A stretch of 64,000 nt of DNA, taken from contig NZ_CP060719.1 in the NCBI RefSeq assembly GCF_014396975.1, forward strand, positions 3,196,001 through 3,260,000. The letters run 5' to 3'. Of the stretch, positions 1-64,000 are shown in pieces (position 1 is the stretch's first letter; each line of letters opens with the position of its first letter). Source of the stretch: Thermomonas carbonis. Its GTDB lineage: Bacteria > Pseudomonadota > Gammaproteobacteria > Xanthomonadales > Xanthomonadaceae. The notes under the pieces were generated by a model, which saw only the letters and a program-made list of their open reading frames with translations, was not told the DNA's origin and did no database searches. The translations under genes and the position numbers were made by a program.

Positions 1-3000
1 GCGCGCAAAAATCCGCCAGGACTCGCTTGCGGTCAGTGACGCGCCTGCAGGATTGAGGAACAGGTCGGCCGCCACCAGGTCGATGCTGCTGCCGCTGACA
101 TCCGCGCCGAGGGTGAGGTTCCCGCTTGCGGTCACCACCAGCACGTTGCCTTCGGCCTCGATACCGGTGGCCGACAGCGAAGTCAGACCCGCGTTGTCGA
201 TCAGGCTGAAGCCGAATGACGACACCTCGCCGATCGCAAGGTCGTCCACGTCTTCATAGGCGAAATCACCCCCCGCCGAACCGGCCACACTCGTGGCCGC
301 CACGTTGTTCTGTGCGGCAGTCAGCGACACGTCGCCACTGGCGATCGCCAACAGGCTGTGCGCGGTGATTGCACCGGCCGAGGTCTGCTCGATGTCGCCG
401 CCACTGGCAAGCGTGAGGATGTTGTCGCCAACATCGACAGCGGCCTGGAGGTCGATACCGCCATCACCCCCCTGGTTCTGCAGGGTCAGGTCGTCGTCCC
501 AGTCGACCGCTTCCATCACCCGGATCGCACCTGCATGCTCGGCGCTGCCGATCACCAGCAGCGGCGCATCGATCAATGCCAGTTCGGCGCTGGTCAGCGA
601 GAACCCGTTGCCTGCGCCGAGCAGGATCGTATCGGCCTCATCGACCGCGCGCAGGTTGACCGCGGTGGTGCTGGCAATACTGCCCCGCAGGATGATCGCG
701 TCGACGTTGCCGTCGTTGCTGGCGGCCAGACTCACCAGGCCAGTGCCACCATCGATGCTCGAATCTGCGTCCATTCGAATACCGGCGCGATCGGTTCCTG
801 AACCGATGACGTAGATGTCGCCCGTGGTGCTGGACACATCCCCATCGGACATCCACACGCCACCGGCACCCTCACCCTCGATCGCGATGTCGCCGGACGC
901 GGTGACGATTTCGGCATCGCCACTCATCAGCACCGCGTAATAGGAATCACTGACCGCACTGATCGATACATCGCCAGAGGTCGTGGACACCATGCTGCCC
1001 TGACCGAGCGAAACGCCGGAACCGGCGCTACCGCCACCACTTCCGATCAGGCTGATGCTGCCCACCCCACTGTGGATACCGACCGCCGACAGGATCAGGC
1101 CGGTCGAGGCACCTTCACCGGTGATCGCGATATCGCCACCGCCACTGGTGATGTCGGCACCGGACACCTGTGTACCGGCCATGTTCGTGCTGGTGCCATG
1201 GATCGTGATGTCGCCGCCATTGCTGGTGATGTCACCGCCATTCACCCACACCCCGGTCACGTCCACGCTGCTGCCGATGATGGTGATGTCGCCGCCGTTG
1301 CTGGCAAGCCCGCCGGAGCCGACCTGCACGCCGAAGCCGCTGCCCAGCGCATGGCCTTCCAGAGTGATGTCGCCGGTGTCCGTGGTGAACGGCACGCTGC
1401 CCACGCTCAGGCCCGACAAGCCCGTGCTGATCACGCTAATGGCACCGCTGGTGGTGGTCACGCTGCTGCCGGGACCGTAGGCCGTGCCACCGAAAAACAT
1501 GCCTGAACCGTTCGCGGCGCTGCCGTCGACGGTGATGCTGCCACTCGTGCTGGCGAGTGCGGCATCGCGCACGCTGACGCCAAAAGCGCCGGCCCCGGAG
1601 GCCACGCCCGTGATATCGATATCGCCACTGCCGCTCGACACCAGGTTCTCCCACACCTGCACGCCATAGAGAACGCCTTCTCCAAGCACGCTGATGTCGC
1701 CGCCATTGCTGACGATGTCGCCCTCGTACAGCCAAACGCCCGTGGCAGCGCCACGACCGGTGATGGTGATGTTTCCGCCGTTCGTGGTCAGTCCACCGCT
1801 GCTGATGAACACGGCGGCGGTGGCGTCTTCGTCCAGCGCATACCCGGTCAGGCTGATGTCGCCGCTGTCGGTGGTCAGCGTGGCATCACCAAGGCCCAAT
1901 CCGCTCAATCCCGTACTGGTCAGCGAGATGGCACCGCTGTCGGTGGTGAAGCTGGTGACGGTAGACGTTTGTGTCTGTTCGTCGTAAACCGACCATAGCT
2001 GCAAACCCGAACCGCCCACGGCGTCGCCCACGACCGTGATGTCCCCGCCGGTGCTGCTGACGCTGGTTCCGGCCAGTGCAACGCCAAACGGGTAATACCC
2101 GGTGGCTTCCAGTGACGCGGTGCCGCTGATGGCGATGTCACCCTCGCCACTGGCGATGTCACTGCCGCGGAAATAAACGCCCGAAAAGACCCCATCGCCA
2201 TCGATCATGATGGTGCCGTCCGCACTGGCGATATCGGAATACGTGATCGACACGCCATCGTCGCCAACGCCGTCGATGCCGATGTCGCCACCGCCGCTGG
2301 CGATGCTCACGTCATGCAGGCGCGCACCGGTGCCGAACTCGCTCGCGGCGGTGATGGAGATGTCGCCTCCGGTGCTGGTCAGGCTGGTCTCCCCGATCGA
2401 CACGCCATTCTCTTCGCCGCTGCCGAAGATGGCGATGTCGCCTGCGCCGCTGGAAATTCCGCTGTATTCCAGATACACGCCGCGCCCATCGGCGCTCATG
2501 TCGATGTCGCCGCCATTGCTGTCGAGCTCGATGGTGAAGAACGACAGGTAACCACCATTCGGATTGTCGCCGGCGACGTTGGCCGTGAACGACAGGTCCA
2601 GCGGCCCGCCGGTGGATGTGATGCTGAAATCGCTGCCGTAGATCCCCGCGGTGGCGCGCAGATCGAGCGCTGCCGCATCGCCGGTCGCGTGCACGATGTC
2701 GACGCCCTCGTGGATGTGGATGTTGCCGCTAGCGCCGGACGCCAGCGATGCATCGGCATACAGCTGGATCACGGTGCCGCCATCCAGCGTCGCGCTCAAT
2801 GCATCATCGGTCAGCACGGCTCCGTAACCGGAAACCGCATCATCTGTGGACATGATGTCCACGGAAGGCGCATGCACCAGCCACGTGCCCGCCTCGATGT
2901 AGGCGGTTTCACCCAGGAACAGCGAGCCGGTCGTGGTGGTGCTGACGCTGCCATCACTGGTCCCGCCGGTGGACACCAGCCCACCGTCCAGGAACAGGCT

Positions 3001-4641
3001 GTCGGCATCGATGTCGATGCTGCCGCCGGCTCCCTCGCCCGAGGCGTCGGCGAACAGGGTGTCGTCGATGCTGGCGGAACCGGCATTGATGGTGATGCTG
3101 CCGCCATTGCCGCCCAACTGGCCGGTGACGTTGATGACCGGCACCAAGTCCGGGAACTCCGGCGTGACATTGCCCAGGTCGGTGACGACCAAGCTGCCGG
3201 CGTCGATGTTGACCATGCCGCCGGTGGTGGTGCCGTAGGCCAGCAGGGACGCGCTCCAGTAGGCCGTGCCCGGCCCGCCGAGCCAGGACTGCTGGCCGCG
3301 GAACAGCAGCAGGCTGTTGGCATCGATGTTGATGGTGCCGCCAGTGCCGTTGTTGCCGTAGGCGAAGACCCAGTTGTAGATCTCCGCGTTGTCGGCGGTG
3401 ATGTCGATCAGCCCGCCCGAGCCGTCGTTCGCCACGGCCTGCAGCAGGCCACCGTGATACAGGCGATTGACGTCGATCTGAATCTCGCCGGCTGAGCCGC
3501 CCGCACCGAAGGCGGAAGCGGTCACCAGCCCCAAGCGGTTGTTGGCCACGCACAGGTCGGTGGGACCGGTGCCGTAGCACAGGTGGGTGAACAGCTGGTT
3601 GCCGCTCAGTTGGATGGTGCCCGCGTTTTCACCTGCGTTGTTCGCGTTCGCGCTGACGTTGCCCGTGCGGCCGTCCACGCCGCCCAGGTCGATATTGCCC
3701 TGGCCGGCATCGATGATGATGGAGCCCTCACGGGTCCCGATGGTGCGCGCGACCACATTGCCGCTGATCCAGATACGCCCGCCGTTGGCCGGATCGACGA
3801 ACAGTGCATTGCCCGCCGATGCACCATCCATGGTGTTGCTGCGCATCTCGATGTGTCCGCCCTCGGCGAACACGTTGCCGCTGCTGGTGATGCCACCGGT
3901 GCAGTCGATCGTGCAATCGGAGATGCCCAGCCCATTCCCCGATACAGTCACCTGGGTCAGGCCGTCGCCGAAGAAATCCAGGGTGACGTCATTGGTCGCG
4001 CCGAACACCACGCTGCCCAGATTGGCGGTGATCGTCCCGGAATTCTCGATGTAGGACCCGATCAGGCCGACGGTGCCGCCATCGGCCGTGGTGATCTGGC
4101 CGGAGTTGTAGACCGCGCCGGCGCTGCTGCCATTGCCGACGAAGCGGTACTGGCCCGAGGTCAGCCCTGCCAGGAAATCCGCGTTCGACATGTTGAGCGT
4201 CGAGGCGACGATGCCGCCGACGTTGACCTGTGCGCCACTGCCGAAGGTGATCCCCGCCGGGTTGATGATGAACACGTTGCCGTTGCTGGTCAGCGTGCCG
4301 TCGATGAACGACGCACTCGTCGAGTAGCCGAACCCGACCACCCGGTTCAAGGTCACGCTCGTGTTGCCGAACTGCTGGTCGAACGTCACCCCGTAGCCAG
4401 CCCCGATGTTGAAGCTGCCCCAGTCGATGATCGCGCCCTTCGTGGTCTGCGTCACCGTCATCTCGTTGCCCGACTGGCCGATCGTGGCACTGCCGTTCAC
4501 CACGCTGCCGCTGTTCGGGATGTTCTGCGCCAGCGCCGGCATCATCGGCATCGCCATCGCGCCCACCAGCGCCAGCGCCAAACGCCGGCGACGGATCGTC
4601 CGAAGCTGCTTCCGTGTCGTCTTCTTCATGCGCATCGCCAT
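1..4641 (-). CDS. Two-partner-secretion exoprotein (filamentous haemagglutinin-like TpsA), C-terminus beyond the window
   Basis: This frame is open from an ATG at 4641 to the left edge, so about 1547 residues are visible and the C-terminus is missing. Residues 1-40 form a long signal peptide with an Arg/Lys-rich start, a hydrophobic core and an ALAQ cleavage site. Residues 40-180 carry the haemagglutination-activity (TPS) domain, including a DWGSFNIG stretch, an LNRVVG stretch and an NPAGITFG stretch followed by VNVGGIVAS. These are the hallmarks that direct TpsA proteins to their TpsB pore. The rest is Gly/Ser/Asp-rich and repetitive, as expected for a right-handed beta-helix. The start follows a GAGG-type ribosome-binding site that overlaps the tpsB stop codon 6 bases away, so the two are one operon. 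The function of the surface or secreted protein (adhesin, toxin or other) cannot be told without the C-terminus. Confidence 0.9.
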   Translation of the reverse strand, partial: MAMRMKKTTRKQLRTIRRRRLALALVGAMAMPMMPALAQNIPNSGSVVNGSATIGQSGNEMTVTQTTKGAIIDWGSFNIGAGYGVTFDQQFGNTSVTLNRVVGFGYSTSASFIDGTLTSNGNVFIINPAGITFGSGAQVNVGGIVASTLNMSNADFLAGLTSGQYRFVGNGSSAGAVYNSGQITTADGGTVGLIGSYIENSGTITANLGSVVFGATNDVTLDFFGDGLTQVTVSGNGLGISDCTIDCTGGITSSGNVFAEGGHIEMRSNTMDGASAGNALFVDPANGGRIWISGNVVARTIGTREGSIIIDAGQGNIDLGGVDGRTGNVSANANNAGENAGTIQLSGNQLFTHLCYGTGPTDLCVANNRLGLVTASAFGAGGSAGEIQIDVNRLYHGGLLQAVANDGSGGLIDITADNAEIYNWVFAYGNNGTGGTINIDANSLLLFRGQQSWLGGPGTAYWSASLLAYGTTTGGMVNIDAGSLVVTDLGNVTPEFPDLVPVINVTGQLGGNGGSITINAGSASIDDTLFADASGEGAGGSIDIDADSLFLDGGLVSTGGTSDGSVSTTTTGSLFLGETAYIEAGTWLVHAPSVDIMSTDDAVSGYGAVLTDDALSATLDGGTVIQLYADASLASGASGNIHIHEGVDIVHATGDAAALDLRATAGIYGSDFSITSTGGPLDLSFTANVAGDNPNGGYLSFFTIELDSNGGDIDMSADGRGVYLEYSGISSGAGDIAIFGSGEENGVSIGETSLTSTGGDISITAASEFGTGARLHDVSIASGGGDIGIDGVGDDGVSITYSDIASADGTIMIDGDGVFSGVYFRGSDIASGEGDIAISGTASLEATGYYPFGVALAGTSVSSTGGDITVVGDAVGGSGLQLWSVYDEQTQTSTVTSFTTDSGAISLTSTGLSGLGLGDATLTTDSGDISLTGYALDEDATAAVFISSGGLTTNGGNITITGRGAATGVWLYEGDIVSNGGDISVLGEGVLYGVQVWENLVSSGSGDIDITGVASGAGAFGVSVRDAALASTSGSITVDGSAANGSGMFFGGTAYGPGSSVTTTSGAISVISTGLSGLSVGSVPFTTDTGDITLEGHALGSGFGVQVGSGGLASNGGDITIIGSSVDVTGVWVNGGDITSNGGDITIHGTSTNMAGTQVSGADITSGGGDIAITGEGASTGLILSAVGIHSGVGSISLIGSGGGSAGSGVSLGQGSMVSTTSGDVSISAVSDSYYAVLMSGDAEIVTASGDIAIEGEGAGGVWMSDGDVSSTTGDIYVIGSGTDRAGIRMDADSSIDGGTGLVSLAASNDGNVDAIILRGSIASTTAVNLRAVDEADTILLGAGNGFSLTSAELALIDAPLLVIGSAEHAGAIRVMEAVDWDDDLTLQNQGGDGGIDLQAAVDVGDNILTLASGGDIEQTSAGAITAHSLLAIASGDVSLTAAQNNVAATSVAGSAGGDFAYEDVDDLAIGEVSSFGFSLIDNAGLTSLSATGIEAEGNVLVVTASGNLTLGADVSGSSIDLVAADLFLNPAGASLTASESWRIFAR
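760..2510 (-). repeat. Tandem beta-helix coil repeats inside the TpsA gene
   Basis: The encoded protein repeats a degenerate unit of roughly 22-26 residues built around GGDI(T/S/A)I.G followed by G.(W/Q/S)V and a second SNGGDI or STSGDI. The matching DNA recurs on the plus strand as variants of gtgatgtcgccgccattgct. The copies are divergent, not identical, which suggests old duplications. Boundaries are approximate. Confidence 0.65.
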
Positions 4642-4646
4642 GCTCC

Positions 4647-6335
4647 TCAGAACGCCTTCTGGATCGACCAATACACCCGCGGATTGCGATCGCCGCCATC
4701 CGTCAGGCCAACTCCCGTCCCACGCCACGCCACGCTCAGGTTCATCGTCACCTGGCCCGGCTTGCTCCAGTTGAAGCCCACGCCATGCCCGCGCAAGCTG
4801 CGGCTGGTCACCACGTCCACCGCCCGCGGGTCGTGGAAGAAGTCGCCCTTCGCCGCGTCATAGAACGCGAACAGCGACGCCTCCGGCCTCAGCGCATACC
4901 GCAACTCCACCGTGCCCAGCCAGCCGTCGTCCGCCAGCACCTCGCCGGTCGCGTACGCGCGCACCGCCTTCGGGCCGCCCAGCGACAACTTCTCGTAGGT
5001 GTCCAGGTTCTTGCTCGCCCGCTGCAACCCGCCGCCCAGGTACAGGCTCAGCTTCGGTGCCACGTACTGCAGCCGTGCGAACTGCATCGTCAGCTTGCCG
5101 AAGCTGCCTTCCGTGTCGTAGCCGAACGGCGGCTTGTCGAACGCCTCGCTCATCGCATCGCGGATATCCAGACTGCCCCGGTATACCTGCGCGTTCAGGC
5201 TGGTGTAACCACCGCCCAGCCAGGTGTCGCGCTTCTCCAGCGCAATCCCGATCCCGAGCCCGCGGATCCGCTTCCTCGACTCGAAGCCCACCGCCTCGAA
5301 GCGGTCGGTCAGGTCCTTGTTGTCCAGCGCCCCGCGCAGGAACAGGTTCGTGGTGCGCTGGCGGATCAGCGGATAGCTGAACGACACGTCCGCCACGTTG
5401 CCCACGCCGGTCGGTTCCAGCGCCGCGAACGGGCCGCCCAACTCGTACTGCACCCGGGCGAGGCCGCCGCCGATGCGCAGGCCGGTGTAGCCCACCGGGG
5501 TCTCGTACGACAGCCGACCGAACGCCGTGTGCATGCCCTGCGCCAGCATCACCCGCAGGTCCAGGTTGTCGCCGCGCTCGAACGGGCTGGCCCAGCGCAG
5601 GCTGCCGGTGATCCGGTGCCGACCCGAGTCGCGGCTGCCGAAGTTGTCCAGCTCCAGCCCGAACTGCAGGCGGTCGCGCTGCCCCACCTTCACCGTCAGG
5701 TCGGTGGTGCCATTGACCGCGCCGGCCGAGATCGCCGACTGCGGCTTGATCCCCGGCAGGTCCGACAGCAGCAGCATCGCCCGCTCGTAGCGCTGGCCGT
5801 TCAGCGGCTTGCCCGGCTCCAGCACCGCCAGCGTCTTCGCGACCCGCTCCTGCTGCACCGGCGCGCCCTCGGCGACCTCGATGCTGACATTGCCCAGTGC
5901 TCCTTCGCTGACATTGAAGGTGACTTGCCCGTCGGTGACTTCCTGCACCGGCACGAACACCTGCACCAGCGCATAGCCATGCGTGCGGTACACCGCGCTG
6001 GCCTTGGCCGCCAGTTGCTCCAGGTCGCTGAAGGTCACCGACTGGCCGATCTTGCCGGCCACGGCCGCCTGCAGCTCCGCTTCCGGCACATCGGTCGTCC
6101 CGCTCACGCCAACGAAGCGCACGCCCTGCAGCACGAAGCTGGCCTGGCCGGCCATCTGCGGCTCCGGCAGGGCCTGTGCCTGCTGCGGCGTGGCCGAGGG
6201 CGTGTCCTGCGGCATCGGCACTGCGTCATCGGCATCTGCTGCCTCGCCGGCCCAGCCGAAGGGCGCGCAGGCCAGCAGCGACAGCGCCAGCAGGTTCATC
6301 GTCAGCGGCCTGCGCCGCGGGGTCTGCGTGTGCAT
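4647..6335 (-). CDS. TpsB outer-membrane transporter (ShlB/FhaC/HecB family)
   Basis: The 562-residue protein has the usual TpsB length. It begins with a signal peptide (hydrophobic core at about residues 11-28). An acidic/proline linker follows, then a POTRA_2 domain at about 67-143 containing FVLQGVRFVGV and a GYALVQVFVP strand, a second POTRA region, and a C-terminal 16-strand barrel from about residue 230. The conserved barrel motif appears as VRAY. The protein ends in aromatic Phe, typical of outer-membrane beta-barrels. The family recognises the TPS domain of its partner in the periplasm and moves it across the outer membrane. The ATG at 6335 was chosen because GGAAGAG lies 5 bases upstream; an in-frame ATG at 6359 has a poorer site. 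It lies between the CHAT gene (31-base gap) and tpsA (5-base gap). Confidence 0.93.
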   Translation of the reverse strand: MHTQTPRRRPLTMNLLALSLLACAPFGWAGEAADADDAVPMPQDTPSATPQQAQALPEPQMAGQASFVLQGVRFVGVSGTTDVPEAELQAAVAGKIGQSVTFSDLEQLAAKASAVYRTHGYALVQVFVPVQEVTDGQVTFNVSEGALGNVSIEVAEGAPVQQERVAKTLAVLEPGKPLNGQRYERAMLLLSDLPGIKPQSAISAGAVNGTTDLTVKVGQRDRLQFGLELDNFGSRDSGRHRITGSLRWASPFERGDNLDLRVMLAQGMHTAFGRLSYETPVGYTGLRIGGGLARVQYELGGPFAALEPTGVGNVADVSFSYPLIRQRTTNLFLRGALDNKDLTDRFEAVGFESRKRIRGLGIGIALEKRDTWLGGGYTSLNAQVYRGSLDIRDAMSEAFDKPPFGYDTEGSFGKLTMQFARLQYVAPKLSLYLGGGLQRASKNLDTYEKLSLGGPKAVRAYATGEVLADDGWLGTVELRYALRPEASLFAFYDAAKGDFFHDPRAVDVVTSRSLRGHGVGFNWSKPGQVTMNLSVAWRGTGVGLTDGGDRNPRVYWSIQKAF

Positions 6336-6367
6336 GGGAACTCTTCCGCGATGGGTCATCGACGTAC

Positions 6368-8604
6368 TCACTTCTGCACCGTCAGGCGCCAGTTGCCGAT
6401 CAGGTTGAACGGGGCCCAGAAGAACGGGTGCGCGGTCTCCGGGTTGGCCAGCACCGCGCGCTGCGCGTCGCGCATCGCGTCCTGCACCTGCTCGCCCTTG
6501 GCCAGGTCGTCGTACAGCGTGGTCATCAACGTCTCCGTGGCCGCATCCGACACCGGCCACAGCGAGGCCAGCAGCGTGCTGGTCCCGGCCGACAGGAACG
6601 AGCGGGTGAAGCCCAACACCTCGTCGCCGTCCTCGACCCGGCCCAGCCCGGACTCGCAGGCCGACAGCGCGATCATCGCGGTGCCGCTCAGGTCCATGCC
6701 CAGCACGTCCTTGGCTTCCAGGTAGTTCGGCTGGCCGTTCTCGTCGGCCAGCAGCACCTTGCTGTGCAGCGGGTCCAGGGTATCCGCCACCGCGTGCGCG
6801 GCCACGTGCAGCAGCCGCGCCTTGGGCGCGCTGGCCGTGAAGTTGCTCTTGTTCGCCTGGTCCTTGAAGAACAGCGTCGCGCCCGGGAACTGCTTCGACA
6901 GTTCATGCACCTCGCGCTCGGCACCGGGCAGCGGGTCGGCCACGTCCGGGTTGATCGTCGGGTTGCCGAACGCCACCAGCTGCGCGGCCACCGTCGGCGT
7001 GCGCTCGGCCAGCTTCGCCGCGATGCTGATCGACGGGGCGATGCTGATCGGATTGCGTTCGATCAGGTACTGGCCGTCCAGGCGCAGCGCCTGGAATGGC
7101 AGGTAGTGCAGCGGGCCGTGCGGGACGATGATGATCCGCTTGCCGGCCGGGATCTCGAGCGGGGCCAGCAGCAGCGTGCCGATCTTGTCGCCCACGTCGG
7201 TGGCCGGCTTCAGGTTGATCAGCGCATCGCGGTAGGCATCCACCAGCCGCGCCAGGTCCGCGCGCTTGACCGCCACCGGCAACGTGGCCTCGCGCACGCC
7301 CTCATTGGACAGCACCCACGCCATCAGCCGGTCCGGCAGTGCGTGGTAGGCCACCACCACTTCGTCCGGGCGCAGCATCGTCTGCAGGGTCGCCGCGTCC
7401 AGCGCGACTGCCTCGCCATTGCCGATCTCGGCGCGACCGGCCACCGCGTCCAGCAACGCGCGGGCGCGGCTGCGCTCGCTGACATCGAAGGCCTTGGCCG
7501 GCTGGCCGAGCCGGGTGTGCATGCCGATCGCCCGCTCGAACACCACCTGCAGGTCCGAGAACAGGCCCATCTTGAACTCGTCGCTGCGGAACTTGGCGCG
7601 GGCCTTGTCGAACACGTCGATCGCCTGGTCCAGCGCCTGCGCGGCTTGGGCTTCGTTGCCCAGGGCGGACTCGCTCTTGCTGATGCCGTCCAGCGCCCAC
7701 GCCCGGTAGAAACCTTCATCGCCGTTCACCGGCGCATTGGCCAGTTGCTGGTACAGCACCAGCGCTTCGGCCGGCTTGTTCTCGGCCAGCAGCAGGCGCC
7801 CACGGGTACGTTGCAGCTGGGCCTGCTGCGAAGGATCGCTGGGCACTGCCAGCGCGTCCAGGGTGCTGCGCGCGCGGGTCAGGTCGCCGGACAGGATCAG
7901 CGCATTGGCCAGCGAGGCATCCACCAGCGGGCGGAAGCGGTCCGAACTCTCGGTCCGCGCCTGGTCGTACAGCGCGATGGCTTCGGCGAAGCGCTTCTGC
8001 CGCGTGCGCACATCGCCCAGCACCTTCTTGCCGGGCCGTTGACCTGGGTCGGGTCGACCCCGGGGTACTTCAGCGACAGGGTCGCGAACTGTTCGGCCCG
8101 CTCCAGCTGGCCGGCGTAGCTGAACGCGATCGCCAGGTCGCGATACGCCTTGCCCAGCAGGTCGGTGTTGCCGGTCTGCAGCGCCACGTGCAGCGCCTTG
8201 CTCGCCGCCCGCGTGCTCTCGCGGAACTCGCCCTTCTCCGCCAGCTCCACCGCCTGGCTGCAATACGCATACCCGTCCAGCTTCACCACGTCGCGTTCGT
8301 ACAGCGCCGCGCCTTCCGCCGCCAGCGACAGCGCCGTGTCCGCATCCTCCAACCGGCCGATCGCCGCCAACGCCTGCCGCGCTTCCGACTGCATATCGAC
8401 CGCGGCGGCAGGCGCTGCAGGTGCCGATTGCGGCGTCGACTGCGGCACGGGCGATGCAACCGCAACCGCAGACGCCGTCAACGCTCCTCCCAACGGCGCG
8501 CAAGTGGCTTGCACCACGGGGCTGGCAAGCGCGCCCAGGCATGCGCCGAATGCGACCAGCAACGAAAACGCACGATGCCTTGCGCATCGCAATGAAGAGT
8601 CCAT
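6368..8604 (-). pseudogene. Exported TPR-CHAT caspase-like protein, split by a one-base frameshift
   Basis: Read with one correction near 8031-8035, the gene encodes about 745 residues. A signal peptide covers residues 1-34. An alpha-helical tetratricopeptide-type region covers about 60-450, and a CHAT domain about 470-745. The predicted catalytic His (in LLHVAAHA, about 604) and Cys (in ALSACESG, about 650) are both present. The DPLHSKVLLAD and LASLWPVSDAAT stretches are also typical of CHAT. CHAT domains are caspase-superfamily proteases. Most known examples act in the cytoplasm, but the leader here predicts a periplasmic or outer location. The 5' part is intact from the ATG at 8604 to about 8035, and the 3' part is intact in another frame to the TGA at 6368. 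This gene heads the TPS operon. The split may be a sequencing deletion in a short C run or a true mutation. Confidence 0.85.
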
Positions 8605-8816
8605 CGCCCGTCCCCTACGTTCGATAACAGCCCCGGCGACCCGGTGGCCACCCGCAGGTTAGTGCTGCCCCCGTCCGATCGCCTATCGACCAAATGGCCT
8701 AGTCGGCTGAACCGGACGAACGACCATGAGCACTGCCCTGCCTGTTAAAGCGCAAAGCGGAGGCGAATCGGCTCAGGCCGTTCCATCCGCCTGCGTCGAG
8801 GGAATGCAGGCTGGCG

Positions 8817-10094
8817 TCAGCCCATCGGTGGGTGGCGACGCTGCCCTTCGCCGCGCACCACGAAGCGCTCGATTGTCAGCGCTTCAGCGCCCATCGGGCC
8901 GTATGCGTGCAGGCGCGTCGTGGAGATCCCGATCTCCGCGCCGAGGCCCAGCTGGCCACCGTCGTTGAAACGCGAGGACGCATTCACCATCACCGCCGAA
9001 CTGCGGGTGCCACGGACAAAGGCCTGCGCCGCCGCACCATCGGTGGTGGCGATCACCTCGGTATGGTCGGAGCCGAAACGGGCGATGTGCGCCAGTGCCG
9101 CCGGCATGTCGTCGACGACTTTCACGGCGATGATGAGTTCGAGGAACTCGGCATCAAAGTCGGCATCGGTGGCCGGCGCGAGCGACGGATCGAAGCCGCG
9201 GGTGGCCTCGTCGCCGCGCACTTCGACGCCATGCAATCGCAATGCATCGAGCGCACGCGGCAGGAAGTCGTCGGCGATCTCGCGATGGACCAGCAACGTT
9301 TCCAGTGCGTTGCACACGCCCGGCCGCGAGGTCTTGCCATCGATCAGCAAACCCAACGCGAGTTCGATATCCGCGGCGCGATCCACGTAGAGATGGCAGA
9401 CGCCCTTGTAATGCTTGATCACCGGCACGCGCGCATGTTCGGCGACAAAGCGGATCAGGCTCTCGCCGCCGCGCGGAATTGCCAGGTCGATCAGGTCGGA
9501 CAACTGCAGCAGTTCGAGCACGTGTTCGCGCGCGGTGTCCGCGACCAGCGAGACCGCTGCGTCCGGCAAACCGATCTCGCGCAAAGCCGCGTGCAAGCAA
9601 GTGGCAATCGCGCCGTTGCTGGCGGACGCTTCGGAACCGCCGCGCAGCAGCACGGCATTGCCGGCCTTCAGGCACAGCGCTGCGGCTTCGGCGGTCACGT
9701 TCGGTCGCGCTTCGTAGATCATCGCGACCAGACCCAGCGGGATGCGCTGGCGTTCGATGACGAGGCCGTTCGGTCGCGTGCCGCTGCGGGTGATCTCGCC
9801 GAGCGGGTCGGTCTGTGCGGCGACTTCGCGCAAGGCATCGGCCATGCCGCGAACGCGTTCGGGATTCAACGCGAGACGATCCAGCGTGGCCTTGCTCGCA
9901 CCGTTCGCGGCGGCTTTCGCAAGATCATCGGCATTCGCGGCGAGAATCGCGCCTTGCCCGGCGAGCAAGTGATCGGCCATCGATTCCAGCAGCGCGCGCC
10001 GCGTTTCCGCATCGGCCATCGCGATCGCCGCCTGCGCCTCGCGTGCCGCCAGCGCCAGTCCGCGCACATAGCCACTGGTAAAAGCCGCCGTCAT
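8817..10094 (-). CDS. proA: Glutamate-5-semialdehyde dehydrogenase (gamma-glutamyl phosphate reductase)
   Basis: The enzyme reduces gamma-glutamyl phosphate with NADPH to glutamate-5-semialdehyde, the second step of proline synthesis. The 425-residue length is normal for ProA. The aldehyde-dehydrogenase-fold landmarks are visible: [18 protein letters not shown] at about 117-134, LLRGGSEA at about 149, IPRGGESLI at about 206, and the catalytic Cys261 in [13 protein letters not shown]. Its ATG overlaps the proB stop codon (ATGA), so translation is probably coupled. It is the last gene of the minus-strand arginine/proline cluster. No clear rho-independent terminator is visible in the 212 bases that separate it from the TPS operon. 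Confidence 0.97.
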
Positions 10095-11242
10095 GCCGTC
10101 GCTTCCTTTGGGGTGTCGGTGTGTTGCAGCAGGACCAGATCGTCGCGATGGATCATCGCTTCGTCGTAGCGAAAGCCCAGGACCGCCTCGATGTCGCGGC
10201 TGTGGCGGCCGGCGATGCGCGCGCTTTCGCCGGCGTTGTACTGCGCCTGTCCGCGCGCCAGCAGCGTGCCGTCGCCTGCGCGTACGTCGACCACGTCACC
10301 GCGACGGAAATCGCCCTCGACCGCGCGCACGCCGCCGGGCAGTAGCGACGCGCCACGCAGCAGTGCCGCCTTCGCGCCGTCATCCACCTCGACCACGCCC
10401 GCCGTCGGTGAGTGTCGCAACCACTGCTTGCGTGCGCTGATGCGGCTGCCGTGCGCGGCGATGAAGGTGCCGTGCAGCACGTCGTTGCCCAACGCATCGA
10501 CCGTCGCCACATCGCGCCCGCAGAACAGCGCCGTCGCGATGCCGGCCGCCGACGCCTTCGACGCCGCTTCCAGCTTGGTGCGCATGCCGCCGGTGCCGAG
10601 CGCGCCGGCCCCGCCGGCCATCGCCAGCACCTCCGGCGTGACCGCCTCCACGCGCTCGATCGGACGCGCATCGGCATCGCGCCGCGGATGCCCGCTGTAG
10701 AGGCCGGCGATGTCGGTCGCGATCAGCAACAGGTCGGCTTCGACCAGCGAAGCAACTGCTGCCGCGAGATTGTCGTTGTCGCCCAGCTTGAGTTCGTCCA
10801 CCGCGACGGTGTCGTTCTCGTTGACGATCGGTTGCGCGCCCAGCCGCAGCAATTCCTGCAAGGCCGTGCGCGCATTGAGATAGCGACGACGATTGCGCAG
10901 GTCGTCATGGGTCAGCAACACTTGCGCCACCGGCGCGTCGAACAAGGCCTGCCAGAAGCCCATCAGCGACGCCTGCCCGAGCGCGGCCAACGCCTGCCGC
11001 TGGACGATGCCATTTTTGGCAGTACCCGTACCCGCTGCGCCGATCCGCCCGCGCCCCGCGGCGACCGCGCCGGACGAGACCAGCACGACCTCGCGACCCT
11101 GCGCGCGCGACGCCGCGATGAAGCCAGCCAGCCCACGCGCATGCACGGGATCCAGCCCGGCATCGCCGGCGAGCAGGCTGCTGCCGACTTTCAGCACCGC
11201 GCGTCGCCAGTTCGGCAGGGATTGCGGTGCGAAGGTCGTCAT
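10091..11242 (-). CDS. proB: Glutamate 5-kinase with C-terminal PUA domain
   Basis: The protein phosphorylates glutamate with ATP to start proline synthesis. Its 383 residues fit the two-domain form. An amino-acid-kinase domain covers about 14-265, with VLKVGSSLL near the start, [23 protein letters not shown] and [14 protein letters not shown]-terminal PUA domain covers about 285-370. The kinase of this family is usually feedback-inhibited by proline, which cannot be judged here. The stop overlaps proA by 4 bases and the start lies 3 bases after the argH stop, so proline and arginine genes share one transcription unit. Both pathways draw on glutamate. Confidence 0.97.
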
Positions 11243-11245
11243 CGT

Positions 11246-12541
11246 TCAGCGCAACGCGTCGAAGCGCGCACGCAATGTGTCGAGGCGCAAATCCGCGGCC
11301 GCACCGGGCGACGTACGCACGGCCAGCGAGCCTTCCGGCGTCCGTCCCCGCCCAGCCGAATCGGCCGAGGCAGCAGCGGCCTTGTAGGCCTCCCGGAACG
11401 GCACGCCGGCGACGGCGGCATCCACTGCGACATCGGTGGCATACATGCCGGAATCGATCGCCGCGCGCAGCCGATCCTCGCGCCACTCCAGGTTGGCCAG
11501 CAGGTCAGGCAGCAATTCCAGCGCGGCCAGGCCACGACCGAAGCCGTGGAAGATCGCGCCCTTGCTGGCCTGCAGATCGCGCTGGTAGCCGGACGGCAGC
11601 GACAGCAGTTGTTCGATCTCGGTACGTGCCGCCGCCACGCTGGCATGGGTGGCGCGCATCAGTTCGATGACATCGGGATTGCGCTTGTTCGGCATGATCG
11701 AACTGCCGGTGGTGTACTGCGCGGGCAACGCGACGAAGCCGAATTCGGCGGTGGTGTAAAGCGACAGGTCCCAGGCGATCCGGCGAAGATCCAGCGTCGC
11801 GCTGCCGAGCGCTTCCAATGCCGCCAGCTCGAACTTGCCGCGCGATAGCTGCGCGTAGACCGGCGAGACCTGCATCCGCGCGAAGCCGAGCGCGTGCGTG
11901 GTGTGCTCACGATCCAGCGTGAGATTCACGCCGTAACCGGCGGCCGTGCCGAGCGGATTCGCATCGATGAGATTGAGCGTATCGGCGGCGCGGATCGCAT
12001 CGTCGATGAAGGCCTCGGCCCAGCCTGCCCACCACATCCCCGCCGACGAGACTACGGCGCGCTGGATATGCGTGTAGCCGGGGATCGGCAGTTGCTTCTC
12101 GGCATCGGCACGATCCAGTGCGATCTTGGCGATATCGCGGCTGAGTGCTGCAACGCGCGCCAGTTTTTCCTTCAGCCACAAGCGCGTGGCGACCAGTATC
12201 TGGTCGTTGCGGCTGCGACCGGTGTGGATCCTGCGACCGGCATCGCCCAGGCGCTCTGTCAGCCGCGCCTCAATCGCGGAATGCCCGTCTTCATAACGCT
12301 CGTCCAGGACGAATGCACCGCTGCGGAAATCGTCCGCCAGCACTGCAAGCTCGCGCTTCAGTCCTTCCAGCTCGTCGGCACTGAGGATACCGATGCGCTG
12401 CAGGCCTTCGGCATGCGCCGCGCTCGCGGTGATGTCGTGCAGGAAGAATTCGCGATCCAGCAACACGTCGTTGCCGGCCAGGAAGGCCTGGATCCGCGCG
12501 TCCACCTCCACGCCGGGTTTTTGCCAAAGCAGGTCAGCCAT
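11246..12541 (-). CDS. argH: Argininosuccinate lyase
   Basis: The 431-residue protein belongs to the fumarase/aspartase superfamily and splits argininosuccinate into arginine and fumarate, the last step of arginine synthesis. The family signature [12 protein letters not shown] is present at about residue 277. The conserved HTGRSRNDQ and TPGYTHIQ-like ([11 protein letters not shown]) active-site stretches are also present. It follows argC with 24 bases between them and precedes proB by 3 bases. The fumarate released could feed the fumarase encoded further right in the window, though the genes are not linked. Confidence 0.96.
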
Positions 12542-12565
12542 CGTCGCCTTTCCCTTGTCGGAGGA

Positions 12566-13513
12566 TTACAGCGGAATCCCGAGGAATTCGTCCAAACCAA
12601 ATGCCATGTTGAGATTCTGCAGCGCCTGCGTGGCCGCGCCCTTCAACAGGTTGTCCTCGGTGGCGACCACGACCAGCCGCTTGCCATCACCACTCAAGGT
12701 AAAGCCACCAAGCTCGATGTGATGCATGCCGGCGATGCGGCTCACCCAAGGCGCCTCGTCCAGCACGCGCACCAGCGGCTCACCGGCATAGCGGCCGCGA
12801 TAACGCGCGAAGATTTCCTCGATGTCGAACGCGATCGACAAGCGGAGGTTCGCGGTGATCGTCAGCCCGCGGAAATGCGGGGCGACATGCGGCATGAACT
12901 CGACCGGATGCCCAAGCTGCTTCGAGACCTCGCGCTCATGCACGTGCCCGGTCAGCGCATATGGCATCAGGTTGTCGCGCAGCAACTCGACGTTGTTCTT
13001 GTCACTGGGCGTGGTGCCGGCACCGGAATACCCGGAAACGCCGAAGCACTGCACCGGCCCGTCCAGCACATTCGCCATCGGCGCGATCGCCAATTGCATC
13101 GCGGTGGCGTAGCAACCGGGATTGCTGATGCGGCGCTGGCCCGAGTACTGCGCGCGGGTCAGCTCGGGCAGGCCGTAGTACCACGACGGATCGAAGCGGT
13201 AGTCGGCGGACAGGTCAATGATCACCGGATCCACGCCCGCATCATCGAACTGCTGGACGATTTGCGCAGCCTTGCCGTTCGGAAGCGCCAGCACCACCAA
13301 ATCGGCAGCGAGCGCAGGCAGGTCTTCGTACGCGGGCGAGGTGTACTGCACGTCACCGGCGTAGCCCGGGATATGCGCGGCCAGCGGCTGTCCCACCAAC
13401 TCACGCGAAGTGACATAGGCCAACTCGAAACGCGGATGCGCGGCCAGCAGACGGATCAGTTCCGCGCCGACGTAGCCACGGGCACCGACGATGCCGACGC
13501 GCAAGGCGCTCAT
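12566..13513 (-). CDS. argC: N-acetyl-gamma-glutamyl-phosphate reductase
   Basis: The enzyme reduces N-acetylglutamyl phosphate with NADPH. An N-terminal dinucleotide-binding motif [11 protein letters not shown] (residues 6-16) and the catalytic Cys134 in SNPGCYATA identify the family. [12 protein letters not shown] and [10 protein letters not shown] stretches are also conserved. The frame stays open upstream to 13609, but the ATG at 13513 is chosen. It puts the Rossmann motif at the very N-terminus, gives the normal length of 315 residues, and overlaps the argB stop by 4 bases. Confidence 0.96.
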
Positions 13514-14856
13514 GCCGGGTCCTTCAGGGTGGCCGCATGGCTCGCGCAGTACGCGATGCAACGCGCGATCTCGTCCATCGCGGACAGCCCGTACCAGAAC
13601 ACCTTCCACTTCTCCTGCTTGATGCAGCCGTCCGATTCCGAGTAATAGAACGGATTGACCGGATTGCCATGGCGCGAACGCCAGAACAGGCGTGGATTTG
13701 CATCACGCATGACCTGCCAGACCGCGCGACCGAGTCCTTCGCCCTGGGCGTCGTCGAGCACCGCGAACTTGTCGAGGTAGATGCCGGCATCTTCGCGGGT
13801 GAGGATCACCGCGGCGCGATAGTTCTCGCTGACATAGGCGTGATGCAGCGTCGTCGTCTCGAAATAATCCGGCAGCAGCTTGCGACCGAACGCGGACTCG
13901 ATCAGCGTGCGCAGGCGCGGCAAGTCGAACGCATCCCACGAACCCGCTTCCATCACCCGCTCGCCGCGCCGCACCAGCGTGCCCGAGCCCTTGTGGGTGA
14001 ACAATTCCTTGGCCAGTTCCGCCGGCCGGGTGATCGACACCGACGACGCCAGCGGCAAGCCATCCAGCAGATCCTTGATCTGCTCGATCTTCACCCGCAT
14101 GCCGCCTTCGATCCACGACTGCTGCATGAGGTGCTCGTATTCGGTGGACAGGTTGATCGAGTCGATCACCTTGCCCTCCGCGTCGAGCAGGCCGCCGGTG
14201 CCGGTCAGGAACACGATCTTGTACGGCTGCAGCACCTGCACCAGTTCGTTGGCGGCAAAGTCGGCATTGACGTTGAGGATCTGTCCGCCGATGGTCTCGC
14301 CGAGCGAGGCGATCACCGGGATCGAACCCGCCTGCAGGCTGGCCTGGATCGGTGCCAGGTCGACGCGCTTCACTTCGCCGACCAGGCCGAAGCGTTCGCG
14401 GTCGAGGTAGTCGGCCTCGAACACGCCGGAGACGATGCTGGTGGCGCGCGCATCGCTGGCCTGCAGCGCTTCGACCAATTTCAGGTTCTGCGCATGGAAG
14501 ACGCGGCGCACGATCGCCAGCGCTTCCGGCGATGTCACCCGCAGCCCGTCGATGGTCTGCTTGGCGATCCCGGCGGCGGACAATTCCGCGTCGAGTTGCG
14601 GACCCGCGCCATGGATCACGATCGGAGTCAGGCCCACGTCCTGCAGGAAGGCCAGCGACGACACCAGCGCGTCGAGATCATCGCGCAACACCGCGCCACC
14701 GACCTTGACGATCGCGAAGCGCGCCGCATCCAGTTGCGAGAAACGCTTGAGGTACTGGTTGATTTCCTTGGCGCTGCCCATGCTCGACAACAACCGCACG
14801 ATGGTCTGGCGGGTCTGCGGATCGTGCACGGCATGCGCGTTCAACATCGGGCTCAC
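13510..14856 (-). CDS. argB: Bifunctional N-acetylglutamate synthase/kinase (xanthomonad-type ArgB)
   Basis: At 448 residues this is much longer than a stand-alone N-acetylglutamate kinase (about 300). The amino-acid-kinase domain (about 30-290) includes [17 protein letters not shown], a LTGTGGLLD loop and [13 protein letters not shown]. The C-terminal part (about 300-445) is a GNAT-like acetyltransferase domain with [28 protein letters not shown] and the NPVNPFYY stretch of the vertebrate-like synthases. Family members in Xanthomonas make both N-acetylglutamate and its phosphate, so no separate argA is needed. The start at 14856 overlaps the upstream stop by 4 bases. In relatives the fused enzyme is the target of arginine inhibition. 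Confidence 0.94.
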
Positions 14857-15968
14857 TGCGATTGATTTCCAGGCAAGTTGTTTTGAAGCAGGCGGGTGAT
14901 GGTGCCGGTGTAACGCTGCAATTGATCGAGCGTGACGAACTCGTCGGCGGTGTGGGCCTGGGCGATGTCGCCCGGGCCGTACACCAGCGCGGTCAGGCCG
15001 GCCTGCGAGAACAGCGAGGCCTCGGTCCAGAAATCGACCGCGTTGCCGATCGGCAGGCCGAGTTCATCGGCGAGGTCGCGCGCCAGCAGGCGGCGCTCCT
15101 CGGCGCTGGCGACGTCACCGGCCGGCAGCGAAGGGCCACGGAACGTTTCTTCGTAGCGCTCCAGCGCGCCTGCAGTCGCGCAGGATCCGAAGCGCAGATG
15201 CAGTCCATCGATGTCCTGCGACGGCAACGGGCGGAAACCGAAGCGCACCTCGGCGCTCGGTGCGATCATGTTGGCCTTGATCCCGCCCTCGACCTTGCCG
15301 ATGTTGAAGCGCAGCCCGGTGAGGCCACCGAAGCGCGCGTTCGCTTCGCCTTCGACCAGGTCCAGCGCATTGCCGCCCCAGCGCATCACCTGGTGCAAGG
15401 CATTCGCGGTCATCGCGTTGGCACCGGATGCATGCCCTGCCTCGCCCCTGAATTTCAACAGCACCGAACTGATCCCGCGATGCGCCAGCACGGCCTCGCA
15501 ACGGGTGGGCTCGGCGATGATCGCTTCGCTGAAGCCATGGTCGCTGCCGAGGAATGCGGCGATGCAACGGGGATCGTTGGCTTCCTCGTCGGAGGAAAAC
15601 AGGAATGCGGCATCGCCATCGGTCACGTTGGCCGCAGCGATCAACCCCGCCGCCGCGCCCTTGATGTCGCAGACGCCCAAACCAACCACGCGATCATCGA
15701 AGCGGCGCATCACGTGCGGATCCGCCGTCCACGCCTCGGACGACGGTACCGTGTCCAGATGCACGTTGAACACCCGGCGCGGGTTGCCGCGCACCGCGAA
15801 CAGCGACACTGCGCCGTCGCCGTGATCGATGACCTCGGCCCGGAAATCCGGCAACTGCGCGCGGATGTAGTCGAAGATCCCGCCAGTGCCGATCAGGCGC
15901 GGCGGGTTGCGGGTATCGAACGACACCAACGCTTCGAGGTGATTCAGGACGGATTGCAGCATTTCCAT
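14853..15968 (-). CDS. argE': N-acetylcitrulline deacetylase (M20 family, ArgE-like)
   Basis: This M20-family zinc hydrolase shows [10 protein letters not shown] (metal His and Asp), [11 protein letters not shown], a [11 protein letters not shown] stretch with the general-base Glu, and [15 protein letters not shown]. In xanthomonads this branch removes acetate from N-acetylcitrulline rather than N-acetylornithine; the neighbouring argF' and argG support that role here. The frame is open upstream to 16112, but those codons run through repeat sequence. The ATG at 15968 (371 residues) or the one at 15962 gives the family-like N-terminus. The spacing of the GAG upstream slightly favours 15962. 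Confidence 0.9.
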
Positions 15969-15973
15969 TTTCT

Positions 15974-16004
15974 CGTCACTCCTGCGAAGGCAGGAGTCCA
16001 GTGG
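15974..16004. repeat. Short REP-like hairpin, same family as the one at 25534
   Basis: The sequence starts gtcactcctgcgaaggcagg and ends in gtccagtgg. Arms 15978-15985 and 15990-15997 are perfectly complementary around a gaag loop. Nearly the same unit occurs at 25534-25565. It sits just upstream of argE' inside the operon. Confidence 0.75.
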
Positions 16005-16007
16005 TTG

Positions 16008-16077
16008 TAGCCCGGACAAGCGAAGCGGATCCGGGATCCCCCCGAAGCTCCCGGATGCGCTTCGCTTGTCCGGGCTA
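16008..16077. repeat. Long inverted repeat between argG and argE'
   Basis: The arms 16008-16036 and 16049-16077 pair over 29 bases with a single mismatch and a 12-base loop. The outer arm reads tagcccggacaagcgaagcg. This sequence type is a common intergenic element in Xanthomonadaceae genomes. In mRNA it would form a stable hairpin that could protect or separate argG and argE' messages. That role is inferred. Confidence 0.85.
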
Positions 16078-16084
16078 GGTTCGC

Positions 16085-17295
16085 TTACTTTTCCTGATTC
16101 ACCTGCGCCCACAAGGTGCTGCTCATGCCGAACAGCTTGATGAAGCCTTCGGCTTCCTCGACGCCCCAGTCCGCGGACTGCGCGTAGGTCGCGCCCTTGC
16201 TGTTGAGGATGTGCGGGGAACGCACCGCCACCGCATCGACGCGACCGCCATTCGTGCGCAACACCACTTCACCATTGACCATCGCTTGCGACGAGGCCAG
16301 GTAGGCCTCGAGGTCGGCCTTCAACGGGTCGTGGTAAAAGCCTTCGTACACCAGCTCCACCCACTTGCGCGCGACCTCCGGCTTGAAGCGGTTCTGCAGC
16401 TTGGTCAGCACCGCTTCTTCCAGCGCTCGATGGGCAGCAAGCAACGCCGCAAGGCCGGGGCCTCGAACACGATCCGACCCTTCAGGCCAATCGTGGTGTC
16501 GCCGGTGTACATGCCGCGGCCCACGCCGTACTGCGCGAACATGGTGTTGAGCTTGGCCAGCAGTTTGTCGCCGGCCATTTCATTGCCGTCGAGCGCCACT
16601 GCCTCGCCGCCGACGAAGCGCAAGGTGACTTCCAACGCATCGGTGGGCCAATGCTCGCGCTTTGCGCACCAACCGCGCGCGCCATCGCCGGGCGCTTCCC
16701 AGCTATCGATCTCGGCGCCAGACATGGTCAGGCCCAGCAGGTTCTCGTTGATCGTGTACTGCTTCTGCTTGCTGCGCACGCCGAAGCCGCGCTGCTCCAG
16801 GTAGGCCTGCTCGTACGCACGCGTCTGGGTGTGTTCCTTCTGGATCTCGCGGATCGGCGCCACGATCCGGTAATCGCCGCTGGCCTTCACCGCCAGGTCG
16901 AAGCGCACCTGGTCGTTGCCCATGCCGGTGCAACCGTGGGCGATGGCATTGGTGCCGAGTTCCTTCGCGCGCGCCAGCGATGCATCGACGATCAGGTAGC
17001 GATCCGACACCAGCAATGGGTACTGGCCCTGGTAGCCCTCGCCCGCCCAAACGAATGGCTTGACGAAGCCGCTCCAGATCGCCGGCCCGCCATCCACCGT
17101 CACATGCGATGCCACGCCGAGTTCGGCCGCGCGTGCCTCGATGAAGGCGCGCTCGTCTGCATCCACGCCGCCGGTGTCGGCGAACACGGTATGCACGTTC
17201 CAGCCCTGCTCCTTCAGGTACGGCACGCAGAAGCTGGTATCCAGGCCGCCGGAAAAAGCCAGGATGATGTCGCGGGAATCGTTGGGGGAGGTCAT
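16085..17295 (-). pseudogene. argG: Argininosuccinate synthase, split by a one-base frameshift
   Basis: The enzyme joins citrulline and aspartate using ATP. The N-terminal ATP-pyrophosphatase loop AFSGGLDTS lies at about residues 12-20. [32 protein letters not shown] and the [14 protein letters not shown] stretch follow. The frame breaks near 16449-16451, just after [11 protein letters not shown]. The next frame continues without a gap as [13 protein letters not shown] to the stop at 16085. Restoring one base gives 403 residues, the normal length of the xanthomonad enzyme. The ATG at 17295 was chosen from the SGGLDTS spacing. If the deletion is real, the organism lacks this step and should need arginine; since the rest of the pathway is intact, a sequence error is likely. 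Confidence 0.92.
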
Positions 17296-17316
17296 TTGCT
17301 GTCTCGTTGGTTGCTC

Positions 17317-17338
17317 CCTCTCCCGCTGGCGGGAGAGG
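17317..17338. repeat. Small perfect hairpin repeat between argF' and argG
   Basis: Arms cctctcccgc (17317-17326) and gcgggagagg (17329-17338) are perfectly complementary around a 2-base loop and are followed by ctggggtgaggg. This is a familiar dispersed intergenic element of the family. It lies 22 bases upstream of the argG start. Confidence 0.7.
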
Positions 17339-17360
17339 ACTGGGGTGAGGGTGGGAAGGC

Positions 17361-18371
17361 TCAGCGCACCAGCGCCGCCATGATCGCCTTCTGCACGTGC
17401 AGGCGATTTTCGGCTTCGTTGATGGCGATGCAGTTGGGCGAATCCATCACCGCATCGCTGGCCTTGACGTTGCGTCGCAACGGCAGGCAATGGCTGAAGA
17501 CGCCGTTGTTGGTCAGCGCCATCTTGGCTTCGTCGACCATGAAGTGCTTGAACTGGTCGCGGATCGGCTTCTCGGGTTCCCAGTTCCCGAAATACGGCAG
17601 CGCGCCCCAGCTCTTGGCGTAGACCACGTCGGCACCGGCGTAGGCGCTTTCGATATCGTGGCTGACCGCCAGCGAGCCGCCGCTCTCGGCCACGTTCTGC
17701 GCGGCCCAGTCCATGTAGCGCTGGTCGAGGACGTAGTCAGGCGTCGGGCAAAGCAGGGTCACGTCCATGCCCATGCGGGTGGCGATGGTCAGCGCGGAAT
17801 TCGCCACCGCGGTGTTCAGCGGCTTCGGGTGGTAGGTCCAGGTCAGCACGTACTTCTTGCCGCGCAAGTCAGGCGTGCCGAAGTGCTCCTGCAAGGCCAT
17901 CGCATGCGCCAATTCCTGGCAGGGGTGGGTGATCGTCTCCATGTTGATCACCGGCACCGGCGAATACTTCGCGAAGGCCTTCAGCACGATGTCCTCACGG
18001 TCGCGCTGCCAGTCCACGAATTTCGGGAACGCACGCACGCCGATCAGATCCACGTAGCGACCCAGCACGCGCGCCACCTCGGCAATGTGTTCTTCGGTAT
18101 CGCCGTCCATCGCCGTGCCCAGGTCGAATTCGACCGGCCAGGCATCCTTGCCGGGCTGCAGCACCACCGCGTGGCCGCCCAACTGGAACGCACCCAACTC
18201 GAAGCTGGTGCGGGTGCGCATCGACGGATTGAAGAACACCAGCGCGATCGACTTGCCTTTCAACTCGCTGCCGAGCTTGTTGCGTTTGAACAAGGCCGCC
18301 TGGGTCAGCAAGGCGTCGAGGTCGGCCCGGCTCCAGTCCTGGGTGTTGAGGAAATGCGTCGGCTGCATCAT
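17361..18371 (-). CDS. argF': N-acetylornithine carbamoyltransferase
   Basis: The protein transfers a carbamoyl group to N-acetylornithine, giving N-acetylcitrulline. This route is characteristic of Xanthomonas and relatives, in place of ornithine carbamoyltransferase. Visible landmarks are the carbamoyl-phosphate loop [14 protein letters not shown] (about 49-62), an [16 protein letters not shown] stretch specific to this subfamily, [19 protein letters not shown] and [11 protein letters not shown]. The start is one of two adjacent ATGs (18371 or 18368) preceded by AAGGAA. The total is 336 residues. It is the first gene of the operon. The frame extends upstream to 18524 only through the hairpin region and is not coding. 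Confidence 0.96.
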
Positions 18372-18686
18372 CGGTTCCTTGGATCGGGACAGTGGCGGGA
18401 CGGTTGCGCTTGAAACCAGGGCGCCGCTGCTGCGCATCCTGCGCCCGCGGCATTCGTGCATCCTGCACGTCAAAACGAAAAAACCCAGCCTGCAGGCTGG
18501 GTTTTGACGGGAGATGCACGACAAGGCGATCCGGTCTACCCAGCAGTTCGGGAAGTTTCCGGTCGGCGCGCACGCGAGGTCATGCCGGAGGCCATCCGGG
18601 CAGAGCTTGCATAGCGCGTGGCGAGGTGTGCGTGCATCAGGGCGCGGATGCTGACATGCCGCGTCGCAGCATGCAAGCGGCGGGCC
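18372..18686. other. 315-base gap upstream of argF' with a possible short Arg-rich leader ORF
   Basis: The gap holds the nested hairpin (separate entry). On the minus strand it also has a 33-codon frame, 18637 to 18536, with six Arg codons that ends 17 bases before the hairpin. No good ribosome-binding site precedes its ATG, and GC-rich shadow frames are often Arg-rich, so coding is unproven. No other gene was recognised. A promoter for argF' must lie here or upstream, but none is distinct. Confidence 0.45.
18456..18519 (-). terminator. Nested hairpin with T-tract ahead of argF': terminator or attenuator
   Basis: A perfect inner palindrome lies at 18482-18503 (arms aacccagcc and ggctgggtt). 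On the minus strand a TTTTTT tract follows it, as in a rho-independent terminator. Two outer arm pairs extend it: 18468-18475 with 18502-18509, and 18456-18462 with 18513-18519. It lies about 85 bases upstream of the argF' start and downstream of the gene ending at 18687. It may simply end that upstream gene, or act as an attenuator in the argF' leader. Confidence 0.75.
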
Positions 18687-19142
18687 TCAATCGTGCGGGT
18701 GCGGGGTGATCGAAACGCGCACGCGCAGGCGATTGCCGGGATCGCGCGCCATTCGCGTGCGGAACTTGCTGCCCTTGTAGACGTAATCCACGTCATAGGC
18801 GATCGGCCTGCGGAACTCGCGCGCGACCGGCTCCATCCGGCAATTGCTGAGGCCGGCCTTGCGTTCTTCGGGAGTGGTATTGCCGGTCAGACGACCCTTC
18901 ACGGAACTCCCCACACGAGACAACTTCGATTCACCCGACCGGCTCACGTCGCATACCCGCTCCATGCTGCTGGTGCGCAGCACCTGGTAGATCGGCTTCA
19001 CGCCGAGCACCTGGGCGTAATCGAAGCGCACGTTCTCGGGCGGGATCACGACCTCGGGCGAAGGATCCTGCGCATGCGTCGTCGCCCCTGCCAGCAGGGC
19101 AGACACGAACAGGCTCGACAGGAGGACGCGACGGACGATCAT
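18687..19142 (-). CDS. Small exported protein of unknown function
   Basis: The 151-residue protein starts with a signal peptide ([18 protein letters not shown], cleavage near THAQ). The mature part contains [11 protein letters not shown], a RVCDV segment, a second Cys in LSNCRMEP and the C-terminal stretch [20 protein letters not shown] followed by [12 protein letters not shown]. That last stretch resembles the C-terminal region of YcfJ-type glycine-zipper envelope proteins, but no glycine zipper is present. The two Cys residues could form a disulfide. The frame is open further upstream, but the ATG at 19142 gives a proper signal peptide. It is divergent from cysS. I do not recognise a specific function. 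Confidence 0.8.
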
Positions 19143-19186
19143 CCGCGCAAGTCTATCGGCGCAAGCCGTGACGGGTATGAATCGCT

Positions 19187-19215
19187 GCTGTCGTCGGCGC
19201 ACGGGCCGCTACAAT
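19187..19215 (+). promoter_or_regulatory. Possible sigma-70 promoter of cysS
   Basis: A TACAAT hexamer at 19210-19215 resembles a -10 box and lies 25 bases upstream of the chosen cysS ATG. The -35 region 17 bases upstream is weak. It lies in the 97-base divergent gap. Confidence 0.4.
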
Positions 19216-19239
19216 GGGCCATCCCACGCGCTTGCCACC

Positions 19240-20631
19240 ATGACTCCGTCTTCCAGCACGTTGCATCTCTACAACACCCTGACCCGGCGGCTCGAAGCGT
19301 TCGCACCGCTCGACCCCGCCAGCCCGACGATGTACGTCTGCGGCCCCACGGTCTACAACTACGTGCACATCGGCAATGCGCGCGGGCCGGTGGTGTTCGG
19401 CGTGTTGGCTGCCCTGCTGCGCCGCCGTTACGGCGGCCTGCGCTACGCACGCAACATCACCGACGTCGACGACAAGATCAACGCGGCAGCAAAGGAACTC
19501 GGCACCCCGATTTCCACGATCACCGACCAGTACGCCGCGGCGTATCGCGAGGACATGGCGATGCTCGGCGTGGATGGCGACTTCGCCCCCGACATAGAGC
19601 CGGCCGCGACCGCGCACATGCCGCAGATGATCGCGATGATCGAGCGGCTGATCGCCGAAGACCATGCGTATGCGGCCGAAGGCCACGTGCTGTTCGCGGT
19701 GGCCAGCTTCGACGGCTACGGCAAGCTCTCGCGCCGCGATACCGACGAGATGCTGGCCGGTGCGCGCGTCGAGGTGGCGCCGTACAAGCGCGACGCCGGC
19801 GACTTTGTGCTGTGGAAGCCCTCCACCGACGACCTGCCCGGCTGGGACTCGCCCTGGGGCCGCGGCCGCCCGGGCTGGCACATCGAATGCTCGGCGATGG
19901 CCGAGGCGCATCTCGGCGCGACCATCGACATCCACGCCGGCGGCATCGACCTGCAGTTCCCGCACCACGAGAACGAAGTCGCGCAGAGCGAGTGCGCGCA
20001 TGGCGGTGCCCCGTTCGCACGCTGGTGGCTGCACAACGGCATGCTCAATTTCGGCGGCGCCAAGATGGCGAAGTCGGTCGGCAACATCCAGCGCGTCCAC
20101 GACCTGGTCCGCGAGCATCCGCCGGAAGCACTGCGCTACGCGCTGCTGTCCGCGCAGTACCGACAGCCGCTGGAATGGTCGGATTCGCTCATCGAGCAAT
20201 CGGTGCGCACGCTGGATCGCCTGTACGGCACCTTGCGCGATCTGGCCGATGTAGATGCACAAGCGGTGATTCCCGCCAGCATCGAAGCCGCGCTCGACGA
20301 CGACCTCAACACGACCGCGGCGCTGGCCGAAATCGCCCGCATCGCCGGCGAAGCGCGCAAGGCCGCATCGGCCGAAGATCGGGCCGCGCTGAAATCGCAG
20401 CTGCTTGGCGCAGGCAGGGTGCTCGGCCTGCTGCAACAGACGCCGACTGCATGGTTCGCCCGCGGCGCCTCGAACGATGACGACGCGCGCATCCAGGCCT
20501 TGATCGACGAACGCATCGCCGCCAAGGCATCGCGCGACTTCGCCCGCGCCGATGCGATCCGCCAGCAGCTTGCCGAAGAAGGCATCCTGCTCGAAGACAC
20601 CACGGCAGGCGTGCGCTGGAAACGCGCATGA
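19240..20631 (+). CDS. cysS: Cysteinyl-tRNA synthetase
   Basis: The class I synthetase of 463 residues charges tRNA-Cys. The zinc-site region [16 protein letters not shown] contains the HIGH-type motif HIGN at about residues 38-41, the KMSKS motif appears as KMAKS at about 275, and [10 protein letters not shown] and [10 protein letters not shown] carry further zinc/active-site residues. The ATG at 19240 was chosen because the product then begins shortly before the conserved LYNTLTRR. The in-frame codons upstream run through the promoter-like region. The stop overlaps sufE by 4 bases. Confidence 0.97.
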
Positions 20632-21086
20632 GCGACTCGCCCTTCCCGCTCGAAGCGACGCCGGCCGAAGCGCAGGCCGCCATCGCCGAAGAATTTGCGT
20701 TCTTCGGCGACTGGTCGGAGCGCTACCAGTACCTGATCGACCTCGGCCGCAAGCTGCCGCCCTTCCCCGATGCCTGGAAGAGTGAGGAGCATCGCCTGCT
20801 CGGTTGCCAGTCGATGGTCTGGATCGTGCCATCGGGTGACGCAGCGAAGCTCGAATTCGCCGCCGCCAGCGATTCGGCCATCGTCTCGGGCCTGGTGTTC
20901 TTGGCCCTGCGCGTCTACTCGGGGCGCAGCGCCCAGGAGATCCTGGCCACCGATCCCGACTACATCGCCGCCATCGGCCTGGCCAAACACCTGTCGCCGA
21001 CCCGCAGCAACGGCCTGGCCGCCTTGCTGGCCTTCATCCGCGAACATGCCATGCACATGCAGGCCAGGGCCACCCTGCACGAATGA
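20628..21086 (+). CDS. sufE: SufE-family cysteine desulfurase partner
   Basis: The 152-residue protein matches SufE/CsdE: it accepts sulfur from a cysteine desulfurase on a conserved cysteine. That residue is Cys60 in [11 protein letters not shown]. The conserved GRKLPPFP and [14 protein letters not shown] stretches are present. The gene overlaps cysS and the MFS gene by 4 bases at each end, so the three form a translationally coupled unit. Its desulfurase partner is not in the window. Confidence 0.93.
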
Positions 21087-22312
21087 GCGCGCTGCCGATG
21101 TCGCCGCTGGCCAGCATCGGTTTCCGCTGGTTGATGCTGTATCGGATCTGCACGCTGTTCTCTTACCAGATCGTCGCGGTCACCGTGGGCTGGCATGTCT
21201 ACGAGCTCACCCGCGACCCCTGGTCGCTGGGCCTGATCGGCCTGGCCGAGGTCATTCCGTTCTTCTGCGTGGCACCGTTCTCCGGTTATCTGGTCGATCA
21301 CCTGCGCCGACGCCGGCTGGGCGCGATCGCCTGCACCGTGCTCGCGTTCAACGCCATCGTGCTGGCCCTGCTCACCATCGGTGCCCTGCCGCTGCAAGGC
21401 CTGTGGCCGATCTATCTGGCGATCGCCATCGGCGGCGTCGGTCGCTCCTTCCTGGGCCCCGTGCACAACGCGCTGTTCGCGCGCGTGCTGCGTCGAGACC
21501 AGTTCGCGCGTGGCGCGAGCATCGGCAGCGTGGTGTTCCAGACCGGCCTGGTGCTGGGCCCGGCCATCGGCGGCCTGCTGGTCGGCGCAGCAGGCAAGTG
21601 GGTGGCCTACGCATTGGCTGCAGTGTTCGCATTGGCGGCCGCCGGCGCGCTGCTGTGCATGCCGGTCAGCGAACCACCGCAGCAACAGCAACGCGGCCCG
21701 GTATTCGCCAGCATCGGCGATGGCCTGCGTTTCGTGTTCGGCCACCAGATCCTGCTGGCCGCGCTGGCGCTGGACATGTTCGCGGTGCTGTTCGGCGGTG
21801 CGATCTCGCTGGCACCTGCGTTCATCAAGGACGTGCTGCACGCCGGACCGGAGGCGCTGGGTATCTTGCGCGGCGCGCCCGCGCTGGGATCGGTGGCCGC
21901 GGCGCTGTGGCTGGCCCGGCATCCGCTGCAGGCCAATGCCGGCAGGATCATGCTGGCGGCGGTGGCCTGCTTCGGCGCATGCATGATCGGCTTCGGCCTG
22001 AGCACGGCGTTCTGGCTGTCGGTGTTCTTCCTGCTGCTGTCTGGCGTGTTCGATGGAGTGTCGGTGGTGCTGCGCTCGACCGTGTTGCAACTCAGCACGC
22101 CGGACGGGATGCGCGGGCGGGTGTCGTCGGTCAACAGCATCTTCATCAGTTCGTCGAACGAACTGGGCGCGTTCTATGCCGGCTCGATGGCGCGCCTGCT
22201 GGGTCTGGTGCCGGCCGTCGTGGTGGGCGGCTTCGTCACCATCGGCGTGGTGGGGATCACTGCGTGGAAGGCACCGCGCCTGCGCAAACTGGACCTGCGC
22301 GAACTGCAGTAG
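21083..22312 (+). CDS. MFS transporter, EntS-like exporter family
   Basis: The 409-residue protein has about 12 hydrophobic segments. The GYLVDHLRRRRLG loop between helices 2 and 3 is the MFS signature region, and TPDGMRGRVSSV is the repeated loop in the second half. The family (MFS_3, enterobactin exporter-like) includes efflux pumps for siderophores and drugs; the substrate cannot be predicted. The gene is coupled to sufE by a 4-base overlap and ends at a strong bidirectional terminator. Confidence 0.87.
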   Translation: MSALPMSPLASIGFRWLMLYRICTLFSYQIVAVTVGWHVYELTRDPWSLGLIGLAEVIPFFCVAPFSGYLVDHLRRRRLGAIACTVLAFNAIVLALLTIGALPLQGLWPIYLAIAIGGVGRSFLGPVHNALFARVLRRDQFARGASIGSVVFQTGLVLGPAIGGLLVGAAGKWVAYALAAVFALAAAGALLCMPVSEPPQQQQRGPVFASIGDGLRFVFGHQILLAALALDMFAVLFGGAISLAPAFIKDVLHAGPEALGILRGAPALGSVAAALWLARHPLQANAGRIMLAAVACFGACMIGFGLSTAFWLSVFFLLLSGVFDGVSVVLRSTVLQLSTPDGMRGRVSSVNSIFISSSNELGAFYAGSMARLLGLVPAVVVGGFVTIGVVGITAWKAPRLRKLDLRELQ

Positions 22313-22338
22313 CGCAACTCCGCATGTGCGCGCATGAA

Positions 22339-22364
22339 AAAGCCCGGCGCATGCGCCGGGCTTT
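22339..22364 (+). terminator. Bidirectional rho-independent terminator
   Basis: A perfect 26-base palindrome (AAAGCCCGGCGCA and its complement) ends in TTTCGTTTC. It separates the convergent MFS gene and csbD. Confidence 0.85.
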
Positions 22365-22394
22365 CGTTTCGACTGATGGCTGATTCCGCTGGAA

Positions 22395-22595
22395 TCAGTT
22401 CAGCGTATTGCGGAAGTCGGAGACTTCCTTGTCGGCGCGATCGCGCTGCCAGCCGTACTTTTCCTGCAGCTTGCCGGAGAGGTATTCGCTGTTGCCTTCG
22501 GCAACGTCGAACACGTCATCGGTGAGGTCGCCCCACTTGGCCTGAGCCTTGCCCTTCAACTGCTTCCAGTTGCCGGCGATGATGTCCTTGTTCAT
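22395..22595 (-). CDS. CsbD-family stress protein
   Basis: The 66-residue hydrophilic protein carries the CsbD pattern [18 protein letters not shown] followed by a second repeat-like block [17 protein letters not shown]. Family members are small, abundant general-stress proteins of unknown mechanism. The ATG at 22595 has AAAGGAG 8 bases upstream. The open frame continues to 22679 without another good start. It stands alone between two terminators. Confidence 0.92.
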
Positions 22596-22760
22596 GTGCA
22601 GTACTCCTTTGGGGGATGGGTGGCGTGCGGAAGGCCGAAACCTTCGTTGTTGCCACCCGCACAGCTTGCTGGCGCCCATGTAGCGACAAGGTGCAGGTTT
22701 CGTTAGCGCGCACTCACGAACACCAACGGATATTCATCCGAAATCCTTGTCCACAAACGG

Positions 22761-22784
22761 AAACGGCGCCTTCCGGCGCCGTTT
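22761..22784 (-). terminator. Terminator downstream of dksA-like gene
   Basis: The arms aaacggcgcc and ggcgccgttt pair perfectly around a ttcc loop. On the minus strand they are followed by a T-rich tract, 24 bases past the stop at 22808. Confidence 0.75.
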
Positions 22785-22807
22785 CTTGGACTGCAACGAG
22801 CGTGGAA

Positions 22808-23809
22808 TCAGTCGCCCATCTGCTTCTGCATGTGTTCCCAGCGTTCCTGCGCGTCAATGGTGCGCTCGGCGGTGAGCCGCGCCTCCATGCGATCCAGGCC
22901 GATCTCTTCGCCGGTATCCACGCAGAACCCGTAATCCCCGCCGTCCAGCCGCTTCAGCGTGCTGTCGATCTTGCCGATCAGTTTGCGGTAGCGGTCGCGG
23001 GTACGCAGTTCCAGCGAGTTCTCGGTCTCGCGGGTGGCGCGTTCGGCCTCGTCGCCGACATCGCGCACTTCTTCCTTGAGGTTCTCGATGGTCTGCTTGG
23101 ATTCCTCGACCAGGTCGCTGCGCCAGTTGGCCAGGCGTTGGCGGAAATACTCGAGCTGCAACGGGCTCATGTATTCCTCGTCGGCACCCGGCTTGTAACC
23201 AACCGGCAGGATCGGGCGGCCGGTAGCCTCGTCGGTCTGGTACGGAACGACCTTGAGCTTGCCCTTCGGGGCGGGGCTGGCGGGCCTGGACACCAGGGCC
23301 ACTGCCACCTTGCCCTGCGGCTTGCGGACCACCGCAACCGGCTTGGGAGCGGCGACCTGCGCGGCTTCCTTCTTGGCTGCCGGAGCCGCCTTGGACGGCG
23401 CAGGCGCGGTCTTGGCGGGTGCGGCCTTTGCCGGAGCTGGCCTGGATGCCACCGGGGCGGACTTCGCCGCTGCAGGCGCGGGCTTGGCTACAGCTGCCTT
23501 CACGGGCGCAGCTTTCACCGGGGCCGGTTTGGCAGCAGGCACTTTCTTCGCCGGTGCGGGAGCGGACTTGCTGGCCGTAGCCGCAGTCTTGGCGACCGGC
23601 TTCTTGACGGGCGCTGGCTTTTTCGCCGGGGCCGCCTTCTTCGCCACCGGCTTGGCAGTCGGCTTCTTGGCGGGTGCGGGCTTCTTTGCCGGGGCGACCT
23701 TCTTCGCCACCGGCTTGGCGGCCGGCTTCTTGGCGGGGGTCGGCTTCTTCGCCGGAGCGGCCTTGCTGGCCGGCTTGGCGGCCTTTTTCACGGGTTTCTT
23801 CGCTGCCAC
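22808..23809 (-). CDS. dksA: DksA/TraR-family regulator without the zinc cysteines, with a long Lys/Ala/Pro tail
   Basis: The last 130 residues form a DksA module. A coiled-coil hairpin ([19 protein letters not shown] to [14 protein letters not shown]) is followed by the globular head. The head has C296-x2-T299, 17 residues, then T317-x2-A320. This is the CXXT/TXXA pattern of the zinc-independent DksA2 type; canonical DksA has four Cys. The first 160-200 residues are a low-complexity [11 protein letters not shown]-rich basic extension resembling histone-H1-like proteins. DksA proteins bind RNA polymerase and, with ppGpp, retune transcription. Translation starts at a GTG (23809) with GAGGAA upstream. 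A TATAAC box at 23855-23860 (minus) could be its -10. Confidence 0.88.
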
Positions 23810-23872
23810 GAGCAGGTATTCCTCGATGTTCCCTTGAGGCGGGAAAGCGCGCTGTTATACCCTGATGGGCAC

Positions 23873-24178
23873 ATGGCAGCAACCGCGCAACCTTGCGCCT
23901 CGCCGCGTTCAAGGCCCGTGATCGACCGATCTTTCGCCAGCGCCTCTTTCGTCAGTGCCGCCCTCATCGCGCTGCTGCGCGGCTACAAGCGCTGGATCAG
24001 CCCACTGCTCGGCACCCGCTGCCGGTTCATGCCCACCTGTTCGGAGTACGCGATGCAGGCGATCGACCGATTCGGCACACTCAAGGGCAGCTGGCTGGCG
24101 ATCCGCCGGATCGGCCGCTGCCACCCCCTGCATCCCGGCGGGCACGATCCAGTCCCGCCCTCGAAGGAATCGACATGA
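23873..24178 (+). CDS. yidD: YidD membrane-insertion efficiency factor
   Basis: The protein shows the full YidD signature: [32 protein letters not shown] and [15 protein letters not shown], with three conserved Cys. It is a small, membrane-associated protein that assists insertion of inner-membrane proteins by YidC. The ATG at 23873 gives 101 residues; a GTG at 23918 is an alternative start giving 86 residues, closer to the usual length. The stop overlaps the next gene's ATG (ATGA). In many bacteria yidD sits between rnpA and yidC, so this place beside dihydroorotase is a different context. Confidence 0.92.
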
Positions 24179-25521
24179 CCTCGACGCTGATCGTGAACGC
24201 CCGGCTGGTGAACGAAGGCCGCGAATTCGACGGCGACCTGCGCTTTTCCGATGGTCGCATCGCCGAAATCGGCAACGGGCTTTCCGCGCGCGACGGCGAA
24301 ACCGTCATCGACGCCGCCGGCCGCCGCCTGCTGCCGGGGATGATCGACGACCAGGTGCATTTCCGCGAACCGGGCATGGAATACAAGGCCGACATGGCCA
24401 TCGAGTCCGCCGCAGCGGTCGCCGGCGGGCTGACCAGCTTCATGGACATGCCGAACACCAATCCGCCCACGCTGAACCGCGATGCGCTGGAAGACAAATA
24501 CCGGCGCGCCACCGGGCGTTGCCACGCGAACTACGGCTTCTACATGGGCGCGAGCAACGACAACCTGGCGGATGTCCGAGCGATCGACCCGAAGGCCACG
24601 CCGGGCCTGAAAGTCTTCATGGGCGCGTCCACCGGCAACATGCTGGTCGACAACCCGGAGACGCTGGATGCGATCTTCCGCGACACCCCGGTGCCGATCA
24701 TCACCCACTGCGAAGACACCCCGACCATCGACGCCAATCTCGCCGCGTTCAAGGCGATCTACGGCGAGGACATCCCGGTCGAATGCCACCCGGACATCCG
24801 CTCGCGCGAGGCCTGCATCAAGTCCACGCGGCTGGCGTTGTCGCTGGCGAACAAGCACGGCACCCATTTGCACGTGCTGCACATCTCCACCGCCGACGAA
24901 CTGGCGCTGTTCGAGCGGGGCCCACTGATCCGGGCCGACGGCAGCCGCAAGAAGATCACCGCCGAGACCTGCGTGCATTTCCTGCACTTCGCCCGCGGCG
25001 ATTACGCGCGGCTGGGCAACCTGATCAAGTGCAACCCGGCGATCAAGGACGAGGCCGACCGAGAGGCGATCATCGATGCGTTGGCCGGCGACATCCTCGA
25101 CGTGCTCGCCACCGACCACGCCCCACACACGCTGGAGGAAAAGGCGCGGCCCTACGCCGGCGCGCCCAGTGGCCTGCCGCTGGTGCAGTTCGCACTGAAT
25201 GCCGCGCTGGAGCTGGTGCACCAGGGCCGCCTGACCACGGCGCAGGTCGTGCAGAAGTTCGCCCATGCACCCGCGCAGCTGTTCGATGTCGCCAATCGCG
25301 GCTACCTGCGCGAAGGCTATGCCGCTGACCTGGTGCTCATCGACGACACGCCGTACACCGTGCGCCGCGAGGACGTGCTGAGCCGTTGCGGCTGGTCGCC
25401 GTTCGAGGGCACCACCTTCCGTTCGCGGATCGCTGCGACGTGGGTGAACGGCGTGCTGGGCTGGGACGGCGAACGCCTGGTCGGGACGCCGCAGGGGCAG
25501 CGTTTGCAGTTCGATCGATGA
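24175..25521 (+). CDS. pyrC: Dihydroorotase
   Basis: The zinc amidohydrolase of 448 residues closes carbamoyl-aspartate to dihydroorotate in pyrimidine synthesis. Metal-binding and active-site motifs are [10 protein letters not shown] (about 60-69), [11 protein letters not shown] (about 143-153), ITHCEDT, HVLHIST and the ATDHAPHT stretch with the catalytic Asp (about 307-314). It is of the longer TIM-barrel type related to PyrC multidomain homologues. GAAGGAAT precedes the ATG. It overlaps yidD upstream and the M23 gene downstream by 4 bases each. Confidence 0.94.
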
Positions 25522-26471
25522 GTGCCTTTCGCCTGTCATCCCTGCGAAGGCAGGGATCCAGTGACGTTTGTCTTCGGCAAGACATCCGCAATTCCAGCAA
25601 AAGACGCTGGATCCCGGCGTTCACCGGGATGACGATCTTGTTGCTTGCCGCCTGTGCCGCAGCGCAATCCGTCCCTGCCCCGGACAAACCGATGATCGGT
25701 GGCGGCGGCGCCATCCCGATGCGCGCGACTCGCTTGCCGGCAACCGCATCGCAGGGCGCGATGGTGACCGGCAATACGCATCCCGCCGCCATCGTCGAAT
25801 ACGCAGGGCGCACGCTGCGGGTCACGCCCTACGGCACTTTCGTGTTCGGCATTGGCCGCGACGCCACCGGCGATGTCATGCTGCGGATCAGGCAACCGGC
25901 GACCGGCTGGATCGAACACCGCCTGACAGTGACCGCGCGCGATTGGCCGGTCGAACGGATCAACGGCGTGCCGCCCGCCACGGTAAATCCGCCGAAAGCC
26001 ATCGCCGAACGCATCGAACGTGAGCAGACCCGGGTGGTCGCCGTGCGCACCCGCGACGATGCACGCACCGGCTTCGCACAAGCGTTCATCTGGCCCGTGC
26101 AGGGTCGCATCAGCGGACGTTTCGGCAACCAGCGCGTGTACAACGGCACGCCGAAGTCGCCGCATTCGGGGATGGACATCGCCGTGGCAACCGGCACGCC
26201 TGTCAAGGCTCCCGCCGATGGCGTCATCACCTTCGCCGACCCGGGCCTCTATCTCACCGGCGGCACCGTCGTGCTCGACCACGGCCACGGCATCAGCAGC
26301 AATTTCCTGCACCTGTCGCGCATCGACACCAAGGTCGGGGACGTGGTGAAACAGGGCGATGTCATCGGTGCCGTAGGGGCCACCGGCCGCGCGACTGGCC
26401 CGCACCTGCATTGGGGCATGAACTGGTTCGATACCCGCATCGACCCGTTGCTGGTGCTCGAACGCAACTAG
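25518..26471 (+). CDS. M23 (LytM-type) metallopeptidase lipoprotein
   Basis: The C-terminal half holds an M23 peptidase domain: GRFGNQRVYNG, HSGMDIAVATGTPVKAPADG with the metal His and Asp, and GPHLHWGMNW with the metal-binding HLH. Such proteins cleave peptidoglycan peptides or regulate amidases at the envelope. A lipobox LAAC lies at residues 43-46 if translation starts at the ATG overlapping the pyrC stop (25518), which predicts a lipoprotein. The only other sensible start (25629) would leave just eight uncharged residues before the Cys, too short for a signal. The N-terminal 37 residues are encoded by a REP-like repeat. Confidence 0.85.
   Translation: MSAFRLSSLRRQGSSDVCLRQDIRNSSKRRWIPAFTGMTILLLAACAAAQSVPAPDKPMIGGGGAIPMRATRLPATASQGAMVTGNTHPAAIVEYAGRTLRVTPYGTFVFGIGRDATGDVMLRIRQPATGWIEHRLTVTARDWPVERINGVPPATVNPPKAIAERIEREQTRVVAVRTRDDARTGFAQAFIWPVQGRISGRFGNQRVYNGTPKSPHSGMDIAVATGTPVKAPADGVITFADPGLYLTGGTVVLDHGHGISSNFLHLSRIDTKVGDVVKQGDVIGAVGATGRATGPHLHWGMNWFDTRIDPLLVLERN
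25534..25633. repeat. Paired REP-like element inside the 5' end of the M23 gene
   Basis: Two half-elements face each other. The first, at 25534-25565, starts gtcatccctgcgaaggcagg. The second, at 25605-25633, ends accgggatgac. Each folds alone (loops gaag and cgttca), and the outer GTCATCCC and GGGATGAC ends also pair, as do GGATCCAG and CTGGATCC. The first half is nearly the unit at 15974. Confidence 0.85.
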
Positions 26472-26516
26472 CGACACACCATGAACGCGCCGATGCGGTG
26501 CGGGCGAGACGTCCGA

Positions 26517-27440
26517 TTAGGCGTTTCGGCCACTCACGGACGCCACCGCATCGTGCGGGTGCAGGCTCTCGAAATGCGCCACCCGCACCCGCCACGCGGA
26601 CACCCGCGCATCGGATGCCAACGCGGCAGCCACCCGGCGCGCGGCGTCCTCGCAGAACATCAGGTTGGCAGCGTTGAGCTCCGCGAAAGCCTGCTCGTCC
26701 TCGCGCTTGACCGCGGTCTGCACTGGTGTGCCAAGCGAGGCTTCCACTGCATCGACCAGCGAGCGCAGCGGCAATTCGTCGAAGGCGGGCCGCAGCTCGA
26801 CGCGGATCTCGGCGCGGCTGCGCTGCGCATGCGGCGTCGCGGCCAAGCCACGCTCCGAAGACAGCCAGTCGCGCACCGCATCGCTTGACGGCGCGCGCGT
26901 GCCGGCGAAATCCGCTTCGAAGCGCGCGGCGTTGACCTGCCGCGACAACGCCGCGGAAGCCGGACAGGTACTCGAATACTCGACCGAGAATCCCAGCGAA
27001 AGATGCAAATGCTCGTCGCGCAACTCGGCCTGGAGCGTCACCGGGTAGTTCTTCCAGCCGGCATTGGCGCTGGCCAGCGCCGGGCGCAGCAGCAGGTGGT
27101 CGTAACGCAGGCGCAGGAGCGCGCGCGTCGAAAGGCCTTGCTGTGTCGCGATGCAGGTTTCCAGCAGCTTGCGCAGCGCCGGCGCGCTCAGCGCCTCATT
27201 GGCCAGCGACTGCTGCAACTGCATGTACAGCCGCGACATGTGGATACCGCGCGCGGAGGAGTCCTTCAGGTCGACCGCGACATCGACGCTGGCCGGTACG
27301 CGCAAGGCTTGACCGCCCTCGCCCTGCAGGCGGATCGGCAGCGCCATCGCATCCATGCCGACCCAATCCAGCGGGCGCGCAAGCGCGGCCGTATCGAAGG
27401 CGACGTCGGGCAACGAGGCGTGGCGGGTGGTGTTGTGCAT
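26517..27440 (-). CDS. folE2: GTP cyclohydrolase FolE2 (type IB)
   Basis: The 307-residue protein matches GCYH-IB, which converts GTP to dihydroneopterin triphosphate for folate and related cofactors. Type IB does not depend strictly on zinc. Visible motifs are KDSSARGIHMSRLY, the catalytic Cys in YSSTCPASAAL, LNAANLMFCEDAARR and the C-terminal HFESLHPHDAVA. The ATG at 27440 was chosen over one 39 bases upstream because it gives the family-like N-terminus (HNTTRHASLPDVAF). The gene is convergent with the M23 gene. Confidence 0.94.
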   Translation of the reverse strand: MHNTTRHASLPDVAFDTAALARPLDWVGMDAMALPIRLQGEGGQALRVPASVDVAVDLKDSSARGIHMSRLYMQLQQSLANEALSAPALRKLLETCIATQQGLSTRALLRLRYDHLLLRPALASANAGWKNYPVTLQAELRDEHLHLSLGFSVEYSSTCPASAALSRQVNAARFEADFAGTRAPSSDAVRDWLSSERGLAATPHAQRSRAEIRVELRPAFDELPLRSLVDAVEASLGTPVQTAVKREDEQAFAELNAANLMFCEDAARRVAAALASDARVSAWRVRVAHFESLHPHDAVASVSGRNA

Positions 27441-27500
27441 CGCGCCATTGTACCGGCGCGCGGGTGACCACCTGCGCAACGCTGCGTACCGCGCCGGCGC

Positions 27501-28187
27501 TCAGCCGCGGGCGGCGCGCCAGGCGGTAAACAGCACGCCGGGGCGGCTCATCGGCACCGGCTTGCCACCAGCGAAACGCTGCAGGCGGCCGCGGACGATG
27601 GCGGCATGGATGCGACCGGGCCTGCTGCCCTGTGCCGGCGCTGGCCATTGCGCCAGCAGGCCGCGGGCCCAACCGCGCACGTCAAGGTCGCCCAGCGGCG
27701 TGGCCGCGTCGGGGTGCCGCAGCACGCGTTCAGCCAGCAAGGAAACCACCACGTTCCGCGCCGGTGCCGGGGTGGCGCTGTCGAACAGGTGCTGGGCAAC
27801 TCCGGCCAGCGCCTCGGCATACGGCTCCAGCGCGAACATCGCCGGCTCCAGGCCCTGCGGACGCTCGCGACTGGCACGCAAGGCCGGCAGGCAGGCGGCA
27901 AGGTTGCCCCAGGGCGCAGGCAGCTTCTGCAGGGTCAACCCGAGCGGATGCCGGCGCAGTCCGCGCGACCAGCCATCCAGTTCCTCGGCCCACCAGCCCA
28001 GCTTGGCTTCGCCGGGACGGGAATCCTCGCCGCCCCACGCCGCTTCCGCCAATTCCTGGCGCAGCGCGAACCATGCCTGTGCGCGCTGGCGCTGCGATGC
28101 GGGCACGAACGCTTCGGCCACCCGCCATTCGGGCCACTGCGCTTCCCACTTGCCCAGGAACCCCTGGAGTGCGTCGGTCTCGCTCAT
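27501..28187 (-). CDS. Squalene/phytoene-synthase-like protein, motifs degenerate
   Basis: The 228-residue protein has the helical, Trp- and Arg-rich character of the squalene/phytoene synthase superfamily. RQELAEAAWGGEDSRPG followed by LGWWAEELDGW matches the first helix region in that family. The usual paired Asp-rich substrate motifs are not clearly present, and the protein is shorter than a full synthase (about 290), so it may be non-catalytic or have another role. Its start overlaps the gph stop by 4 bases, placing it in the ubiG-gph unit. The assignment is tentative. Confidence 0.6.
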   Translation of the reverse strand: MSETDALQGFLGKWEAQWPEWRVAEAFVPASQRQRAQAWFALRQELAEAAWGGEDSRPGEAKLGWWAEELDGWSRGLRRHPLGLTLQKLPAPWGNLAACLPALRASRERPQGLEPAMFALEPYAEALAGVAQHLFDSATPAPARNVVVSLLAERVLRHPDAATPLGDLDVRGWARGLLAQWPAPAQGSRPGRIHAAIVRGRLQRFAGGKPVPMSRPGVLFTAWRAARG

Positions 28188-28858
28188 CGCAATCGCGCCC
28201 AGAACCCGGGAGCCGCCAAGTCGCCCGGCGTTTCCGCCATCGCGTCGGCTCCCCAGCGGTCCGGGAGTTCCCCCTCATCCCGATACCCCCACAACGCTAC
28301 CACCGAACGCATGCCGGCTGCCCGCGCGGCATCGATATCGCGCTGGTCGTCGCCGACGTAGACGCAGTCTTCGATGGCGGCGCCGAGTTGCTCCGCCGCA
28401 TGCAGCAGCGGCAGCGGATGCGGCTTGCGCTCCGCCAGGGTGTCGCCGCCCAGCAGGATCGCGCTGCGCGTGTCCCAGCCGAGTTGCGGGATTACCTGTT
28501 TCGCCAGGTATTCCGGCTTGTTGGTGATGATGCCCCAGCGCGCGCCGTCGGCCTCGATGGCATCCAGCAGTTCGACCACGCCATCGAACAACACGCTGCT
28601 GCGGCCGAGTTCCTGTTCGTAGATGTCCAGGAACTCGCGGATCATCGCGCCGCTCACCTCGCCGCCGAGTTCCGGAAATGCCGCGGCGCTCATCGCCCGC
28701 GAGCCCTTGGACACGTGCGGGCGCAGTTGGGCCAGCGGCATCGGTGGCTGCCCACGCGCCGTGCGCATGCGGTTGACGGTGGCGACCATGTCCGGCGCAC
28801 TGTCCAGCAGGGTGCCGTCGAGGTCGAACAGGAGGAGCCGGGGAAATGTCGTTGCCAT
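28184..28858 (-). CDS. gph: Phosphoglycolate phosphatase (HAD family)
   Basis: The 224-residue HAD hydrolase shows motif I LLFDLDGTLLDSAPDM, motif II GIITNKP, motif III Lys in ERKPHPLPL and motif IV YVGDDQRDIDAARAAG. Phosphoglycolate phosphatase removes 2-phosphoglycolate formed during DNA repair; a related sugar-phosphate substrate is possible. The ATG at 28858 was selected because the DLDGT motif then starts near residue 12. The open frame upstream runs through a repeat. The gene is followed with a 4-base overlap by the synthase-like gene. Confidence 0.9.
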   Translation of the reverse strand: MATTFPRLLLFDLDGTLLDSAPDMVATVNRMRTARGQPPMPLAQLRPHVSKGSRAMSAAAFPELGGEVSGAMIREFLDIYEQELGRSSVLFDGVVELLDAIEADGARWGIITNKPEYLAKQVIPQLGWDTRSAILLGGDTLAERKPHPLPLLHAAEQLGAAIEDCVYVGDDQRDIDAARAAGMRSVVALWGYRDEGELPDRWGADAMAETPGDLAAPGFWARLR

Positions 28859-28861
28859 ACT

Positions 28862-28930
28862 GAGCGTCGCGAAGAATCTGCTTGTGGGGATGACCAGGAC
28901 AACAGGTTCTTGGCTGCGCTCGGAACGACA
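28862..28930. repeat. Dispersed inverted-repeat element between ubiG and gph
   Basis: The ends tgagcgtcgcgaagaatctg and caggttcttggctgcgctcg are imperfect complements, with gggatgaccagg in the middle. This resembles the common genomic repeat that reads GTCATTCCGAGC...AGGAATC in many proteobacteria. It fills almost all of the gap. Confidence 0.6.
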
Positions 28931-28932
28931 AG

Positions 28933-29646
28933 TCAGGCCGCGGGCTTGCGCGCGACGGCGAGGTAATTGATGTCGGTACGCGAGATGACACGCGCGCTGT
29001 TGCGCCACGGTTCGTACATCAGGCCGCTGACGTCTTCCAGTTGCAGGCCGGCCTCTCGCAGCCACTTCGCGAGTTCCGATGGCTTGATGAAGTCGCGGTA
29101 CTGATGCGTGCCCTTCGGCAGCAGCCGTGCCACGTATTCCGCGCCGACGATCGCCATCGCGAAAGCGGCAGGCGTGCGGTTGAGGGTGGACAGGAACAGG
29201 TGGCCGCCGGGCTTGAGCAACTGCGCGCAGGCCTGGATCACCGAACCCGGTTCCGGCACGTGCTCGAGCATTTCCATGCAAGTGATGGTGTCGAACGTTG
29301 CGGGCGCTTCTTCTGCCAGCGTCTCGACGGCCATTTCGCGATAGTCGACCTTGATCCCCGACTCGAGGCCATGCAGACGCGCGACCTTGAGCAGGTTCGG
29401 CGCGAGGTCGATGGCGGTGACCTTGGCACCGGCCTGCGCCAGCGCTTCGCTCAGCAAGCCGCCACCGCAGCCGACATCGAGGACCGCGGCATCGCGCAGC
29501 GGCGTGCGCCCGGCGACGTAGCCAAGGCGCGCCGGATTCAGCGCATGCAGGGCCTTCTGCGGGCCGTCCGGATCCCACCAGCGCTGGGCCAGTTCGTCGA
29601 ACTTGTCGAGTTCGGCCTGCGAGAAATTCTGCGCGGATGCGGTCAT
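28933..29646 (-). CDS. ubiG: Ubiquinone biosynthesis O-methyltransferase
   Basis: UbiG performs the SAM-dependent O-methylation steps of ubiquinone synthesis. The 237-residue protein has [17 protein letters not shown] near the N-terminus, SAM-binding motif [15 protein letters not shown] (about 64-78), and [28 protein letters not shown] and LNRTPAAFA as UbiG-specific blocks. The ATG at 29646 overlaps the stop of the upstream amidohydrolase (ATGA). Confidence 0.95.
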
Positions 29647-30983
29647 GCCGGCCTCACGGTGGCGATGCGGTCGCGCCACTGCCGCGCATTCGCGATGATG
29701 CCGTCCAGATCCATATCGACCAGCACACGCTGGCGCAGTTTGTGCACGCCGTCGATCCAGACGTCGCTGACCTGGTGCCGGCCGGTGGCGTAGATGAGTT
29801 GCGAGACCACGTTGTGCAGCGGCTGTGTTTCCAGTGCCGAGAGATCCACGCAAGCAATGTCCGCCTGCTTGCCAGGCTCGATGCTGCCGACCAGGTGATC
29901 GAAGCCGATCGCCCTGGCGCCGCCCAGGGTGGCCGCACGCAGCGCTTCGTGTGCATCGAAACCTGCGGCGTCATTGGCGACGGCCTTGGCCAGCAAGGCT
30001 GCGGTGCGGGTCTCGCCGAACATGTCGAGGTCGTTGTTGCTGGCGCAGCCGTCGGTACCGATGGCCAAGGTCACGCCCGCCCGCTCGAGTGCGCAGGCCG
30101 GGCAGAAACCCGATGCCAGCTTCAAGTTGGATTCCGGGCAGTGCACCACGCTGACGCCACGCTCAGCGCAGAGGTGGATCTCGGCCTCGGTGAGCTGGGT
30201 CATGTGCACTGCGATCAGGCGGTCGTTGACCAGGCCGAGCCGATCCAGCCGCGCAATCGGTCGCTGGCCGTGCTGTTCGACGGACTGCTGCACTTCCTGC
30301 GCGGTTTCGTGCAGGTGCAGGTGCACCGGCACGTCGAGTTGGTCGGCGAGCATGCGAACACGCTCGAAGTTGGCGTCGTTGACCGTGTACGGCGCATGCG
30401 GCGCGAACGCGGTGCGGATCAGCGTGTCGTCGCGCCACTGGTCGTGGACTTCACCGGCGCGGTCGAAGTACTCGTCGTCGGAACTCGCCCACGCGGTCGG
30501 GAAGTCGATCACCGGCAAGCCCACCCGTGCGCGAAAGCCGTGGCGCTTGTACGTCGCGGCCTGCACATCGGGGAAGAAATAATTCTCGTTGCAGCAGGTG
30601 GTGCCGCCGCGAAGCATTTCGGCGATCGCCAGGGTGACGCCATCGGCGACGAAGCCGGGGCCGATCACCGCGCCTTCGATCGGCCAGATGTGCTGTTGCA
30701 GCCAGACCTTCAGCGGCAGGTCGTCGGCGACGCCGCGCAGCAGGGTCATCGGGTTGTGGGTATGCGCGTTGACCAGGCCCGGGATCAGCGCGGCATCGGG
30801 ACGCTGCACGGTTTCCTTCGCCTCGAAGCGGGCGTGCGCATCGGCAACGGGCAGCACGGCCACGATGACGCCTGCAGACACGACAACGGCGTGATCGGTC
30901 AGGACCACGCCGTGCGGGACGACCGGCACCACCCACCCGGCTTCGATGATGAGATCGCAGGCCTGCGGGATGGAATCGGCCAT
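29643..30983 (-). CDS. mtaD: Amidohydrolase, 5-methylthioadenosine/S-adenosylhomocysteine deaminase type
   Basis: The 446-residue TRZ/ATZ-family amidohydrolase shows metal sites [13 protein letters not shown] (about 72), [11 protein letters not shown] (about 223), [10 protein letters not shown] and [16 protein letters not shown] (about 313). Close relatives deaminate methylthioadenosine or S-adenosylhomocysteine, products of SAM use. The next gene, ubiG, makes S-adenosylhomocysteine, so the 4-base overlap between them is functionally suggestive. Other amidohydrolase substrates (guanine, triazines) are less likely. Confidence 0.85.
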
Positions 30984-30987
30984 CGGC

Positions 30988-31554
30988 TTACTTGACCCGC
31001 GACTCGTACTCGCCGGTCCTGGTGTTGACCTTGATCTTCTCGTCCTGGCCGACGAACAACGGCACCCGCACCACCGCGCCGGTTTCCAGGGTGGCCGGCT
31101 TGCCGCCGGTGCCGGCGGTGTCGCCCTTCACGCCGGGGTCGGTCTCGGTGATCTTCAATTCGACGAAGTTCGGCGGCTGCACCGCGATCGGCGTGCCGTT
31201 CCAGAGCGTGACCACGCACTCTTCCTCGCCCTTCAGCCACTTCTCGGCGCCGCCCATGCCGGCCTTGTCGGACTGCACCTGCTCGAACGATTCCTGGTTC
31301 ATGAAGTGCCAGTACTCGCCATCGGAATAGAGGAACTGCATGTCGGTATCGACCACGTCCGCCTGCTCGACGTTGTCGGTGGCCTTCATGGTCATTTCCA
31401 CCACGCGGCCCGACTTGATGCTGCGGTACTTGATGCGGGTGAAGGCCTGGCCCTTGCCGGGCTTGACGTATTCGGTCTCGGTGATCACGCAGGGATCGTT
31501 GTTGATCAGGATCTTCTGACCGGTCTTGACGTCGTTCATGCCCAGGGAGGCCAT
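30988..31554 (-). CDS. efp: Elongation factor P
   Basis: The 188-residue protein is EF-P, which rescues ribosomes stalled at polyproline. The modified lysine is in the loop KPGKGQAF, Lys34 if translation starts at 31554. [25 protein letters not shown] and the C-terminal [12 protein letters not shown] are typical. AAGGAG precedes the ATG by 6 bases; an internal ATG at 31539 is less well placed. The divergent gene, epmB, supplies the enzyme that helps modify this lysine. Confidence 0.97.
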
Positions 31555-31586
31555 GGATGCTCCTTCGCGCCACCCAGCCGGGCAGC

Positions 31587-31592
31587 TAAAAT
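31587..31592 (+). promoter_or_regulatory. Possible -10 box for epmB
   Basis: TAAAAT lies 54 bases upstream of the epmB ATG in the 92-base divergent efp-epmB gap. No clear -35 box pairs with it. Confidence 0.35.
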
Positions 31593-31646
31593 GTTGGATC
31601 AGGAATTCCGGCGTGGCCGGAACATGTCGTTGGATCGCAGACCCGC

Positions 31647-32708
31647 ATGATAACCGCTGCCCCCGTGGCCTTGCAGCACGCCGCTCAACTGCCGCCTCCC
31701 GCGCTGCGCTGGCAGCAGGCATGGCGCGATGCCGTGCGCGACCCGCGCGAGTTGCTGGCGATGCTGGGGCTTGGCCATCTCGGCAAAGACCTCTCCGATG
31801 CCGCGGCCATGCAATTTCCGTTGCGGGTGCCGCGCGGCTTCGTCGCGCGCATGCGCCATGGCGACCCGACCGACCCCTTGCTTCGGCAGGTGCTGCCGAT
31901 CCTCGACGAGGAGCGCATCGTCCCCGGGTTCGGGCTGGACGCGGTCGGCGATGGCGCGGCACGTCGCGGTGGCGGCGTCATCCACAAATACAACGGCCGT
32001 GCCCTGCTGATCGCCACCGGCAGTTGCGCGGTGCACTGCCGCTACTGCTTCCGCCGGCATTACCCGTATGCCGAGGACACCGCGGCCGCGGCGGGCTGGC
32101 GCGAGGCGGTCGAGACGATTCGCGCCGATGACTCCCTCCACGAGGTCATCCTCTCCGGCGGCGACCCGCTGTCGCTGGCCGACCACAAACTGGCGGAACT
32201 GACCGACGCCATGCGCGGCATCCCGCACATCCGACGCCTGCGCATCCACACTCGCCTGCCGATCGTGCTGCCGGAGCGGGTGGATGCCGGCTTGCTGGCC
32301 TGGCTGCGCGGGCTGCCGTGGCCGGTCGCGGTCGTGGTCCACGCCAACCATGCCAACGAGTTCGACGCCGCGGTCGATGCCGCGATGGTCGCCCTGCGTG
32401 ATGCCGGAGCCACCCTGCTCAACCAGGCGGTGCTGCTGCGCGGCGTCAACGATTCGGTGGAGGCCCTCGCCGACTTGTGCGAACGCGGCCACCGGGTCGG
32501 CGTGCTGCCCTACTACCTGCATCAGCTGGACCGGGTCGCGGGTGCCGCCCATTTCGAAGTCGACGACGCCGAGGCCATCGCCCTTCACGCCACCCTGGCC
32601 GCACGCCTGCCGGGTTACCTGGTGCCGCGACTTGTGCGCGAGGTCGCCGGCGCGCCCGGCAAGACCCCGCTGGTTGCCGTGGACGTGGGCATTCCCTCAC
32701 CGGCATGA
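31647..32708 (+). CDS. epmB: EF-P (R)-beta-lysine isomerase EpmB (lysine 2,3-aminomutase-like radical SAM)
   Basis: The 353-residue radical SAM protein has the iron-sulfur motif C127-x3-C131-x2-C134 ([16 protein letters not shown]), then [22 protein letters not shown], a [10 protein letters not shown] stretch and [14 protein letters not shown]. These match the aminomutase branch that makes (R)-beta-lysine for EF-P. It sits divergent from efp. The ligase EpmA, which attaches the residue, is not in the window. Confidence 0.94.
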
Positions 32709-32747
32709 TGTAGCCTTGCCCCATCACGCAAGGATTGCAGCCCCCGC

Positions 32748-34829
32748 ATGGCGATCGGCAAGGACACCGCTCTACGACTGATGCTTGTCGACGACCAGGT
32801 CAACGAGGCCGAGGCCATCGTCAGCAGCCTGCGCAACGCCGGCATCGCCGTGCGTCCTTTGCGCGCGGAAACCATCGACGAGCTGGCCAGCATCCTGGCC
32901 CAGCAGCAGGTCGACATGGTGCTGGCCGAATATGCGTCCACGCAGATGCCGTTCGCCGAAGTGGCGATGGTGGTCACGGGCTGCGGCCGCGACGTGCCGC
33001 TGCTGGCCGTGCTCGACGGCATCACCGACGAGATCCTGGACAGCGTGCAGGCGCAGGGCGCACAGACGGTCGCCCTGCGCGGCCGGCCGCAGCAATTCCT
33101 CAAGAACGTGCGCACCGAATGGCACGACCTCGACGCCCGCCGCTCGCAGCGCCATCTCGAAGCGCAGATGCGCGAGACCGAGCGCCGCTGCGACATGCTG
33201 ATCGACTCCTCGCGCGAGCCGATCGCCTACATCCACGAAGGCATGCACATCCGCGCGAACCAGGCCTACCTGGAGATGTTCGGCTACGAGACCTTCGAGG
33301 ACGTCGAGGGCATGTCGCTGCTGGACCTGATCGCGCCGAAGGACGTGGACGAGTTCAAGGCCCTGCTCAAGCGGCTGTCCAAGGGCGAGCCGCCGCCGCC
33401 GCGCCATGAACTCACCGCCCGCGACATCGACGGCGACGACTTCCCGGCGATCATGGAATTCACCGCGGCGCAGTACGAGGGCGAGGCCTGCCAGCAGGTG
33501 ATCTTCCGCCGCCAAGCTGCGGAGCAGGATCCGGAACTGGCCCGCCAGGTCGAGGAGCTCAAGCAGCGCGATGCCGCCACCGGCCTGCTGAACCGCCCGA
33601 CCTTCCTCGGCCTGCTGGACAACTGCGTCGCCGAGGCAGCCGGCCAAGGTGCGGTGCATGGCCTGCTGCTGATCGAACCGGACCATCACGCGCAACTGCT
33701 CGAAGTGATCGGCCTGGATGCCGCCGACGACCTGATGGCGGCGATGGGCCAGCGCCTGGACAGCGTCGCCAATGGTGCGATCACCGCCCGTTTCGGCGAG
33801 CACCAGTTGGCCCTGCTGGTCCGCGGCAGCGATTACCGCGCCACCAGCGACCTCGCCGAGAGCGTGCGCGAGGCCTTCGCCGGCCACGTGCTGGAAGTCG
33901 GCGACAACACCCTCAACGCCACCGTCAGCGTCGGCGGCGTGCAGATCGGCGAGAAGATCGCCAGCACCAGCCAGGTCCTGGCCAAGGCCACCCAGGGCGT
34001 GGTGTCCGCGGTCGGCGTGGGCGGCAACCGGGTACAGCTGTTCGATCCCGGTGCAGTCGATCGCGCCGAACAGGAACGCATCGAGGCCTGGGTCGCGCGC
34101 ATCCGGGGTGCGCTGGACAGCGAAGGCTTCCGCCTGGACTTCCAGCCGGTCATCGCCCTGCAGGGCGACGGCAGCGAAACCTACGAGATGTTCCTGCGCC
34201 TGCACGGCAGCGACGGCGTCCCGGTCGAGGCCAGCACCTACCTGCCGATCGCCGAGGAACACGACCTCCTGCGCCCGATCGACCGCTGGGCGGTATCCCG
34301 CGCGATCGCCCTCATCGGTGAGCGCCTGCGCGCCGGCAAGCGCACCAGCGTGCTGCTGTCGGTGTCGCAGGAAGCCCTGCTTGATCCCAGCATGCCGGCC
34401 TTCATCGCGGAGCAGCTGGCCAGTGCGGGCGTGCCCGGCGACCAGCTGATCCTGGCCGTGCCGGAAGCGAAGGTGTTCACCAACCTGCACGCGGCGCAGG
34501 AATTCGCCGGCGCGCTGGCGGGTTTCGGCAGCCGGATGGCGCTTGAGCATTTCGGCGCGGGCCTCAACTCGTTGCAGACGCTGCAGCACTTCGAGCCTGC
34601 CCTGCTCAAGATCGATCCGCAGTTCATGGACGACCTGTCCAAGAGCGCGGACTCGCAGGCACGCGTGCGCGAGATTGCCCAGCAGGCCGGCGGTCGCGGC
34701 ATCCGCACCGTGGCAGAGCGCGTGCAGGATGCGTCGAGCATGACACTGCTGTTCTCGGCGGGCGTGGATTACGTGCAGGGCGACTTCCTGGCCCCGGCCG
34801 GCCCCGACATGACCTACGACTTCAGCTGA
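32748..34829 (+). CDS. fimX: FimX-type c-di-GMP receptor (REC-like, PAS, degenerate GGDEF and EAL)
   Basis: The 693-residue protein has a REC-like domain (about 8-125), a PAS domain (about 140-250), a GGDEF-type domain (about 275-430) and an EAL-type domain (about 440-690). The GGDEF motif is replaced by FGEHQ (349-353) and the EAL by EMF (480-482). Synthase and phosphodiesterase activity is therefore unlikely, while LLKID and VQGDF remain. This is the architecture of FimX, which binds c-di-GMP and, with PilZ, controls type IV pilus extension in Pseudomonas and Xanthomonas. The pilus link is inferred from family, since no pil genes are in the window. It ends at a shared terminator. Confidence 0.85.
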   Translation: MAIGKDTALRLMLVDDQVNEAEAIVSSLRNAGIAVRPLRAETIDELASILAQQQVDMVLAEYASTQMPFAEVAMVVTGCGRDVPLLAVLDGITDEILDSVQAQGAQTVALRGRPQQFLKNVRTEWHDLDARRSQRHLEAQMRETERRCDMLIDSSREPIAYIHEGMHIRANQAYLEMFGYETFEDVEGMSLLDLIAPKDVDEFKALLKRLSKGEPPPPRHELTARDIDGDDFPAIMEFTAAQYEGEACQQVIFRRQAAEQDPELARQVEELKQRDAATGLLNRPTFLGLLDNCVAEAAGQGAVHGLLLIEPDHHAQLLEVIGLDAADDLMAAMGQRLDSVANGAITARFGEHQLALLVRGSDYRATSDLAESVREAFAGHVLEVGDNTLNATVSVGGVQIGEKIASTSQVLAKATQGVVSAVGVGGNRVQLFDPGAVDRAEQERIEAWVARIRGALDSEGFRLDFQPVIALQGDGSETYEMFLRLHGSDGVPVEASTYLPIAEEHDLLRPIDRWAVSRAIALIGERLRAGKRTSVLLSVSQEALLDPSMPAFIAEQLASAGVPGDQLILAVPEAKVFTNLHAAQEFAGALAGFGSRMALEHFGAGLNSLQTLQHFEPALLKIDPQFMDDLSKSADSQARVREIAQQAGGRGIRTVAERVQDASSMTLLFSAGVDYVQGDFLAPAGPDMTYDFS

Positions 34830-34851
34830 TCGCCGCCACGTCGCCCCATGA

Positions 34852-34877
34852 AAAAGCCCGCCTTACGGCGGGCTTTT
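34852..34877 (+). terminator. Bidirectional rho-independent terminator
   Basis: Arms aaaagcccgcc and ggcgggctttt pair perfectly around ttac. It lies between convergent fimX and htpX. Confidence 0.85.
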
Positions 34878-34903
34878 CGCTTGCATGCCGATCGATGGTG
34901 CGA

Positions 34904-35800
34904 TCAGGCCACCAGGCCCTGACGCAACGCGCCTGCATCCGGCTGCGCGTTGCGCAACGCGGCGATGCGCTCCTCCAGCGGCGGGTGGCTCATCAGCAGA
35001 CGCTTGAGGCCGTTGCCCACCCCCCCGCTGATGCCGAAGGCCGCGACCTGCTTGGGCAGGGTGCTCTGGCCATGGGTCTGCGCCAGCCGCTCCAGCGCGG
35101 CGATCATCTTCTGCTTGCCGGCCAGCGCGGCACCACCGGCATCGGCGCGGAACTCGCGATGGCGCGAGAACCACATGGCGATCATCGAGGCGAAGATGCC
35201 GAAGATCATGTCCAGCACGAACACGCCCAAGTAGTAGCCGATGCCGTAGCCGTCGCGGTTGCCCAGGTAGCCATCGATCGCGCGGCCGATGACCCGCGAC
35301 AGCACGATCACGAAGGTGTTCAGCACGCCCTGCAGCAACGCCATCGTCACCATGTCGCCGTTGGCGACGTGACTGACTTCGTGGGCCAGCACGGCCTCGG
35401 CCTCGTCGCGGCTCATCGCCCGCAGCAGGCCGGTGGACACCGCGACCAGCGCGTTGTTGCGGTTGGCGCCGGTGGCGAAGGCGTTGATCTCCGGGGCGTC
35501 GTAGATCGCGACCTCGGGCATGCCGATGCCGGCGGCCTCCGCCTGGCGGCGCACCGTGCTCAGCAGCCATTGTTCGGCCTCGTTGCGCGGGGTTTCGATC
35601 ACATGCGCGCCGGTCGCGCGCTTGGCCATCCATTTGGACACCAGCAACGAAATGATCGAACCGCCGAAGCCGAACAGCGCTGCCATGATCAGCAAGCCGC
35701 CGAACTGCTGCGGGTTCACGCCGAGGATCGACATCACGATACTGACCAGCGCCAGCACCGCCATGTTGGTTGCAAGGAACAGGAATCCGCGCTTGAACAT
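34904..35800 (-). CDS. htpX: Heat-shock membrane protease HtpX
   Basis: The 298-residue M48 metalloprotease degrades misfolded inner-membrane proteins. Two hydrophobic N-terminal segments (about 5-26 and 33-54) are followed by the zinc motif HEVSH (140-144), further membrane segments, and [13 protein letters not shown] with the third zinc ligand. [23 protein letters not shown] is the conserved C-terminal block. The ATG at 35800 begins the family-typical [11 protein letters not shown]; the frame upstream to 35854 lacks similarity. Confidence 0.95.
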
Positions 35801-35892
35801 CGATCTGCCATCCTGCCGCAGGGGAGGCGCGGCCTGTTCCGGAAGTGTGGCCACGCGCCTGTAAATTCAATCTGAAGACAGACCGACCCACG

Positions 35893-36798
35893 ATGACCCT
35901 GCCCGCCTATCGCGGCCGTTTCGCGCCCTCGCCCACCGGCCCGCTGCATGCGGGTTCGCTGCTGGCCGCCTTGGGCAGCTGGCTGCTGGCGCGGCAGGCC
36001 AGCGGTGGATGGCTCCTGCGGATCGAAGATGTGGATCCGCCGCGCGAAATCGCCGGCGCGGCCGACGGACAGCGTGCCGCACTGGCCGCCTTCGGGCTGC
36101 ACCACGACGGCCCGGTCGAATACCAGAGCCGGCATGGCCATCTCTACCTGACCGCGCTGGACCGGTTGCTGACGGATGGACTGGCGTTTGAATGTCATTG
36201 CAGCCGCAGCGACCTAGCGGCGACCGGTGGCATCCATCGCCGCTGCGTTGCCGGTGCGCGGCGGCCCGATCCGGCGATCCGCCTGCGCGTGCCGGATGGT
36301 TGCGAGATCGCTTTCGACGATCTGGTGCATGGACGCGTAGTGCAGAGGGTGGATGTCGAAGTCGGCGACTTCGTCCTGCGCCGCACCGATGGCCTGTGGG
36401 CCTATCAGCTCGCTGTGGTGGTGGACGATGCCGACCAGGGCATCACCGATGTGGTCCGAGGTGCCGACCTGCTGGACTCCACGCCACGGCAACTCCTGTT
36501 GCAGCGCGCGTTGGGAGTGCCGACACCGCGCTACGCCCACCTGCCGCTCCTGCTGGGTGCCGACGGCCGCAAGCTGTCGAAGTCCTGCGCAGCGATGCCG
36601 GTCGATCCCACGGGTCCGCTGCCTGCCTTGCGAGCGTGCTGGGCCGCGCTTGGGCAAGTCGCGTTGCCGGCATCGATCGAGTCGCCTGCCGGCTTCCTCA
36701 TCGCTGCGACCGATGCCTTCCGCATCGATCGGGTACCGCGCAACGCCTTGCCCGCATCCGCCGCAGCGCACAACGCTGATGCAACATCGCGCCGTTAG
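35893..36798 (+). CDS. gluQ: Glutamyl-Q tRNA(Asp) synthetase
   Basis: The 301-residue class I synthetase fragment-like protein glutamylates queuosine at position 34 of tRNA-Asp. [20 protein letters not shown] (HIGH-type motif), [19 protein letters not shown] and the KMSKS-type KLSKS are present. It lacks the anticodon-binding domain of GluRS, which sets it apart. The ATG at 35893 fits; the frame upstream overlaps the htpX leader region and is not conserved. Confidence 0.94.
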
Positions 36799-36838
36799 AA
36801 TCCCGCTTCACATCTGCCACTTTTCAGGAGTTCCCCCC

Positions 36839-37579
36839 ATGACTTCCCGCGTCGCACTCGTCACCGGTGGTACCGGCGGCATCGGCACCGCCATCGTCAA
36901 GCGGCTGGCCGACATGGGCCACAAGGTCGCCACCAACTACCGCAACGAGGAAAAGGCGCGCGCCTGGCAGGACAAGATGAAGGCCGACGGCTACGACGTG
37001 GCCCTGGTCAAGGGCGACGTGACCTCGCCCGAGGAAGCCGAGGCGATGGTGCGCGAAGTCGAATCCACGCTGGGGCCGGTCGACATCCTGGTCAACAACG
37101 CCGGTATCACCCGCGACGGCACCTTCCACAAGATGAAGGCCGACCAGTGGGGCGACGTGATCAACACCAACCTCAACTCGGTGTTCAACGTCACCCGCCC
37201 GGTGATCGAAGGCATGCGCGAGCGCAAGTGGGGCCGTGTCATCCAGATCAGCTCGATCAACGGCCTGAAGGGCCAGTACGGCCAGGCCAACTACGCCGCG
37301 GCCAAGGCCGGCATGCACGGCTTCACCATTTCGCTGGCGCGCGAGAACGCCCGCAACGGCGTCACCGTCAACACGATCTCGCCGGGCTACATCGCCACCG
37401 ACATGGTGATGGCGGTGCCGGAAGAAGTGCGCGCGAAGATCGTCGCCGACATCCCAACCGGTCGCCTCGGCACCCCGGAGGAGATCGCGTATGGCGTCGG
37501 CTTCCTTGCCGATGAGCAGGCGAGCTGGATCACCGGCTCCAACCTAGATATCAACGGCGGCCACCATATGGGCTGGTGA
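36839..37579 (+). CDS. phbB: Acetoacetyl-CoA reductase (SDR family)
   Basis: The 246-residue short-chain dehydrogenase has the NADPH motif TGGTGGIGTAIV (residues 9-20), NNAGITRD, catalytic Ser in ISSINGLKGQ and the catalytic pair in YAAAKAG. ATNYRNEEKARAW and NTISPGYIATDMVMAVP match PhbB, which makes (R)-3-hydroxybutyryl-CoA for polyhydroxybutyrate; the fatty-acid reductase FabG is closely related. No phbA or phbC is nearby. CAGGAG lies 8 bases before the ATG. Confidence 0.87.
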   Translation: MTSRVALVTGGTGGIGTAIVKRLADMGHKVATNYRNEEKARAWQDKMKADGYDVALVKGDVTSPEEAEAMVREVESTLGPVDILVNNAGITRDGTFHKMKADQWGDVINTNLNSVFNVTRPVIEGMRERKWGRVIQISSINGLKGQYGQANYAAAKAGMHGFTISLARENARNGVTVNTISPGYIATDMVMAVPEEVRAKIVADIPTGRLGTPEEIAYGVGFLADEQASWITGSNLDINGGHHMGW

Positions 37580-37586
37580 GGGCGAC

Positions 37587-37613
37587 GGCAGGAATCGGTC
37601 ACCGGTTCCTGCC
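37587..37613 (+). terminator. Probable terminator after phbB
   Basis: Arms ggcaggaa and ttcctgcc pair, with a partly paired interior, 8 bases past the stop. The T-tract is poor. Confidence 0.5.
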
Positions 37614-37670
37614 TGTGCTTGCCTGTGACAAGATCGACCCGAACCCTCAGCCGAACGCCACGGAGCCGCC

Positions 37671-38120
37671 ATGTCCGACGCCGACCCGAACCGCCGACCG
37701 TCCAATGCCGGCCGCTACCTTTTTCTCTTCTTGTTCGGCCTGGCGCTGGGTGCAATCGGCGTGGTGATGCTTCTGCGCAGTCTGGAATCCCGCAAGACAC
37801 CGCAGGATCTCTTGCCGGATGCCTTGATGCACGTGCAGCAGTGGCACATGGCGCAATTGAAGGGCGACATGGACGCGAATCGCTGCAACGCGACCGACAT
37901 CCTGCCGCACCTGCAGGCGCTGCGGGTCACCGCGAATGATCTGGATGCCGCGTTCCCCGACTTGCGCGACGACACCCGCTTCACTGCCGCGAGTTCGGCG
38001 ATGCGCGCCGCCACCGACAAGGCGATCGCCAACCCGCCGCTGACCTGCGATGGCCTGGGCGCGACGATGAAATCCATTGGCGAAACCTGCAAGGCCTGCC
38101 ACCAGGATTTCCGCGGCTGA
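37671..38120 (+). CDS. Membrane-anchored c-type cytochrome-like protein
   Basis: The 149-residue protein has one N-terminal transmembrane helix (about residues 16-36) and a single haem-binding motif C140-x2-C143-H144 close to the C-terminus. A C-terminal haem site after a helical domain resembles class II cytochromes (cytochrome c' type). Two further Cys (NRCNATD and LTCDGLG) could form a disulfide. It probably transfers electrons, or binds a small ligand, on the periplasmic side of the inner membrane. The partner is unknown. Confidence 0.78.
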   Translation: MSDADPNRRPSNAGRYLFLFLFGLALGAIGVVMLLRSLESRKTPQDLLPDALMHVQQWHMAQLKGDMDANRCNATDILPHLQALRVTANDLDAAFPDLRDDTRFTAASSAMRAATDKAIANPPLTCDGLGATMKSIGETCKACHQDFRG

Positions 38121-38140
38121 ATCCATTGCCATGCGATACC

Positions 38141-38166
38141 ACAAGGCCGCCTCCGGGCGGCCTTGT
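38141..38166 (+). terminator. Rho-independent terminator after the cytochrome gene
   Basis: Arms acaaggccgcc and ggcggccttgt pair perfectly around a 4-base loop, 20 bases past the stop. Confidence 0.75.
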
Positions 38167-38345
38167 CGTTGGAGACTGCCGGCCATCGCATGTTGACGCC
38201 GCGTCGACGTGGGTGAATCGGCGGTGAGGACGATGCGCCTGCACCGCGCGATTGTCGGCTTCGGTTCATGCGCGGGCTCACAGGATCGGCTCGTCGCTGC
38301 AACCGCTCGACGCCCATCACCCGCTCGCCGGGAGGAGACCCAATC

Positions 38346-38819
38346 ATGACCACTCGCAATCCTTATCTCCGCAGCATCGGCGCGGCTACGCTCGGCCTGG
38401 CCATGGCAGCCAGCATCGGCTGCGCCAGCACCGGCTCGTCCGGCTACTCCGGCGGATCCAGCTACGGCAACAACTACGGCAACACCTGCCAGAACTGCGG
38501 CACGGTCACCCGGATCAGCGTCGGCGGAAGTTCGGGCACGGCAGGCGCGGTGATCGGCGGTATCATCGGCGCGGTTGCGGGCCATGAGGTTTCCGCACAG
38601 ACCGGCGGCAGCAAGGGTAATCAGAACATCTCTGCAGCAGCGGGTGCCGTCGCCGGTGCTGCCGCCGGCAACGCGATCCAGAAGAATCGCAGCGATGGTT
38701 ACACCGTGCACGTGCGCATGGACGACGGACGCACCACCACGGTCACCCAGGGCGACGTGTCGGGCTTCCGCGAGGGCTCGCGCGTTCGGGTCTCCGACGG
38801 CCGCGCGTATCTGCAGTAA
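38346..38819 (+). CDS. Glycine-zipper 2TM-domain lipoprotein
   Basis: The 157-residue protein carries a signal peptide with lipobox ASIGC (Cys about residue 25), then a Ser/Gly/Asn/Tyr-rich linker. A glycine-zipper pair (GTAGAVIGGIIGAVAGHEV and AAAGAVAGAAAGNAIQ) follows, as in SlyB/Pcp-type outer-membrane lipoproteins. The C-terminal YTVHVRMDDGRTTTVTQGD is a family beta domain. The family helps maintain envelope integrity. GGGAGGAG lies just upstream of the ATG at 38346. Bracketed by terminators, it is probably a single-gene unit. Confidence 0.87.
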   Translation: MTTRNPYLRSIGAATLGLAMAASIGCASTGSSGYSGGSSYGNNYGNTCQNCGTVTRISVGGSSGTAGAVIGGIIGAVAGHEVSAQTGGSKGNQNISAAAGAVAGAAAGNAIQKNRSDGYTVHVRMDDGRTTTVTQGDVSGFREGSRVRVSDGRAYLQ

Positions 38820-38848
38820 CCCGACAACACATCTCTAACGCAGCACCG

Positions 38849-38873
38849 GAACGGCCCGCATTGCGGGCCGTTC
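38849..38873 (+). terminator. Rho-independent terminator
   Basis: Arms gaacggcccgc and gcgggccgttc pair perfectly around att, 30 bases past the lipoprotein stop. Confidence 0.75.
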
Positions 38874-38942
38874 GCTTGTCCGGACTCGCGTCCTTGCCGC
38901 TGCATTCCTGCAAAATGATTCCGCCCTTTCGCTGGATACATC

Positions 38943-39443
38943 ATGGAACCGACCACCCTGTACTACGTGCTTGCCGTCCTGTTGGTCGTCATCGGCATCG
39001 CCGGGACGATCTTGCCGGCCTTGCCCGGCCTGCCACTGGTGTTCGCCGGCATGTTGCTGGCCGCGTGGGCCGGCGATTTCCAGCAGGTCGGCGTGCCGAT
39101 GCTGGTGGTGTTGGGATTGTTGACCGTGTTCTCGCTGGCGGTGGACTTCTGGGCGACCGCACTCGGTGCAAGGCGCGTGGGGGCGAGCAAGCTTGCGATC
39201 ATCGGTGCGATGGTCGGCACGGTCGCCGGCCTGTTCTTCGGGCCGATCGGATTGCTGATGGGCCCGTTCGCCGGTGCCATCGGCGGTGAGCTGATCCATC
39301 GACGCAGCCTGCAGAAGCAGGACCTGGGACAGGCCGCCAAGATCGGCATTGGCACGTGGTTCGGCATTCTGTTCGGCACCGTGCTCAAGCTGGCGCTGGC
39401 GTTCACGATGCTGGGCCTGTTCGCACTGGCCTGGTGGCTGTAG
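38943..39443 (+). CDS. DUF456 membrane protein
   Basis: The 166-residue hydrophobic protein has about four to five membrane segments and two Gly-rich turns (IAGTILPALPGLPLVFAGM and GLFFGPIGLLMGPFAGAIGGE) that define DUF456. The function of the family is unknown. It is followed after 76 bases by the phospholipase-D gene and could share its transcript. Confidence 0.88.
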   Translation: MEPTTLYYVLAVLLVVIGIAGTILPALPGLPLVFAGMLLAAWAGDFQQVGVPMLVVLGLLTVFSLAVDFWATALGARRVGASKLAIIGAMVGTVAGLFFGPIGLLMGPFAGAIGGELIHRRSLQKQDLGQAAKIGIGTWFGILFGTVLKLALAFTMLGLFALAWWL

Positions 39444-39519
39444 CGACGCGGCTTTCACGCCACGCTGAACGGATTCAGGCCAAGCTGCGCGCCCACTGGA
39501 TCCCGCACGGATCGCCGCA

Positions 39520-40812
39520 ATGCCACGACGCTGGAGCCGCAAACGCATGGCTTGGACGATTGCCATTACCGCCCTCGTGACCCTGCTCGTGGTCACCTTG
39601 GCGATGAACTTCAAGACTTCTGAAAAGACCCTGGAGCGCAAGATCGAGCATCGCTATGCGGTGGCCGATCCGCAGTTCCGCCGCGAGATGGGCGTCCTGC
39701 TCGGCCCCGGCATCATCCCCGGCAACCGGGTCGGCGACTTGCAGAACGGCGACGAGATCTTCCCGGCGATGCTGGAGGCGATCCGCGGTGCGACCACGAC
39801 GATCACCTTCGAGACTTACATCTACTGGTCCGGCGATATCGGTGCGAAGTTCGCCGAGGCGTTGGCCGAGCGCGCGCGCGCCGGGGTCAAGGTGAAGGTG
39901 ATGGTCGACTGGGTCGGCAGCATCAAGATGGAGGACGACCTGCTGAAGCGGATGCAGGACGCGGGCGTGGAGATCCACAAGTACCGCCCGCTCAAGTGGT
40001 ACAACCTCGGCCGCCTCAACAACCGCACCCATCGCAAGTTGCTGGTGATCGACGGGCGCATCGGTTTCACCGGTGGCGTCGGCATCGCCGACCAGTGGGA
40101 AGGCCATGCGCAGGACACCGACCACTGGCGCGACCTGCATTTCCGCATCGAAGGCCCGGTGGTGGCGCAGGTGCAGTCGGCATTCAACGACAACTGGATC
40201 AAGACCACCGGCGTGGTCCTCAACGGCGCGGACTATTTCCCGCCGCTGGAACCCGTCGGCGCGATGGACGCGCACATGTTCGTGGCCTCGCCCGCCGGCG
40301 GCAGCGAGAGCATGCACCTGATGTACCTGATGGCGATCGCCGCGGCCGAGCGCAGCATCGACCTGGAGGCCGCCTATTTCGTGCCCGATCCGCTGATGAT
40401 CCAGGCCCTGCAGGCGGCACGCCATCGCGGCGTGCGCGTGCGCGTGATCGTGCCGGGCAAGCACATCGACTCGGAAACGGTGCGGCTGGCCTCCAAGGCG
40501 CACTGGGGCGAGTTGCTGCTGGCCGGCGTGGAAATCCACGAATACCAGCCGACGATGATGCACAACAAGTTGCTGATCGTGGATGGATTGATGACATCGG
40601 TGGGCTCGACCAATTTCGACATCCGTTCGTTCCGGCTCAACGACGAGGCCAGCCTCAATGTCTACGACGCCGAGTTCGCCGCGCGCATGACCGAGGTGTT
40701 CGAAGCGGACCTCAAGCCGACCGTGCTGTACACCTACCAGATGTGGAAAGATCGCCCGCTGCGGCAGAAACTGGCCGAGAAGTTCATCCTTCCGATCAAG
40801 TCCCAACTCTGA
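39520..40812 (+). CDS. Phospholipase D-family cardiolipin synthase-like protein
   Basis: The 430-residue protein has one N-terminal membrane helix (about 11-29). It has two HKD motifs, HRKLLVIDG (about residue 172) and HNKLLIVDG (about 348), each followed by a GS/GG-type element (TGGVGIAD, VGSTNFD). Bacterial members join two phosphatidylglycerols into cardiolipin or swap head groups. It is followed 9 bases later by an MscS gene, so membrane lipid and turgor functions are linked. The start is the ATG at 39520; the Met at residue 10 is an alternative. Confidence 0.9.
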   Translation: MPRRWSRKRMAWTIAITALVTLLVVTLAMNFKTSEKTLERKIEHRYAVADPQFRREMGVLLGPGIIPGNRVGDLQNGDEIFPAMLEAIRGATTTITFETYIYWSGDIGAKFAEALAERARAGVKVKVMVDWVGSIKMEDDLLKRMQDAGVEIHKYRPLKWYNLGRLNNRTHRKLLVIDGRIGFTGGVGIADQWEGHAQDTDHWRDLHFRIEGPVVAQVQSAFNDNWIKTTGVVLNGADYFPPLEPVGAMDAHMFVASPAGGSESMHLMYLMAIAAAERSIDLEAAYFVPDPLMIQALQAARHRGVRVRVIVPGKHIDSETVRLASKAHWGELLLAGVEIHEYQPTMMHNKLLIVDGLMTSVGSTNFDIRSFRLNDEASLNVYDAEFAARMTEVFEADLKPTVLYTYQMWKDRPLRQKLAEKFILPIKSQL

Positions 40813-40821
40813 CGCGAGCCG

Positions 40822-41853
40822 ATGCCGATCCTCGATCCCGACAAGCTTCCCACCGCCAGCAGCCTCGGGGAGCGCTTCATGCAGGCGCTCGAACAAGTCC
40901 AGGACAAGCTGCTGCATCTGGTCGCCAGCATCCCGCTGTTGCTGATCGCGCTGCTGATCGTGCTGTTCGCCAGCTGGCTGGGCGGCTTCGCCAGCCGGCA
41001 CATGCGCATGGTGAAGCGCCTCAGCAGCAGCAATCCCTACATGGAAGGCCTGCTGCGCAGCACGGTTCGCACGTTGATCGTGCTGGCAGGCGTCGTGATT
41101 GCGCTCGACCTGCTCAATGCGACCTCGCTGGTCGGCGCGGTGCTGGGTTCGGCCGGCGTGATCGGCCTGGTGCTCGGCTTCGGCTTCAAGGACATCGCCG
41201 AGAACTACATCGCCGGCGTGCTGCTCAGCCTGCGCAAGCCGTTCTCGCCGGGCGACACCGTGCGCATCGACAGCTTCGAGGGAAAAGTGGTCGCACTCAC
41301 CGCGCGCGCGACGATCCTGATGACCGCCGACGGCAACCACCTGCAGCTGCCGAACAGCGTGGTGTTCAAGTCGGTGCTGCTCAACTACAGCCGCAATCCC
41401 AAGCGCCGCTTCGATTTCGAGACCAGCGTCGACAATCGCGCCTCCTGGCATGACGCGATGGACGCCGGCATCGCCGCGATCGCGGCGATCGAGGGCGTAC
41501 TGGCGGACCCGCCGCCCGGCGCGCTGATCCGGACGCTGTCCAACGATGGCGCGATCCTGCAGTTCAGCGGCTGGATCGACCAGCGCGGCAACGACCTGGC
41601 CCGGACCCGCAGCGAGGCGATGCGACAGGTACGCAACGCATTACGCAAGATCGGCATCGTCCCGCCGGAAAGCGTGCAGAAAGTCGTACTGCAACGCGGC
41701 GAGACCGACGAGCCGCACGCCCACGAAACCGCGCGGGCACGCGACACCTCGGTGGATCGCGCGCTGGATGCGCAGGTGGGCAATGCGCGGCGGTTGGAAG
41801 ACGGCGGCGACCTGTTGCAGCCGCAGCCGCAGCCAGCCGCCCTGCCGCCCTGA
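40822..41853 (+). CDS. Small-conductance mechanosensitive channel (MscS family)
   Basis: The 343-residue protein has three membrane segments. The pore helix is VLGSAGVIGLVLGFGFKDIAENYIAG, followed by the beta domain LRKPFSPGDTVRIDSFEG and LPNSVVFKSVLLNYSRNP. It opens under membrane tension and lets out osmolytes. The last 50 residues are a charged, Gln/Pro-rich tail without recognisable domain. The gene stops 1 base before the convergent STAS-like gene's stop codon. Confidence 0.92.
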   Translation: MPILDPDKLPTASSLGERFMQALEQVQDKLLHLVASIPLLLIALLIVLFASWLGGFASRHMRMVKRLSSSNPYMEGLLRSTVRTLIVLAGVVIALDLLNATSLVGAVLGSAGVIGLVLGFGFKDIAENYIAGVLLSLRKPFSPGDTVRIDSFEGKVVALTARATILMTADGNHLQLPNSVVFKSVLLNYSRNPKRRFDFETSVDNRASWHDAMDAGIAAIAAIEGVLADPPPGALIRTLSNDGAILQFSGWIDQRGNDLARTRSEAMRQVRNALRKIGIVPPESVQKVVLQRGETDEPHAHETARARDTSVDRALDAQVGNARRLEDGGDLLQPQPQPAALPP

Positions 41854-41854
41854 A

Positions 41855-42250
41855 TCAGCTGCCGTACAACAGCCAGTGTCGCGCTTCGTTCTCGTTGGAG
41901 AAGATGCGGATGGTGATGCCGCGTTCCTGCAGCATGATTTCGCCGAGTTCGCTGCCCTGGATGTCGTCGCGCAGTTCCACGAACGCGCTGCGGAAGCGGC
42001 CCATGCCGGCGGCCTCGATCCCGTCGATCACCTTCCCAAGATCCTCCAGGCCCACGGTCGAGACGAGATCCTCGAGGATCAGCATCTTGGTCGCCCCGAC
42101 CGCTGCGCCCTCGGCCGCGAGCATGCGCCACATCGCGATCGAGGTGTCGACCGAGTCCGTGCCGTCGAACACGTAGGCGCGCAGGTAGCCGGGTTCGTCC
42201 TCATAGCAGACCTTGAAGTCCGGCCCGTTGACGACGCGGGTATTGCTCAC
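41855..42250 (-). CDS. Small STAS-like protein coupled to fumarase
   Basis: The 131-residue protein starts at a GTG (42250) that overlaps the fumarase stop codon (GTGA). It aligns along most of its length with the product of 48507-48908. Shared blocks are ATKMLILED, DLGKVIDGI, a R.AFVE.R.D block, E.M.QERG and IRIF.NE.EA..WL. The alternating strand-helix pattern and size suit a STAS/SpoIIAA-like fold, often used for protein-protein regulation. This is fold inference, not a motif-level match. The gene ends 1 base from the mscS stop. Confidence 0.75.
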   Translation of the reverse strand: MSNTRVVNGPDFKVCYEDEPGYLRAYVFDGTDSVDTSIAMWRMLAAEGAAVGATKMLILEDLVSTVGLEDLGKVIDGIEAAGMGRFRSAFVELRDDIQGSELGEIMLQERGITIRIFSNENEARHWLLYGS

Positions 42251-43779
42251 GCCAGCACAACCGGGATGTTGCCGATGCTGCCCGCGGAAATCCGCGCCTG
42301 CCACTCCTTCGGACCGGTCACATGCACCGACGTGCCGCGTGCATCCACGGCCACGGTCACCGGCATGTCCTTGACCTCGAATTCGTAGATCGCCTCCATG
42401 CCGAGGTCGGCGAATCCGACCACCCGCGCCGCCTTGATCGCCTTCGACACCAGGTAGGCCGAGCCGCCGACCGCCATCAGGTACACGGACTGGTGCTTCT
42501 TGATGGCCTCCAGCGCGACCGGGCCGCGCTCGGCCTTGCCGATCATGCCCAGCAAGCCGGTCTGCGCCAGTACCTGCTCGGTGAACTTGTCCATGCGGGT
42601 GGCAGTGGTCGGGCCGGCCGGGCCGACCACTTCATCGCGCACAGGATCGACCGGGCCGACGTAGTAGATGAAGCGCCCGGCGAGGTCGACCGGCAGTGGC
42701 TCGCCCTTGTCGAGCATGTCGACGATGCGTTTGTGCGCGGCATCCCGGCCGGTGAGCATTTTGCCGTTGAGCAGCAACACTTCGCCGGGCTGGAAGGTCG
42801 CCACGTCTTCGCGGGTGAGTGCGCCCATGTCCACGCGACGCGCGTTTTGCGGGTTGTAGGTCAGCGTGGGCCAGTCCTCCAGCGACGGCGGTTCCAGCGC
42901 GACCGGGCCGCTGCCGTCGAGGGTGAAATGCGCATGCCGGGTGGCCGCGCAGTTCGGGATCATCGCCACCGGCAGGTTGGCGGCATGGGTCGGGTAATCC
43001 TTGATCTTGACGTCGAGGACGGTGGTCAGGCCGCCCAGTCCCTGCGCACCGATGCCGAGCGCGTTGACCTTTTCGTACAGCTCGATGCGCAGGTCCTCGA
43101 CCCGGTTGGACGGGCCGCGTTCGATGAGCTCCTGGATGTCGATGTGCTCCATCAACGATTCCTTGGCCAGCAGCATCGCCTTCTCCGCGGTACCGCCGAT
43201 GCCGATGCCGAGCATGCCCGGCGGGCACCAGCCCGCGCCCATCGTCGGCACGGTCTTGAGCACCCAGTCGACGATCGAGTCGGACGGGTTGAGCATCGCG
43301 AACTTGGACTTGGCCTCGGAGCCGCCGCCCTTGGCCGCGACGATCACGTCGAGCTTGTCGCCCGGCACGATCTTCATGTTGACCACGGCGGGCGTGTTGT
43401 CCCTGGTGTTGATGCGCCTGCCGGCCGGATCGGCGAGCACGCTGGCGCGCAGCTTGTTGTCCGGATGGTGGTAGGCGCGGCGGACGCCCTCGTTGACCGC
43501 ATCTTCCAGCGAACCGGTGAAGCCTTCCCAGCGCACGTCCATGCCGACATCGAGGAACACGGTGACGATGCCGGTGTCCTGGCAGATCGGGCGATGCCCT
43601 TCAGCGCACATCCGCGAATTGATCAGGATCTGCGCCATCGCGTCCTTCGCGGCCGGGGACTGCTCGCGCTCGTATGCGGCGGCGAGGCTCCTGATGTAAT
43701 CGACCGGGTGGTAGTAACTGATGTACTGGAGGGCGTCGGCGACGGACTGGACGAGGTCGTCCTGCTTGATGGCTGTCAC
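42247..43779 (-). CDS. Class I fumarate hydratase (4Fe-4S type)
   Basis: The 510-residue enzyme interconverts fumarate and malate in the TCA cycle. It has both class I domains. Three Cys ligands of the iron-sulfur cluster are visible in HRPICQDTG, GAGWCPPGMLG and PNCAATRHAHF. The C-terminal domain shows GPTTATRMD and AVGGSAYLVSKAI. Translation starts at a GTG (43779), preceding TAIKQDDLVQSV; the frame upstream to 43911 is not conserved. The stop overlaps the STAS-like gene. Confidence 0.95.
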   Translation of the reverse strand: MTAIKQDDLVQSVADALQYISYYHPVDYIRSLAAAYEREQSPAAKDAMAQILINSRMCAEGHRPICQDTGIVTVFLDVGMDVRWEGFTGSLEDAVNEGVRRAYHHPDNKLRASVLADPAGRRINTRDNTPAVVNMKIVPGDKLDVIVAAKGGGSEAKSKFAMLNPSDSIVDWVLKTVPTMGAGWCPPGMLGIGIGGTAEKAMLLAKESLMEHIDIQELIERGPSNRVEDLRIELYEKVNALGIGAQGLGGLTTVLDVKIKDYPTHAANLPVAMIPNCAATRHAHFTLDGSGPVALEPPSLEDWPTLTYNPQNARRVDMGALTREDVATFQPGEVLLLNGKMLTGRDAAHKRIVDMLDKGEPLPVDLAGRFIYYVGPVDPVRDEVVGPAGPTTATRMDKFTEQVLAQTGLLGMIGKAERGPVALEAIKKHQSVYLMAVGGSAYLVSKAIKAARVVGFADLGMEAIYEFEVKDMPVTVAVDARGTSVHVTGPKEWQARISAGSIGNIPVVLA

Positions 43780-43889
43780 GGATCTGGCTGGCCGGGATCG
43801 GGGGGAGGCCAATGATATCGCGCCGCCCTTTTCAGCAGCCCGCCAGAGGCGCAGGATGGGGCCTTGGCCAACGTTCTGTAGGGGGAGTG

Positions 43890-44387
43890 ATGAGTGGCAA
43901 CGACGAGGCATCCAAGCGTTTCGAGGGCATCCGCGGCATCCTCAACGATCTGCGCCTGATGCTGGGCGACATGCTGGCGATGGGCCGGCCCACCGAAGAC
44001 CAGCAGATGGTCATCGAGGTGTTCTTCGGCACGATGGGCTACCTGGCGAAGGCCGACAGGCTTGTCACCAGCCACGAGTCCGACCTCGCCAACCGCTTCA
44101 TGGACGAGCTGGACCTGTCGATGGCGGCGCGCCGGATCGCCTCGGAGGCATTCGAGCGCGGCATGCACCGCAACATCAACCTGCAAGGCGAGCTGCTGCG
44201 CTTCACCGATGCGCACCCGGCCGGCTCCGAGGATTCCAAGCGCCTGTACGACGTGCTGGTGCGGCTGGCGGCCTCCGACTCCAAGCTCGACCAGCGCGAA
44301 TACGACGTCATGGCGCAGATCACCAAGGCCCTCGGCCTGCCGCCGGAAACCCTGTACGCACGGCTTCCGCCGCCCGTGCCGCGCTGA
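43890..44387 (+). CDS. TerB-like domain protein
   Basis: The 165-residue helical protein resembles the TerB/DjlA-N family: VFFGTMGYLAKADRLVTSHE (about 44-63) carries the acidic/Lys pattern of the first repeat and LAASDSKLDQREYDVMAQIT the second. TerB domains bind metals and occur in tellurite-resistance and stress proteins; the function here is unknown. The ATG at 43890 has GGGGGAG just upstream. It is divergent from the fumarase gene. Confidence 0.8.
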   Translation: MSGNDEASKRFEGIRGILNDLRLMLGDMLAMGRPTEDQQMVIEVFFGTMGYLAKADRLVTSHESDLANRFMDELDLSMAARRIASEAFERGMHRNINLQGELLRFTDAHPAGSEDSKRLYDVLVRLAASDSKLDQREYDVMAQITKALGLPPETLYARLPPPVPR

Positions 44388-44457
44388 CCGAAGCGCGTTC
44401 TTCCAAGCCCCGCACGTCGTGCCGCGCGGGGGTCGTCACAGGCTACCCCTGCGTTGA

Positions 44458-44484
44458 CCTGCGTGCCTTCCCGAGGCACGCAGG
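44458..44484. repeat. Perfect hairpin upstream of the ABC transporter
   Basis: Arms cctgcgtgcct and aggcacgcagg are perfectly complementary around a 5-base loop. No T-tract follows, so it may be a REP-like element or a weak terminator of the TerB-like gene. Confidence 0.55.
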
Positions 44485-44545
44485 CGCAACACGCCGATGC
44501 GCCGCGTGACACGCCTTGCACGAATGTTTCCCGCACAATCGCGGG

Positions 44546-46399
44546 ATGCCACCACCCCTCCCCGCCGCTCAGCTCAACCTGCGCCAGCGCTTCGCCGCGA
44601 TGCGCAACATCAAGCCGTTCCTGCGCGAGATCTGGGCGACCAGCAAACCATTGACCCTGGCGTCGATCGGCCTGCGGCTGGTCCGCGCGTTCCTGCCGAT
44701 CGCCACGCTCTACGTCGGCAAGCTGATCATCGACGAGGCGATCCGCCTGATCGGGCTGGATGTGGGCAATGCACTGGGCGAGGCCTGGCGCTCCGGCGCA
44801 CTCGACCACCTGCTTGCGCTGCTGGCGCTTGAATTCGGCCTGGCGATCGCGTCCGACCTGCTCGGCAGGCTGACCAGCTACGTCGACACCCTGCTCTCCG
44901 AACGCTTCACCAACGCGACCAGCGTGCGCCTGATGGAACACGCGGCCACGTTGGACCTGGAAGACTTCGAGGACGCCGACCTGCAGGACAAGCTGGATCG
45001 CGCGCGCCGGCAGACCATGGGACGGATGGGCCTGATGGGCCAGCTGTTCGGTCAGGCCCAGGATGCGATCACCGTGGTCAGTTTCGCGATCGGCCTGCTC
45101 GCCTATGCACCGTGGCTGATGGTGCTGCTGGCGGTGGCGCTGATCCCGGCCTTCGTCGGCGAATCGCATTTCAATGCGCTGAACTACTCGCTCAATTTCC
45201 AATGGACGCCGGAACGCCGCCAGCTGGAGTACCTGCGCCAGGTCGGTGCCAGCGTGGAGACCGCGAAAGAGGTCAAGATCTTCAACCTCAACCGCTTCTT
45301 CATCGAGCGCTTCCGCACCCTGTCGCAGAAGTTCTACGAAGCGAATGCGAAGCTGGCCGGCAAGCGCGCGTTCTGGGGCGTGCTGCTGGCCGCACTGGGC
45401 ACGCTGGGCTATTACGTGGCGTATGCCTACATCGCCTGGCGCACGGTGCGCGGCGATTTCAGCATCGGCGACCTGACCTTCCTCGCCGGCAGTTTCCGCC
45501 GCCTGCGCCAGTTGCTGGAAAGCCTGCTGATCGGGTTCTCGCAAGTGGCGGGGCAGGCGCTGTACCTGGACGACCTGTATTCGTTCTTCGAGATCGAGCC
45601 CGAGATCCGCAGCATTCCCGATGCGCTCGCAGTGCCGGATCAGATCCGCAGCGGCTTCGTGTTCGACAACGTCGGCTTCCGCTACGAGGGTGCGGACCGA
45701 TGGGCGCTGCGCGGCTTGAGCTTCGAGCTGCATGCCGGCGAAGTGCTGGCGCTGGTGGGCGAGAACGGTGCCGGCAAGACCACCCTGGTGAAGCTGCTGG
45801 CGCGGCTGTACGACCCGGATGAGGGCCGCATCCTGCTGGATGGCCGCGATCTCAAGGACTACGACCTCGACGACCTGCGCGCCAACACCGGGGTGATCTT
45901 CCAGGACTTCGTGCGCTACCACCTGACCGCGGCCGAGAACATCGGCGTGGGCCTGATCGAGGCGATGGGCGACCGCGCACGGGTCGAACTCGCTGCGCGC
46001 AAGGGCATGGCCGACGAGGTCGTGGCCGCCTTGCCGAAGGGTTACGACCAGATCATCGGCCGCCGCTTCAAGGAAGGCGTGGACCTGTCCGGCGGCCAGT
46101 GGCAGAAGATCGCCATCGCCCGCGCCTACATGCGCGATGCGCAGGTGATGATCCTGGACGAACCGACCGCCGCGCTCGACGCGCGTAGCGAGTTCGAAGT
46201 GTTCGAGCGCTTCAAGGAATTGTCCGACGGCAAGACCGCGGTGCTGATCAGCCACCGCTTCAGCAGCGTGCGCATGGCCGACCGCATCCTGGTGCTGGCC
46301 GACGGCAAGGTCGAGTCCAGCGGCACTCACGAGCAGTTGATGGCCCAGGGCGGACGCTATGCCGAACTGTTCGAACTGCAAGCCGCCGGCTATCGCTGA
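44546..46399 (+). CDS. ABC exporter (membrane and ATPase domains fused)
   Basis: The 617-residue half-transporter has a six-helix membrane domain (about 30-320) and an ATPase domain (about 370-610). The ATPase has Walker A GENGAGKTTL, Q-loop IFQDF, signature LSGGQ, Walker B VMILDEPTAALD and switch His in LISHRF. Type IV exporters of this kind move lipids, peptides or drugs out. The long Q-loop/signature spacing resembles the MsbA/LmrA group, but no substrate can be inferred. The ATG at 44546 puts the conserved region near the start; a Met 10 codons upstream is an alternative. Confidence 0.92.
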   Translation: MPPPLPAAQLNLRQRFAAMRNIKPFLREIWATSKPLTLASIGLRLVRAFLPIATLYVGKLIIDEAIRLIGLDVGNALGEAWRSGALDHLLALLALEFGLAIASDLLGRLTSYVDTLLSERFTNATSVRLMEHAATLDLEDFEDADLQDKLDRARRQTMGRMGLMGQLFGQAQDAITVVSFAIGLLAYAPWLMVLLAVALIPAFVGESHFNALNYSLNFQWTPERRQLEYLRQVGASVETAKEVKIFNLNRFFIERFRTLSQKFYEANAKLAGKRAFWGVLLAALGTLGYYVAYAYIAWRTVRGDFSIGDLTFLAGSFRRLRQLLESLLIGFSQVAGQALYLDDLYSFFEIEPEIRSIPDALAVPDQIRSGFVFDNVGFRYEGADRWALRGLSFELHAGEVLALVGENGAGKTTLVKLLARLYDPDEGRILLDGRDLKDYDLDDLRANTGVIFQDFVRYHLTAAENIGVGLIEAMGDRARVELAARKGMADEVVAALPKGYDQIIGRRFKEGVDLSGGQWQKIAIARAYMRDAQVMILDEPTAALDARSEFEVFERFKELSDGKTAVLISHRFSSVRMADRILVLADGKVESSGTHEQLMAQGGRYAELFELQAAGYR

Positions 46400-46413
46400 A
46401 CAAGGAACCCCCA

Positions 46414-47592
46414 ATGCACCGACTCCGCATCCTCGCCTGCTGCATCGCGATGTCGCTGACCCTCAACGCCTGCGCGCAGTCGAGCACGCCCGCACAGCCG
46501 GTGGCTTCGGCCGAACCGGCACGCACGACACCGAGCCAGGCCGGCACCCTGCAGCTGCGGCCGATTGCCTCCGGGCTGGATCACCCTTGGGCGGTCGCGG
46601 TGCTGCCGGGCGGCGACTTCCTGGTCACCGAACGCCCCGGGCGATTGCGCCGGATCGCCGCCAACGGCACGGTCTCGGCACCGATCACGGGAGTGCCGGC
46701 GGTCTTCGCGCAGGGTCAGGGCGGATTGCTCGACGTCGTCCTCGATCCTGACTTCGCAGCCAACAAGCGCATCTGGCTGAGCTTTGCCGAACCCGGCGAG
46801 GGCGATACCGCCGGCACCGCGGTCGCCACCGCAACGCTCGGCGATGCGGCCCTGAGCGACGTGCACGTGATCTACCGGCAATTGCCCAAGCTGGAAGGCG
46901 GCAACCACTTCGGCTCGCGCATCGCCTTCGATGGCAAGGGCCACGTCTTCATCAGCCAGGGCGAACGCAACGAGCGCGCGATGGCGCAGGACCTGGAAGT
47001 GCTGCAGGGCAAGCTGGTGCGGCTCAACATCGACGGCACCCAGCCTTCGGACAATCCGTTCGCCAGCGGCGTCGGCGTGCGCAGGGCGATCTGGAGCTAC
47101 GGCCATCGCAACATGCAGGGCATGGCCGTGGACCCGCGCACCGGCACCGTGTGGCAGAGCGAGCACGGTCCGCGCGGCGGTGACGAGCTCAACCTGCCGC
47201 AGGCCGGCAGGAACTACGGTTGGCCGGTGATCACCCACGGCATCAACTATTCCGGCCTGAAGATCCCGGAAGCCGAGGGCAAGGCGAAAGCCGGCATGGA
47301 ACCGCCGCATCACTTCTGGGAAAAGTCGCCGGCGCTGTCGGGCATGGCGTTCTTCGTCGACCGCCCGGGACATCCCTGGAACAACAGTCTGCTGCTGGGC
47401 GCGCTGGCGGACCGCAACCTGATCCGGCTCACGCTCGATGGCGACAAGATCGTGAGCGAAGAGCGCCTGCTCGGCGACCTGGGCAAAAGGATTCGCGATG
47501 TGCGGGTGGGTGCCGACAGCAAGGTCTACGTGCTGACCGACGAGGACGACGGCCAGTTGCTGGAGCTGGTGCCGCCGACCGCCGCGCCCTGA
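46414..47592 (+). CDS. PQQ-dependent aldose sugar dehydrogenase-like lipoprotein
   Basis: The 392-residue protein matches the soluble glucose/aldose dehydrogenase (YliI) family. Blocks include GLDHPWAVAVLPGGDFLVTE, GGLLDVVLDP, GNHFGSRIAFD, a WSYGHRNMQGMA stretch, SEHGPRGGDELN and NYGWPVI. The cofactor would be periplasmic PQQ. A lipobox LNAC lies at about residues 17-20, so it is probably outer-membrane anchored. PQQ synthesis genes are not in the window. It starts 14 bases after the ABC gene. Confidence 0.92.
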   Translation: MHRLRILACCIAMSLTLNACAQSSTPAQPVASAEPARTTPSQAGTLQLRPIASGLDHPWAVAVLPGGDFLVTERPGRLRRIAANGTVSAPITGVPAVFAQGQGGLLDVVLDPDFAANKRIWLSFAEPGEGDTAGTAVATATLGDAALSDVHVIYRQLPKLEGGNHFGSRIAFDGKGHVFISQGERNERAMAQDLEVLQGKLVRLNIDGTQPSDNPFASGVGVRRAIWSYGHRNMQGMAVDPRTGTVWQSEHGPRGGDELNLPQAGRNYGWPVITHGINYSGLKIPEAEGKAKAGMEPPHHFWEKSPALSGMAFFVDRPGHPWNNSLLLGALADRNLIRLTLDGDKIVSEERLLGDLGKRIRDVRVGADSKVYVLTDEDDGQLLELVPPTAAP

Positions 47593-47672
47593 ACCGGCTT
47601 TGCGCGAGGTCAAACGCCGCGCTGCGCTGCAGCGTAAAATGACGGCCTGACCCGCTTTCCCCAGACGCCCGC

Positions 47673-48482
47673 ATGGCCTCCCCGTTCGGCACCGAGACGG
47701 TGCTCGACGTCCGTCACTGGACGGACGCGTACTTCAGCTTCACCACCACCCGCGATGACGGCTTCCGTTTCGACAACGGGCAGTTCGTCATGATCGGGCT
47801 GGAGGTCGAACAGGCCGATGGCAGCCGCAAGCCGCTGATGCGCGCGTATTCGATCGCCAGCGCGAACTGGGAAGAGCAACTGGAGTTCTTCAGCATCAAG
47901 GTGCAGGACGGCCCGCTGACCTCGCGCCTGCAGCACATCCAGCCGGGCGACTCGATCCTGATCGGGCGCAAGCCCACCGGCACCCTGCTGATCTCCGACC
48001 TGCACGCCGGCCGCAACCTTTACCTGCTCGGCACCGGCACCGGACTCGCGCCGTGGTTGTCGGTGATCAAGGATCCGGACACCTGGGAGCGCTTCGAGCG
48101 CGTGGTGCTGTGCCACGGCGTGCGCGGGGCCGAGGACCTGGCCTACCGCGACTACATCGAGCGTGAACTGCCGCAGCACGAATTGCTGGGCGACGTGATC
48201 CGCGACCGCCTGCTCTACTACCCGGCGGTCTCGCGCGAAGCGTTCGCATACAACGGTCGCGATCACCAAGGCCGCATCACCGATCATCTCGACCAGGGTC
48301 GCATCGCCGACGCATTGGGCATCGAAGACCTCGACTCTGCGCGCGATCGCGCGATGATCTGCGGCAGCCCGCAGATGCTGGCGGATTTCCGCGGCATCCT
48401 CGACCGCCGCGGCTTCGCCGCCTCGCCGCGGATCGGCACCGCCGGCGAGTACGTATTCGAGCGCGCGTTCGTCGAGAAGTGA
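47673..48482 (+). CDS. fpr: Ferredoxin-NADP reductase
   Basis: The 269-residue FAD enzyme shows the FAD motif RAYSIAS (about 55-61), the NADP motif GTGTGLAPW (about 123), MICGSPQML and the C-terminal FVEK typical of bacterial FprA-type reductases. It passes electrons between NADPH and ferredoxin or flavodoxin, often in oxidative stress. A TAAAAT box at 47635-47640 may be its -10. Confidence 0.94.
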   Translation: MASPFGTETVLDVRHWTDAYFSFTTTRDDGFRFDNGQFVMIGLEVEQADGSRKPLMRAYSIASANWEEQLEFFSIKVQDGPLTSRLQHIQPGDSILIGRKPTGTLLISDLHAGRNLYLLGTGTGLAPWLSVIKDPDTWERFERVVLCHGVRGAEDLAYRDYIERELPQHELLGDVIRDRLLYYPAVSREAFAYNGRDHQGRITDHLDQGRIADALGIEDLDSARDRAMICGSPQMLADFRGILDRRGFAASPRIGTAGEYVFERAFVEK

Positions 48483-48506
48483 GGCCCGCGCCAGCGTGGA
48501 CGGCGC

Positions 48507-48908
48507 TTACTGCAGGCCGTGGCGCAACCAGAACACCGCGTCGCGCTCGTTACCGAACACGCGGATCGAGTAGCCGCGTTCCAGCGCCATCTGCTCGACG
48601 AATTCGATGCGCTGCATCTGGTCGGGACGACCTTCGACATAGGCGATGCGCACAGCTTCAAGGCCGTGCCCGTGGATGCCGGTGAAGAAGCGTTCGAGGT
48701 CGTCGTTGGTCATGACCTCCCCCTGCATCTCGTCCACCACCAGCAACTGGCTGGCACCGATGGCGCGCACTTCGGCGGCGATCCGCACCCAGTAGTCTAA
48801 GGTGACTTCCAGCCGAGTGTCCTCGCCGCCGGAGACCCAGGCGAGCAGCAGCGGCGGCTGGTGCTTGAACGTCAGCCGGTAGGCATCGCCTGGCGACGAC
48901 GCCGTCAT
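48507..48908 (-). CDS. Small STAS-like protein coupled to gpx
   Basis: The 133-residue product is a paralogue of the 41855-42250 gene. Common features are ASQLLVVDE, DDLERFFTGIHGHG, RIAYVEGR, EQMALERG and IRVFGNERDAVFWL. The ATG at 48908 overlaps the gpx stop (ATGA). No catalytic motif is apparent. Its function is unknown. The repeated placement just after a metabolic or redox enzyme gene suggests a regulatory accessory role, by inference. Confidence 0.75.
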   Translation of the reverse strand: MTASSPGDAYRLTFKHQPPLLLAWVSGGEDTRLEVTLDYWVRIAAEVRAIGASQLLVVDEMQGEVMTNDDLERFFTGIHGHGLEAVRIAYVEGRPDQMQRIEFVEQMALERGYSIRVFGNERDAVFWLRHGLQ

Positions 48909-49390
48909 CCCAGCGCCTTCTCGATGTCGCGCGCGATCGACTCGGGCTTGTCGGTCGGCGCATAACGCTTGATCACCTTGCCATCGCGGCCGACCAGGAA
49001 CTTGGTGAAGTTCCACTTGATGCCGTCGAAGCCGAGCAGGCCGCCCTTCTCGTCCTTCAGCCAGATCCACAGGGGATGCGCGTGGCTGCCGTTGACGTCG
49101 ATCTTGGCGAACATCGGGAAGCTGACGTCGTAAGTCAGCGAGCAGAAGTTGCGGATTTCCTCGGCATTGCCCGGCTCCTGGTGGCCGAACTGGTCGCTGG
49201 GGAAACCCAACACCACCAGGCCCTTGTCGCCGTAATCGCGCCACAGCTTCTCCAGCCCGGCGTATTGCGGGGTGAAGCCGCATTTGCTGGCCACGTTGAC
49301 GATCAACAGAACCTTGCCGCGCCAGTCGGAGAGCGGTTGCGGGCTGCCATCCAGGGCGGTGGCGTCGAAATCGTAGGCAGTGGTGGACAT
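48905..49390 (-). CDS. gpx: Glutathione peroxidase family protein
   Basis: The 161-residue thiol peroxidase has the catalytic Cys in NVASKCGFTPQY (about residue 36), the resolving-type block GFPSDQFGHQEPG with conserved Gln, and KWNFTKFLVGRDG with the conserved Trp. It is the BtuE/GPX type that uses glutathione or thioredoxin to remove peroxides. The ATG at 49390 starts the family-like STTAYDFDA. Confidence 0.95.
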   Translation of the reverse strand: MSTTAYDFDATALDGSPQPLSDWRGKVLLIVNVASKCGFTPQYAGLEKLWRDYGDKGLVVLGFPSDQFGHQEPGNAEEIRNFCSLTYDVSFPMFAKIDVNGSHAHPLWIWLKDEKGGLLGFDGIKWNFTKFLVGRDGKVIKRYAPTDKPESIARDIEKALG

Positions 49391-49570
49391 GAGCGGTTCG
49401 CGGTCGGGGGAATCGCGATTCTGGCAGCCTGCGCACTGACTGGGAACGCCCGATCCGCCCATCGGCGGACATTCCGACGCAATCGGACACCGCCCCTGCC
49501 ATTCGTCACGCGCCCTGCCCATACCGCTGCGCTACGCTTTCCGGTCGCCAACCTGCCCGACGAGGCCCGA

Positions 49571-51745
49571 ATGAAGCACCCCATCAGCTGCGCACTCGCG
49601 CTTGCGATCGCCACCGCTTTGGCCGGCTGCGCTAGCACCACGCCCGCCACGACTGCCTCGGAGGCCACCATGCCCGCCACCGCCGCCTACAGCGGTCCGT
49701 TCGCCGCCCCGAGCACGCTCGACCTGCACTACCCGCAGTTCGACGGGATCAAGGACAGCGACTTCGCCCCCGCGTTCGATGCCGGCATGGCCGAACAACT
49801 GCGCGAGATGGACGCGATCGCCAACAACCCGGAGGCGCCGACCTTCCAGAACACCATCGTCGCGATGGAGAAAAGCGGCCAGGTGCTGGACCGCGCGACC
49901 AACGTGTTCTTCAACCTGATCGGCACCGACAAGAACGACGCCCGCGAGAAGCTGGAGTCCGAATACGCGCCGAAGTTCTCCGCGCACCGCGACGCCATCG
50001 CGCTGAACCCGACACTGTTCGCGCGGATCAAGACGCTGCACGACGCTCGCGCCACGCTGGGCCTGGATGCCATCGACCTGCGCCTGCTGGAACGCCGCTA
50101 CACCGACTTCGTTCGCAGCGGCGCGGCGCTGAACGACGTGCAGAAGGCGCGGATCCGCTCGATCAACACCGACCTGTCCAAGCTGGGCACCCAGTTCAAC
50201 CAGAACGTGCTGGCCGAAGTGAACGATTCCGCCATCGTGGTCGACAGCCGCGACGAGTTGAAAGGCATGGGCGAGGAACAGATCGCCGCCGCTGCAGAGG
50301 CTGCAAAGGCGCGCAAGCTCGATGGAAAATACGTGATCGCCCTGCTCAACACCACCGGCCAGCCGGCCGAGGCGCAGCTCGAGAACCGCGCCCTGCGGGA
50401 ACGCCTGCACAAGGCCTCGGTGGCGCGCGGCAGCCGCGGCAACCAGTGGGACAACACCGGCATCGTCTCGCAGGTGCTGAAGCTGCGCGCCGAGCGCGCG
50501 AAGCTGCTCGGCTACGACACCACCGCCAACTACGTGCTGGCCGACGAAACCGCGGCCAACCAGGACAACGCCAACCGCCTGCTGCGCCAGCTCGCGCCAG
50601 CCGCGGTGAGCAACGCGCGGCGCGAAGGCGCCGACCTGCAGGCGATGATCGACGCCGACCAGAAAGCCAAGGGCCAGCCGTCGTTCCAGCTGGCGCCTTG
50701 GGACTGGGCCTACTACAGCGAGAAGGTGCGCGCGCAGAAGTACAGCTTCGACGAGTCGCAGCTCAAGCCCTACTTCGAGATGCAGCGCGTGCTCGAGGAC
50801 GGTGTGTTCTTCGCCGCCACCAAGCTGTACGGCATCACCTTCAAGCCGCGCACCGACCTGCCGAAGTACCACCCGGACACCTGGATCTACGACGTCTACG
50901 ACAAGGACGGCAGCCTGCTGTCGATCTTCATCTGGGATCCGTATGCGCGTTCCTCCAAGCGCGGCGGTGCGTGGATGAATACCTACGTGGCGCAGTCCGA
51001 CCTGACCGGCGACAAGCCGGTGGTGGCCAACCACCTCAACATCCCCAAGCCGTCGGCCGGCAAGCCGACACTGATGACCTGGGATGAAGTCACCACCACT
51101 TTCCACGAGTTCGGCCACGCCCTGCACGGCTTCTTCCAGGACGTGCGCTATCCGTACTACTCGATGAACGTGCCGCGCGACTTCGTCGAATATCCGTCGC
51201 AGGTCAACGAGATGTGGGCCGACTGGCCGAGCGTGCTGGGCAACTACGCCAAGCACTACGAGACCGGCAAGCCGATGCCGAAGGAGTTGCTGGACAAGGT
51301 GATCGCCGCGGCCAAGTTCAACCAGGGCTTCGCCACCACCGAATACCTGGAAGCGGCGATGCTCGACCAGCGCTGGCACCAGTTGCCGGCCGACCAGATC
51401 CCCGCCGCCTCCGGCGTGATGGCATTCGAGGCACAGGCCCTGAAAGCCGATGGCTTCGATTACGCGCCGGTACCGCCGCGCTACAAGACGCCCTATTTCA
51501 GCCACATCATGGGCGGCTACGCGGCCGGCTACTACGCCTACATCTGGTCGGAAGTGCTGGGCGCGAACACAGAGCAATGGATCCGCAACAACGGCGGACT
51601 GACCCTGCAGAACGGCGACCGCCTGCGCAAGTTCGTGCTGGCGCCGGGCGGCGAGATCGAAGCCGGCAAGCTGTTCCCGAACTTCGCCGGCTACGAAGCG
51701 AAGATCGAGCCGCTGCTGGAGAAGCGTGGCCTGACCGCGAAGTAA
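49571..51745 (+). CDS. dcp: Peptidyl-dipeptidase Dcp-like M3 metallopeptidase, lipoprotein
   Basis: The 724-residue M3-family peptidase removes C-terminal dipeptides. The zinc motif HEFGH begins at His512. Downstream E-containing helix SQVNEMWADW and the FSHIMGGYAAGYYAYIWSEV stretch are conserved. The N-terminus is a lipoprotein signal with LAGC at about residues 17-20, so the enzyme sits in the envelope, whereas E. coli Dcp is soluble. The ATG at 49571 gives this leader. Confidence 0.95.
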   Translation: MKHPISCALALAIATALAGCASTTPATTASEATMPATAAYSGPFAAPSTLDLHYPQFDGIKDSDFAPAFDAGMAEQLREMDAIANNPEAPTFQNTIVAMEKSGQVLDRATNVFFNLIGTDKNDAREKLESEYAPKFSAHRDAIALNPTLFARIKTLHDARATLGLDAIDLRLLERRYTDFVRSGAALNDVQKARIRSINTDLSKLGTQFNQNVLAEVNDSAIVVDSRDELKGMGEEQIAAAAEAAKARKLDGKYVIALLNTTGQPAEAQLENRALRERLHKASVARGSRGNQWDNTGIVSQVLKLRAERAKLLGYDTTANYVLADETAANQDNANRLLRQLAPAAVSNARREGADLQAMIDADQKAKGQPSFQLAPWDWAYYSEKVRAQKYSFDESQLKPYFEMQRVLEDGVFFAATKLYGITFKPRTDLPKYHPDTWIYDVYDKDGSLLSIFIWDPYARSSKRGGAWMNTYVAQSDLTGDKPVVANHLNIPKPSAGKPTLMTWDEVTTTFHEFGHALHGFFQDVRYPYYSMNVPRDFVEYPSQVNEMWADWPSVLGNYAKHYETGKPMPKELLDKVIAAAKFNQGFATTEYLEAAMLDQRWHQLPADQIPAASGVMAFEAQALKADGFDYAPVPPRYKTPYFSHIMGGYAAGYYAYIWSEVLGANTEQWIRNNGGLTLQNGDRLRKFVLAPGGEIEAGKLFPNFAGYEAKIEPLLEKRGLTAK

Positions 51746-51762
51746 GCGCTCGCAATCGCTGC

Positions 51763-51790
51763 GAAAACGCCGCCGATCGGCGGCGTTTTC
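51763..51790 (+). terminator. Bidirectional rho-independent terminator
   Basis: A perfect 28-base palindrome starting gaaaacgccgccga ends in GTTTTCGTTT, between convergent dcp and the udgX gene. Confidence 0.85.
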
Positions 51791-51800
51791 GTTTGCGCGA

Positions 51801-53246
51801 TTAGGCTCCCGGTGTTGGCGGATCGGCTGGCGAGTTCAGCAACAGGCGCAGATCATCCAGCCAGTTCGCATAGGCCTTCTGCTGCGTATTTTCCGGCTGC
51901 CGCAAAATCCACGCCGGATGCACGGTCGCGAACGCGCGGGTGCCGTCGTGCAGAGTCTGCCAGGTGCCGCGTTGCTCCATCAGCCGGAAATCCTTGCCGA
52001 ACACCGCAAGCGCCGCGGTGCCGCCCAGGCACACGATGAGCTGCGGTCGCACGCGTTCGATCTCGCCCGCCAGCCAGCTGCGGCAGGCCTGCACATGCGA
52101 GGCCTCGGGATTGCGATGCAGCCGCTGCTTGCCCCGTCGCTCGAAACGGAAATGCTTCACCGCGTTGGTGAGATACAGCTGCGAACGATCGATGCCGAGA
52201 TCGGCCAGCGCGCGATCCAGCAACTTGCCCGCCGGCCCCACGAATGGCCGGCCGGAGAGGTCTTCCATATCACCGGGCTGCTCTCCCAGCACGAGGATGC
52301 GCGCGTTCTCCGGCCCTTCGCCGAAAACAGTCTGCGTAGCCGGTTCCCACAGCGGACAGGCCCGGCAGCCCTGCGCCGCCTTGCGCAGCGACGCCAGTGA
52401 CTCATCGCGGAGATTTTCGTCCGTTGGTTCGGCAACGACCGGCGCGGGAATGCGACGACGCGGCGCGGCATGTTCGCGCTCGGCCATCTTGCGCACGCGC
52501 ACGCCGGCACCGTTGATGAGCGATGGCAGCAAGTGCGCTTCCGGCAGATGTTTCCAGTAACGCAGCGGCATTTCCTGGCGCATCATCCGCGGATTGAGCC
52601 GCGCCGGATTGAAGATGTTCGAGTAATAGGTGCGCCACAGGTCGTCGCCTGCATCGAAGGCGGGCGCATTGTCCGGTGCACCGCCCGGCCCGAAGCTCAA
52701 CGACTCGCCATCCCACAACGCACTACCCTCCGGCGTGAGGATCGCCCAGCGCATGCCGGCGAAGCGGCGCGCGAAGAACGGCGCGACCCGTTGCAGGATG
52801 TGATGCCCCGGCTCGAACCAGGCGATGAAGTTGTCGTGCTCGCCCGGGACTTCGCGGAAACGCACGAAGGCCTTCATCTTGTGCGCATCACGGCGGACCT
52901 CCTGCGCCAGCTGCATCGCACGGCGAGTATCGGCGTCGGTCGGTGTGCCCAGCACATGCGGCTCGTCGTGGGCGACGCGCCACAGCAGCCGATACAGCAG
53001 GCCATGCCGTTGCGAGTCCCGATGGCAGAGCACGGTTTCGGCAATGCCGAGGAAGCCACTGGGCACGCGCGGCGACGCCCGCAGCGCCGGCGCTTCGCGC
53101 ACGTCGGGCAACGCGAGCAAGGCCTGCTGGCTGCCGGCCTCCCAATCGAGGTACTCGGGCGCGACCTCTGCGCGCAGCGCTGCGCGTGCCGCCTCGCGAA
53201 ACGCATCGATCGACCACGCCGGCTCTACCGCCGCCGACCACATCAT
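51801..53246 (-). CDS. UdgX-type uracil-DNA glycosylase fused to an N-terminal DNA-repair-associated (DUF4130) domain
   Basis: The C-terminal part (about 300-480) is a uracil-DNA glycosylase fold with VLGEQPGDMEDLSGRPFVG (GEQPGD is the UdgX motif), TNAVKHFRFERRG and VHPAWILR. The loop KQRLHRNP with His at about 377 corresponds to the KRRIH loop, whose His forms the covalent DNA link in UdgX. The N-terminal part (about 15-250) matches DUF4130, with AFVRFREV, WFEPGHHILQRVAPFFARRF and YWKHLPEA. The fused form normally pairs with the radical SAM gene that lies 10 bases upstream here. Start: one of two adjacent ATGs (53246/53243). Confidence 0.88.
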   Translation of the reverse strand: MMWSAAVEPAWSIDAFREAARAALRAEVAPEYLDWEAGSQQALLALPDVREAPALRASPRVPSGFLGIAETVLCHRDSQRHGLLYRLLWRVAHDEPHVLGTPTDADTRRAMQLAQEVRRDAHKMKAFVRFREVPGEHDNFIAWFEPGHHILQRVAPFFARRFAGMRWAILTPEGSALWDGESLSFGPGGAPDNAPAFDAGDDLWRTYYSNIFNPARLNPRMMRQEMPLRYWKHLPEAHLLPSLINGAGVRVRKMAEREHAAPRRRIPAPVVAEPTDENLRDESLASLRKAAQGCRACPLWEPATQTVFGEGPENARILVLGEQPGDMEDLSGRPFVGPAGKLLDRALADLGIDRSQLYLTNAVKHFRFERRGKQRLHRNPEASHVQACRSWLAGEIERVRPQLIVCLGGTAALAVFGKDFRLMEQRGTWQTLHDGTRAFATVHPAWILRQPENTQQKAYANWLDDLRLLLNSPADPPTPGA

Positions 53247-53256
53247 CGGCGCCCAC

Positions 53257-54519
53257 TCATCCGAACAGATCGGCCTGGCGCGGCTTCGGCGCGAGTCGCG
53301 CGCGCAACGCATCGGGATCGTCGAGCCGCTGCCGCGGATGGTGGTCGATGGTGCTGATGAAGGGCATCAGCTTCACCATCGGCGCGCGCAGCCGGGCGAT
53401 GTCGGCCAGTCGCAGCCGCGTGTGCCGCCGCGCCATCAGCACGCGCTTGACGTTGCGCACGCCCAACCCCGGCACCCGCAACAGGGTTTCCTTCGGCGCG
53501 GTGTTGAGGTCGACCGGGAATGCCTGCGGGTGGCGCAGCGCCCACGCGAGCTTGGGATCGACATCGAGGTCGAGCATCCCGCTGGCCGACGGCGGCGCGA
53601 TTTCCTCGACCTTGAAATCGTAGAAGCGCAGCAGCCAATCGGCCTGGTAAAGCCGGTGCTCGCGCTGCAACGGCGGCGCGATCACCGGCAACGCCGACGA
53701 GGCATCCGGGATCGGGCTGAAGGCCGAGTAGTACACGCGGCGCATGCGGTAATCGCCGTACAGCCGGTCGGACGCCTGCAGGATCGCGCGATCGTTGGCA
53801 CCGTCCGCGCCGACGATCATCTGGGTGCTCTGCCCCGCCGGTGCGAAGCGTGGCGGCTTGGCCTTGCGCGTCGGCGTGTCAAGGCCGGCATTCGCCGGCT
53901 TGCGCGCTTCCTTCGCTTCCTCGATCCGCCAGCGCAGTTGCCCCATCGCGCTGCGGATGCCGGCCTGCGACTTTTCCGGGGCGAATTGCTTGAGGCCATC
54001 TTCGGTCGGCAACTCGACATTGATCGAAAGCCGATCCGCATAGCGGCCCGCCGCCGCCAGCAATTCCGGCGACGCATCCGGGATGGTCTTCAGGTGGATG
54101 TAGCCGGCGAAGCGATGGTCCTCGCGCAGGCTCCGCGCGACCTCGACCAGCTGCTCCATCGTGTAGTCGCCGCTGCGGATGATCCCACTGGAGAGGAACA
54201 AGCCTTCGATGTAATTGCGCTTGTAGAAATCGAGGGTGAGCCGCACGACCTCGTCCGTCGCGAAGCGCGCACGCGGCACGTTGCTGGACACGCGGTTGAC
54301 GCAATAGGCGCAGTCGAACACGCAGAAATTCGTCAGCAGGATCTTCAGCAGGGACACGCAGCGACCATCGGGCGTGTAGCTGTGGCAGATGCCCATGCCC
54401 TCGGTGCTGCCGATGCCGCCGGTCTTGCTGGAATTGCGCTTGTTCGCGCCGCTGGATGCGCAGGAGGCGTCGTACTTGGCGGCGTCGGCGAGGATCGCCA
54501 GTTTCTTGATGGTTTCCAC
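53257..54519 (-). CDS. Putative DNA-modification/repair radical SAM protein
   Basis: The 420-residue protein has the radical SAM motif C66-x3-C70-x2-C73 (NFCVFDCAYC), additional conserved Cys around GMGICHSY and DGRCVSL, and a C-terminal helix-hairpin-helix (RVPGLGVRNVKRVLMAR) that should bind DNA. The family is found paired with UdgX-type glycosylase genes and is proposed to repair or modify DNA; its substrate is not established. It is the first gene of the pair and is divergent from the ligase-associated cluster. Confidence 0.9.
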   Translation of the reverse strand: METIKKLAILADAAKYDASCASSGANKRNSSKTGGIGSTEGMGICHSYTPDGRCVSLLKILLTNFCVFDCAYCVNRVSSNVPRARFATDEVVRLTLDFYKRNYIEGLFLSSGIIRSGDYTMEQLVEVARSLREDHRFAGYIHLKTIPDASPELLAAAGRYADRLSINVELPTEDGLKQFAPEKSQAGIRSAMGQLRWRIEEAKEARKPANAGLDTPTRKAKPPRFAPAGQSTQMIVGADGANDRAILQASDRLYGDYRMRRVYYSAFSPIPDASSALPVIAPPLQREHRLYQADWLLRFYDFKVEEIAPPSASGMLDLDVDPKLAWALRHPQAFPVDLNTAPKETLLRVPGLGVRNVKRVLMARRHTRLRLADIARLRAPMVKLMPFISTIDHHPRQRLDDPDALRARLAPKPRQADLFG

Positions 54520-54623
54520 GCCGAAAGCATGACCGAATCGCGTCGCAATCCCTGCGATGGCCGGTCAGCAAGCTGAATCATTCATCGCTTGGCCTGCACG
54601 CGCGCGCCCCCATCTTTAGACCA

Positions 54624-55613
54624 ATGCCAGACCTTGTCGTCCTCCGCCCCGAAGGCCTGTATTGCCCGGCCGGCGATTTCCATATCGATCCGTGGCGACC
54701 TATGCCGCGCGCGGTGATCACCCATGGGCACAGCGACCATGCGCGGGTCGGCATGGGCGAGTACCACGCGGCCGCGCCGGGCCTGCCGATCCTGCAGTGG
54801 CGGCTTGGGGATCAGCAGTATCACCCGCACGATTACGGCGCGCCGTTCATGCTCGGCGATGCGCGCGTGTCGCTGCATTCGGCCGGCCACGTCCTCGGCA
54901 GCGCGCAGGTGCGGATCGAAGTCGATGGCGAGGTCTGGGTGGCCTCCGGCGATTACAAGCGCCAGCACGATCCAAGCTGTGCACCGTTCGAGGTCGTCCC
55001 CTGCGACGTGTTCATCACCGAAGCCACCTTCGGCCTGCCGATCTACCGCTGGCCGGACACCAGCGAGGTCGCCCGCGACATCGTCGCCTGGCGCGACGAA
55101 TGTGCGGCGCGCGGCGAAACTGCGATCCTCTACTGCTACGCATTGGGCAAGTCGCAGCGCCTGCTCGCCGAGTTGGCCGCGCATACCGACCGCCCCGCCT
55201 TCCTGCACGGCGCCATCGAGGCCGGCACCGCGATCTATCGCGAAGCCGGCATCCCGATGCTGGAGACCCGGCGCGTGGCCGACGAAGCAAAGGGCAGCGA
55301 CTTCGCCGGCGAGCTGGTGCTGGCCCCGCCCTCCGCCGCAGGCAGTCCGTGGATCCGCCGCTTCCGCCATGCGCAGCAGGGCTTCGCCTCGGGCTGGATG
55401 CGGATTCGTGGCAATCGTCGCCGCCGCAACTACGACCGCGGCTTCGTGGTCTCCGACCACGCGGACTGGCCCGACCTGCTGCGCACCGTGCGCGAGACCG
55501 GCGCGCGTCGGGTGATCGCCACCCATGGCGCCACCGATGCCCTCGTCCGCGCGTTGAACGATGACGGCATCGACACCGGCGTGTTCAAGACCGACTTCGG
55601 CAGCGAAGACTGA
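54624..55613 (+). CDS. Ligase-associated MBL-fold DNA exonuclease
   Basis: The 329-residue metallo-beta-lactamase-fold nuclease has HGHSDH (His34, His36, Asp38, His39), HSAGHVLGSAQ, SGDYKRQ, a SDHADW stretch and THG, the pattern of CPSF/SNM1-like nucleases. The family accompanies a bacterial ATP-dependent ligase. Its stop overlaps the next ATG by one base (TGATG). It heads a four-gene cluster with coupled starts. Confidence 0.92.
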   Translation: MPDLVVLRPEGLYCPAGDFHIDPWRPMPRAVITHGHSDHARVGMGEYHAAAPGLPILQWRLGDQQYHPHDYGAPFMLGDARVSLHSAGHVLGSAQVRIEVDGEVWVASGDYKRQHDPSCAPFEVVPCDVFITEATFGLPIYRWPDTSEVARDIVAWRDECAARGETAILYCYALGKSQRLLAELAAHTDRPAFLHGAIEAGTAIYREAGIPMLETRRVADEAKGSDFAGELVLAPPSAAGSPWIRRFRHAQQGFASGWMRIRGNRRRRNYDRGFVVSDHADWPDLLRTVRETGARRVIATHGATDALVRALNDDGIDTGVFKTDFGSED

Positions 55614-57214
55614 TGCGCCGTTTCACCGAGTTGTTCACACGGCTGGATCGCAGCACCGGCACCGGCGACAAGCGCGCCGCGCTGGTGGACTACTTCCGCG
55701 ATGCGCCGCCTGAGGATGCTGCGTGGGCGCTGTGGTTGCTGGCCGGCGAAAAGATCGGTGGAGCCAAGGCACGCATCGCCGGCAGCGCAGAACTGCGCGC
55801 GTGGTTCGCCGAGGAAAGCGGCACGCCGGCGTGGCTGGTGGACGACAGCTACGACGCCGTCGGTGACCTCGCTGAAACCCTCGCGTTGCTGCTGGACGAT
55901 CCACTCGAGAATGCGGCCGACGCGCCGTTGCATGCGTGGATCGAACAGCGCGTGCTGCCCGTCGCCAATGCGGAGGAAGCGACACGCCGCGCGATGGTCG
56001 TCGAGGCCTGGCGCACCTTGCCGTTTGCCCAGCGCTTCGTGTTCAACAAATTGCTGACCGGCGCATTGCGTGTCGGTGTGTCGCGCGGACTGGTGCAGCA
56101 GGCGCTCGCCGAAGCCTCGGGCGTCGATATCGCGCTGATTGCCCAGCGCATGCTCGGCGACTGGTCGCCGACGCCAGAGTTACTGCAACGCCTGACCTCG
56201 CGCGAGGCGCAGCCGGGCGATGCCGCATCGCCCTATCCGTTCTTCCTTGCCTCGCCGCTGGAAGCGGACCCGGAGACGCTTGGCGCGATCGGGGACTGGC
56301 TGCTGGAATGGAAATGGGACGGCATCCGCTTGCAACTGATCCGGCGCGCGGCAGACACCGCGTTGTGGTCGCGCGGCGAGGAACGCCTGGACGGGCGCTT
56401 CCCCGAGATCGAATCCGCACTCGCCACCCTGCCTCGCGACGCCGTGCTCGACGGCGAATTGCTGGCGTGGCGCGACGGCGACATGCCGATGCCGTTCACC
56501 GCCTTGCAGACCCGCATCCAGCGCCGCAAGCCCGGACCCAAGACGCTGGCCGATACGCCGGTGCGCGTGCTCGCCTACGACCTGCTGGAACTGGACGGAG
56601 AAGACCTGCGTGCGCGTCCGCTGGCCGAACGTCGCGCCTTGCTGCAGGAACTGCTGGCAGCACACGGAGATCCGCGGATCGTGGTCTCTCCGCGTATCGA
56701 AGCGGCTTCCTGGACCGATGCCGCTGCGCTGCGCGGAGGCAGCCGCGCGCGCGGCGTCGAGGGCCTGATGCTCAAGCGACTCGCCGCGCCCTACCAACAC
56801 GGCCGCAAGCGCGGCGACTGGTGGAAGTGGAAGATCGATCCGCTGACCATCGATGCGGTGCTGATCTATGCGCAGGCCGGCCACGGTCGCCGCAGCACGC
56901 TGTACACCGACTACACCTTCGCGGTCTGGGACGGCGAGGCGCTGGTGCCGGTGGCCAAGGCGTACTCGGGGCTGGACGACAAGGAAATCCTGCAGCTCGA
57001 CAAATGGATCCGCGGCCACACCACCGAGCGCTTCGGACCGGTGCGTGCGGTGACGCCGCATCACGTCTTCGAACTCGGGTTCGAGGCGGTGAATCGTTCG
57101 GCGCGCCACAAGTCCGGGATCGCGGTGCGCTTCCCGCGGATCCTGCGCTGGCGCCACGACAAGCCGATGCAGGAGGCGGACCGCCTCGAGACCTTGCAGG
57201 CACTGGCGCGATGA
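55613..57214 (+). CDS. ATP-dependent DNA ligase
   Basis: The 533-residue enzyme seals nicks with ATP. An N-terminal DNA-binding domain (about 1-200) is followed by the nucleotidyltransferase domain with adenylated Lys234 (LEWKWDGIRLQL), SRGEERLDGRFPEIE, DGELLAWRDG, EGLMLKR and WWKWKIDP, then an OB domain. It is separate from the NAD-dependent LigA used for replication and is thought to serve repair with its neighbours. It overlaps the helicase gene by 4 bases. Confidence 0.95.
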   Translation: MRRFTELFTRLDRSTGTGDKRAALVDYFRDAPPEDAAWALWLLAGEKIGGAKARIAGSAELRAWFAEESGTPAWLVDDSYDAVGDLAETLALLLDDPLENAADAPLHAWIEQRVLPVANAEEATRRAMVVEAWRTLPFAQRFVFNKLLTGALRVGVSRGLVQQALAEASGVDIALIAQRMLGDWSPTPELLQRLTSREAQPGDAASPYPFFLASPLEADPETLGAIGDWLLEWKWDGIRLQLIRRAADTALWSRGEERLDGRFPEIESALATLPRDAVLDGELLAWRDGDMPMPFTALQTRIQRRKPGPKTLADTPVRVLAYDLLELDGEDLRARPLAERRALLQELLAAHGDPRIVVSPRIEAASWTDAAALRGGSRARGVEGLMLKRLAAPYQHGRKRGDWWKWKIDPLTIDAVLIYAQAGHGRRSTLYTDYTFAVWDGEALVPVAKAYSGLDDKEILQLDKWIRGHTTERFGPVRAVTPHHVFELGFEAVNRSARHKSGIAVRFPRILRWRHDKPMQEADRLETLQALAR

Positions 57215-59685
57215 AGGCGACCGTGCGTCCGCGCGCGCCATTCGACGCGCCGCTGGCGGCATGGTTTGCGCAACAAGGCTGGAAGCCCGCGCCGTTCCAG
57301 CGTGCCGCGTGGCGGCATTACCTGGCCGGACGCGATGGATTGCTGGTGACGCCGACCGGCAGCGGCAAGACCCTCGCTGCATTCGGTGGCCCGCTGCTGC
57401 AGGCGCTGCGCGATCCGCCCCCACCCAAGCGCAAGCGCGGCGAGATCGTGACTGCACGCACCCGCGTGCTGTGGATCAGCCCGCTGCGTGCCTTGGCGAA
57501 CGACACCACCCGCGCCTTGCGCGAACCCATCGCGGCGCTCGACCTGCCGTGGACGGTGGCGATGCGCACCGGCGATGCCAGCGCCCGCGACAAGCGTCTG
57601 TCGCGCACCGGCCAGGCCGACGTGCTGGTGATCACCCCGGAATCGCTCGCGCTGTTGCTGTCGTATCCGGAGACCGGGGCGCAGTTGCAGGGCCTGCGCT
57701 CGATTGTCGTCGACGAGTGGCATGAACTGCTCGGCAGCAAACGCGGTGTGCTCCTGCAGCTGTGCCTCGCGCGGTTGCGGGCGCTGGCACCGGATGTGCG
57801 GACATGGGGCCTGTCGGCGACCTTGGGCAACCTGCCCGAGGCGCGCGATGCCTTGCTGCCGCACTCGCCGGATGCACCGATCATCGACGCCGCGAAGCCG
57901 CGTTCGCTGAGCCTGGAAACGTTGCTGCCGGGCGCCGGCGAACGCTTCCCGTGGGCCGGTCACCTGGGTCTGTCGCAACTGCAGCGCGTGGTCACGCGCC
58001 TGCAGGACGTGCGCAGCACCCTGTTGTTCGCCAACACCCGCTCGCAGGCGGAGTTGTGGCACAAGGCGTTGCAATCCGTGTGGCTGGACGATCCGGCCAC
58101 GCTCGCCCTGCACCACGGTTCCATCGACCCGAAACTCCGGCAAGCCGCCGAGCAGGGCCTGCGCGACGGCAGCGTGCGTTGCGTGGTCGCGACCTCCAGC
58201 CTCGACCTCGGCGTGGATTTCCCGGCGGTCGACCAGGTCATCCAGATCGGCAGCCCGAAGGGCATGGCGCGGCTGCTGCAACGTGCAGGTCGCGCACGCC
58301 ATCGCCCCGGCGAGGCCGGCCACATCCTGTGCGTGCCGACGCACGCGCTGGAACTGGTCGAGTACGCCGCCGCGCGCAAGGCGTTGCTGGCCGGCCGCGT
58401 TGAAGCGCGGGTGCCCCCGCGGCTGTCGCTGGATGTGCTCGCCCAGCATTGCGTGACCCTGGCGCTGGGCGGCGGGTTCGACGCGGATGCATTGTTCGCC
58501 GAAGTGCGCGGTACCCACGCATTCGCGGCACTCGATACCGCGACCTGGCAGGCGGTGCTGGACTTCATCGTGCAGGGCGGCAAGGCGCTGGCGCATTATC
58601 CCGACTATCACCGCGTGGTCCGCGACGACGCCGGCGTGTATCGCGTCGTCGATCGCAAGCAGGCGTTCCGGCATCGGCTATCGATCGGCACCATCACCAG
58701 CGATGGGCATGTGTCCGTGCAATTCGCGAAGGGCGGGCGCCTGGGCGCGGTGGAGGAAAGTTTCATCGGCCGCATGCGTCCCGGCGACCGCTTCCAGTTC
58801 GCCGGCAAAACCCTGGAACTCATGCAGCTGAAGGACATGACGGCCTACGTGAAGCTGTCGAAACGCAACGACGGCATCGTGCCGCGCTGGCAGGGCAGCC
58901 GGATGCCGCTGTCGAGCATGCTGGCGGAAGCCGTGCAGGCCACGTTGGCCGGCCCGCGCGACACGCCGGAACTGCGCGCGGTCGCGCCGCTGCTGGATAC
59001 GCAGGCACGGCTGTCGGCGCTGCCCACGCCGGACACGCTCCTGGTCGAGCAGCTTTCCACGCGCGAAGGCTGGCACCTGTTCCTGTATCCGTTCGCCGGG
59101 CGTGCCGTGCACGAAGGCCTGGCCGCGCTGCTCGCACTGCGCTGGGGGCGCCTGCAGCCCAACACCTTCGCGTTCGCGGTAAACGACTACGGCTTGGCGA
59201 TCACCGCGCAAGCCAAGCATCACCTGGACGAATCGCAGCTCCGCTCCTTGCTCACGGAAGACGAGCTGCTGGAGGATCTGCAGGCCAGCCTCAACCTCGC
59301 AGAGATGGCACGCCGGCAATTCCGCGACATCGCCCGCGTGTCGGGCCTGCTGTCGCCAGCGTTGCCCGGTCGCGCGCCGCGTTCGATGCGCCAGTTGCAG
59401 GCGTCCAGCGGCCTGCTGTTCGACGTGCTGTCGCGTTTCGATGGCGATCACCTCTTGCTGGAACAGGCGCGCCGCGAAGTGTTCGAGGCGCAACTCGACG
59501 TGCAAGCGCTTCGAAAGACGCTGGCCGATTGCGCGACCCGAACCTTGCTGATGCAGCAACCGGCATCGCTCACCCCGCTGTCGTTCCCGCTATGGGCGGA
59601 GGCGATGCGCGGCAGCCTGAGCACGGAGGACTGGGGCACGCGGATGCGGCGCGCCGCGGACGCATTGGAGCGCACGCATGCTTGA
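57211..59685 (+). CDS. Ligase-associated DEXH-box helicase (Lhr-type)
   Basis: The 824-residue helicase has Walker A TPTGSGKT (about 47-54), ISPLRALAND, motif II DEWHE (a DEXH form), GLSATLGNLPEA, LLFANTRSQAE and motif [13 protein letters not shown]. The Lhr-core C-terminal winged-helix and beta-barrel region follows. Known Lhr proteins unwind DNA and RNA-DNA hybrids 3' to 5'. The start overlaps the ligase stop (ATGA); the end overlaps pdeM by 8 bases. Confidence 0.94.
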   Translation: MKATVRPRAPFDAPLAAWFAQQGWKPAPFQRAAWRHYLAGRDGLLVTPTGSGKTLAAFGGPLLQALRDPPPPKRKRGEIVTARTRVLWISPLRALANDTTRALREPIAALDLPWTVAMRTGDASARDKRLSRTGQADVLVITPESLALLLSYPETGAQLQGLRSIVVDEWHELLGSKRGVLLQLCLARLRALAPDVRTWGLSATLGNLPEARDALLPHSPDAPIIDAAKPRSLSLETLLPGAGERFPWAGHLGLSQLQRVVTRLQDVRSTLLFANTRSQAELWHKALQSVWLDDPATLALHHGSIDPKLRQAAEQGLRDGSVRCVVATSSLDLGVDFPAVDQVIQIGSPKGMARLLQRAGRARHRPGEAGHILCVPTHALELVEYAAARKALLAGRVEARVPPRLSLDVLAQHCVTLALGGGFDADALFAEVRGTHAFAALDTATWQAVLDFIVQGGKALAHYPDYHRVVRDDAGVYRVVDRKQAFRHRLSIGTITSDGHVSVQFAKGGRLGAVEESFIGRMRPGDRFQFAGKTLELMQLKDMTAYVKLSKRNDGIVPRWQGSRMPLSSMLAEAVQATLAGPRDTPELRAVAPLLDTQARLSALPTPDTLLVEQLSTREGWHLFLYPFAGRAVHEGLAALLALRWGRLQPNTFAFAVNDYGLAITAQAKHHLDESQLRSLLTEDELLEDLQASLNLAEMARRQFRDIARVSGLLSPALPGRAPRSMRQLQASSGLLFDVLSRFDGDHLLLEQARREVFEAQLDVQALRKTLADCATRTLLMQQPASLTPLSFPLWAEAMRGSLSTEDWGTRMRRAADALERTHA

Positions 59686-60319
59686 GACGCTGGACATCGA
59701 GCTCGCCGGCGAGCCAGTGCGCCTGCTTGCGGATCGCGCGATGTACTGGCCCGCGCGGCGGAGGTTGTTCATCGCCGACCTGCACCTGGGCAAGGCCGAT
59801 ACGTTCCGTGCTGCCGGCATTGCCTTGCCGCGCGGCGGGACAGCGCTCGACTTGAGCCGCATCTCCGCATCGGTCGATGCTACCGGTGCGACCTCGGTTT
59901 GGGTGCTGGGCGACATGCTGCACGGACGCGCCGATCTGTCGTCGTGGCGCGCGGCATGGGAGGACTTTCGCAAGCTGCATCCGCGCTTGTCGATCGCGGT
60001 GGTCGATGGCAACCACGACCGCGCGTTGCAACAGGCCCGCCTGGACATCGAGCGCTTGGGCGATGCGGTGCACGATGGCCCATTCGTGCTGCGCCACGAC
60101 CCGGCGCTGGATCCGCGCGGCCATGTCCTGTGCGGGCACCTGCATCCGGTGCTGAAACTGCCGGGGCAGCCGCGCACCCAAGCGTTCTGGTTGCAACCGG
60201 GCTGCACGATCCTGCCGGCGTTCTCGGCATTCACCGGCGGATACCTACTGCGGCTCGGCGAAGGAGATTCGGCGGTTCTGTGCAACGGCAGCGCACTGCT
60301 GGCGGTCGGCGCGCACTGA
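59678..60319 (+). CDS. pdeM: Ligase-associated DNA-damage-response endonuclease PdeM
   Basis: The 213-residue metallophosphatase-fold protein shows IADLHLGKAD (metal Asp and His), LGDMLHGR, VDGNHDRAL and CGHLHPVL, the ordered motifs of calcineurin-like phosphoesterases. It closes the exonuclease-ligase-helicase set and is called an endonuclease by family. Its stop lies 2 bases from the convergent lhr stop. Confidence 0.92.
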   Translation: MLETLDIELAGEPVRLLADRAMYWPARRRLFIADLHLGKADTFRAAGIALPRGGTALDLSRISASVDATGATSVWVLGDMLHGRADLSSWRAAWEDFRKLHPRLSIAVVDGNHDRALQQARLDIERLGDAVHDGPFVLRHDPALDPRGHVLCGHLHPVLKLPGQPRTQAFWLQPGCTILPAFSAFTGGYLLRLGEGDSAVLCNGSALLAVGAH

Positions 60320-60321
60320 CC

Positions 60322-63300
60322 TCAGCCGTCGACCGGCACCTGCATCGCGACCTGCGCGTGCGACAACAAACGTGGATCGCGCAGCAGGCGCTGTCGTGCA
60401 GCATCAGCATCCGTCGGCGACAGCGTCACCAACAGTTCGACCTTCGACGCCAGCTTGCGCGCCACCGGCACACCATCGCGCAACAGCAGTCGCGCACCCG
60501 ATTGGCGCGGGAGTTTCTCGCCCGGCAGCAGGGTGCCCACCAGGTTGAGCGGATCGCTGGCGGCGACCACGATCCACTCGCCATCCTTGGGTCGGTTACG
60601 GATTTCGCGCAGGCCGGCCACCGCTTCCGGCAAGGCGAATTGCTCGCCGGCGATCCCGGCCACGAAACGCCCGCCGCGTATTTCGCCGCGCGCCTCCATG
60701 CGCCGGTACACCCGCGCCAGTTCACGCCATGGCGGCAGCCACGCGGCTTCGCGTTCGAGGATTCGCCATGCCACCACACCGTAACGACGCAACAGCACCT
60801 GCGCCACGTACTCGACGGCGTCGGCATCGGGCGCGCCGGTGGCGGCACGCGCCAGGCTCCAGCGGCCGGCGTCGCGGATGCCGGAGATCGCACCGCGACG
60901 CATGCGTCGGCTGCCGGGGTTGGGCCGTTTGCCCTGCGGCAACAGCAATGCACGCAGGCCCGCGTAGCTGTCGCAGTGGGCGATGCCGCGTGCGACCAGT
61001 TCGGCCAGCGCCTCTTCCAACTCGACGTGCAGCAGGCGGCACGCATCCAGCAACTCGTCGAAGAACGACGCGCCATGCAAGCACAAGGCATCGACCACCA
61101 ACTGTGCGCGCGAGGAAATCCCGTCGCTGTTGGCAGTGGTGCCGGCAATCGCGGCCCAGCGTGGCAATTCGCGACGCGGCACCAGCACCAAGGGCGTTGC
61201 CCGCACGGGCGCGCGGCCACCCTTGCCGGTATCGGTACCCGCATGCATGCGCAACCGCGCCCACGCGATCCGACCCGCGCTGCACTGCGCATCCAGCCAG
61301 TCGATGCCGTAATCGGCCAGGCGCGCCGGCAACACTTCCGCTTCCCAACTGCCGGCCGCGGATTCCCAGCCTTCCAGTTGCGCCAGCACGCTGGCCAGCG
61401 CGTCCGGCCCGCGCAGGCGGCTGCGCGCGGACAGATGCTGCCAGTCGCACAGGAAGCGCATCGCGTCGGCCAGCGGCACCGGTTCGATCTCGCGGCGCAA
61501 CCGGCCCAGCGTATTGCGATGGATGCGCGCCAGCAGGTGGCGCTCGCACCATTGTTCGCCGACCAGGGCTGGATCGAAGCTGCCGCGCATCGCGGTGCCT
61601 TCCACTTCGAGTGCGGCGAGTGCGCATTCGATGTCGTTCACCGCGACCTGCAGCACTGCGGCAAGATCGAGCGCTCGTATCGGCCCGCTTGCACTCAAAC
61701 GTCCGCGCACCATTTCACGCACGGCGTCTTCGCGCGCTGCCGGCACTGCGCAGCCGGGTATCGCTTCGATCGGTGGCGCGAGCACTGCATCGGCATGCAG
61801 CATCCACAATTGCGGAAGGCGCTCCACTGCGGTCCACAGCCCGTCGCCGGCCAACACGCAGGTCGCACGTCGGCCGGCCGCCAACGCATCGAGCAAGCGT
61901 GTCCATTGCGATGCGGCGGCTTCGGCAGTGGTGATGACGCCGAGTTGCATCAGTGCCTCGTGCATCTCGTCGGCGTTGCGCACATCGGGCCACGCGTCCT
62001 CGCGCACGCCAGCGATCGCGCCGGCATCGAGCAAGCCAAGATCGCGCACCGAGGCACCATCGCCGAATCGCCGGGACTGCACCGCCTGCGTGCGGCGTTC
62101 CTCCAGCGGCGCATCGTCCAGGAACGCATACGGCGCGGCATTCAATGCCTCCGCCGCGAACGGGCTGGGCGCGGTGAGGTCGCGGGCGACGATGTCGATG
62201 CTGCCGCTCTCCAGTCCGCGCAGTACGTCCAGCCAGCCTTCCGCATCCATCGCCTCGCACAGGCAATCGACCAGCGCCTGTTGCACCAGCGGATGGTCGG
62301 GCACCTGGCGGTCGCCGACGATGTTCTCGAGGCAGGCGACCTGATCCGGAAATACCGTGGCCATCAGGTCTTCGGACTTCATCCGTTGCAACTGCGGCGC
62401 GACTTTCTTGCCGCCTGAGAAACGCGGCAATGCCAATGCGGTGCTGGCGTTCCAGCGGAAGCGTGTCGGAAACAGCGGTGCGTCCAGCAAGGCCTGAACG
62501 AGAATGTCACGGGCGGTATTCGAATGCAGGAACGAGGCCACGTCGAGCAGCGGGAAACTGTGGCTGGTGGACAGCGACAGCACGATCGCGTTCTCGGTCG
62601 CGGCGGCCTGCAGCTCGAAGTTGAAGCTGCGGCAGAAGCGCTTGCGCAATGCCAGGCCCCAAGCCTTGTTGATGCGGCTGCCGAACGGTGCGTGGATCAC
62701 CAGGTGGGTGGAACCGGCTTCGTCGAAGAAGCGTTCCATCGCCAGTTGGCGTTGCGTCGGCAGCAGGCCGAAGCCGGCGATCTGCGATGCGCAGTAGTCG
62801 AGCAATTGCCGCGCCGCTTCGCTTGAAAGTCCGACATCCCCGACAAGCCAGCGCAGCGCACTGCCCTCGCCTTCCGCCAACTTCGCTTGAATCTCCTCGC
62901 GCAAGCGTGAGACCGCATGCGACAGCGCATCGGTGCGGCCCGGTGCCTCGCCCAGCCAGAACGGGATCGACGGCGGCGCGCCCTGCGCATCCTCCACTCG
63001 CAAGCGTCCCGGTTCGATGCGCAGGATGCGGTAACTCGCATTCCCCAACTGGAAGATGTCGCCGGCCAGACTCTCGATCGCGAAGTCTTCGTTGACCGTG
63101 CCGATGCCGACGCTTTCCGGTTCCAGCAGCACCGAGTAATCGCCGACATCGGGAATCGTTCCACCACTCTGGATCGCGACCTGCCGCGCGCCGCGACGGG
63201 CACGCAATTGCCGGTTGACGCCATCGCGATGCACCCATGCGCCACGCGTGCCGAAACGGCTGGCGTAGCCTTCGGCCAGCATCTTCAGCACGCCGTCGAA

Positions 63301-64000
63301 CGCCTCGCGGGTGAGCGCGCGATACGGCCATGCGCGTCGCAGCATCGCGAACAGCGCGTCCTCGTCCCAGTCGCGGCTGGCGACTTCGGCCACGATCACC
63401 TGCGCCAGCACGTCCAGCGGCGCTTCCGGCATCGGCATGCGATCCAGCTCGCCGCGGCGCACGCCGTCCAGCAGCGCTGCGCATTCCATCAGGTCGTCGC
63501 GGGTGGTCGCGAACAAGCGGCCCTTCGGAATGCCGCCAACATGGTGACTGGCGCGACCGGCGCGTTGCAGGAACGCGGCGATGCTGCGCGGGCTGCCGAG
63601 TTGGCACACAAGATCCACGTCGCCGATGTCGATGCCCAGTTCCAGCGACGCGGTCGCCACCAGCACTTTCAACTCGCCGCGCTTCAGGCGTTGCTCGGCA
63701 TCCAGCCGCAATTCCTTCGACAGCGACCCGTGGTGCGCGGCCACGTGCTCCTTGCCGAGTCGCTCGCTCAGGTGACGCGCGGCACGCTCGGCCATGCGGC
63801 GCGTGTTGACGAACACCAGCGTCGTGCGATGTTCCTCTGCCAGCGCCTGCAGCCGGTCGTGCACCTGCTCCCACTGCTCGCCACTGGCGACTGCGCTCAA
63901 CGGCGACAGCGGCAGTTCCAGCGCAAGGTCGCGCGGCTTGTCGTGGCCGACGTCGACGATCCGGCAATCGGGCTGGCCGTGTGCATCCACTCGCGTGCTG
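60322..64000 (-). CDS. lhr: Full-length Lhr helicase, N-terminus beyond the window
   Basis: About 1226 residues are visible and the frame remains open at the right edge, so the start and the first RecA-like domain (Walker A, DEXH box) are missing. The second RecA domain is seen in LVFVNTRRMAERAARHL, VATASLELGIDIGDVDLV and LQRAGRASHH. The winged-helix/beta-barrel Lhr core follows, then a long C-terminal extension (about 600 residues, from about 62100 leftward) typical of the 1400-1600-residue Lhr of E. coli and mycobacteria. It is a 3'-5' nucleic-acid helicase; the extension is linked to oligomer assembly and, in some species, glycosylase activity. Confidence 0.93.
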   Translation of the reverse strand, partial: STRVDAHGQPDCRIVDVGHDKPRDLALELPLSPLSAVASGEQWEQVHDRLQALAEEHRTTLVFVNTRRMAERAARHLSERLGKEHVAAHHGSLSKELRLDAEQRLKRGELKVLVATASLELGIDIGDVDLVCQLGSPRSIAAFLQRAGRASHHVGGIPKGRLFATTRDDLMECAALLDGVRRGELDRMPMPEAPLDVLAQVIVAEVASRDWDEDALFAMLRRAWPYRALTREAFDGVLKMLAEGYASRFGTRGAWVHRDGVNRQLRARRGARQVAIQSGGTIPDVGDYSVLLEPESVGIGTVNEDFAIESLAGDIFQLGNASYRILRIEPGRLRVEDAQGAPPSIPFWLGEAPGRTDALSHAVSRLREEIQAKLAEGEGSALRWLVGDVGLSSEAARQLLDYCASQIAGFGLLPTQRQLAMERFFDEAGSTHLVIHAPFGSRINKAWGLALRKRFCRSFNFELQAAATENAIVLSLSTSHSFPLLDVASFLHSNTARDILVQALLDAPLFPTRFRWNASTALALPRFSGGKKVAPQLQRMKSEDLMATVFPDQVACLENIVGDRQVPDHPLVQQALVDCLCEAMDAEGWLDVLRGLESGSIDIVARDLTAPSPFAAEALNAAPYAFLDDAPLEERRTQAVQSRRFGDGASVRDLGLLDAGAIAGVREDAWPDVRNADEMHEALMQLGVITTAEAAASQWTRLLDALAAGRRATCVLAGDGLWTAVERLPQLWMLHADAVLAPPIEAIPGCAVPAAREDAVREMVRGRLSASGPIRALDLAAVLQVAVNDIECALAALEVEGTAMRGSFDPALVGEQWCERHLLARIHRNTLGRLRREIEPVPLADAMRFLCDWQHLSARSRLRGPDALASVLAQLEGWESAAGSWEAEVLPARLADYGIDWLDAQCSAGRIAWARLRMHAGTDTGKGGRAPVRATPLVLVPRRELPRWAAIAGTTANSDGISSRAQLVVDALCLHGASFFDELLDACRLLHVELEEALAELVARGIAHCDSYAGLRALLLPQGKRPNPGSRRMRRGAISGIRDAGRWSLARAATGAPDADAVEYVAQVLLRRYGVVAWRILEREAAWLPPWRELARVYRRMEARGEIRGGRFVAGIAGEQFALPEAVAGLREIRNRPKDGEWIVVAASDPLNLVGTLLPGEKLPRQSGARLLLRDGVPVARKLASKVELLVTLSPTDADAARQRLLRDPRLLSHAQVAMQVPVDG

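Follow-up and report, generated by a model that had tools for sequence, protein, structure and literature searches.

A two-partner secretion operon with a predicted exported TPR-CHAT protease in Thermomonas carbonis

CHAT proteases are known mainly from CRISPR and cell-death contexts, and the locus described here raises the question of what a gene for such a protein does beside those of an exoprotein and its outer-membrane pore. The CRISPR setting is exemplified by Csx29 of Craspase, as described in an excerpt of PMC9729208. The release or maturation route of TpsA adhesins is known for few systems, and protease genes appear to be absent from two-partner secretion (TPS) operons, according to the available part of a review (PMC5422565). 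Our literature search for a CHAT domain tied to two-partner secretion found no paper describing such a link. We analyzed a window of 64,000 nucleotides of Thermomonas carbonis (contig NZ_CP060719.1, positions 3,196,001 to 3,260,000) that carries a CHAT gene together with tpsB and tpsA. A first-pass annotation had suggested that the CHAT protein processes or releases the exoprotein; judged by analogy with characterized systems, this would be its likeliest role. If true, CHAT proteases would gain a role in ordinary surface biology and, because the protease gene lies in the operon and a matching tail on the exoprotein, the question of TpsA release becomes testable in one construct.

Layout of the operon and its tandem sister

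The three genes lie on the minus strand in the order first annotated, CHAT, tpsB and tpsA, with gaps of 5-8 bases (Table 1). The tpsA gene crosses the window edge and runs for 366 further bases beyond base 1, to G000:C1:3195635; its product has the C-terminal end ...NNCIDSNNAPGCRF. The two genes upstream of CHAT, which we take from their sequences to be proA and proB, also precede CHAT in 10 of the 43 loci compared below.

The genome holds two such operons in tandem, and this locus is one of them. An intact CHAT copy is found at G000:C1:3193247-3195520, outside the window and 9.1 kb from the window copy. The near-identical block shared by the two operons spans CHAT (its first codons excepted), tpsB and the start of tpsA. 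Below position 4196 the TpsA passengers diverge, with bodies about 34% identical between the two operons, and TpsA residues 1-178 are identical in both copies despite the different passengers. The intact sister copy of TpsB carries PF08479 (POTRA_2, 54 bits) and PF03865 (ShlB, 78 bits), the domains of a two-partner secretion TpsB, while both copies of TpsA carry the PF05860 TPS domain (84 and 88 bits) and TIGR01901 (66 bits each) and are thereby type Vb TpsA proteins.

Table 1 Features of the CHAT-TPS locus, in window coordinates
Feature	Position	Strand	Basis or remark
TPR-CHAT gene, window copy	6368..8604	-	ORF translations; stop codon 6368-6370
tpsB, ShlB/FhaC-type outer-membrane pore	4647..6359 (start 6359 or 6335)	-	family via near-identical sister copy and genome search
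tpsA, exoprotein with TPS domain	1..4641 (start 4641, 4635 or 4629)	-	ORFs, Pfam
proA and proB (presumed), upstream of CHAT	8817..11242	-	context, outside the CHAT-TPS system
Block near-identical to the sister operon	4196..8531	-	99.79% over 4,337 columns against G000:C1:3191075-3195411
Catalytic His codon	6794..6796	-	context HVAAHA; His616 of the intact copy
Catalytic Cys codon	6656..6658	-	context LSACESG; Cys662 of the intact copy
Predicted signal peptide, window CHAT copy	8506..8604 (end approximate)	-	translation; heuristic on relatives

The CHAT protein and its predicted export

A CHAT gene is in place where it had been annotated, but not as one open frame: a one-base difference puts two parts of the window copy in separate frames, the match changing frame at about 8020-8053, with the N-terminal part in the frame of ORF 7897-8604 and the remainder in that of ORF 6368-8587. 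In the intact copy, TPR_12 scores above its cut-off and PF12770 matches residues 483-750 with 222 bits, giving a TPR-then-CHAT arrangement. The His-Cys dyad reported at about 604 and 650, numbers that agree with counting from base 8604, is present; it is kept in 44/44 close and 12/12 distant aligned CHAT sequences, and the Cys aligns with that of a solved TPR-CHAT structure.

The predicted fold of CHAT is separase/Csx29-like, as judged from the model of a 93% identical relative, whose top matches are Csx29/TPR-CHAT and separase and in which a long series of TPR-like helices is predicted. Further structure matches include DdvA, titled a transmembrane anti-sigma factor, and presumably PorU; PorU and the gingipains of the type IX system match CHAT at the fold level only. 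Csx29/TPR-CHAT of Craspase and separase share with CHAT the TPR, the CHAT-type fold and the His-Cys dyad, but they reside in the cytoplasm or nucleus under the control of Cas7-11 or securin, and their sequence similarity to CHAT is weak, the curated Csx29 model scoring 56.8 bits where its cut-off is 300. The sole match among the PADLOC models is a very weak one to BovA (13.3 bits, E 0.0077).

Translation of the window copy reveals a hydrophobic, signal-like segment at the CHAT N-terminus. A crude, home-made signal-peptide heuristic is passed by 36 of 41 CHAT N-termini and also by 30 of 205 interior control segments. On these sequences export of CHAT is tentatively favoured, and it would place the protein in the periplasm. 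In several Thermomonas-type relatives (e.g. L027, L028, L032, L048 and L059) a Cys close to the signal-peptide cleavage site would fit a lenient lipobox. As to a lipoprotein reading, the own copy has Thr before the Cys and the Burkholderiales sequences are without the Cys.

Linkage of CHAT with TpsB and the TpsA tail

In 43 loci from Thermomonas, Stenotrophomonas and Burkholderiales, retrieved via two conserved CHAT peptides and therefore representing one CHAT subfamily only, CHAT is followed by tpsB on the same strand in 40 and by both tpsB and tpsA in 39, the misses being contig ends. The gene order is thus conserved across genera, as a link between these genes would lead one to expect. CHAT occurs in 23 of 25 Thermomonas genomes, with TpsB directly after it in all 23, and the linkage is still present at a CHAT identity of about 42-47% between Thermomonas and Burkholderiales. 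Across 33 loci, the distances between pairs of sequences correlate among CHAT, TpsB and the TpsA tail (Spearman 0.89-0.92).

This tail has the motif E-W-x-K/R-V-R...L-x-x-C-x8-C-x-x-F. Its regular expression matches 33/38 TpsA (L033, whose tpsA frame ends in the tail too, having been left out beforehand) and includes a C-terminal Cys pair of the CdrA/LapG type, between which a disulfide would form. Among the five misses, L024, L028 and L040 extend past the locus, the tpsA counted for L059 is a second, cut one, and the fifth is L020. A model of the TpsA C-terminus from L021 is predicted to be ordered and β-rich to about residue 179, with pLDDT <50 for residues 180-224 and then a low-confidence helical tail.

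When all candidates were scored, in 22 chosen genomes, exactly one tail match was found in each of 20, all CHAT carriers; the other two genomes are CHAT-less Thermomonas. Among the candidates scored in 299 Burkholderiaceae genomes, full-length CHAT (>1000 bits) and the tail profile (>70 bits) occur in the same 23 genomes and neither occurs in 276 (Fisher 7e-35, the genomes not being independent), while 12 further genomes have other, weaker CHATs only and no tail. The tail is rare: in the class of its own genome the profile matches in 1 of 370 genomes, its own, among the candidates scored. Because the class and Burkholderiaceae searches scored part of the candidates per genome (e.g. 18 of 79, 3 of 33), their absences are softer than those of the 22-genome search. 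The search inputs A2 and A3 derive partly from genomes that were then re-found (e.g. G729, G730, G735 and G737), and weak tail matches in G916 (29 bits, 114-aa frame) and, as a second one, in G922 (26.5 bits, 92-aa frame) were set aside. Taken together, the 40/43 loci, the 23 Thermomonas genomes and the same 23/299 Burkholderiaceae lend good comparative support to the functional link between CHAT and TPS that had been suggested.

Two other ideas were rejected. A Cys hook as such is independent of CHAT, because the TPS of a CHAT-less Thermomonas (G062) and a second TPS of G074 end in two Cys as well (C-x11-C), with this other spacing and without E-W-x-K-V-R; in G062 the TPS domain and the two-Cys C-terminus sit in two overlapping frames, and at L251 (G074), where the contig stops, the TPS domain is not seen. 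The likeness of the tail's E-W-x-K/R to the separase motif ExxR was dropped as evidence, because the acid at the position equivalent to separase D2151 is not conserved: among 44 sequences, CHAT residue 703 is E in 24 and A in 18, with S in the remaining 2. This residue was equated with D2151 by alignment to Csx29 K670, to which the separase S1 acid corresponds (excerpt of PMC9729208).

Proposed role and competing readings

The explanation that we prefer, and to which we give nearly an even chance, is that the operon encodes a CdrA/HMW1-like surface adhesin with its outer-membrane pore, together with a dedicated cysteine protease of the TPR-CHAT type that is exported and cuts the TpsA tail for release or maturation. 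TpsA would be threaded N-terminus first through TpsB and would stall at its C-terminus on a disulfide-closed hook made of its last ~15 residues. The flexible linker and the E-W-x-K/R-V-R...C-x8-C tail would stay behind in the periplasm or at the mouth of the pore. CHAT may use its TPR superhelix to hold this tail or TpsB, and its His-Cys domain would cleave in the tail region, leaving the adhesin released or matured. CHAT would so fill the role that the unrelated protease LapG has for CdrA. We infer the protease activity of CHAT, TpsA as its substrate, the cut site and the protease's switch alike.

The operon resembles CdrA-CdrB-LapG of Pseudomonas aeruginosa in having a TPS adhesin that ends in two Cys, but differs from it by a CHAT protease gene inside the operon, by another tail motif and with respect to PF06035, which we take to be the family of LapG: a search of 20 genomes, of which 18 carry CHAT, gave no match to it (among 14 control genomes it matches only in Caulobacter vibrioides). 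As described in excerpts of the respective papers, the TPS adhesin CdrA has MBG2 repeats, and TpsB holds the cysteine hook at its C-terminus (PMC7616799, PMC8472254, PMC5422565); LapG cleaves this hook in the periplasm (PMC5422565, PMC8472254). HMW1-HMW1B-HMW1C of Haemophilus influenzae likewise has a third partner, a glycosyltransferase there as against a protease gene here; in the parts of the sources available, the C-terminal Cys pair of HMW1 is needed for tethering (PMC3983070), and the disulfide anchor of HMW1 and HxuA stays in the pore or periplasm (PMC5422565, PMC3983070). In the FhaB-FhaC system of Bordetella, a TpsA adhesin is freed by a dedicated protease, SphB1, as proposed for CHAT, but the gene for SphB1, a subtilisin autotransporter, lies outside the FhaB-FhaC locus (same review, in part, PMC5422565), whereas CHAT is encoded inside the operon.

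More tentatively, such operons may form an undescribed class of two-partner secretion, with a built-in exported separase/caspase-type CHAT protease as the release or sorting enzyme replacing LapG, a dedicated adhesin tail signal, and at least two tail types (E-W-x-K/R-V-R...C-x8-C-x-x-F and one like C..SR..G.SSF...GRGGLP) across Pseudomonadota and Cyanobacteriota. CHAT-TPS neighbours with other gene orders recur in some other Pseudomonadota and on cyanobacterial plasmids: in two of six cyanobacterial matches opened, from 30 listed of 102 found, ShlB and an FHA-domain gene lie no more than 9 kb from CHAT, and the other four are without this pair at that distance. The broad claim that CHAT goes with TPS was rejected, tpsB being nearby in just 12 of 60 CHAT regions opened across the phylum, which were hand-picked from the matches listed and not random (L137 and L138 are one genome); by frame size, it is near CHAT in 10/29 regions at 700-900 aa, 1/20 at 900-1540 aa and 1/11 at >1800 aa.

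CHAT could instead be a periplasmic TPR chaperone or gate, keeping TpsA secretable or docking on TpsB, with proteolysis only clearing stalled TpsA. The predicted TPR-like helix series would suit this function and docking on TpsB would account for the tight linkage, but a pure scaffold does not need the dyad kept in 44/44 relatives, and we regard this as unlikely. A shade less likely is a cut elsewhere in TpsA, at an N-terminal pro-piece or inside the passenger for maturation. The pro-piece of HMW1 is removed (excerpt of PMC3983070), the available part of the review mentions yet unidentified maturation proteases (PMC5422565), and the identical TpsA residues 1-178 look as if matched to a shared partner; the shared TpsB accounts equally well for that identity, however, and the N-terminus of secreted TpsA is outside the cell, whereas CHAT is predicted to be periplasmic. 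Slightly further down we place a CHAT that acts as a sensor of TpsB being stuck or occupied and then cleaves some unrelated protein of the envelope or of signalling, leading to stress or cell death. In its favour, the TPR-CHAT Csx29 is switched allosterically (in the excerpt of PMC9729208), and DdvA and, very weakly, BovA appear among the matches, but TpsB and the TpsA tail are the partners seen to be conserved (for other flanking genes, four own neighbours were covered).

The counterpoint to the tail-cutting explanation is that an operon inherited as a block would yield this co-occurrence even if the protease did nothing to the tail. The three genes are indeed inherited or moved as a unit, but that they just hitch-hike, with CHAT having no TPS role, is very improbable, as the linkage holds over the CHAT divergence between Thermomonas and Burkholderiales and reappears in further lineages, and on two cyanobacterial plasmids, where the genes are ordered differently.

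Tandem CHAT-TPS operons

The T. carbonis genome (3.46 Mb, single contig) carries an operon to which the CHAT, TPR, POTRA_2, ShlB and TPS families are assigned, and whose CHAT has its named protein matches in Thermomonas. Taking the first starts, 8 bases separate the CHAT stop codon from tpsB and 5 bases the tpsB stop from tpsA. The outline of a minus-strand CHAT-tpsB-tpsA operon, as proposed in the first-pass annotation, holds, with two features overlooked: CHAT is broken into two frames by a one-base length difference, real or a sequencing error, relative to the copy in a second, like operon, and this second operon lies directly downstream. Over a block of 4,337 columns, which takes in tpsB, the greater part of CHAT and the beginning of tpsA, the two operons are 99.79% identical. 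TpsA residues 1–178, counted from the ORF start, are identical in both copies, and the passengers are ~34% identical; two MBG_2 stretches were detected in the distal TpsA and none in the window TpsA. Genome-wide, the two PF12770 and two PF03865 profile matches all fall within these operons. The tandem operons look like the outcome of gene conversion, or of a recent duplication in which the passenger was exchanged. In Thermomonas sp. S9 (locus L033, 9668–13794), CHAT and tpsB are each split over two frames, by decay or assembly error.

Features of the window operon and its distal sister; seven-digit coordinates refer to the genome's own contig (G000:C1), the others count from window base 1
Feature	Coordinates	Strand	Remarks
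Window CHAT	6368-8604	minus	window operon
Window tpsB	start 6359 or 6335, end 4647	minus	window operon
Window tpsA	start 4641, 4635 or 4629	minus	window operon; extends 366 bases beyond the window
Distal CHAT	3193247-3195520		sister operon; open throughout
Distal tpsB	3191526-3193439		sister operon; open frame
Distal tpsA	3184435-3191607		sister operon
Near-identical block	4196-8531 vs 3191075-3195411		most of CHAT, tpsB, TpsA residues 1-178

Gene order and a TpsA tail that accompanies CHAT

Two conserved CHAT peptides, used as probes in a scan of named genomes, picked up 43 loci from Thermomonas, Stenotrophomonas nitritireducens, Caballeronia, Paraburkholderia, Burkholderia, an Aquabacterium and several less certain MAGs, the lowest CHAT identity being 42%. 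The first-pass annotation had inferred a functional CHAT-TPS link and proposed a search for conserved CHAT/tpsB order in other genomes; here, a same-strand tpsB follows CHAT in 40 of the 43 loci, together with tpsA in 39, and the link is strongly supported by this comparative genomics. The exceptions are contig ends: three loci (L038, L045 and L058) stop 224–270 bases past CHAT and one (L025) inside tpsB. Upstream of CHAT, proA and proB are present in 10 of the 43 loci, as in the window. Locus L059 (13695–22025) has one CHAT-tpsB pair followed by two tandem tpsA genes. Within the genus, CHAT was found in 23 of 25 genomes, each time with TpsB immediately behind it; among 60 genomes sampled from across the family, 7 gave any CHAT match, full-length only in T. 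carbonis and one congener.

With L020 set aside, the clade TpsAs whose end lies inside the locus terminate, right at the stop, in E/D-W-x-[KRH]-[VS]-R-x4-L-x2-C-x7-8-C-x1-2-F. This expression matches 33 of 38 TpsAs (L033 removed before the count); it misses L020, three that extend off the locus (L024, L028 and L040) and L059, which was counted by its second, cut tpsA and has the tail on its first tpsA. Invariant in 21 aligned tails are P18, C41, W63, R67, L72, C75, C84 and F87. A tail profile matched 20 of 22 chosen genomes, once apiece, and, among the limited number of candidates scored per genome, a single genome of 370 in the class, that of T. carbonis. Among the candidates scored, likewise limited per genome, in 299 Burkholderiaceae genomes, it exceeded 70 bits in 23, exactly those with a full-length CHAT (>1000 bits), and 12 more had weaker CHATs only, without the tail (Fisher's test for co-occurrence, 7e-35 on the candidates scored, shared descent ignored).

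The two Thermomonas genomes of 25 lacking a CHAT match provide a natural control. G064 has no ShlB match anywhere; G062 has a TpsB, and its adjoining TpsA frame terminates ...LQCGQNLPAQLTKDCR, with two Cys and without E-W-x-K-V-R. A further genome, G074, has this TPS kind alongside the CHAT-linked one. A Cys hook alone thus does not require CHAT; it is the special tail that goes with CHAT.

CHAT as a candidate TpsA-releasing protease

The dyad His616/Cys662 is conserved in all 44 close and all 12 distant aligned sequences. A model of a 93% identical CHAT relative (mean pLDDT 79.8, first 81 residues below 50) gave as top fold matches Csx29/TPR-CHAT, separase and DdvA (titled transmembrane anti-sigma factor), followed by gingipains. 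A home-made signal-peptide heuristic was passed by 36 of 41 CHAT N-termini (L025 and L033, with missing N-termini, omitted) and by 0, 1, 0, 28 and 1 of 41 interior controls, the 28 all coming from a single segment. The C-terminal 250 residues of TpsA from L021 were modelled as well: an ordered β-rich part comes first, and residues 180–224 and 226–250, the latter with short helices, have pLDDT below 50.

A disulfide-closed C-terminus is described as retained in the pore or periplasm for HMW1, and is expected to be so for HxuA (PMC5422565, PMC3983070); CdrA is stalled by its hook until removal by the periplasmic protease LapG (PMC5422565, PMC8472254). CdrA carries MBG2 repeats along with a cysteine hook (PMC7616799), a plan also seen in the distal TpsA. 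According to a review, genes for such proteases seem to lie outside TPS operons (PMC5422565); here, unlike in the CdrA/LapG system, the candidate protease gene lies inside the operon. PF06035, the family of LapG, gave no profile match in 20 genomes, among which 18 have CHAT. The simplest reading, by analogy, is that CHAT would fill LapG's place, acting on TpsA as LapG does on the CdrA hook; that CHAT would process or release TpsA is a good inference. As described for Csx29, a TPR-CHAT protein can stay inactive until its partner changes (PMC9729208).

Possible CHAT-TPS pairing beyond the clade

Of 299 genomes sampled across the phylum, 81 have a CHAT and 134 gave a match to ShlB. A tpsB lies nearby in 12 of 60 regions picked, non-randomly, around CHATs, with the alternative orders tpsA-tpsB-CHAT (L135) and CHAT-tpsA-tpsB (L144) among them. 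On cyanobacterial plasmids, two of six opened regions (L247 and L248) contain CHAT, ShlB and an FHA-domain gene; CHASE2 and DUF928 genes stand beside these. A second tail type, C..SR..G.SSF...GRGGLP-like as recognized by eye, is carried by three CHAT-linked TpsAs (L143, L144 and L149) and by the FHA-type proteins of L247 and L248, and spans Cyanobacteriota and some distant Pseudomonadota. These picked regions are suggestive of a broader CHAT-TPS pairing.

Very long open frames with a CHAT match (2,565–2,661 aa) occur in L161–L165 and L167; in L162, the domain scan gave WD40-like and many TPR repeats, then a C-terminal CHAT. In L133 (1600–10440), a 787-aa CHAT frame is followed by a same-strand 1,967-aa frame also matching CHAT.
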